Positions 1 through 35,545 of a stretch of 35,545 bases of DNA are shown here, in pieces. Source of the stretch: a virus; the IMG/VR virus record IMGVR_UViG_3300013094_000141, positions 1-35,545 of that record. One strand, 5' to 3'. Numbering within the stretch: the first letter of the stretch is position 1; every line of letters starts with the position of its first letter. The translations under genes were made by a program, and so were the position numbers. The notes beneath the pieces are model-generated. The model was not told where the DNA came from. It saw only the letters and a list, made by a program, of their open reading frames with translations, and ran no database searches.

Positions 1-2516
1 AATGTTTGTGTCGCAGTTGCTAGCGTACTAATAACACCGCTTCCATTAATTCCTATAGTTGAATTATCAACTTTAACTCCGCCTAATACTGTAGTCGACG
101 CTGTAGGTAATATGTAAGAATTACCACCTTGGTTAATTGCTGTTACAACTCCGTTATTAATAACAATCGTTGTACCGTCAATTTTAACGCCACCTAGCGT
201 ACTTTGGCTAGCTGTAGGTAGGGTATAATTTGCTGAAATTACCCCTGTTCCTGCGTTAATAGTAATTGACGTTCCGTCAATTTTAACGCCACCTAGCGTA
301 CTTTGGCTAGCTGTAGGTAGGGTATAGTTGGTATAGTTAGATCTAATAATTCCATTACTAATACTAATAGTAGTTCCGTCAATTTTAACCCCGCCTAGTA
401 CTGAGGTGCTTGCTGTTGGAAGTGTGTAATTTGAATTTGCAGAAATAACACCTAAACCATCAATACTAATTGTTGTTCCATCAATCTTAACACCGCCCAA
501 TACTGTATTACTTGCTAAAGGTAATGTATAAGGAGTTGCTGGATATAATGTAAACACCCCAGAGCTAGGATTGTAAGTTAATGTAGCAGTTGCACTAGAT
601 GCCGCGGTTGCCGCACTCACGCTAGAAGCCTGCAAAGGTGTATATCCTAATGCTCCTGTTATATCACTTAATTGATGATATGGAGTATAACCTAATGCCG
701 CTGTTACCTGTTGTCCTGTAATAGCTGTTAAGAACGCACTTAGATTAGGAGGTGTGTATGTAAATTGTCCAAAAGATGGATTGTAACTTAGCGCACCGCC
801 ACCACTAGGTAAATTTGTTTGTACTGTAAAGGATGCTAACTGTGCCCCAGGAGCACTAATAACACCGTTTCCGTTAATAACAATACTAGTACCGTCTACT
901 TTAACGCCGCCCAAAATAACAGTTGTGGCTGTTTGTAAAGCAAAAGATCCAGTTGTTACACTAATTGTACCATCTGCTGAAATTCCAATACCTGCACCAA
1001 TTTTAACACCGCCTAACTGTGTGAAAGTTGCTGTAGATGCACTTAGTGTAACGTCATTAAGATTAGCGAGAGCTTGCCATGATCCACCGTGTGCAAAATA
1101 TAATCTACCATCAGTGTCACTCATGCTAACTGCACCAGCTACAGTTGATGCTGTAGGGAATGTTCCTTGACTTGGATAATAAAAAGGAACAATATTATTT
1201 GTTGTTGCGGCCGATATTTGTCCTGTTACATTTAATAGTCCGCCAACATTTAATGTATTAGATACTGTACTAATGATCGACTGGTTATAATTAGTCGTCC
1301 AAGGAGTTGCTACTTGATAAGAAGCTGTAACATTTCGATAAGTCGAATCTGCTGGTGTTCCTGGAGGGACTACATTAATTACCCCGCCCATTTGAGGATG
1401 AAGTGAACACTGATAATATAAAATATTAGGAGCATCGACAGGAACCGTCCAACTTATTAAACCTGTGTCAGTTCCGTTATTGGTAACTCCGTTATTATAA
1501 GCGTTTCCTGTTCCGATACTCGGTTGTGTTTTAATATAAAACGGGTTGCCGGTGGCGGCAACCTGAAACTTATAAGTATCCCCACTTACAACATAAATTG
1601 AAGCATTGTTTGCTCCATTCATTACATACGCTTGTGTACCAAGATTTGTAACAATAAATGTAGAATTATTAGCCGCTCCTTGAACTACTGTGTTGTATTG
1701 CGCTGGAATTCCAGGATTCCATGCTACATTAAATTGCCCTGCATTTGCGCCGGATGTGATCGGTGTAGCCGCAATGATTTGTGAAGTATAAGTCGATGCA
1801 ACATCGGAATATGAAAACGGTCCTGTAATTGAAATTGTAACTCCTACTAGATCGTTAGCAAAGTGCAATCCAGGAAGCATTGCTATAATTCCTTCTGTAA
1901 ATTTCCAGCTGGCAGTTTGTGGGTTTCCCACTGTGCCATTTACAGCATCGCCTACGATAGATATTGTATTAGAAGTATTTGATACCAACGGACCGTGTGT
2001 TAATTGTAATGTACCATCTGGTAAAGAATAAAAATTATTACTATCTAACTTAATACCGCCCAATGTAGAAAGAGTAGCTGTAGTTAAAGGTGTTGCTACC
2101 CCGCTTAATACTCCGTTTTTATCAATAGCTAAATTGTTACCTACAATAATACCACCAAGGACACTACTTGATGCGGTGTTTAAAACAAATGAATTTTGTG
2201 CGCTAATGGTGCCATCCGACGTAATACTAATATTAGCACCTATCTTAACACCGCCTAACCTCACACCTGTAGCAGTATTAAGAATAAATGTTAGTCCCGG
2301 GTCTCCCTTTGCTCCCTGAGCCCCTTGAGGACCTTGCGGGCCAACATCTCCCTGAGGACCTTGTGGCCCTTGTAAACCTTGCGGACCTATTGGACCAGTT
2401 AAGTTATCTGATAAAAACTTATAGGTTAGTTGTTTTGATTGTCCGTTATCTACAACTAAAAACGTCGATGCGTTTGATAATTGAGTTATAACTGGTAATT
2501 GCGTAATTTTTGTCAT
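1..2516 (-). CDS. Collagen-like tail/baseplate fibre protein, 3' end outside window
   Basis: The reading frame starts with ATG at 2516 and stays open for 838 codons to the window edge, so the C-terminus is missing. Residues 41-74 are eleven Gly-X-Y triplets (GPQGPQGDVG type), a collagen-like triple-helix stem. Around them are about ten copies of a repeat with core LGGVKIDGT followed by an Ile-rich strand and GVIS; three lie early (residues 85-170) and the rest in the last 300 visible residues. This is the kind of beta-structured trimeric shaft seen in phage fibres. Residues about 303-384 form a cupredoxin-like domain. The gene sits just after the giant structural gene (stop TAA at 2520-2522), with an AAGGTG ribosome site inside the 3' end of that gene. 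An adsorption or baseplate fibre is the likely role; the exact T4 counterpart (gp12 or gp37 type) cannot be given. Near-identical repeats make it prone to slippage and recombination. Confidence 0.85.
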   Translation of the reverse strand, partial: MTKITQLPVITQLSNASTFLVVDNGQSKQLTYKFLSDNLTGPIGPQGLQGPQGPQGDVGPQGPQGAQGAKGDPGLTFILNTATGVRLGGVKIGANISITSDGTISAQNSFVLNTASSSVLGGIIVGNNLAIDKNGVLSGVATPLTTATLSTLGGIKLDSNNFYSLPDGTLQLTHGPLVSNTSNTISIVGDAVNGTVGNPQTASWKFTEGIIAMLPGLHFANDLVGVTISITGPFSYSDVASTYTSQIIAATPITSGANAGQFNVAWNPGIPAQYNTVVQGAANNSTFIVTNLGTQAYVMNGANNASIYVVSGDTYKFQVAATGNPFYIKTQPSIGTGNAYNNGVTNNGTDTGLISWTVPVDAPNILYYQCSLHPQMGGVINVVPPGTPADSTYRNVTASYQVATPWTTNYNQSIISTVSNTLNVGGLLNVTGQISAATTNNIVPFYYPSQGTFPTASTVAGAVSMSDTDGRLYFAHGGSWQALANLNDVTLSASTATFTQLGGVKIGAGIGISADGTISVTTGSFALQTATTVILGGVKVDGTSIVINGNGVISAPGAQLASFTVQTNLPSGGGALSYNPSFGQFTYTPPNLSAFLTAITGQQVTAALGYTPYHQLSDITGALGYTPLQASSVSAATAASSATATLTYNPSSGVFTLYPATPYTLPLASNTVLGGVKIDGTTISIDGLGVISANSNYTLPTASTSVLGGVKIDGTTISISNGIIRSNYTNYTLPTASQSTLGGVKIDGTSITINAGTGVISANYTLPTASQSTLGGVKIDGTTIVINNGVVTAINQGGNSYILPTASTTVLGGVKVDNSTIGINGSGVISTLATATQT
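175..326. repeat. 53-bp perfect direct repeat within fibre gene
   Basis: Bases 175-227 and 274-326 are identical over 53 bases and lie 99 bases (33 codons) apart, so both copies are in the same frame. They encode the fibre unit YTLPTASQSTLGGVKIDGT. Neighbouring units are similar but have drifted. This points to recent duplication or gene conversion between fibre repeats; deletion or gain of one unit would keep the frame. Confidence 0.95.
1365..1610 (-). other. Cupredoxin-like domain in the fibre protein
   Basis: Residues about 303-384 of the fibre protein read like a small Greek-key domain: GDTYKF, then NPFYIKT (Asn324), then YNNGVTNNG, WTVP, and YYQCSLHPQMGG. The last piece places Cys370, His373 and Met376 as C-x2-H-x2-M, resembling the Cys-His-Met loop of type 1 copper proteins. 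The position where related domains often have the first His (HPFYIKT type) is Asn324, so a complete copper site is not certain. The giant upstream protein has a divergent copy. Confidence 0.6.
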
Positions 2517-2519
2517 TTG

Positions 2520-5500
2520 TTATTCACCTTCAAGTGGACTTCCATCTTCTGCTTGTAGCTCGCCGTCTGTTTCAAGTGTGATCACTAGATCGCCACCATA
2601 GTACGAATCGTCTGGTATATCTGCAGGACTTTCGCTCAAGAATCTAATTACTGGGCTATCTGTAATTTCTTGCATGCTTAATCCAGGAACTTCTTGATAT
2701 AACTGTGTACCTTGTCGTTGGAAAACAGCTAAAGCTAGATTAGGTTCCACACCGTTAACAATATTTAACCGTAATTCAGCTCGATCCACAATTTGTATAT
2801 CTTGATATGTTTGAACTATAGTGGTTCCTGTATATGCAGGAATTAATTCTTTATGAGTAATATTTGTAGAGGTTGTAACTGAAATTGATCCAGGAGTTGA
2901 TCCAGATAATACCGCATAGGAAATTACAATCAACCCGTTTCCGCCCGCACCTGTTTGTGCGGTCCCCCCAATATTTGTATTGGTTCGGTGGATGCCACCT
3001 CCACCTCCTCCGCCGGGTAAAGCTCCGTTTCCACCTTTACCGGTTGGACCATAGGAATAACTAGCATTTAACCCACTATCGCCACCACTGCCGCCACCTA
3101 TATTAATAATAGATCCTGCAATTGATGCTGTTCCAATAAAGGAATTCGTAGTTGCTGTCCCATTAACTCCATATAACCCATAACCCGAAGTACTTGGACC
3201 GTTTGGGCCGCCAGCGCCTCCGCCTCCGCCAAATTTTACTACAGCGGTGTAACCTGTTAAACTAGCAACATAGCTGGTATTTGAATTACCAGACATTGTC
3301 ATTGTAGAATGTCCAGAGCCTAATGCGCCAACATGACCGGTGCCTGGAGTTCCACTACTGCCTCCACCTCCTCCTGTAGCATATACGTAAACAGCACCAG
3401 AAGTAGATGTTGTGTCTCCAAAAATAGTAGTGCCACCATCGTTTGATGTGGCAGAAACATATTGCTGTGCAGGAGCAACCGTAGGTGTTCCAATTAATGT
3501 CCCATCACCGCCTTTTCCTACTACAAAACTTACTATAGAATTAGCAGACTGAGGAATATTAGCAATGGCCGCATATCCGCCGCCGCCGCCACCGGTGGAT
3601 CCTACAGATTCATCACCACCGGATCCACCCCCTCCCCAAATTTCAACTATATTAACAGCACTAAAATCATTAGGAAGGGTAAATGTTGTTCCAGAATTAA
3701 TATCTAATATAATAGATTTCCATTTACCAACACGAGACAGATATGGTGCAACCGTAATTGTTGTTGAACTAGTTGTTATCGCCCCAGTAGTTGTTGTTAA
3801 TGTCTTAGTGAATGTATTGCGCTGAGCATAATTGTTTGTTCCTTGAACAATATTAAATTCAGGTTGTACGATACTATCACTTGAAATTCCAATGCTGTTT
3901 GTACTTGAAGAATCAAATGTAACATTACCATCATGTTGTGTAACGTTTGACAAGTTTCCAACCAATGCACCTGTGGCTGTGAATACTGCGTATGCTTCGC
4001 CATTTGGAATTTGACTTATTGTAATTTGTGTAGTTGCTGTATAAACTGCCTTAACGTAATATAATTCAGTAGTTAATAAATTACCAAACCCGTTTCCTGT
4101 AAATGCAATAGGAGTATTTGGTACAATCCCTTTTACTGTATCGAGGTTTAAATAATTTCCATCACCAACAGTTCCGCTAACATTAACAAATGGTGTTACT
4201 ACAGTTGGTTTTAATAATTTACGTCCACCATAATATACTTCTATTGTATCTGTTTCGGCAGGTACAGGTCTTCCATATATATCATCTGTGGTATTTGCAA
4301 GATTAATATCACTTAATACATAAGTCGAAGCACCAGATGTTATAAATTTTTGTATTTTTGTACTTTCATTTACGTTGATTGTTTGATTAGCACTTTGATC
4401 TATAACTTTTGCTCCAGCATTATAGGCATTCTTAGCACCGGTACCTAATGTTCCGCGGCGTAATTGTCCTAAAATATTTCCGCTGATAGTAAAGTATTCA
4501 ATACGTTCTCCAAAGATGTAAATCACTCCGGGTAGATTTAATTGTGTATTTGGTTTAGATAATACTGAACCATCCTCAACATAAATGTAAACATCGGCCA
4601 GCTGTAGAGGTTGTGCTAGGTAAGTAGAATTTGCAGAGCTCAGGCGTTTATATCCTGTTCTACCTAAAATATCTGTAAACATTCTATAACCTAATGCCCC
4701 TATGTATGCAGATGTACTCATGCTCATAATTACTATAACGTCATTGTTAGACTGATAGTATTTAGGTAAAATTTTTACGGTAACTCCATCTGGTTCTACT
4801 GTAAAATCTATATTTGTAATTAATGTAGCGCCGTTGTATTCAACCCAAATATAATTTGTGTCAAATACAGGACGCTGAATTACATAGGTGTTAGCAGGAT
4901 TACCGTTGAACTTTTCTTTTCTAATGTGACTACCATCATGGTTGGTAAAACTAATAATTCTTATAGTATCATTTGAACTACGAGGTACGCTGATAGTTTG
5001 TGAAAGGAATAATTGATTAGCTTCTATTAGATAATCATAATTGCTATCTAATACCGTAATTGCCAATGCATCACCTGTTTTAATAACTCCGGGCGTAACT
5101 GAGATAAAGTTTTGTTGATTGTTAATTGCATTTTGTATTTTTGCAATATTTTCATCAACAATAGTCAATTGCGCATTTAGATTTGCTAAAGAATTAGTTA
5201 AAAGAGTATAGTTAGCTGTACCAGTTGATATCACCAATAGTTCGCTTTGTACATTACTAATGTCAGTAGTTAAGGTATTTCGATATGCTTGTTGTTCTAC
5301 AAAAGCTGTTGAAATATTAGAAGATTGATTTCCAAGGAAAATTTCTCCTTGGGGTTGATCCATAACATAGTCAATACCGTATTGTAACAAATCACCGTTA
5401 CGATACACTTCTAGGTGAGCTACGTCAATAATGCCTCTATTGTATTGTATTTCTTGACGAATAGAGAATTGAGTTTGTCCTTCTTCAACAATATAATAAA

Positions 5501-8500
5501 CTGTTTCAGGCGGAATTAATCTTACTCCATTGTATTCAACTATAACTTGGCTGTGATAAGGTTTTGCTGAACCCGGAGGTTGCTCTAATGTAAAAATGTT
5601 GCCTGAAGGATTTTTAATTATTTGTTCATACACTTCACTGTAGGCCTTATGTGGTTCATTAAAGAACCATGCTTGAGTAAAGTTGATTGCGGCGGGGTTG
5701 GCAATACTAATGCTCGGTTTAGCTATTGAAAGTAAGGCACGCGGTGTATCTGAACCACTGCTTTCATCGGCTGGAGTTAACATCCATCCATTGATTGCAA
5801 TAATAGCTGTATTAGGAATATATGTTTTTGCCCATTTGGTTCCATCAATTGGATGGGTAAATTGGTTATCTGTGAATAGTTGAACATGTGTAGCATCTAT
5901 AAATTTAGCAAATGATGCTCCATTTAATAGTCCTAAACCAGTATCATTAATAATCACTGCGGTGCCATCACCAGAGTTAGTTGATGTACTCAACTGTAAA
6001 GTAATTGGAGATCCGTAGTTTGTAATATTCACAATCGTAGCTGTTGTTGCCTTGGAAACAGGTAATCCATTAACAGTAACATAAACATCTTTAATGTCTG
6101 TATAGGCCGCAGAGCTTATAATATTAGTGTAAGGATTGGCATTAACATCGGCCTGCTTGTCGAGCAATCCAACTCCGCCAGTTTCAATACAGCTAATGCT
6201 TAACCAACCGGGGCCTGCTAGCGGTGTTACCAATCCTAAGTATTGATTACTAATATCAATTAGATAATCGGTACCATGATGCAATGGAGTGTTGTTTGCA
6301 ATTACAATATAAGAACTAGTATTTTGTCCTCGTGTAATTGGGAATGATTGTGTTACTCCATCTAACTGGTATCTATAAGTTTTAATTAGTGGAGAAGATT
6401 CCGGTAACTGAGTATACACGTTAATTGCAATACTATCTTGTACTTGTCCAGGAATCATTTCTTCCGGTGCATAGGCCGCATTGGCACTAATAAATGAATC
6501 ACCGTCAACTACAATTTCAGCGGGGTTAACACCTAATGTAATTGCGGGGTTGTAATCGGCACCAGATAATAATGTATCAAGACTGTACTCATCACTAGGA
6601 AGAACTGTACCATCATCTGTTATATCACGGAAAGTAACTAGGTTATCCGTAGTAGTACTAAAAGCAGTTAACGGTACAAAAATTGTGCCTGTTGAACCTG
6701 CGGCTAGTGTTATCGTGGCAGTTGTAGCTGTACTATTTGGCAATATTGTGAAATTTGTAATTCTAGTATTGTTCAAATAAGCTGTAATTGTTGCTGTAGA
6801 ATTTACAGTATAAGGAATTGGAATTTCAATTTTTCCATAACTTCTAGCAGTAATTTCTCCCAGAACACTTTGTATCTTCAACTGAACTTCTGTTAAATTA
6901 TTTTGATCTATAGACAACTGTGTTGTAACTGATGTATACTCAGGGTTACTAACTTGTTCTGGTCCGAGACCTGTATTAACAATTATTGTGCTAGGTATAG
7001 TTGGCAACAATGCATTTAGTGTTTGAATCGCACTGGCTAAAACTGCTTGTTGATTTTCTAAATCTGCCAACTCAGAATTTAAAAATACAAGTTGATTACT
7101 CTGATTGCTTTGAGGATTTAAAACTGTAGCAAAATTTGTTGTTTGTTGGAAATTATCCCAACTTGTTGACCAATAAGGTAATGTATCCCACCCGCCTGAA
7201 AAACTGTAAGGCAACGTGTCTATTTTTACTCCCGGATACTCTAAGCCACTCATTAGTAATGTACCGGTATTGCCTGGCATACCACTTGTTGGCTCATAGT
7301 AATCTTGCATTCTATCAAACGCATTATAAAGTTCAATATGTTTAGGATAGATAATTTTTACTAAAACATCAGGTGCTGGGATAGTAGATAAAACTAATAT
7401 TGCCAATTTCTGTTTATAGTGAGCCATTGGATATGTGGTAGTATCTACAACATTGTATTCAATTGAGTAAGAATCAACTAATTGAAAAACTCCATTTACA
7501 TATAAACTAATTTGTGCTTTATCTGGTGTAGGAACCCATGTTAACGGAAAATGGTAAGTTACACCGTCTCCATAAAACACATCCTGATATTTGCGGGTAT
7601 AACCTACCGACGAATCATTAGGAAAGTTTGGTAATCCAATTTCTCTACCTTTTGAAATTCTATCAAATTTAATTTCAACTTTAGTTGATCTAACTAGATC
7701 ATTATAAAGTTGTGCATATACTCTTGCAGGTGTATTTGCACCTCCACCGCCTTGTAGTATAACGGTAGGTGTAGCAGAATATCCGCTTCCGCCGTTTGTT
7801 ACTTCAATACTAGAAATACTACCTTTAGAAATATAAGCTACTGCTGTAGCTCCTTTACCCGGATCTCCAGCGGCAGGAATGATAGTAACTGTTGGAGGAT
7901 TAGTATACCCACTACCTGGGTCAGAAATTATAATTTCTCCCACAGAATATGAATAATTTTGGAACCATGTTTTCCAAGGTTGTAATGTTAGCTGGCTGTT
8001 TCCAAATCCAACTGTTCTGAATCTTGTTTGTAATGAATCCCAATATGCCGGTAAATCATAATCGCCAATAAATGTAGAACTTACATCTGTACTTGTATAA
8101 TTTACTGTAAAATTACGAATTTTTGTGTGGTATGGTTTAACTTCGTTAATATAGTCTTCATAAAAACTACTGTCTTGAAGTTTGTATGTAGGACGTTGAT
8201 CTAGAGCACCAGCATGATTTGTAACTCCAATAAACGCAGTTTTAAATGCCCAATCTAAATTCTTTTGTTCGCTTAACGCATATTTTACTGCTTTTAAGAA
8301 TGTTAAATTCCAATATACCGCAAGGTCGTTTATAAACAGATCATCCTTAACAGATATTAAAATATTTCTTAGTTCTTCATCCGCTGATTGGTCCCATTCT
8401 GTTTGGTCAAACGCCGTTATTTCATCAAATGCATATGGATCATTTTTTAATGACCATAAAGTACTTAAGAATTGAATAGTTCCGTTTTCGCTAACCATTA

Positions 8501-11500
8501 CGTCCCAATTAGGACTAAATGTTCCTGTAGTTGTTCCGGGAGGAGTTCTACGTAAAATTAAATATCTTCCATCTCCTGAATTTTTTACTTTAACATAATT
8601 GCCTTCTGGAATAGATAATAAAATATCTAATTCATAGGTAGAGTCAACTGTAGCAACAACTGGTTGCAATGAATTATATGTTGGATCATACCAATTTGTA
8701 TATTTCCAGTATTGTGAAGTATCGTAAGATTGTGTTCTTATCTTAATCCAGTTAGACAGTTTAGCATTCCATTGATATATAGCCCATTGATTAAGACTAT
8801 CTGTATCTACCAACACCACCACACAGAATGGTCTTATTGACGCTGTGGTCCCGGGTGTATATCCAGAACCTGGATTAATTATTTTATAACCAATAACTTC
8901 ACCGAGTGCATTGCAGATTGCTTGAGCAACTGCTCCGGTTCCCTTGCCATTAATTGTAATATAAGGAGGATTTGATGAACTATATCCCGAACCAGGATTG
9001 CCTATTTTTAATCCTTCAATTGCACCATTAGAACTTACTAAGACAGACGATATTGTTGCCTGCTCAAAATATTTTGTATCTATTTGATTTAATGAATATA
9101 AATCTTCTACTACTTGATCATATAAAGATAATGACGTAGATGGCAATGGTTCTTTTGCACTAATATTTGCAAAATTTTTAATTCCTGTAGTTAGATTTAC
9201 AGCCAACACACTATTGATATATTCAAATATATTTGCAAGAGCAGATAATCTGTTTACAAACAGACTTTGACGAGGTAATACTGTTACGCCATATTGTAAT
9301 CTGTTAGGTAGTGTTGGGTCCGGAACTTGGTTACCGACGCTATCTGTTCCTACCAAGCTGTCAATTAATTTTCTTGACAACATAGTATTTGGTAGACTTG
9401 TGGGATTACCTTCTTCAATTAATAACCATTCTGTATGACGAGGAACTGTGTTACCAATTGAATCCATTTCAACATGTAGATGAATTTGATCTGAAATCAA
9501 ATCAGGTTTAAGATTTACTAGTGCTATACTATCTGGTGCTTGGAAAGTAATATACTTAACACCCTGTGCGCTAGGATTAGCGATCAGTTGCGCTGTAGAA
9601 TATGCACTAATTTGTCTTGTTGGAATATTAGGAACTATTGTTTTATTTTTTACCCAATAATAATAAACATTAGTAAATGCATTGGTTATTGCATTATAAA
9701 CTTGTTTGACCGAAACTACACTATTATCAGGGAACTTAGGTTGTCCGCTAATTCCTTCCGATAATCCGTCGGGTGTATCTGCCAGCGATGCCCACTGGCT
9801 TGGTAGATAATGTGTACCTACCCATTCGTAAACATCAATTGTGCTTCCTGGGAACATACCGTTCCAGTTATTTTTACGATAATCTGCATTACCTTGTTCG
9901 TACCACACAAATTTTACAGTAGATAGATCCCACCATAGTTCACCTACGTGGTCGTCGATCCAGTTAATATTACTATTAACTACAACACCACTTACACCTA
10001 AACTGTAAACAGCAGGGTCAAACATTGTTTTGTAAGATAATTCTTGATCAGCTTCGCCTGAGATTTTTCCTTTCACAGGATCAATTATTTCTAAATAATC
10101 TTTTACTTGCTCAGTAAAATCATTTAGTGTATATGCACGATTAATTCTTGTTAAATCAATCATGTCAGTTTGTTCTCTTAATTTTTGCCAAGATTTAACT
10201 GTTGTGTCATTTTCAGCAAAAATAACTATTTCTCCACCTTCGTGTCCATTAAAATCAATGACTCCAGGTGCACCGACAACAATAGCAGAATCTGTAATGA
10301 TTGTAGAGGTTCCAAACTTAGGAAGATCAGCAGAGCTAGCTGGAATTAATTCTTGTCCAAATGCAAATTTAGTATTAAATCTATTATATACAAAAGCATT
10401 ACCTGAATCATTAACAGATGAATAAATTTTTGTTGAATTTGAATCAAACGTAGTTGGATTTGGTCGAAGAGGAGATGTATCATCTAGTTGATATGCAACT
10501 CCGCCAATTTTAGCTTGTGTGTATGTATCAAATGTTGCACGAGAACCTAAAATTGTACCTGATGATGAAATGACTAAAGTATCAGCCGTTGCATCCATAG
10601 AAATAAATGACCCAAAATCTCCGGTGTCACTCAAGTTTGGAATTCTAATGTCTTGCAATGGAACATATACTCCATTTGTAAGAGTCGCAATAACTACTGC
10701 ACCCGTAGCGCCGATTAAATTAGATGTAGCATTAGGAACTGTTATAGCTAGATAACTTCCGTCTGCCGACATTACTACTTGTGTACCTATTTGATGATTT
10801 GTGGTAAAATAAGGTCCTGTTGGATTAGAAGGGGTACCATACCCTAACGCATTATTAATATCTGCCGCTTGGATGACTTGTACACCTGTATATTCTCCGT
10901 TCGCATATTGATAGATTGCAACTGCACCTGTGTCATTTGCATAACCAGGAGCACCAACCGCTACATAACTTAAATCAGCGGATCCAGAAATATTATTACC
11001 AAATTTTGATCCAGCACCAAATGTAATTGAATTTATTGTAGTTGGTAATGTTGTAGTTGCAGGAACTGTTACCGTTGTAGTTGTTCCTGTAGTAACATTG
11101 AATACATAAACATTATGTTCTCCAGGAGCTCCAACTAATACCCTCGGTGAAGACTGTTGCTGTACTGCGATTGAAGTTCCAAATAATCCGCTGTTAACTG
11201 GATTGCCGCTAGCCAATACTGCAACTGTAACTGGTGTTGGGACCAAATTAATTATTTGTACTGTGTTAATTTTAACTAGGCCAGTATTATCAATTGAGTG
11301 TTGAGTAGATCCGGCTACTCCTGCAAATGTAGGCTGTCCGCTAACTATTTTCAAGAATGGATAGCTGACTCCTGGGGCTCCAACAAATATCAAATTATCA
11401 ATGGGCTCATATGCTATGCTTGTTCCAAAATTTGCAGGAATATTAGAATCATAATAAGTGTTTGAATCATTTAATCCGTAGCTGACTATTGAATCTAATT

Positions 11501-14500
11501 CTACAGATCTAATAGATGGTTTATTGTAAACAAACACTCGACCAACGTCCGGATGTGGGTCTGTATCTGTTGCCGCATTTTGATATGTTATTGCTCCAAC
11601 AATATAATAATTAGATCCAGGAGCCCAGGATATAGTAGAACCAAAATTTTGATCGGCTGTTAAAGAAAGATTATTTGCAAACGAAGACGATGTAAAATTA
11701 TTAGCCTTTTGGAAAACTGCCCATTTACCTGTGCCGTCATCATCGACCCATACAGTTTCTCCAATACCTGCTTTTTCTAATACTGGAAATTTTGTAACAT
11801 CATCAAAATTTGACAATCTTGCTGATACAAAATTAAACATTAATCCTACAGGAATTTCTATAGGTACAGGAATTGAACTTAAGGTTGTTGCAACTGTAAA
11901 TTGATTGTATGTAGGAATTTGATAAACAATGTAAACTTGATCCAATGCTTCATTATAACGAGTAACACTTACTAAATCTCCTACATTTAGATTATGAGGA
12001 ATATCTGTTGTAAATGTAACTAATTTATTGATTGGATCTGTGATACCGGCCGCAACCACCTTTGAAGGCATTACAGAATATCGCAACACATCCCAGCTAC
12101 CATTTTCAGCAAAGCCAACCCAAATTGTATCACCTTCTTGTAAATTTTTATTATTGGCAATATCTAAAATACTGTTCTTATTATACGCCGTGGCAGTAAC
12201 ATCATCGTATCTAGGATATCCTGCCATAGGCAATACGATAGAATTAACTTGATATGTGCTAGTTGTAGTAGGAAAGGCAGTAGCAGACGAATAGTTGTCT
12301 GGTTTTATTAAAACAGCATTTGGTGTTTTATAATATGTAAGATTATTTGGACTTACAGGCAGAGTGTCGACAAATTGTATTACTTGTGGATTTTCTCCGA
12401 ATGATGTTTCATCTAAAGTTATTTCAATCTCTTGAAGAGTTTCAAAACCGCCAAATGTGCCAACACGGAACGCCCATGTTTCATTGTAAGTTACTTCACC
12501 TTTTAAATTATGAACGCTGGCTTTGATTAATTTGTCAATAGCATTCTTTGTTCCTTTTTCTTTAATATAACCTTGATAAAATTTATATTGTGCAATAGGA
12601 TCATCAAAGATGTTATCCAAATAAGGACGAGGACTATAACCTGTTAAATGTTGTGCCATGGCTTGCACACCGGCATCAAAATTATCAATATTTAGGCTAT
12701 AGAAATCTTCAAACTGATTAATTTTATAATCAAAGTTTGGAAGCAATTTTGCTGTTGGTTTACTTGGTAGTGTATCCCAATTTGTAAAATCAAATGTTGT
12801 GGTACCAGTTAATGGAATATTTGTAAAATAATATTTGCCAGCGTATCTTACGGTAGAACCTGCACCATAGTCTGTGTATTGTGCCCAGTCTTGAATCTGT
12901 GCGTCATCGTACACAAATCCAGGACTAAAGAAATCACCATTCCAATTTGCAGTTCTAAAACCGCTTACGTGAATTCGACGTTGTCTATATCCAGATTCAA
13001 TATCATATATAATATCATTAAACAAACTTCTATTGTTAAACACCAAGGCATGTTCTTTTTGTATTGTACTAAATTCAACAAAGAATAAACCTTCAGTGGT
13101 GTTTACTGTACTAATTGTAAACACGTTGTCTTGTCGTTGTAATCCAAGACTATGCGGAGGGAACGGAGATCCGTCTGCTTTTAATACACTATACTCATAA
13201 AACGCATTGTTTAGATCATCAACAACTCCGCCAATCATGTTAAATGACAATTGATCAGCAAAAGGACTTACTGTAATAATTGAATCATCAACCCAATTTT
13301 GCGTACTCCAGTATAAAAATTCTTTTCCAGAAAATTTCCAATCTAGTGTTTGATTTAAATCTGGCTGGACTTCATTAAATGTAAATCCTTGTGTTGTTAG
13401 ATATTTTCCGTATCCAACAAATAAATTATAAACTTCTTGTACCGTAGCATAAGATGTGCCGTAAGGAACAAGTGTAACATCAGACTCAAACACTCTAGGA
13501 TCATACACAGTAACCCCGCCAATCACCGGAAGAGATTTTAATTGGTTCCAATTTGCTCCTGTAAATGTACCACCTGCGGTATGCGCCAAGACACATCTAT
13601 AATATATGTTAGCATAAGATGCAATCACTCCTGTTTGATAAAATGCACCCGGAGTCCATGTTAGATAAGGCTCACTACGACCACCAACATTTACAACGTT
13701 ATCTGCTGTTGTAGGAAGAGGATTGTATATTGGAAAATATGGTCTTGTTTTATCATATCCTCTAACTGTAAATCCTATTTCAGTTTTTTGAACAATAACT
13801 CCAGAAACAGAATAGGTAGCGGTTGGATTGCTTTTATTAAAATAGATAGAATAATCTTCTGATGGTAGTAATACTCCAGGATTAGAACTGGTAGGATCAA
13901 CTGCATCAATAATAATTTGTAATTTGTCTTTGCTTACAAATCCACCAACTTTTGCAAATAAGTTATAGTTTATATTAGATAGATCTGTCTGTAGAGTATC
14001 AAGGTATGTATAATTTCCTTGGCGTTTAGCTTCAACTAAAAACACGCTGTATCCAGATGCTAAAATTCTATTTCCATCGCTGTCTAGCGTATTTGGGACT
14101 AGAATTGAATCAAATTGTAAGAATGTTTTGTTAGATCCATAACGATATTGCCCTGCAAGATTTTTTACCAATCTTGATGTGTCCCACATCAATGACGCAT
14201 ACAACGCTGGTTTGGCTAGTGCCAACATAATCTGAACAGCAAACGGATAAAGACTGCTACGTCTCCACGCTGTTTCAGCAGGGCCTTGATCACCAAACAC
14301 CCAATCTTGTTCAATTAAAATATTGTTAATTGTGCTAGGCGCAATAATTCCTATATCAGTTACGTCACGTAAATTTCCACTGTCGTCTACAGGAATGATG
14401 TTTAACAGTCCAGGACGGACATACAACGGATCAACTCCTGCTCTCAAACCTTGTTGTATTGTACCTGTAGCCAGATCATTCCATAAAATTAAATTTCCAG

Positions 14501-17500
14501 AAGTATACGGTGCCGGACCATATACACTAGTCCACCAGTCTGGTTCTTCACTAAAGCCTAACATTTCCCAAGGACATGTATGAGGGCGATCAGTATCATA
14601 AAAATGTTTGTATATTCCTCTCCAATAGCCTGGCACTGGTAGCTTGAATAATGTGTCTATTCCTTCTGGTCTGTAGTTAAATGTAAACGGCATTGTAATG
14701 TCAGTCACTGTATTAGACTGATAATCAATTCCAAAAAATCCGGCCCATCTTAAAAATTCAGGAACTAATAATGTGTTGATATCAAATGGACTATATTCAT
14801 TATTTCTAAATGCGCCTGGCAATACCCGATTGATATCTATAAAATCTTGATTGTAAGATACTTTAATATTGTTGTAGACCCGTGTTTCAAATTCTAAAAG
14901 AATTGCATCTCTAAAATCACCATACGCAACAGTGATACTACCATCGTGTCCTTGTATTACTTGAGTAGGAACAGTATACGTATTATCAACATAAATTGAT
15001 GGAATGAATTTTGGATATAATCCTAATTTAGTAGGCGTAGGTGGAACGTAGCTTCCAACGGTGCTGGTATAGTCTTTAATAATAATAACATCGCCCGCAG
15101 TTAATCCAATAGAAAAATCAACAACTGCAACCACTTGATCAAAAGTATAATCTCTGCCAACAACTAATTGTGTGCCGTTGAGGTAAACTAAAACAGTTCG
15201 TTCACTTAATACATTATTATTAAACTCTGAAGAAATTGAATATCTTGTTATTCTATAATCAGTAACTGTATATGTTCGGGTTGAAACATCTGATCCGAAT
15301 GGTAACATATCAGAATACGCATAGGGGAATGAGCTATTTTTTCCATTTGTCATTGTAGCCATTACTAAATCTAATGCGGCTGAAGGAGCATACGTTCCTT
15401 TTAATTCTGTTATTATTTTGATCAAAGCAAGTTTAAAAGAATGATATTGATCGGAAGTTTTTCTAATAGCGTCAATTAAATTGTGCTCTTTAACTCCGAT
15501 AAACATTTGAGCAAAGCTCAAAGGAGTTTCATGAGAAATTAATCGTGTTCCATAATTTGATATATTCCCAATATCTCTTAAATTGCTATCTCCAGGAAAT
15601 ACTCCAGAAAACGTAGGGCAGTTATCTGTGATAGATTTTACATGATCTGAAATTTCAGCCAGAGTAAATTGTTCTATTGAAGAGTTTAATGGGTTGTTTG
15701 TTGCACCTAAAGCAATTTCATAATACCCAGTAGCGTTGGGAGGAGTTGAAGTGTATATCTTAAAAGTTACTCGATCATTAATGTTCAATGTTGATGTAAA
15801 AAATACAAAATATTGAGGTCCTTGTGTAAGGAATCTATAATCTGTTGCAAATATTTTCTTAACATTGTTAACAAAAACATCAACTTTAATGTCTGAGATA
15901 TACCCAGGAGTATCAAGGGCTGTAATTTCAATAGTATTAGTTGCCGTTGTTAATACTTGAAATTGTATAATTGGAATATTAATGTTAGAACTTAATTCCC
16001 ATGTTGTAACATATTCTTCAGTAGGATAATTAAATTTTAAATAATATTGTTGTGTGTTATATACTCCTGTTGTAATGCCTTCTACAATAACAAAAGTATC
16101 TGTTTGAAAATAATTAGTGAATAGATAATCACCAACATTATTAACATTTAGGTATTCCAACGGAAAACCTAACACGCTATCTGGTGCACCGGTTCCAACA
16201 GAATATCCAAATATTCTAGTACCGGTAAATGTGCCACGATAAACAGATGTATCACCAAAACTTACTCCGCTTTTATCAAACACATCAAACAACGGAAATT
16301 GATTTAAACTTGTTTTTTCTTGTGCCGTATGCCATGTAGATCCATCAAACCACCAATTTTTTCCAGCATTAATTTCGCCGCGAAGGACAGCTACTCCTGC
16401 ATTTGTTACAGGAATCCAATCTTCTGTAGGCACTAAAGAAATAACCTGCAATCCATTTATACTTACAAAATCAACTAGATATACTCTTCCTCGAACTAGT
16501 GGATCATTATCGTTGTTAAAAATTACACGATACCCTGGTTGCAATAATTCGCTATCTACGTAATAACCAGGTGTACCTTCAACTTCTGTAAATGCATTTG
16601 CGGTAATATTGTCAATTAGATCAATAGGAGCAATCTCAGTAGACCCGTAATTAAATAATTGTAAATTTGGTTTGAACTCAACTATTGGACGATTCGCACG
16701 TTGATTCTGTGGAAACACTGGAATAACATTATTTGCCTCGGCAGTTGCAATTATAACATCTGCATGAAACCAGCGATTGTATCTAGACCAAGCATTACCG
16801 TCAAGACTACTTTTATTGATTGTGATATATTCTGGAGTAAACGGAATATTACTAAAATTATCAAACGGATATTCATCAAAGTTAGTACCATCAAAGTTGA
16901 CATCTAAATTTGTTGTTGCAATTCCTGCATTTTGTAAAGTACTCCAGTCAGTTAATGTAATTGCAGTTCCAACTCCTTCAACAATCCATTCTTTATCAAT
17001 ATAAGAAGCAGGAGTTATCATTCCGCTAAAACGAATTTTCATTCCGTTAGTAAGTGTAATTCCATTTCCTGATTGATAGTTTACTTTTCCAACTATTTCA
17101 TTTACAACATCAAGTTTAGAATTTTCATCTAAGTTTTCTACTATAAATCTACCAGCTATTGTGCTATCATCTCCTGCAACATAAAATAATGTAGATGGAG
17201 TTGTTGCATCAACTGTTAGTATAATCTGACCACTAGAAATACCATTATTGCTGGCATTAAAATATGCATCTTGTGCCGAAGGGCTTACTGCTGTTTTAAT
17301 CCAAAATTTATGTTTACTACTTACATTGAAAACGTAAGTCATTCCTCGATATAATGTAACCAATGGATCCGGTGTTACACCATCAGGTGTAAAAATGAAT
17401 ATCTCTTTTGTTGGATCATCTGTAACTGCATAAGTGCTAACTGTAGAAAGTACAGGTCCTGTAATTTCAATTGCATCAGGGCCAGTTGGCAACCAATAGT

Positions 17501-17942
17501 ATTGGTTGAAATTTACAAATTTATCCCAATCGATATATGGATTATAAGAGTAAGTTTTAGACTCAAATAATCTATTATGATTACTAGTAACTCCAGTTTC
17601 AAAAGCGATCTGATTTATTAAGTCATCGTATCCAACTGTTGTTTTTATATTTTGTTGTGCATCTCTAATTAATAATGCTGGTTCTAATTGATAATCTGCT
17701 TCTAATCCGTTTGATGCAGGGATGTATTGATCAGTTGCCGGATTGTAATTTGGACTTAGTGTACTTCCAATGAAACCACTAATACGTTCAATTTTTGCAG
17801 GCTGTATTAATTGATCTAACGTGCTAGTTAAGAATCCTGTATTTTTATCTGTTCTTAAATAGGTTGGTAATAGATCAACAGTACGTCGAGTATCTGATGG
17901 ATTTGCAATGTCTACTACATTTATAATTTCATTATTTGCCAT
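2520..17942 (-). CDS. Giant virion structural protein (5140 aa), probable peripheral baseplate protein
   Basis: One uninterrupted frame encodes 5140 residues, about five times T4 gp7 (1032 aa). The ATG at 17942 lies 2 bases after the gp6 stop. Residues 1-160 hold a region with LPTYLRTDKNTGFL and YIDWDKFVNFNQYYWLP, of a type I recall from large structural proteins of marine T4-like phages. Then come a cupredoxin-like domain (about 178-268), a long mixed region, seven FG-GAP-like repeats (about 2095-2577), two pairs of PGSGY beta repeats (about 2977-3034 and 3336-3408), coiled coils near 3620-3700 and 4214-4280, an LRRGTLGTG segment near 4500, and a glycine-rich domain (4761-5010). No signal peptide or membrane span is visible. 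Its place after 53, 27-like, 5, 25 and 6 suggests a wedge or peripheral baseplate protein taking over roles of T4 gp7-gp10; this is inferred from position, not from recognisable similarity to those proteins. Confidence 0.85.
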   Translation of the reverse strand: MANNEIINVVDIANPSDTRRTVDLLPTYLRTDKNTGFLTSTLDQLIQPAKIERISGFIGSTLSPNYNPATDQYIPASNGLEADYQLEPALLIRDAQQNIKTTVGYDDLINQIAFETGVTSNHNRLFESKTYSYNPYIDWDKFVNFNQYYWLPTGPDAIEITGPVLSTVSTYAVTDDPTKEIFIFTPDGVTPDPLVTLYRGMTYVFNVSSKHKFWIKTAVSPSAQDAYFNASNNGISSGQIILTVDATTPSTLFYVAGDDSTIAGRFIVENLDENSKLDVVNEIVGKVNYQSGNGITLTNGMKIRFSGMITPASYIDKEWIVEGVGTAITLTDWSTLQNAGIATTNLDVNFDGTNFDEYPFDNFSNIPFTPEYITINKSSLDGNAWSRYNRWFHADVIIATAEANNVIPVFPQNQRANRPIVEFKPNLQLFNYGSTEIAPIDLIDNITANAFTEVEGTPGYYVDSELLQPGYRVIFNNDNDPLVRGRVYLVDFVSINGLQVISLVPTEDWIPVTNAGVAVLRGEINAGKNWWFDGSTWHTAQEKTSLNQFPLFDVFDKSGVSFGDTSVYRGTFTGTRIFGYSVGTGAPDSVLGFPLEYLNVNNVGDYLFTNYFQTDTFVIVEGITTGVYNTQQYYLKFNYPTEEYVTTWELSSNINIPIIQFQVLTTATNTIEITALDTPGYISDIKVDVFVNNVKKIFATDYRFLTQGPQYFVFFTSTLNINDRVTFKIYTSTPPNATGYYEIALGATNNPLNSSIEQFTLAEISDHVKSITDNCPTFSGVFPGDSNLRDIGNISNYGTRLISHETPLSFAQMFIGVKEHNLIDAIRKTSDQYHSFKLALIKIITELKGTYAPSAALDLVMATMTNGKNSSFPYAYSDMLPFGSDVSTRTYTVTDYRITRYSISSEFNNNVLSERTVLVYLNGTQLVVGRDYTFDQVVAVVDFSIGLTAGDVIIIKDYTSTVGSYVPPTPTKLGLYPKFIPSIYVDNTYTVPTQVIQGHDGSITVAYGDFRDAILLEFETRVYNNIKVSYNQDFIDINRVLPGAFRNNEYSPFDINTLLVPEFLRWAGFFGIDYQSNTVTDITMPFTFNYRPEGIDTLFKLPVPGYWRGIYKHFYDTDRPHTCPWEMLGFSEEPDWWTSVYGPAPYTSGNLILWNDLATGTIQQGLRAGVDPLYVRPGLLNIIPVDDSGNLRDVTDIGIIAPSTINNILIEQDWVFGDQGPAETAWRRSSLYPFAVQIMLALAKPALYASLMWDTSRLVKNLAGQYRYGSNKTFLQFDSILVPNTLDSDGNRILASGYSVFLVEAKRQGNYTYLDTLQTDLSNINYNLFAKVGGFVSKDKLQIIIDAVDPTSSNPGVLLPSEDYSIYFNKSNPTATYSVSGVIVQKTEIGFTVRGYDKTRPYFPIYNPLPTTADNVVNVGGRSEPYLTWTPGAFYQTGVIASYANIYYRCVLAHTAGGTFTGANWNQLKSLPVIGGVTVYDPRVFESDVTLVPYGTSYATVQEVYNLFVGYGKYLTTQGFTFNEVQPDLNQTLDWKFSGKEFLYWSTQNWVDDSIITVSPFADQLSFNMIGGVVDDLNNAFYEYSVLKADGSPFPPHSLGLQRQDNVFTISTVNTTEGLFFVEFSTIQKEHALVFNNRSLFNDIIYDIESGYRQRRIHVSGFRTANWNGDFFSPGFVYDDAQIQDWAQYTDYGAGSTVRYAGKYYFTNIPLTGTTTFDFTNWDTLPSKPTAKLLPNFDYKINQFEDFYSLNIDNFDAGVQAMAQHLTGYSPRPYLDNIFDDPIAQYKFYQGYIKEKGTKNAIDKLIKASVHNLKGEVTYNETWAFRVGTFGGFETLQEIEITLDETSFGENPQVIQFVDTLPVSPNNLTYYKTPNAVLIKPDNYSSATAFPTTTSTYQVNSIVLPMAGYPRYDDVTATAYNKNSILDIANNKNLQEGDTIWVGFAENGSWDVLRYSVMPSKVVAAGITDPINKLVTFTTDIPHNLNVGDLVSVTRYNEALDQVYIVYQIPTYNQFTVATTLSSIPVPIEIPVGLMFNFVSARLSNFDDVTKFPVLEKAGIGETVWVDDDGTGKWAVFQKANNFTSSSFANNLSLTADQNFGSTISWAPGSNYYIVGAITYQNAATDTDPHPDVGRVFVYNKPSIRSVELDSIVSYGLNDSNTYYDSNIPANFGTSIAYEPIDNLIFVGAPGVSYPFLKIVSGQPTFAGVAGSTQHSIDNTGLVKINTVQIINLVPTPVTVAVLASGNPVNSGLFGTSIAVQQQSSPRVLVGAPGEHNVYVFNVTTGTTTTVTVPATTTLPTTINSITFGAGSKFGNNISGSADLSYVAVGAPGYANDTGAVAIYQYANGEYTGVQVIQAADINNALGYGTPSNPTGPYFTTNHQIGTQVVMSADGSYLAITVPNATSNLIGATGAVVIATLTNGVYVPLQDIRIPNLSDTGDFGSFISMDATADTLVISSSGTILGSRATFDTYTQAKIGGVAYQLDDTSPLRPNPTTFDSNSTKIYSSVNDSGNAFVYNRFNTKFAFGQELIPASSADLPKFGTSTIITDSAIVVGAPGVIDFNGHEGGEIVIFAENDTTVKSWQKLREQTDMIDLTRINRAYTLNDFTEQVKDYLEIIDPVKGKISGEADQELSYKTMFDPAVYSLGVSGVVVNSNINWIDDHVGELWWDLSTVKFVWYEQGNADYRKNNWNGMFPGSTIDVYEWVGTHYLPSQWASLADTPDGLSEGISGQPKFPDNSVVSVKQVYNAITNAFTNVYYYWVKNKTIVPNIPTRQISAYSTAQLIANPSAQGVKYITFQAPDSIALVNLKPDLISDQIHLHVEMDSIGNTVPRHTEWLLIEEGNPTSLPNTMLSRKLIDSLVGTDSVGNQVPDPTLPNRLQYGVTVLPRQSLFVNRLSALANIFEYINSVLAVNLTTGIKNFANISAKEPLPSTSLSLYDQVVEDLYSLNQIDTKYFEQATISSVLVSSNGAIEGLKIGNPGSGYSSSNPPYITINGKGTGAVAQAICNALGEVIGYKIINPGSGYTPGTTASIRPFCVVVLVDTDSLNQWAIYQWNAKLSNWIKIRTQSYDTSQYWKYTNWYDPTYNSLQPVVATVDSTYELDILLSIPEGNYVKVKNSGDGRYLILRRTPPGTTTGTFSPNWDVMVSENGTIQFLSTLWSLKNDPYAFDEITAFDQTEWDQSADEELRNILISVKDDLFINDLAVYWNLTFLKAVKYALSEQKNLDWAFKTAFIGVTNHAGALDQRPTYKLQDSSFYEDYINEVKPYHTKIRNFTVNYTSTDVSSTFIGDYDLPAYWDSLQTRFRTVGFGNSQLTLQPWKTWFQNYSYSVGEIIISDPGSGYTNPPTVTIIPAAGDPGKGATAVAYISKGSISSIEVTNGGSGYSATPTVILQGGGGANTPARVYAQLYNDLVRSTKVEIKFDRISKGREIGLPNFPNDSSVGYTRKYQDVFYGDGVTYHFPLTWVPTPDKAQISLYVNGVFQLVDSYSIEYNVVDTTTYPMAHYKQKLAILVLSTIPAPDVLVKIIYPKHIELYNAFDRMQDYYEPTSGMPGNTGTLLMSGLEYPGVKIDTLPYSFSGGWDTLPYWSTSWDNFQQTTNFATVLNPQSNQSNQLVFLNSELADLENQQAVLASAIQTLNALLPTIPSTIIVNTGLGPEQVSNPEYTSVTTQLSIDQNNLTEVQLKIQSVLGEITARSYGKIEIPIPYTVNSTATITAYLNNTRITNFTILPNSTATTATITLAAGSTGTIFVPLTAFSTTTDNLVTFRDITDDGTVLPSDEYSLDTLLSGADYNPAITLGVNPAEIVVDGDSFISANAAYAPEEMIPGQVQDSIAINVYTQLPESSPLIKTYRYQLDGVTQSFPITRGQNTSSYIVIANNTPLHHGTDYLIDISNQYLGLVTPLAGPGWLSISCIETGGVGLLDKQADVNANPYTNIISSAAYTDIKDVYVTVNGLPVSKATTATIVNITNYGSPITLQLSTSTNSGDGTAVIINDTGLGLLNGASFAKFIDATHVQLFTDNQFTHPIDGTKWAKTYIPNTAIIAINGWMLTPADESSGSDTPRALLSIAKPSISIANPAAINFTQAWFFNEPHKAYSEVYEQIIKNPSGNIFTLEQPPGSAKPYHSQVIVEYNGVRLIPPETVYYIVEEGQTQFSIRQEIQYNRGIIDVAHLEVYRNGDLLQYGIDYVMDQPQGEIFLGNQSSNISTAFVEQQAYRNTLTTDISNVQSELLVISTGTANYTLLTNSLANLNAQLTIVDENIAKIQNAINNQQNFISVTPGVIKTGDALAITVLDSNYDYLIEANQLFLSQTISVPRSSNDTIRIISFTNHDGSHIRKEKFNGNPANTYVIQRPVFDTNYIWVEYNGATLITNIDFTVEPDGVTVKILPKYYQSNNDVIVIMSMSTSAYIGALGYRMFTDILGRTGYKRLSSANSTYLAQPLQLADVYIYVEDGSVLSKPNTQLNLPGVIYIFGERIEYFTISGNILGQLRRGTLGTGAKNAYNAGAKVIDQSANQTINVNESTKIQKFITSGASTYVLSDINLANTTDDIYGRPVPAETDTIEVYYGGRKLLKPTVVTPFVNVSGTVGDGNYLNLDTVKGIVPNTPIAFTGNGFGNLLTTELYYVKAVYTATTQITISQIPNGEAYAVFTATGALVGNLSNVTQHDGNVTFDSSSTNSIGISSDSIVQPEFNIVQGTNNYAQRNTFTKTLTTTTGAITTSSTTITVAPYLSRVGKWKSIILDINSGTTFTLPNDFSAVNIVEIWGGGGSGGDESVGSTGGGGGGYAAIANIPQSANSIVSFVVGKGGDGTLIGTPTVAPAQQYVSATSNDGGTTIFGDTTSTSGAVYVYATGGGGGSSGTPGTGHVGALGSGHSTMTMSGNSNTSYVASLTGYTAVVKFGGGGGAGGPNGPSTSGYGLYGVNGTATTNSFIGTASIAGSIINIGGGSGGDSGLNASYSYGPTGKGGNGALPGGGGGGGIHRTNTNIGGTAQTGAGGNGLIVISYAVLSGSTPGSISVTTSTNITHKELIPAYTGTTIVQTYQDIQIVDRAELRLNIVNGVEPNLALAVFQRQGTQLYQEVPGLSMQEITDSPVIRFLSESPADIPDDSYYGGDLVITLETDGELQAEDGSPLEGE
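2913..3662 (-). other. Glycine-rich adhesin-like domain at the C-terminus of the giant protein
   Basis: Residues 4761-5010 begin with VEIWGGGGSGG and end with GGNGLIVISYA. Between them are several runs of four to seven glycines separated by short variable loops. This start and end, with glycine-run layers, is typical of the glycine-rich domains in phage tail proteins and adhesins, where polyglycine strands stack and the loops between them bind receptors. About 130 residues follow it to the C-terminus. Confidence 0.7.
10212..11660 (-). other. Seven FG-GAP-like repeats, predicted beta-propeller in the giant protein
   Basis: Seven units of about 70 residues each carry an (F/I)G-x-x-(I/V) strand and a later hydrophobic strand, often ending VGAPG: NFGSTISW (F2100), NFGTSIAYEP, LFGTSIAV, KFGNNISG, QIGTQVVMSADG, DFGSFISMDA and KFGTSTIITD. 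VGAPG follows in units 2, 3, 4 and 7 and is degenerate in units 1, 5 and 6. Most units then have a strand such as GRVFVY, NVYVF, GAVAIY or GEIVIF. The order FG...GAP...strand is that of integrin-alpha FG-GAP blades, and seven units match a closed propeller. The canonical calcium loop is not clear. Confidence 0.7.
17139..17411 (-). other. Degenerate cupredoxin-like domain near the N-terminus of the giant protein
   Basis: Residues about 178-268 align by eye with the domain in the fibre protein: GMTYVFNV, KHKFWIKT (His211), YFNASNNGISSG, then LFYVAGDDSTIAGRFIV. His211 sits at the first ligand position, but the Cys-His-Met loop is replaced by AGDDSTI, so this copy should not bind type 1 copper. 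Confidence 0.55.
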
Positions 17943-17944
17943 TA

Positions 17945-20900
17945 TTAATATCCAATGGTATTGATCACAATACTTGCGGTTGTGTTAATTTGTGATGCTG
18001 TTAGTGAATCAATAACTTGAATGTCATTGATTGTTGCCCCAGTAACGAATATCTCATCGCTTTGTGCAGTTACTTGGAATAAGCTACCAAATACAATATT
18101 TGATTTAGGAACTATTACAAAGTTTGTAATTGCTGGAGTTAGCGCATTCATTACATACGCAGACAGCTCTCCAAAATTAAATGTTTGTCCAAAATCCCAA
18201 TTTTCAACTGCAAAAAATTCTTCTATCGCTAACAAGATATTTGAAGCAATCTGATTAGGACTTACAGAAACTGCTGGGTTTTGTACTGCCTTAAATGTTG
18301 CTTGCAATGCCGGTACAGCATTATTACCAAACAGTACTTTATATTTTGCAGGGTGATACACGATTGTATCACTAATACTCTTAATTGGTTCTAGCACTGA
18401 TGCAAAATTTTCTTCTAAACTATTTGTTGTAGGAGGTTGAGGTTCTGCTCCAGATCCTGTTAACAACCAACTGCGATATGTTGCATCATAATCAGTTGTT
18501 AGCAAGTAAATGTCAATAATATTCATTGGGCTTGGGTCAAATCTACGTTCCTCCCCGCTGTTATGCTGGTAATGAAAGTTTAAATTTCCTCTACCAGGTT
18601 TAGCAAATAAACTAGGTTCTAACACCCAACCATACGCAGGGTCCCAACTCTTTATAACATCTGGTGTATAAAAATAATACATCGTTGATGTTGATTGATC
18701 AGTTACTACTGATTGATCTGGATAAGCAACCACTGGCATATCAGTGTATAATTGATATCTTAAACCATCTGATAATTTTTGGAAGTAGACAAAATTATAT
18801 AGATAACCTGTTTGAGGAGAAATTCCGTCAGGGTTAACAATATTAATAAATGCGTCTGGATCATCTATCGATCCGTCATTCTTTGCATCAAAGAAACTGA
18901 TTACTACTTTACTTGGATCTTGATATCCATCCGGTTCAATTATAGAAGAGTCTATCTGCCAATTATAGTCTACGCCTAATGATCCTAATTCTGGAGGAGC
19001 AGAAGGAGAAGCTACCACAACTGCCGATGTCTGTGTAGAATACCCTGTTCCGCTGTTAGCAACATACACTCCTGTAATAGATCCGTTTGTTAATTGTGGA
19101 AATAACACAGCGCCAGTTCCGGATCCTGTTATTTTAATTGTATTTTGATCAACTGTAATATAACCACTACCTGGTTCACTAATATTAAATCCATTAGATA
19201 ACAGCAAGGATCCTCCATTTGTTGTTGCCGCAATAGATATACTGGCCGGAGTCCATACTGTAGGAGCATTATTATTTCCTAACACAGAAATTTTATCTTT
19301 AACTAATGTGCTAGATACAAAATCATAATTTTGAGATGTTGCGTCTATATAAAAGCCTGTTTCTGCTACACTTTGGAATAGATAATCTGTAGTTCTATAT
19401 AATACATTGTAAGAACTACCAATCCACTGGAATGCCATCATCCAACTAGAATCTTTATTTGAATTTGTTAAGTCGCCCTGATACGTAAGGTTAAAAGAAT
19501 TTTTAAGATCAAGATTAGTATCAACTATAATAAACCAACTACGAGTATTTGCATCAAAACTTAAACCAAAGTTTCTATTAATCAATCCTAGATTGATAAT
19601 TTGAGTCTCTAGCGCATACGACCAAATTGTTTGAAACGTTGGTATGATTTCTGTCGGCACAGAACCGGCAGGTACATTACCTGTTAAGATTATAGGACCA
19701 GTTCCATCATTTAATGCTCCTAGTCCGCTATTAGATCCGTCACCGATTACCTGTATAACTTTTGCCCATAGATATGTTCTAGTAGTTGAATCAGGTATTG
19801 TTGTAGTTCTACCGTCTGGTAAGAAATATTGTTTCTGTCCGTTTACGATAGGTGCTACAAATTTCATCAGCGCACCAGATGTTACATACTGAGTATTTGT
19901 TGATGAAAAATATCCTGTCTGGATAGGATTTCCAAACTCATTAACAAAATAACCACGAGTTTGATTAATGCCAGGATTGACAGGTACCCATGTCAATCCC
20001 AATGTATCAATGCCAGGTCTCGGATAGTTTTCAAAATAATAATTTTTAAAACTTGCGCTGGTTAAAATTGGCTCAACTTGATTTTTTAATATTCCGTAAA
20101 ACTCATTACGAGTTGTAAATGTAAAATTAATTGTAGGCTGGCTTGCTTCTTTATAAATGATTCCATCTGTTGCAAAAATTTCTGTACGACTATATTTGCC
20201 TGTTACATCATTTAATTCAAAATATTTAGAAATTCCGCTTGCTACTCGATTTACACTTTTTACTTTAAGTACATTTGTTCCAGCAGTAATAGGAGCGATG
20301 TTATAATCTTCTCCAGTAATCATACGATTCTGCGTATAATATTGTTGAGGTGCTTTTAATTTAATAGAATCGTTAGTTTCCGGACCTGAACTATTATCTA
20401 CCGTGTATTGTAAAGATAGTGTTAAGGTTAATGTTTGACTCTGCCCAAGTTTATTGTAATATGGAATTTGAACATTAATACCGCTAATTTGATCAGATGT
20501 AATTATATAAGATAATGCGTTACTTTGACGATAGAATAATCGAAAGTTTCCTTTAGGTAAATCACCAAAGCTACCGTCTGCAAAATTTAAATCTATTTGA
20601 TCATTGTTTCGTGAAGTAACTGCATAGATGTTTCTAATATTTTGACTTACACTATTGTAAATTACATTGTTTCCAGATGTTGCATCTACCTTAGTCCATA
20701 AGGTATTGTAATTACCAGTAGAGCCTTGTTGAAATAACCACACATCAGTATCATTAATATTGTTTGCATTAATACCAATTAATTCGTTAGCCACTGGATT
20801 AGGAATACTAAAATCACTATAATTTAAATTTCCTTGACGGAAGTGTACAAAGAATCCAGTGTTAGAAGATCCAGATCCTTTATTGTCGTTTTGAAATATA

Positions 20901-21610
20901 AAACTAAACGTATTTCCGGGGGTAGGAGGATCTTCGTATATGTACGTTTTTCCTGCAAACAAGCATCCAACCATTTCAAAACTCATCGTTGTACCGTTAA
21001 TTGATTTTGAAAAACCAAATACAGGCACATCAGTATTAGTTGTATTAATTCTATATTGTTGGGTAGAAATTCCGTTTATTAATCCCGAATCATATGGCTT
21101 GCCAAATACAAAACTACCAGGCATAGCAGAATTTAAAATTGTAATAAATTGTTGATACCAATTAATATTTGTAGGGTCATTCCATCCTACAACACTATTT
21201 GCAAGGTTAACACCGTTAGCATCAATTACGTTATCTGTGGTTGTAATTGCAGATATTTTTAAGAAACCGTTAGCAGGAACATTTCGAGAAGCATTATAGC
21301 TAATGAGTTGAGCTAATTGTAAAATGCTATCTCTGCGTGTAGCAGTTTCTAAGAAATTTTCACGGGCATTTAAATCAATACGGAAACTTAAATTTTGACC
21401 CAAAAACGCAATCAGGTCAATAATTGCTACAAATTCGCTAGAATCGATGTAGTCATTAAAATCTTCGGGATAATTTTCACGAAGATATGCTATGGCAGTT
21501 CGACGCAAAGTGTCAAAATCATAGCTTTGAAAGTCGGCATTTTGGAAAGATTTATAAATCTTTTTCCAATCTTCTGCGACAAGTATTTGTGAATTAGTTG
21601 CTGGTATCAT
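17945..21610 (-). CDS. 6: Baseplate wedge protein gp6-like, enlarged (1221 aa)
   Basis: T4 gp6 forms the ring of wedge dimers that holds the baseplate together around the hub and rearranges on sheath contraction. This protein has the expected N-terminus (MIPATNSQILVAEDW, FNDYIDSSEFVAIIDLIAFL, FRIDLNARENFLETATRRDS) and central baseplate-J features such as QNRMITGEDYNIAP and NRVASGISKYFEL. The C-terminal part has SISDTIVYHPAKYKVLFG and a final region rich in short beta strands. It is nearly twice the length of T4 gp6 (660 aa); part of the extra length is a PGSGY/GTGY beta repeat pair at about residues 808-867, also found in the giant protein. gp25 lies upstream and the giant protein downstream. 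The 49-base leader carries a candidate late promoter and a hairpin that covers the start codon. Confidence 0.85.
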   Translation of the reverse strand: MIPATNSQILVAEDWKKIYKSFQNADFQSYDFDTLRRTAIAYLRENYPEDFNDYIDSSEFVAIIDLIAFLGQNLSFRIDLNARENFLETATRRDSILQLAQLISYNASRNVPANGFLKISAITTTDNVIDANGVNLANSVVGWNDPTNINWYQQFITILNSAMPGSFVFGKPYDSGLINGISTQQYRINTTNTDVPVFGFSKSINGTTMSFEMVGCLFAGKTYIYEDPPTPGNTFSFIFQNDNKGSGSSNTGFFVHFRQGNLNYSDFSIPNPVANELIGINANNINDTDVWLFQQGSTGNYNTLWTKVDATSGNNVIYNSVSQNIRNIYAVTSRNNDQIDLNFADGSFGDLPKGNFRLFYRQSNALSYIITSDQISGINVQIPYYNKLGQSQTLTLTLSLQYTVDNSSGPETNDSIKLKAPQQYYTQNRMITGEDYNIAPITAGTNVLKVKSVNRVASGISKYFELNDVTGKYSRTEIFATDGIIYKEASQPTINFTFTTRNEFYGILKNQVEPILTSASFKNYYFENYPRPGIDTLGLTWVPVNPGINQTRGYFVNEFGNPIQTGYFSSTNTQYVTSGALMKFVAPIVNGQKQYFLPDGRTTTIPDSTTRTYLWAKVIQVIGDGSNSGLGALNDGTGPIILTGNVPAGSVPTEIIPTFQTIWSYALETQIINLGLINRNFGLSFDANTRSWFIIVDTNLDLKNSFNLTYQGDLTNSNKDSSWMMAFQWIGSSYNVLYRTTDYLFQSVAETGFYIDATSQNYDFVSSTLVKDKISVLGNNNAPTVWTPASISIAATTNGGSLLLSNGFNISEPGSGYITVDQNTIKITGSGTGAVLFPQLTNGSITGVYVANSGTGYSTQTSAVVVASPSAPPELGSLGVDYNWQIDSSIIEPDGYQDPSKVVISFFDAKNDGSIDDPDAFINIVNPDGISPQTGYLYNFVYFQKLSDGLRYQLYTDMPVVAYPDQSVVTDQSTSTMYYFYTPDVIKSWDPAYGWVLEPSLFAKPGRGNLNFHYQHNSGEERRFDPSPMNIIDIYLLTTDYDATYRSWLLTGSGAEPQPPTTNSLEENFASVLEPIKSISDTIVYHPAKYKVLFGNNAVPALQATFKAVQNPAVSVSPNQIASNILLAIEEFFAVENWDFGQTFNFGELSAYVMNALTPAITNFVIVPKSNIVFGSLFQVTAQSDEIFVTGATINDIQVIDSLTASQINTTASIVINTIGY

Positions 21611-21635
21611 ATGTTATGCCATCCGGATAACATAT
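21609..21635 (-). promoter_or_regulatory. Hairpin over the gp6 start region
   Basis: Bases 21609-21617 and 21627-21635 are perfectly complementary (ATATGTTAT/ATAACATAT, 9 bp) around a 9-base loop. On the mRNA the first two bases of the gp6 AUG close the 3' arm, and the loop carries GGATGG, the only ribosome-site-like sequence. The start of gp6 could therefore be partly masked. The stem is AT-rich and of modest stability. Confidence 0.45.
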
Positions 21636-21658
21636 TTATTTGTTTGATAATGTATGTA
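21633..21658 (-). promoter_or_regulatory. Candidate late promoter before gp6
   Basis: On the minus strand the 12-mer TACATACATTAT (21647-21658) is followed after 7 bases by ATAAATA (21633-21639), close to the T4 late box TATAAATA. The same 12-mer and a TAAATA box recur before the first gene of the minus-strand block. Confidence 0.45.
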
Positions 21659-21660
21659 TA

Positions 21661-22101
21661 TTATTGTTGTTGGACAAGACCAATTTCCTTATCAAATGCT
21701 AGGCGTAATACATCGGTTTGATTTGTTCCAACATAGCTGAGCGTAGCTTCTAATTGTAACCCGTATTGTGCTTCAACCAGATTAATCTGCACAGGAACTA
21801 CTCTAGGATCAGAATTTAATATAGCATTAACGTTGTCAACGACTGCTTGTTTTAATTGATCTGTTAACGGTTCATATATTAAATTCCAGATAATTGTTCC
21901 AAACTCGGGATTCATTACTCGTTCGCCCTGTCTAGTATTAAACTGATTCATTAAGTCCTGTTTGATTAGATCATAATCATACAACTTAGGATTAGTTTTA
22001 GTAGGGTCAACTGTGCTAAACCCGCGATAGAATTGACTGTTCTGCGTATTTGCTTGAGCAGTATTATTCTTAGGAGTAATGACTATATTTTTGTATGGCA
22101 T
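21661..22101 (-). CDS. 25: Baseplate wedge protein gp25
   Basis: gp25 belongs to the GPW/gp25 family, a small wedge component that binds gp6 and gp53 and helps start sheath assembly. At 146 residues it is close to T4 gp25 (132 aa). The family pattern is visible: a start with FSTVDPTKTNPKLYDYDLIKQDL, the segment NTRQGERVMNPEFGTIIWNLI followed by EPLTD, then VDNVNAILNSDPRVVP and a C-terminal beta strand pair. The start ATG at 22101 lies 7 bases after the gp5 stop. A TAAATAA word overlaps the gp5 stop and could be a weak late promoter. Confidence 0.93.
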   Translation of the reverse strand: MPYKNIVITPKNNTAQANTQNSQFYRGFSTVDPTKTNPKLYDYDLIKQDLMNQFNTRQGERVMNPEFGTIIWNLIYEPLTDQLKQAVVDNVNAILNSDPRVVPVQINLVEAQYGLQLEATLSYVGTNQTDVLRLAFDKEIGLVQQQ

Positions 22102-22108
22102 GCTTTAT

Positions 22109-24262
22109 TTACCCACCTGTTTGACCTTGCAAGTTTGCCAAGAAGCAAAGATATAAATCTTTTTTTGTAGCATATATATCAGGTGTACAATAGCCCACGC
22201 TGTGTACTGCGGCATCAAAATATGCAGGACTGTTTTGATCTGCTTTACATCTATCAAGCAAATAGGCCACTGCTATTTTTGCACTATTTGTAGGATCTAG
22301 TAATAGATCAGGATTGCCTAAAATATCAACTCCGGATAGTTGAGCATAGCGTTTATAATTGGGGTAGCCAGTTAACTGTATATATCCTCTACCGTAATAC
22401 TTTCCACCTTGATCAGCTGTGGTGTTTCCAAGGTTCTTTCCCGATGGAGTTGTTGGTCCATATATAAAGGAGAAGAAATCGTAACGACTTCCTGTCCATC
22501 CAGAATACTTTGGTATAAGGCTTGAAAAATTGGCATTATTAAACCAAGAAAATACTGCGGTTAATCTACTAGAACTATAATTATACCCTTCTTGTATTGG
22601 TGTCCATTTACTTTCTCCGCCTACGATAGCTAACAAAGATGCTAGCGCAATTGGTGTCGTAAGTTGACCTGCGGCCGCGGCTTTTAACGCGGCAATCCCT
22701 GCTTGACTAGAAGCCGCATTAATTAATTTTCCAGCTGTTACGCTACAGCCAACTCCCTGAACAACCGCAGGAGTTACTGATGTATTTGAAGGAGGAGGTG
22801 TGTCGGGACGTACTTGTGTTGATACGTCTGTATTTGCCGCACTAAACGCTGTAGGATTAATATTTTCATGTTGCACATACGGTTCGTGAGTCGGAACACG
22901 TTGCATAATTGATGTAATATCAGCAGATTTATAAAATTTGCCTTGACTCCATCCTGCACTTTTATCTGAGTTAGGTAATGTATATAATGTAAGTTTAGTT
23001 GCTAGATCTGCAGGTACCGCAGGATTTCCTGCTACTGAATTTAATTGTATTTTTGATCCAACTACTACTGCATCACCTGTCGCTCCTAGTGTAGCGGTCC
23101 CAGAAACACTGGTATTCCAATTGCCGTTGGTTAGCAAATGCATGTCCGACGCAGATGTTATTCTCATCTGCTGACTAGCGTTTATGTTAAAATTTGTAGG
23201 AGTTTGTAATTTAATATCGGCGCCTGCAATAACAAACCATCTATCAAAACAGTTCATTTCAATACCGCTACCTGCCGCCATATTGATGTTACGGCCTGCT
23301 TCTATATTAACATCTCTATCTGCTTTAAAATTAAAATCTGCTTGAGTATGTATACTAACAGAGTCGGCGGCATACATATCAATTTTGCCGTTGCTGGTAA
23401 GTTCTATCCAAGCATTTCCAGAAGCATTACCTATATAAATCAAATCACTACTATTGTGCAGAAGTATTTGATGCCCTGTTCGAGTGCGAATTCTAACTAG
23501 CTCATTTAATCCATCTTTGTCACCGTCATCCATAACAAACGTACTACCGCCTAATCTGCTAACTGGTGCAAGAATCTTGCTGTCGTAACCAATTGTGGCT
23601 TTTTTTGCCCCTTGACTGCCATCGATTGGGCCCGGCGTCGAGATCCCAAATACCATACTAGGAACTTCTCGTCTAGCAGAACTTGATGTTACTCCACGAA
23701 CAGTATCAAGCAATAATCCCTGGGCCAACAATCTATCAGCAAACGGGTGTACTGGTTTTCCAAACTGATCTGGTTTAGGTATCGATAAGGTCCTAGTTGA
23801 TTTATTAAATTCCCCAACTGGCAAATATGTTGTGCCATACTTTTGTTGTTGCTCTGGGGTCATCTCAACATTTTTACTAGCCGCAATTCCAGGAACCATA
23901 TAGTTCTGGAACCTATCCTGGACACATCCAATCCAGAATCCTTGGTTCATGTCACCGTCAATAAAGATTACTAATACTGTTGTACCTATGTCCGGAGGAA
24001 CAGCCCACATTCCGTAACTTTTTTGTACATCGTTAAAGTTTGCAGAATTTGTGCCTTCATAATTCACACTGGTAACTCCATAAAAAGGACTTAGATATTG
24101 TACCTGTACTGTCTGCCCTTGATGATCTTTATTACCTGTAGTTCTTCTAATCAGCATAACTTCTAGTCCGCCCATATAGGTAGGATCTAAATGATTAGTT
24201 ACAATAGCCAGGAACGGGCCGTGTCCTACAAAATGCGATTTACCGCGGAATTCATCAGTCAT
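22109..24262 (-). CDS. 5: Baseplate hub spike gp5-like with C-terminal GH19 lysozyme/chitinase-like domain
   Basis: This is the central puncturing device of the tail. Residues 1-120 form the gp5 OB-fold (GPFLAIVTNHLDPTYMGG, MWAVPPDIGTTVLVIFIDGD, GFWIGCVQD). Residues about 260-410 have short alternating strands (GNAWIELTSNGKIDMY, VNIEAGRNINMAAGSGIEM) typical of the trimeric beta-helix needle. Residues about 515-717 form a GH19-like domain: GGESKWTPIQEGYNYS with Glu550 and Glu558 as candidate catalytic acids, and YYGRGYIQLTGYPNY. In T4 gp5 the lysozyme lies between the OB-fold and the needle; here the hydrolase is of another family and comes after the needle. The ATG at 24262 is chosen over an in-frame TTG at 24274 because it forms TAATG with the upstream stop and has GGAG 6 bases before it. 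Confidence 0.88.
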   Translation of the reverse strand: MTDEFRGKSHFVGHGPFLAIVTNHLDPTYMGGLEVMLIRRTTGNKDHQGQTVQVQYLSPFYGVTSVNYEGTNSANFNDVQKSYGMWAVPPDIGTTVLVIFIDGDMNQGFWIGCVQDRFQNYMVPGIAASKNVEMTPEQQQKYGTTYLPVGEFNKSTRTLSIPKPDQFGKPVHPFADRLLAQGLLLDTVRGVTSSSARREVPSMVFGISTPGPIDGSQGAKKATIGYDSKILAPVSRLGGSTFVMDDGDKDGLNELVRIRTRTGHQILLHNSSDLIYIGNASGNAWIELTSNGKIDMYAADSVSIHTQADFNFKADRDVNIEAGRNINMAAGSGIEMNCFDRWFVIAGADIKLQTPTNFNINASQQMRITSASDMHLLTNGNWNTSVSGTATLGATGDAVVVGSKIQLNSVAGNPAVPADLATKLTLYTLPNSDKSAGWSQGKFYKSADITSIMQRVPTHEPYVQHENINPTAFSAANTDVSTQVRPDTPPPSNTSVTPAVVQGVGCSVTAGKLINAASSQAGIAALKAAAAGQLTTPIALASLLAIVGGESKWTPIQEGYNYSSSRLTAVFSWFNNANFSSLIPKYSGWTGSRYDFFSFIYGPTTPSGKNLGNTTADQGGKYYGRGYIQLTGYPNYKRYAQLSGVDILGNPDLLLDPTNSAKIAVAYLLDRCKADQNSPAYFDAAVHSVGYCTPDIYATKKDLYLCFLANLQGQTGG

Positions 24263-27200
24263 TAAACACTCCAATCGCCGCTAAGGCTAGGATCACTAGA
24301 AGAATCGTTTGTAGACGCCACTAGATTTGCAAGTGGGCTTGCTGATTGTAAACTACCAAATTGACTGGTTACAGATTGTGACAAGTTACTAGGTACTCCT
24401 GATTGTACTTGATTTTGGATTGATGCAATATTTGATTCAACTGACCCTAATCCAGCTTTTGCAGAAGATAATGCTCCAGATGTTATGTCTCCGCTAACTC
24501 CGGTGGCTCCCGCAACTAGGCTATTTAATTGTCCTTGAGCCGACGACAATTTATCTGTGATTGAAGAAGTGTCTAAGCCCCCTGTCAAACTAGATAATCC
24601 GCCAGTTGATTGTCCCATCAAATTAGCAAACAAATTAGAGCTACCAATGCCAGGAACAAGACTTGCACCTGGTAGATTAGCTACAGATCCGCCACCGGCG
24701 ATAATTGCTTGTATATCTTGTTGATTATCATATGCAGGAGGCGATTCAGTTTGCGGTTGTGTTGGCGGTATATTATTAATTGTATTTTGATTTACATAGG
24801 CCAGCACTATCCCTTGATCTTTTACCTGATTAATATCAACGTTTGCCGGAACATCTTGCGCAATAGTTTGTAATTGTGCTGTTACTTTGCTTGCGGTAGC
24901 AGGATCTAAACCTGCTAGTTGAGTTGGATCAATACCTAACGATGCGGCAAGCGCAGTTGGATCTGATGGCGTGCCTCCTGTTAGGCTAGCTACCTGAGAA
25001 CCTATTCCACTAACATTGTTAGCAACACTACTGCCTAAACTTTGTGCGCTTGCTAGAGCATTTGCGCCAAGACCTTGAACTGATCCGCCTAAATTAGAAA
25101 CTTGGGAAGCAACTCCAGATGCTAAATTTGCTGTATTGTTTGCAGATCCTAATCCCGGAATGCTACCCACTATGTTTGAGGATGATATCATTTTTGCGGC
25201 ATTGGCTGTTCCGCCGATAAGATTTGAAATTCCGCTGGTAGCTAGTCTAATTCCAGATGCTAGTGCATTAACTCCTCCAAGACTATTTCCAATTTGTGAT
25301 CCAAATTGAGGTGCTATTGTTTTTACCTGTCCTACAATATTTTGTACCGTACCGCCAGCTCCTGCAACAGCGTTTAAAGCTCCTGTAACTGAACCAATAC
25401 TTAATCCCCCAAGCGCACCACCAGCGGCGCCGGTAAAGTTTGATAAAACCCCTGGTAGTCCGGGACTAGGAAGCCCTCGAGCCAACAATCCGGTTAGACT
25501 AAAATCATTAGGACGAGTGCCTGCTGTTTGTACCCCGGCAGGCGCAACATCTTTAACCTGTTGTTGCCCCGGTAACGGAGTTGACGTAAACCCACCATCG
25601 GTGTTAACCTTTTTGGCTTCTGTTAATTGTCCAGGCATTCTAACCAATTTTAATTTTTGTTTAAAGACCCCTTGAGACAATGTAGAATTAACTGTGTTAA
25701 CTCTATATATTCCACTAAACGGTAATAAGTTTGCTTCAAATCTCATTAGTCCGCCTTTGGCCAATGGATCTATATCTATAGGAGTTTTAAAATTAACATT
25801 TACATAACACTCACCCGAATATAATGGTAATTCTCCGTTGCTGGTTATACCTTTATCCTTAGATTGGTGCGTTTGATTTCCTATACCGCCCGTTACCAGA
25901 TAGTAAGGATCTCCGTATATTTCTAAATCACATATATTCAAGTCAACTGATTTGAGCACCGCTTCGTGCATAGACTGTGCTATTGCATGATACGGAGTAC
26001 TTTGTCCTGGTTGCCCTGTTCCACCTTGCGGAGTAGTAGCTGAACTTGCGGACGCAGATTTTATCGGCGCAGTTGGCTTTCCTTCTTTATCAGCTACTGA
26101 CTTTGGATCACCGACTGGTGCTGTAACTTGCGGAGTATCAGGAGATCCTGCTGTTTTAGTTGTTTCGTTATTAGATTTATTACCTGTAGCAGGTGGTATT
26201 GCTTGGAAGTATAGATGATTAAATTTTAAATTAAAATTTATAACATCTTTATTTTTTCCTGTGTACAAATAATCATAGGTACGTTTAATTTGTTTTTGCA
26301 CTCCTTCCCAATTAGCAACCCCTAACTGCTCTCCGGGAATTCTTGTATAGTGCATTTTATATGGCTGAACAACATAACGATAGTTCATATTTTTTGCCAT
26401 TGTTTGAGGATCAAAATTTTTATCTAAAAAATCTGTTTCTAAACGGACCATAAAGTATGTCACTTGTCCATTGCCGCTAGTGTCTGCTTTTACCTTAGGT
26501 AACTCTACCGCTAATAAATCTTTTGTAAATTTACTGTCTCGAATAACAGCAGAAATTATTTCATGTATTTGTGATCCACTTGCAAAATTTATTGCTCCTG
26601 CATTAGGATCGTATTTGGCCGTAGGCGTTGAATCGCCCGTGCTAGGTTGGCCTTGATATCCGCTAGTACCCGGAGCAGGACTTCCTGGATCGGGAAAACT
26701 ATAATTAGGATTACCTCTTAACTCATCATTGATTTTTGCATTTGGTATTGAAGTATCTTCTGGTGTTCGATTAGGACCATTTGTTATTATTTTTTGTCCT
26801 GTATCTTCTGGAGCAAAATATATTTCATAAGTGTCATAATTTGTGGTGTTTGCTCCTTTGTTTTTCTTTGCTTCATCAACCACTGCATCATTAATACTTT
26901 GTATCATCCCACGAAGTACTTCACCTACTGTGGTCCCTTTCATTTTGATATCAGACTTTACGTTGTTTGATTCACCAAATCCCTTTTCATTAGTTGGGCA
27001 ACCAACACACTTGTACAACGTGCCTCTATCACTCGCTTCGACTTCAACTTTTGTAAACAAGAAAGGATAATATCTTGTGGTTTCTGGAATCAATACAGGT
27101 TTGTCATCTGGGCCTGTTGATTTGTCTGAATAGCCAAAAAATTCCATTTTTAATACAAACGGTGCCGCGGCATAACTTAATTGCCCAACTGCTCTAGATG

Positions 27201-27753
27201 CTACTGCCAGAGCTTCTAAAAAACCGCCCATGCTGTATGGTTCAATTACATCAAATGATAATTTTGTAGGCAGTGACATTGACGCTTCTTCGCTGGCAGT
27301 TATCATTGAATCAATTGTTACATTGTCAATAAACAGGTCAAACCTACCAGGACTTTCTCTATTAAATTGAGTAATAAGATCATTGACATTTGGATCAGCA
27401 GGTGTGTCTGGAGTATTAACAGAATTGCTAATTGTTGTAGATCCTTTACCTGAAGATTTTAAAATTACATATTTTAATGCAGAATCTTGATAAGAAGAAT
27501 CTTTTAATGACGCAGGTTCTACGGCGGCAATAGTAAAAACATAATTCCAAGATCTATAATTGTGAAGAGGATTATATAAATTACTTCTTGCAATAATTGG
27601 ATCAGTGGTTGCCGACGAGGGAGTCAACACCGAAGAACCGGGTGTTGCGCCCGGTTGAGTATTAGACGACGAATCTGCTCCGCCTGTTTTAACTTCTACA
27701 TTATCAGAGTTGGCGTTGCCTGTTTGTCCTGGAAATGTTACTTCCGATGCCAT
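24262..27753 (-). CDS. Baseplate hub protein, gp27-like, with long Gly/Ala/Ser-rich C-terminal tail (1163 aa)
   Basis: Residues about 60-700 look like a hub protein: LHNYRSWNYVFTIAAVEP, FDLFIDNVTIDSMITASEEA, FDVIEPYSMGGFLEAL, APFVLKMEFFGY, ICDLEIYGDPYYLVTGG, and finally LPFSGIYRVNTVNSTLSQG, FKQKLKLVRMPGQL. This last pattern is common in tail hub proteins of the gp27/gpD type. Residues about 735-1163 are low-complexity Gly/Ala/Ser/Leu with short amphipathic segments, an extension T4 gp27 (391 aa) lacks. The gene lies one base after gp53 and its stop overlaps the gp5 start, which fits a gp27-gp5 hub complex. The call rests on position and general pattern more than on clear sequence identity. 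Confidence 0.6.
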   Translation of the reverse strand: MASEVTFPGQTGNANSDNVEVKTGGADSSSNTQPGATPGSSVLTPSSATTDPIIARSNLYNPLHNYRSWNYVFTIAAVEPASLKDSSYQDSALKYVILKSSGKGSTTISNSVNTPDTPADPNVNDLITQFNRESPGRFDLFIDNVTIDSMITASEEASMSLPTKLSFDVIEPYSMGGFLEALAVASRAVGQLSYAAAPFVLKMEFFGYSDKSTGPDDKPVLIPETTRYYPFLFTKVEVEASDRGTLYKCVGCPTNEKGFGESNNVKSDIKMKGTTVGEVLRGMIQSINDAVVDEAKKNKGANTTNYDTYEIYFAPEDTGQKIITNGPNRTPEDTSIPNAKINDELRGNPNYSFPDPGSPAPGTSGYQGQPSTGDSTPTAKYDPNAGAINFASGSQIHEIISAVIRDSKFTKDLLAVELPKVKADTSGNGQVTYFMVRLETDFLDKNFDPQTMAKNMNYRYVVQPYKMHYTRIPGEQLGVANWEGVQKQIKRTYDYLYTGKNKDVINFNLKFNHLYFQAIPPATGNKSNNETTKTAGSPDTPQVTAPVGDPKSVADKEGKPTAPIKSASASSATTPQGGTGQPGQSTPYHAIAQSMHEAVLKSVDLNICDLEIYGDPYYLVTGGIGNQTHQSKDKGITSNGELPLYSGECYVNVNFKTPIDIDPLAKGGLMRFEANLLPFSGIYRVNTVNSTLSQGVFKQKLKLVRMPGQLTEAKKVNTDGGFTSTPLPGQQQVKDVAPAGVQTAGTRPNDFSLTGLLARGLPSPGLPGVLSNFTGAAGGALGGLSIGSVTGALNAVAGAGGTVQNIVGQVKTIAPQFGSQIGNSLGGVNALASGIRLATSGISNLIGGTANAAKMISSSNIVGSIPGLGSANNTANLASGVASQVSNLGGSVQGLGANALASAQSLGSSVANNVSGIGSQVASLTGGTPSDPTALAASLGIDPTQLAGLDPATASKVTAQLQTIAQDVPANVDINQVKDQGIVLAYVNQNTINNIPPTQPQTESPPAYDNQQDIQAIIAGGGSVANLPGASLVPGIGSSNLFANLMGQSTGGLSSLTGGLDTSSITDKLSSAQGQLNSLVAGATGVSGDITSGALSSAKAGLGSVESNIASIQNQVQSGVPSNLSQSVTSQFGSLQSASPLANLVASTNDSSSDPSLSGDWSV

Positions 27754-27754
27754 A

Positions 27755-28054
27755 TTAGAATCCTAACACTGACTTCAGCGTGTTTAATTTTGGAATATAA
27801 ATTGTTTGTCCTGGCACCATATCATAAATTGGATCTTTAATAGTGTCTGGATTGCGAACAGAAAATACCCACCATAGTTCTTGATTTTGATAAAAATCAT
27901 AAGCTAATAAATCAGGACGATGCATATATGTTGGTGTAATTGTAAATTGAATATCATCTGCTTGGGCAGGAATATTTCTCCATGTCATTACATCCATATA
28001 GCCTTGGCTCTGATCTGTAAAATAGTAAGGACTAGCCTTGTCATAAATTGCCAT
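27755..28054 (-). CDS. 53: Baseplate wedge protein gp53
   Basis: gp53 clamps neighbouring wedges together around the hub. This 99-residue protein shows the family core: YFTDQSQGYMDVMTWRNIP near the N-terminus, then TPTYMHRPDLLAYDFYQN, ELWWVFSVRNPD and DPIYDMVPGQTIYIPKL. It is shorter than T4 gp53 (196 aa) but matches the compact form of the family; the end (PGQTIYIPKL) is LysM-like. It overlaps the upstream gene at TAATG, with AAGGA in front. Confidence 0.92.
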   Translation of the reverse strand: MAIYDKASPYYFTDQSQGYMDVMTWRNIPAQADDIQFTITPTYMHRPDLLAYDFYQNQELWWVFSVRNPDTIKDPIYDMVPGQTIYIPKLNTLKSVLGF

Positions 28055-30018
28055 TATAGATATCCTTTACCTGCAAGTTTTCCTTGGAGCCAAGCATCAA
28101 CTCCATATTGTAAAGCTTCTTGTCTACTGTACATTACATTTAATGTTATTGAAATTGTACAACTAGTTGGAACCATTGTGCTTCCATAACCTTGTATACC
28201 TTGACCCACTTGTATGTAATCAACGTTCTCAGGTAATTCTAATTTAAAATCTGCAACAGACACAGGAACATTAGACAACATATAATCGCCGTAGGCATCA
28301 AATCTACAAACCGGAGGCGGAGCTCCTGCATTTGAATCATCACCAAATTTCATTTTAGTTAACGATCTTAATAGGTGTAGCGTTGCTAAAATTACAGCGC
28401 CTTCATATTCTGTTTGAGCTGTAAATTTTCCAGCTACTGTTATAGGACCAACTGAACTATTTTGATAATTGTAAAACGGAAAGTTACTGTGCATAACCTT
28501 GTTTTGTTGGTAGGAAGCCTGATTAGACCAAGATACTTGCGGAGTGTAAGGGAAAACAATTCCGCCTAATGCGGCCAATGCGCCTACTCCTACATTGCCA
28601 CCCGGAATAGGAACTGGTGCTCCCGATGATGTTGCTACAGCTCCTGAATTATTTGATCCTCCAAATAATGAAGATAAAGATCCTAATCCTCCTCCGCCTA
28701 ATATTCCACCAAGTGCATTTGAAAGTGCTTGGTTTGGCGTAGGAGCAGGTCCTGCGGCTGGCCCTACTAGATAGTTAGTTGGTACACGCAATTTTACTCT
28801 TAAATCAGTTTTTGGAAATGATGCAGATCCTGCTACTGGAGCTCCTGGTTGAGAATTTAAAAGTCCTCTGCCAAGTCCTAATGCCGATGATCCTAATCCT
28901 CCTAAGGTGCTAAGAATGCCTTTTGAAGAACTAATGGCAGATGGATCAGCGTACTGTTTTGCAGTTTGTGTATCAGAATCTGATGGATTTGTTACATTTG
29001 CTGTGGATCCCTCAGCAGATGCTTGTGCGTCGTCTAATTCCGACTGTGCATCATCCACATCAGACTGTGCATTTGCCACATCATCTTGGGCTTCGGACAA
29101 TGTTTCATTTGCAGAATCTAATGCATCCTGCGCATCTTGTATTGCTTGATCATCTCCAGATTCTTGTGCAAGAGCTAGATTATCTTCTGCGGCCTGCACA
29201 GCAGTTTCTGCATCGGTTGCTCGTTGAATTGCGGCTTGCAAATTTGATTGTGCCGTATTAAGTGCATCTTGTAATGCAGAAATATTAGTAGCAATGGCAG
29301 GATCACCAACAGGTGTGCCATCTGGTAGTGTACTAGCAGAATCTATTTGCGATTGTGCATCATCAACTGCTTGTGCATCAGCCGCGGCCTGTATTTGCGC
29401 ATCTTGTAATGCTTGTTGGGATGTTTGAGCTTCTGCCTGGGCGGCATTTAATTGTTCTGCTGTAGATTCGGGATCATTTAATAAAGCATTATATTTTGCC
29501 TGTTTTTCATCTGCAACTGATTGTGCATCATTAACTGCGGCTTGAGAATCGGAACTGGTTTGCTGAGCCGAAACAAGATTTCCTTTTGCAATAGCTAATT
29601 GATTTTGTGCAGGGCTAGCCTGAAATGCTGAAGATCCACTAGTATCTATTGTTTTAGTTGAGCCATCAGCATACGTTGTTAGTGTTGAGCCGTCATCAAA
29701 TACCTGAGTATTTGCTCCCGGTTTTCCGCTAGGGTTATTTGCAACAGTAGTTGCCGCATAGGCTTGCGCAGATGCAGTCAACGGAGGCACATCTAACGAA
29801 TTAACGTTAACTCCTGGAACTGCAGGTTGGCTAACAGCACTAGGCAAAGTTGTACCTGCGTTATTTGATTGTGATATCAATGCGGCCGCATTTGATGCCT
29901 GCGCTTCGGCTTGATTAGCAACGCTTAATAATTGTGCTTGTTGAGTTGCATTGAGCTGACCGTAGGTAGTTGTTACCCCGTTAACTGTTACAACATCAGA
30001 ATTAGAGAAGTTAGCCAT
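28054..30018 (-). CDS. Tail tube/baseplate junction protein, gp48/gp54-like, with long coiled-coil region (654 aa)
   Basis: The C-terminal about 270 residues resemble the baseplate-to-tube proteins gp48/gp54: LRVKLRVPTNYLVGP, GGIVFPYTPQVSWSNQASYQ, VGPITVAGKFTAQTEYEGAV, LLRSLTKMKFGDDSNAGAPP, GDYMLSNVPVSVADFKLELP. Before this, residues about 130-345 are an Ala/Gln/Asp-rich heptad region (DVDDAQSELDDAQ type) that should form a long coiled coil. T4 gp48 and gp54 are 364 and 320 residues and have no such arm. The ATG at 30018 has AAGGA upstream. As the first gene of the minus-strand block it would be the promoter-proximal gene. A gp48-type role is likely; choosing between gp48 and gp54 is not possible by eye. 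Confidence 0.6.
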   Translation of the reverse strand: MANFSNSDVVTVNGVTTTYGQLNATQQAQLLSVANQAEAQASNAAALISQSNNAGTTLPSAVSQPAVPGVNVNSLDVPPLTASAQAYAATTVANNPSGKPGANTQVFDDGSTLTTYADGSTKTIDTSGSSAFQASPAQNQLAIAKGNLVSAQQTSSDSQAAVNDAQSVADEKQAKYNALLNDPESTAEQLNAAQAEAQTSQQALQDAQIQAAADAQAVDDAQSQIDSASTLPDGTPVGDPAIATNISALQDALNTAQSNLQAAIQRATDAETAVQAAEDNLALAQESGDDQAIQDAQDALDSANETLSEAQDDVANAQSDVDDAQSELDDAQASAEGSTANVTNPSDSDTQTAKQYADPSAISSSKGILSTLGGLGSSALGLGRGLLNSQPGAPVAGSASFPKTDLRVKLRVPTNYLVGPAAGPAPTPNQALSNALGGILGGGGLGSLSSLFGGSNNSGAVATSSGAPVPIPGGNVGVGALAALGGIVFPYTPQVSWSNQASYQQNKVMHSNFPFYNYQNSSVGPITVAGKFTAQTEYEGAVILATLHLLRSLTKMKFGDDSNAGAPPPVCRFDAYGDYMLSNVPVSVADFKLELPENVDYIQVGQGIQGYGSTMVPTSCTISITLNVMYSRQEALQYGVDAWLQGKLAGKGYL

Positions 30019-30035
30019 AGTTTGTTCCTTAGCTA

Positions 30036-30062
30036 TATTTACCCAGATAAATAATGTATGTA
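30036..30062 (-). promoter_or_regulatory. Candidate late promoter for the baseplate block
   Basis: On the minus strand TACATACATTAT (30051-30062) is followed after 8 bases by GTAAATA (30036-30042), then AAGGA and the ATG at 30018. The arrangement mirrors the gp6 leader. The opposite strand carries GATAAATA at 30046-30053, which differs from the T4 late box by one base, so a divergent late signal is also possible. Confidence 0.45.
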
Positions 30063-30078
30063 GTTAATCATTCAATGG

Positions 30079-30107
30079 TTGACTTCTCTAATCCAATCTG
30101 CTATACT
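30079..30107 (+). promoter_or_regulatory. Sigma70-type promoter of gp55
   Basis: TTGACT (30079-30084), a 17-base spacer and TATACT (30102-30107), with TG at the extended -10 position (CTGCTATACT). AGGAGA and the gp55 ATG follow. This looks like an early promoter read by unmodified host polymerase. Confidence 0.85.
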
Positions 30108-30127
30108 ACTCAAAGTAGGAGAAAATA

Positions 30128-31030
30128 ATGACCGGTATAATAACAACAAGAAAGGTCAAGTATCTCAATAATAGAGATCTACTTGCAGAAATACATAAAA
30201 GTAAAAACACATATTGCAGTTTTATAAAGCCAGAATATCATCAATACGATATTATCTTAACAAGTTTAGACAAGATAAACATCCGTACAGTAGCAGATGC
30301 TAAACGTGCAAGGGCAAAACGCATAGGAATTGAAGCATTTAATGCCGCAAAACTATCAGGTGATAAGAAAGTTAAGCTAGCAGAAGTAACACCCGATTAC
30401 AAAACTATCCCTAAAACAGATGTCATTATTAGAATTATGACATTTGAACATATTCCTTCAGCGCCGGGCCGTAAGAAAACTGTTAAAAGTACAGCAGATG
30501 CTCACGATAAAGTAAATTTTCCGCCGTTTCAACATTGGAAATTTGACAACAACGATCAATTAGTTTGTGTTGGTAAAAGTCATTGGAAAGGTGGTATTAA
30601 AACAGGTAAGTTTTCTAAGGATCACGGACGCATTACAGAAAACTTAGGTAAGATGTATATCAAGTTATCTGAAAGATACGCACAAAGAAGTAACTGGCGT
30701 GGTTATACCTACATCGAAGAAATGCGTGGACAGGCTATCCTACAATTAAGCCAAATTGGTTTACAGTTCGACGAATCTAAATCAGAAAATCCGTTTGCTT
30801 ATTATACAGCGGCGGTTACTAATAGTTTTACCAGAGTTCTTAATATTGAAAAGAAAATGCAAAACATTCGCGATGATATGTTAGAACAAAATGGTTTAAC
30901 CCCTTCATTAACTAGACAAACAAAACAAGAATTTGCAGAGGAAACAGCTCGTCAGGCAGAACTATACAAAAACATGCGTATGCCTAAGAGTGAAGAAACT
31001 CCGGAGGAAGATGAAGACGAACAGACTTGA
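30128..31030 (+). CDS. 55: Late-transcription sigma factor gp55
   Basis: gp55 is the phage sigma factor that directs host RNA polymerase to late promoters. The N-terminus VKYLNNRDLLAEIHKSK matches the T4 start (YNYVNNKELLQAI). Residues about 174-250 match its sigma core: ERYAQRSNWRGYTYIEEMRG, FDESKSENPFAYYTAAVTNS, FTRVLNIEKKMQNIRDDML. The protein is 300 residues against 185 in T4; the extra is mainly residues about 40-170, with PSAPGRKKTVKS and FPPFQHWKFDNNDQLVCVG, for which I know no function. The C-terminus is acidic (EETPEEDEDEQT), without the SLDFL-type sequence that binds the sliding clamp in T4. It has its own sigma70 promoter and an AGGAGA ribosome site, and lies next to 47 and 46. Confidence 0.92.
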   Translation: MTGIITTRKVKYLNNRDLLAEIHKSKNTYCSFIKPEYHQYDIILTSLDKINIRTVADAKRARAKRIGIEAFNAAKLSGDKKVKLAEVTPDYKTIPKTDVIIRIMTFEHIPSAPGRKKTVKSTADAHDKVNFPPFQHWKFDNNDQLVCVGKSHWKGGIKTGKFSKDHGRITENLGKMYIKLSERYAQRSNWRGYTYIEEMRGQAILQLSQIGLQFDESKSENPFAYYTAAVTNSFTRVLNIEKKMQNIRDDMLEQNGLTPSLTRQTKQEFAEETARQAELYKNMRMPKSEETPEEDEDEQT

Positions 31031-31055
31031 TCTAGCTCAGATAATCTGTTATACT
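31027..31055 (+). promoter_or_regulatory. Sigma70-type promoter of gp47
   Basis: TTGATC (31027-31032) overlaps the gp55 stop; after 17 bases comes TATACT (31050-31055) with an extended -10 TG (CTGTTATACT). AATCTG-Y-TATACTA and the following TAGGAGA are shared with the gp55 promoter, so the two are related copies. Confidence 0.78.
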
Positions 31056-31071
31056 AACAATAGGAGATTAT

Positions 31072-32085
31072 ATGGGACTTTTTAAAAAGGTAGCTTGTTT
31101 TACTGATATTCATTTTGGACTAAAATCAAATAGTTCAGTACACAACCAGGATTGCGAAGATTTTGTAGATTGGTTTATTCAAGAAGCTCAAAAAGAAGGA
31201 TGCGAAACCTGCATATTCCTTGGAGACTGGCATCACAATCGTAATAGTATTAATTTAACTACGTTAGATGCCAGTTTACGATCGCTAGAAAAGTTAGGTG
31301 CGGCCTTTGAGCAATTCTTTTGGTTTCCAGGAAACCACGATTTATTCTACAAAGACAAACGTAATATTCATTCTAGTGCTTTTGGACGACATATTCCAGG
31401 CGTAACAGTTGTTGATGGTATAACAACTATCAAAGATGTTACCCTTGTTCCTTGGTTAATTGGGGACGAGTGGAAAACTATGAAGGACATCAAGAGCAAA
31501 TATGTCTTTGGGCACTTTGAATTACCCAAGTTCTTTATGAATGCCATGGTTCAAATGCCGGATCATGGTGAACTTCATGCAGAAGACTTCAATGGTCCCG
31601 ACTATATTTTTTCGGGACACTTTCATAAACGACAGACTAACAATAAAGTAGTTTATATAGGTAACGCATTTCCTCATAATTTCTCAGACGCATGGGATGA
31701 TGATCGAGGAATGATGTTTATGTCATGGGGTGGAAAGCCCGAATATCGTGTTTGGCCAGATGCTCCTAAGTTTCGTACAATTAAACTAAGCCAACTGATT
31801 GACGAAAAAGATACTTTAATAAAAAGTAAGATGTATCTTAAAGTCAATATCAACTTACCTCTAAGTTATGAAGAAGCAAATTTTGTAAAAGAAGACTTTA
31901 CCAGCAATTACGACATTCGAGAATTAAGTCTTATTCAAGAAAAGAATGACTTAGAAGGCACAATTGATGATAACCCAGATGCTAAATTTGAATCAGTAGA
32001 TCAAATTGTTAATGAACAATTAGTTAACATCGAATCTGAAGCATTTGACAAGTCATTATTACTTAATATCTATAACAACCTATAA
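31072..32085 (+). CDS. 47: Recombination nuclease subunit gp47 (Mre11/SbcD-like)
   Basis: gp47 is the phosphoesterase half of the gp46-gp47 complex that resects DNA ends for recombination-dependent replication. The metallophosphatase motifs are all present in order: D12-I-H14, G-D52-W-H-H, G-N88-H89-D90, G-H148 and G-H183-F-H185. At 337 residues it is practically the length of T4 gp47 (339 aa). It has its own promoter and an AGGAG ribosome site, and its stop overlaps the gp46 start (TAATG at 32083-32087), so the two subunits are probably translated in a coupled way. Confidence 0.96.
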   Translation: MGLFKKVACFTDIHFGLKSNSSVHNQDCEDFVDWFIQEAQKEGCETCIFLGDWHHNRNSINLTTLDASLRSLEKLGAAFEQFFWFPGNHDLFYKDKRNIHSSAFGRHIPGVTVVDGITTIKDVTLVPWLIGDEWKTMKDIKSKYVFGHFELPKFFMNAMVQMPDHGELHAEDFNGPDYIFSGHFHKRQTNNKVVYIGNAFPHNFSDAWDDDRGMMFMSWGGKPEYRVWPDAPKFRTIKLSQLIDEKDTLIKSKMYLKVNINLPLSYEEANFVKEDFTSNYDIRELSLIQEKNDLEGTIDDNPDAKFESVDQIVNEQLVNIESEAFDKSLLLNIYNNL

Positions 32086-33872
32086 TGTTTAACATAAAAA
32101 ATATAACAGTTAAGAACTTTCTTAGCGTAGGTAATCAAACACAGGCTGTAGATTTTGACAAAGAACACTTAACATTAGTGTTAGGCGAAAACTTAGATCT
32201 CGGTGGAGACGATAGCGGAAGCCGTAATGGTACGGGTAAAACTACCATTGTTAACGCATTGTGTTATGCTTTATACGGAAATGCATTAACTAATATCCGT
32301 AAAGAGAACCTAATCAACAAAACAAACAACAAAGGTATGTTAGTTACCGTTGAGTTTGAAGTAAACGGAGTATCATATCGCATCGAGCGAGGTCGTAAAC
32401 CTAATATTTTAAAGCTATACGTTAATAACGAAGTGCAAAACGATAGTGACGACAACGAAGATGATGCACAGGGCGATAGCCGCGAAACGCAAAAACACAT
32501 AGAACAACTACTAGGTATGAGCCCGTTAATGTTTAAGCATTTGGTTGCTTTGAACACTTATACCGAACCTTTTTTGAGTCTTAAATCGGCCGAACAACGT
32601 GAAATCATTGAGCAACTATTAGGGATAACTCTGTTATCAGAGAAAGCAGAGAACCTTAAATTGCAGATGAAAGACGTAAAAGATGCTATTACAAGCGAGA
32701 CTGCAAAGATAGAAGCTATCAAAACAGCCAATGAAAACGTTCAAAAGAGCATCGATAGCCTAGGAATTAAGAGTTCTGCTTGGGAAAACAAGCATTACCA
32801 AGACTTAGAAAGTCTAAGCAAAGCTATTATGCAGTTAGAAAGCGTCGATATTGAAGCTGAACTTATTGCCCATTCCAATTTGAAACTATGGAATGACAAT
32901 AATAACAAGATTAGAGAACTCAGTAAACAACGAGCTACGTTAGAAGCCGCAGTTGGGCAAGCAGAAAAGACTGTAAACAAATATCAAAAAGAATTAACAA
33001 CTCTAAGTGATAAGACTTGCCCAGCATGCGAACAAGATTTACATGATCATAAGCACGAAGAAATGACTACGCTGGCTACTACTCATTTAGCAGAAGCAGA
33101 AACTTATAAAAATAAAGTAAGTAGTGACTTAGAACTAGTACTTGCTTCTATAGAAGCAGTTGGAGAACTAGGTCGTAAACCAACTACCTTCTACGAAACA
33201 GAAGCGGAAGCATTAGGACATAAAAATAATTTGTCTAGTTTAGAAATTAATCTTACAAATAAAGCAAACGAATCTAATCCTTACAACGAACAGATTGAAG
33301 AACTAAAGAAAACAGCCATTCAAGAAATTAGTTGGGATGAAGTTAACGAGTTAACTAGGGTAAAAGAACATCAAGAGTTCTTGTATAAATTGCTAACCAA
33401 CAAAGATAGTTTCATTCGTAAGAAAATTATTGATCAAAACTTAACATTCCTTAACAAACGCTTAGGATATTATATTGATAAGATTGGATTACCTCACAAA
33501 GTTACATTCTTAAACGATCTTAACGTAGAAATTACACAATTTGGACAAGACTTAGACTTTGATAACCTAAGTCGAGGCGAGCGGAATAGATTAATTTTAA
33601 GTTTAAGTTGGGCGTTCCGTGATGTTTGGGAAAATTTATATCAACATATCAATTTGTTATTCATTGACGAGCTTATTGATGCAGGCATGGACGCCGCAGG
33701 TGTTGAAGCAGGTGTAGGAATTCTAAAGAAGATGGCTCGAGAACGTAACAAGAATATATACTTAATATCGCATAAAGATGAATTAATCGGGCGAGTAAAC
33801 AATGTACTTCGCGTTATCAAAGAAAACGGTTTTACCTCTTACTCAAATGACGTTGACTATGTAGAGGCATAA
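32085..33872 (+). CDS. 46: Recombination nuclease subunit gp46 (Rad50/SbcC-like ATPase)
   Basis: This is the ATPase partner of gp47. Visible are the N-terminal strand FLSVGNQTQAVDF, a Walker A GSRNGTGKTT (residues 45-54), two coiled-coil arms around a zinc hook CPAC (Cys312, Cys315), the ABC signature LSRGERNRL (from about 495), and Walker B LLFIDELID (near 526) followed by LISHKDEL. At 595 residues it is slightly longer than T4 gp46 (560 aa) and has much shorter arms than cellular Rad50. It overlaps gp47 and the following small gene at TAATG junctions. Confidence 0.96.
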   Translation: MFNIKNITVKNFLSVGNQTQAVDFDKEHLTLVLGENLDLGGDDSGSRNGTGKTTIVNALCYALYGNALTNIRKENLINKTNNKGMLVTVEFEVNGVSYRIERGRKPNILKLYVNNEVQNDSDDNEDDAQGDSRETQKHIEQLLGMSPLMFKHLVALNTYTEPFLSLKSAEQREIIEQLLGITLLSEKAENLKLQMKDVKDAITSETAKIEAIKTANENVQKSIDSLGIKSSAWENKHYQDLESLSKAIMQLESVDIEAELIAHSNLKLWNDNNNKIRELSKQRATLEAAVGQAEKTVNKYQKELTTLSDKTCPACEQDLHDHKHEEMTTLATTHLAEAETYKNKVSSDLELVLASIEAVGELGRKPTTFYETEAEALGHKNNLSSLEINLTNKANESNPYNEQIEELKKTAIQEISWDEVNELTRVKEHQEFLYKLLTNKDSFIRKKIIDQNLTFLNKRLGYYIDKIGLPHKVTFLNDLNVEITQFGQDLDFDNLSRGERNRLILSLSWAFRDVWENLYQHINLLFIDELIDAGMDAAGVEAGVGILKKMARERNKNIYLISHKDELIGRVNNVLRVIKENGFTSYSNDVDYVEA

Positions 33873-34096
33873 TGCTAAACAAGTATAAGGATCTTCACAG
33901 TCAACATATTGACTTACTTGTAGAATACTATAACATACATCAAGCGTATGTTAGAAAACCTACATATGAAAGATCCATACTTCTACGTAACATATTAACA
34001 AAATTACATAGAATGAACAAAGCCTTAAAAGATGAAATTCAAATAGTCCGTAAACAAATGGAAGAAGAAAGAAGATTAAAAAAGGAGGCGCAATGA
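33872..34096 (+). CDS. Small charged coiled-coil protein, unknown function (74 aa)
   Basis: The ATG overlaps the gp46 stop (TAATG), so expression is probably coupled to gp46. The protein is helical throughout: DLHSQHIDLLVEYYNIHQ, then a basic stretch and a C-terminal charged helix EIQIVRKQMEEERRLKKEAQ. It has no membrane span or known motif. The 3' end carries the AAGGAGG ribosome site for the next gene, and the two overlap at ATGA. I do not recognise a family; a nuclease accessory role is only suggested by position. Confidence 0.75.
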   Translation: MLNKYKDLHSQHIDLLVEYYNIHQAYVRKPTYERSILLRNILTKLHRMNKALKDEIQIVRKQMEEERRLKKEAQ

Positions 34097-34287
34097 GCGC
34101 AACAATTCAAGCAATTAAAGATGCTGTTACAGCATGGGAAGCAGAAGACACTAAATTTGAAAAAGGTAATTCAGCCGCAGGTACTCGTGCCCGTAAGGCA
34201 TTAGCCGAAGTAGGTAAGTTAATCAAAGCTCGCCGCAACGAAATTACAGAAACTAAAAATGCTCGTAAGGAGGCCAAGACTGCTTAA
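34093..34287 (+). CDS. Small histone Hc1-like protein (64 aa)
   Basis: The sequence around FEKGNSAAGTRARKALAEVG and KLIKARRNEITETKNARK resembles the conserved domain of the bacterial histone H1-like Hc1 family, where an F-x-KGN-x-AAGTR-x-RK core is followed by a basic helix. The Hc1 domain is here almost the whole protein, without the long Lys/Ala tail of chlamydial Hc1. A DNA-associated role is suggested by the family and the basic C-terminal half, not shown. It has a strong AAGGAGG ribosome site and overlaps both neighbours, so it is made with the recombination genes. Confidence 0.65.
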   Translation: MSATIQAIKDAVTAWEAEDTKFEKGNSAAGTRARKALAEVGKLIKARRNEITETKNARKEAKTA

Positions 34288-34730
34288 TGTCTTGGACTTA
34301 TCAAGGTACAATCGTTGAAGAACTACCTGAGGACTGTGTTGGATTTGTTTATCTTATCACGAACACAGTCACTGGGCGCATGTATGTTGGCAAAAAATTA
34401 GCCAAGTTTGCAAGAACAACATACAAAACAGTAAAATTAAAAAACGGCAAGAAGAAACGTAAGAAAATTAAAGGCAAAATAGATTCTGACTGGAAAACAT
34501 ATTACGGATCCAGTCCTAACCTAACAGCAGACATACAAACATTAGGCACAGACAAATTTACACGTGAAATATTACATTATTGCACATCAAAGGCCCTTAC
34601 ATCATATCTAGAAGCAAAAGAACAATTTGATCGCAAAGTACTAGAATCGCACGACTACTATAACGGGCACATCCAAGTTAGAGTTCACGGCTCTCATATT
34701 CTCAAAACTCAGGCAACTAAAACAGTATAA
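34287..34730 (+). CDS. SegE-like GIY-YIG endonuclease (147 aa)
   Basis: The GIY-YIG signature is present as G19-F-V-Y22 and Y33-V-G35, with Arg43 and Glu109 (YLEAKEQF) as candidate catalytic residues. A very basic insert (KNGKKKRKKIKGK, from residue 52) separates the signature from WKTYYGSSPNL, an arrangement I associate with SegE-type GIY-YIG proteins of T4-like phages. It may be a free-standing homing endonuclease or a domesticated phage nuclease. It is translated from a TAATG overlap with the Hc1-like gene and ends the plus-strand operon. The region after it is non-coding and structured. Confidence 0.8.
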   Translation: MSWTYQGTIVEELPEDCVGFVYLITNTVTGRMYVGKKLAKFARTTYKTVKLKNGKKKRKKIKGKIDSDWKTYYGSSPNLTADIQTLGTDKFTREILHYCTSKALTSYLEAKEQFDRKVLESHDYYNGHIQVRVHGSHILKTQATKTV

Positions 34731-34734
34731 GCTA

Positions 34735-35060
34735 GCACAGGCTAACATCGTGTGCCCACGCCAACTCGATAATAAGAGGGACGGAATTCTCTGCGCTGTA
34801 CAGAGTACTCAACTACTATCCTTAACAGGACGTCGATCGCAATTTGCCGCGGTTTAGTTGTTTGAATAGAGTGAAAAAGAGCTAAAAGAGGGTTAGAAGC
34901 CCGTGGTTGTAGTGTAAGATTGCATTTGCGCTAGAACCTGCCGTCATAATAAGACATAGCTAGGGGTACAGGATGACCGCCTCGGTAACGCTATAATGCA
35001 ATGTGACTTGTCGAACTCAGATAATGTCCAATTCTTAGCCCAATCTGGGCTAAGTGTGAC
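34735..35060 (+). ncRNA. Candidate structured non-coding RNA
   Basis: Bases 34731-35000 have no credible frame and about 47% GC by hand count, clearly above the AT-rich genes on both sides. Possible stems: CTCTG/CAGAG (34789-34793 with 34801-34805), ATTGCAT/ATGCAAT (34919-34925 with 34996-35002) with GCG/CGC inside (34928-34930 with 34989-34991), ACCG/CGGT (34976-34979 with 34983-34986), CCTG/CAGG (34937-34940 with 34969-34972), and a 9-bp CTTAGCCCA/TGGGCTAAG hairpin (35034-35054). No tRNA cloverleaf, tmRNA end or RNase P core was found. The strand is assumed from the flanking genes, and the ends are approximate. Confidence 0.4.
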
Positions 35061-35165
35061 CATAGAATCTAGATAATATATAACTGCTTCGCAGTATTAT
35101 AGTTGTCAATAATTAAAGAAATAGCTTCAAGCGATAGCGCAGAAGCAAGTGAACGCAGTTCACTT
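35034..35165. other. Four compact hairpins in the intergenic region
   Basis: In order: CTTAGCCCA/TGGGCTAAG with loop ATC (35034-35054); ACTGC/GCAGT with loop TTC (35083-35095); GCTTC/GAAGC enclosing GCG/CGC (35124-35146); and AAGTGAAC/GTTCACTT with loop GCA (35147-35165). All arms are perfect and three have three-base loops. No run of T follows any of them on either strand, so they are not standard intrinsic terminators. They could stabilise a 3' end, mark processing or bind a protein. The remaining sequence to 35228 is AT-rich and holds nothing else I can name except a late-box-like word. Confidence 0.7.
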
Positions 35166-35188
35166 ATCATATTAAAATCACTTTTCGT

Positions 35189-35196
35189 GTTAAATA
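35189..35196 (+). promoter_or_regulatory. Possible late promoter box
   Basis: GTTAAATA, containing the TAAATA core of T4-type late promoters, lies 32 bases before the start codon of the gene cut by the right edge. The word is short and AT-rich, so chance occurrence is possible. Confidence 0.3.
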
Positions 35197-35228
35197 AACT
35201 TATCAAATACCTGTAATGGAGTCACTAA

Positions 35229-35545
35229 ATGCGTATAAATGAATTATTTGAATCTCAACAATTAGAGGAAGGTCCTGGTTGGGATCAAGCTAAACAAGGC
35301 CTTGGACAAGTTGGTCAAGGAGCCATGAATGTTGCCAAAGGAGCCGCTAAAGGAGCTCCAGGTGTTATTGGTGGATTAGGTAAAGCCGCTGGTGCAGTTG
35401 CAGGTGGTGCTTTAGGTGCATGGGACAAAGCTAAACAGGGATTTCAAGCAGGACGTAATGCTGTAGGTGGCAATGCTGTTCCGCAAAAAGGTGGTGCACC
35501 TGCACAAGGTAATGCACCCGCAGGTAATGCCGCTCCGGCACAAGG
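35229..35545 (+). CDS. Gly/Ala-rich protein of unknown function, 3' end outside window
   Basis: The frame is open for 105 codons from ATG 35229, with GGAG 8 bases upstream, to the window edge. The N-terminus MRINELFESQQLEEG is followed by a Gly/Ala/Lys-rich helical stretch (GAMNVAKGAAKGAPG, GGLGKAAGAVAGGALG) and then Asn/Ala/Pro/Gln repeats (GNAPAGNAAPAQ). LFE-S and LEE-G fit the (L/I)-x-E cleavage pattern of the T4 prohead protease, so the N-terminus could be a capsid-targeting peptide of an internal or head protein; this is speculative. No family is recognised. Confidence 0.75.
   Translation, partial: MRINELFESQQLEEGPGWDQAKQGLGQVGQGAMNVAKGAAKGAPGVIGGLGKAAGAVAGGALGAWDKAKQGFQAGRNAVGGNAVPQKGGAPAQGNAPAGNAAPAQ

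Follow-up and report, generated by a model that had tools for sequence, protein, structure and literature searches.

Polynucleobacter-1 (RF01718) is listed in the table of Weinberg et al (2010; PMC2864571) with 'y' both as an RNA and as cis-reg. Other large and ornate RNAs, GOLLD, ROOL, and OLE, are of unknown function, and some are phage- or metagenome-associated (PMC12286853). The window analysed here, positions 1 to 35,545 of IMG/VR virus record IMGVR_UViG_3300013094_000141, contains a single Rfam match above cut-off, Polynucleobacter-1 at 34730-34863 (90 bits, gathering 37, E 3.8e-18), with an alignment that spans the full model, positions 1-141. Although this segment covers the whole 141-position model, the RNA at our locus starts ~8 nt earlier, runs ~230 nt further, and has pseudoknots outside the model. 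Moreover, the context found here is a phage and not a bacterial chromosome. The family took its name from Polynucleobacter genomes. Like GOLLD, ROOL, and OLE, the RNA is large and intricate, but it measures ~375 nt and lacks an Rfam match to them. Our best overall explanation, to which we give a probability of about one half, is one folded ~375-nt RNA of T4-like phages, whose 3′ domain is kin to cow-rumen-2 (RF02947) and which would act in trans as a scaffold with two sites. The RNA and its neighbouring gene are placed as follows:

34287-34730, plus strand: gene of a SegE-like GIY-YIG endonuclease, 147 aa (Pfam PF19835, E 1.5e-33)
~34722-35095 (ends approximate), plus strand: whole noncoding RNA, from conservation in at least ~100 relatives
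34730-34863, plus strand: 5′ domain, the Polynucleobacter-1 RNA (RF01718), model 1-141, 90 bits
34899-35028, plus strand: 3′ domain, distantly cow-rumen-2-like, covariance model R1 (113.8 bits, the window itself being among the sequences that built R1)

The first-pass annotation had singled out positions 34731-35060 as about 300 gene-free bases of raised GC (about 47%) that might hold a conserved, possibly undescribed RNA. The gap is genuine, with no open reading frame of at least 50 aa in 34731-35228, between position 34730, where the 147-aa gene stops, and the next start at 35229. GC amounts to 0.464 in 34731-35060 and 0.371 in the window (46% vs 37%), a level attained in just 1.7% of 330-nt windows. 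The single sequence folds moderately better than its dinucleotide shuffles (z = −2.24; 2 of 100 shuffles equal it). Since z is only −2.24, folding by itself would be weak evidence, and the reality of the RNA is settled by the covariation in relatives described below. ARAGORN and Rfam detected neither tRNA nor tmRNA, as the annotation had anticipated. It had likewise discounted RNase P RNA and a group I intron, and a permissive Rfam scan of the stretch (E up to 10) agrees: it returned nothing beyond RF01718, RF02947, and one RF02843 match that we attribute to chance; GOLLD, ROOL, and OLE are without a match there too. The proposed Rfam search thus recovered a known family for one part only (34730-34863). 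Because these first 134 bases are a member of RF01718, far above its cut-off, "undescribed" is wrong for them, while it holds for the other ~230 nt, which reach no Rfam family at its own cut-off. The boundaries were nearly right: the RNA appears to begin ~8 nt earlier, at 34722, and to end at ~35095.

Relatives were retrieved from IMG/VR with a pattern built on the RF01718 family core, yielding at least 119 stretches, of which four loci (L136, L186, L188, and L238) were read and dismissed as chance matches. Among the matches listed, the relatives share a further conserved ~230 nt 3′ of the family core. This part is as conserved as the modelled one, and conservation and covariation continue to ~35095, past the RF01718 model of ~141 nt. 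A second scan used a motif of the 3′ tail alone; in contigs picked for tail-like context, RF01718 scored over its cut-off in 14 of 18 checked, these 18 including three already known RF01718 contigs. Nearly all relatives carry one copy per contig, in contigs of up to 400 kb. One 145,656-base contig (G027; L378, L379) holds two diverged full-length copies, in which all four of the words described below read AGATGAG. No credible match to the RNA was found by BLAST among INPHARED phages and PLSDB plasmids, and no credible relative by the exact-pattern scan of GTDB genomes, where the single match lies in coding sequence on reading and is due to chance. Four loci (L021, L027, L070, and L071) combine the same 3′ domain with a different, yet also conserved, 5′ domain, recognized in L071 by reading and an RF02947 scan. 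In two others (L009 and L094), an extra hairpin is inserted, CTCTG..AAA..AGATACAAC.

Comparison across these relatives resolves the following elements within the RNA:

34722-34725, plus strand: pseudoknot strand ACAG, partner CTGT at 34796-34799; absent from the Rfam structure, 99% of cells paired
34796-34799, plus strand: CTGT in the loop of hairpin 34789-34805, partner ACAG at 34722-34725; from alignment and mutual information
34730-34743, plus strand: 3-bp helix 34730-34732/34741-34743, crossing 34735-34739/34751-34755; 89.9% of cells paired
34735-34755, plus strand: helix GCACA/TGTGC; 99.2% paired, four of five pairs changed on both sides
34810-34860, plus strand: long-range helix CAACT/AGTTG enclosing hairpin 34835-34854; 100% paired, three double-changed pairs
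34890-34902, plus strand: variable hairpin with a GNRA loop in many relatives, read from alignments
34905-34938, plus strand: hairpin with its loop ATTGCAT (34919-34925) engaged in a pseudoknot with ATGCAAT (34996-35002); 98.8% paired, six of seven pairs double-changed
34943-34977, plus strand: second 3′-domain pseudoknot, GTCAT (34943-34947) with ATGAC (34973-34977); 99.6% paired, three of five pairs double-changed
34956-34994, plus strand: helix ATAGC/GCTAT enclosing 34963-34966/34980-34983, from the 3′ half alignment
35015-35025, plus strand: word 1, ACTC-AGATAAT (7-mer 35019-35025), equal to word 2 in 81 of 82 relatives
35034-35054, plus strand: terminal hairpin CTTAGCCC/GGGCTAAG between word 1 and word 2, conserved in the alignment
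35067-35077, plus strand: word 2, ATCT-AGATAAT (7-mer 35071-35077), equal to word 1 in 81 of 82 relatives
35083-35095, plus strand: small hairpin ACTGCTTCGCAGT, likely the 3′ end or a terminator; terminator-like scan match on both strands

The covariance analysis proposed at the outset strongly supports a conserved structured RNA, with both halves covarying in the relatives. In the alignment of the 5′ half (53 sequences), 95.3% of cells are paired and covariation reaches 0.341 vs 0.141 ± 0.006 in shuffles; the corresponding values for the 3′ half (49 sequences) are 91.4% and 0.474 vs 0.176 ± 0.010. None of 500 shuffles attains the score of either half. When partners were slid as a control, covariation was at most 0.061 (5′ half) and 0.134 (3′ half), a lead that is partly built in, as the scored sequences also served to draw the structures. 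This does not apply to the pairs in which both partners changed, namely 16 of 35 in the 5′ half and 22 of 29 in the 3′ half, nor to the ranking by mutual information, at the top of which Watson-Crick pairs predominate; neither is a product of the way the structures were derived.

Individual elements differ in their support. The pseudoknot ACRG/CYGU has a single varying pair (A-U in 29, G-C in 24), and the small fourth pseudoknot (34730-34743) is more weakly supported, with one pair changed on both sides. Hairpin 34905-34938 has only 75% of cells paired in the plain alignment, which we ascribe to a register shift between groups. Its loop pseudoknot recurs in relatives as a TTAGCGT-type loop with AACGCTAA, again with six of seven pairs double-changed, and the second 3′-domain pseudoknot as CCGTYRT with AYRAC. 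TTCG hairpins similar to ACTGCTTCGCAGT occupy the same place in relatives. At ~34819 and ~34831 (positions 103 and 115 in L145), U/C and C/U swap together in 35 and 23 sequences without forming a standard pair, possibly reflecting a non-standard contact. A candidate CsrA site (CAGGATG in the window) was rejected: it is not conserved in relatives, and its bases sit in a pseudoknot. Taken together, extent and structure make us nearly certain that this is one intricately folded phage RNA of ~375 nt, of which Polynucleobacter-1 is the 5′ third only. On this comparative reading, the limits of RF01718 need correcting, with its membership unaffected.

The 3′ domain is very likely homologous to cow-rumen-2, a relationship that the E-value does not prove. 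In the window, RF02947 scores 24.2 bits at 34906-35003 (E 0.039). As this lies below the cut-off of 66, the domain is a probable relative of cow-rumen-2 and not a member. Of 28 contigs from this group, 22 have a match at the expected place and strand, either just 3′ of the Polynucleobacter-1 segment or on the 3′ motif, in no case above cut-off and with E-values up to 0.9 in some contigs; eight of the 28 are not independent, having been fetched by the motif GGTACAGGATGACC, which is common to the RF02947 model. About half or more of the 22 matches are full-length, and the others cover only approximately positions 60-82, the ACAGGATGACC core. In the reverse test, the new 3′ model gave nine weak matches on rumen phages, six of them on cow-rumen-2 places. 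The order of parts is also alike: a hairpin with a TAGC-like loop, CCGYC, the GTACNGGAYRACC hairpin, and a terminal hairpin, which in part of the cow-rumen-2 copies lies between two repeated words. In contrast, cow-rumen-2 has another 5′ domain, several copies per jumbo phage genome, and a Bacteroidota-type promoter box.

RF02947 marks 24 places across 14 rumen records, as many as four of them on a single 424-kb contig, while RF01718 was not found over cut-off in the rumen phage records. The rumen copies occupy gene-free gaps of their own (~400 nt). Upstream, TAnn[T/A]TTG occurs in 23 of 36 distinct copies vs 4% of control pieces, in most cases 29-32 nt ahead of the first conserved box; we take it to resemble the −7 box of Bacteroidota promoters. 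Ten rumen jumbo phage contigs of 411-424 kb (L255, L257, L261, L270, L288, L291, L303, L305, L312, and L315) hold three or four copies each, which differ in sequence and neighbours within a genome. In other contigs, some copies adjoin gp46/gp47 homologues (L260, L265, and L275), and others precede a gene that resembles the 284-aa gene located close to the RNA in this group.

Judged by synteny, the RNA has a fixed genome place in T4-like phages, at the end of a gp55-gp47-gp46-nuclease cluster. In the window, gp55-like, gp47-like, and gp46-like genes are followed by two small genes, the SegE-like nuclease gene, and then the RNA, whose first pairing segment is overlapped by the last codons of the nuclease gene. 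The following counts, all among the matches listed, still contain the four chance loci: of the 77 contigs that extend far enough, 74 have gp46 upstream in the same orientation; the nuclease encoded directly upstream is of the GIY-YIG type in 89 and of the PDDEXK_15 type in 15; the gene-free gap around the RNA has a median of 482 nt; and the downstream gene is convergent in 53 of 90 and co-directional in 37 of 90. With so many convergent neighbours, the RNA is not generally a 5′ UTR. Nor is it tied to the nuclease, since Methylophilales phage Melnitz-3 has the SegE gene followed by a 148-nt gap without resemblance to the RNA. In the window, the sequence immediately preceding the RNA shows no visible promoter, and the RNA may therefore be processed out of the upstream operon's message. 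By eye, the second copy in G027 (L086, L379) has a sigma-70-like promoter upstream, TTGACT-17-TATACT. Elsewhere in the window, a small gene just before the nuclease gene (34093-34287) matches histone H1-like Hc1 (PF07432, E 1.4e-14), and the minus strand of 2520-17942 is a single open reading frame of 5140 aa.

Words 1 and 2 are the same 7-mer within each RNA in 81 of 82 distinct relatives, retrieved with a pattern that required NNATRAN per word and thereby fixed three letters, limited a fourth, and left the others free. The 82-relative set contains eight word types, to which L073 adds GGAAAG in both words. When mapped on a tree built from the remainder of the RNA, the words changed 24-25 times, jointly in all but one case; for their first letter, ten of ten independent pairs agree (p 0.002). 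The gp46 tree gives 17-18 word changes, and eight of eight pairs agree (p 0.008). The flanks remain different, ACTC vs ATCT, which speaks against plain gene conversion of the words. Neither a third copy nor a reverse complement was found at a fixed place within ~1.5 kb upstream or ~2 kb downstream. Some of the rumen copies share this feature, with different words (CAGAT, CAGAA, CAGGT, and CGGAA, by eye), and others are without it.

Several interpretations of the words were discarded. Ribosome hopping is known from T4 gene 60; however, the identity of the words extends past the codon in a codon-plus-stop reading, and L073 is at odds with it. DNA sites of a regulator are contradicted by the lack of enrichment near the locus of the RNA. 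Encoding per genome fails in multi-copy rumen phages, whose words differ between copies; the two G027 copies agree in their words, but the stretch is nearly identical in both. The coupled words probably mark a binding site.

How the RNA acts can be weighed against this background. We tentatively favour, at somewhat less than even odds, a free-standing, trans-acting RNA that would serve as a structural scaffold and bind two copies of the same partner at the identical words flanking the terminal hairpin. The trans-acting reading is preferred for the fixed place, the gap of its own, the often convergent neighbour, the exchangeable nuclease, and the dense structure, and the coupling of the words speaks for one partner contacted twice. 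We infer that this putative partner is probably a protein, which we rate likelier than a second RNA. The differing words between copies of one rumen phage genome fit poorly with a single genome-wide partner. The words could also be two identical seeds with which a trans-acting small RNA pairs with phage or host RNA: they are short, lie in or near unpaired stretches, are almost always identical, and have no complement in cis. We consider this improbable, as a seed aimed at a conserved target would hardly be expected to exist in eight or nine types over close relatives, and the conservation of the RNA resides mostly in its folded core.

No likelier is a cis-acting element, either a 3′ UTR stabilizer or terminator of the nuclease operon or a leader of the downstream gene. 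Polynucleobacter-1 is reportedly regarded as probably cis-regulatory from the columns of the 2010 table, and its 'y' there counts in favour of this alternative, as do the overlap of the first pairing strand with the nuclease stop codon region and the same-strand downstream genes. Against this, most downstream genes are convergent, the RNA remains when the upstream nuclease is of the other type (GIY-YIG or PDDEXK), the structure far exceeds the needs of a terminator, and one phage has a second, paralogous copy elsewhere behind the sigma-70-like promoter. Least plausible of all is a catalytic or intron-like RNA with the identical words as two cleavage or splice sites. The size, several pseudoknots, many invariant unpaired bases, two identical sites, and an adjoining GIY-YIG nuclease are reminiscent of such elements, yet there is no interrupted gene, no internal guide covarying with the words, and no match to an Rfam intron or ribozyme family, and the nuclease is replaceable by another type.

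What emerges greatly extends known orphan families and joins them; it does not amount to a new class of RNA. We consider it possible, with the balance leaning against it, that the two families, Polynucleobacter-1 and cow-rumen-2, both belong to a single widespread class of large phage RNA. Such an RNA would act as a machine in its own right in T4-like and jumbo phages, and its word coupling, in which two sites are made to remain alike without pairing, would be undescribed for an RNA of this kind. Two catalogue entries without function, listed as unrelated, would merge into a large phage RNA whose limits, position, structure, and phage hosts are known. Joined into one defined RNA, they offer definite constructs and phages to test, and the coupled words make the question of the partner testable.
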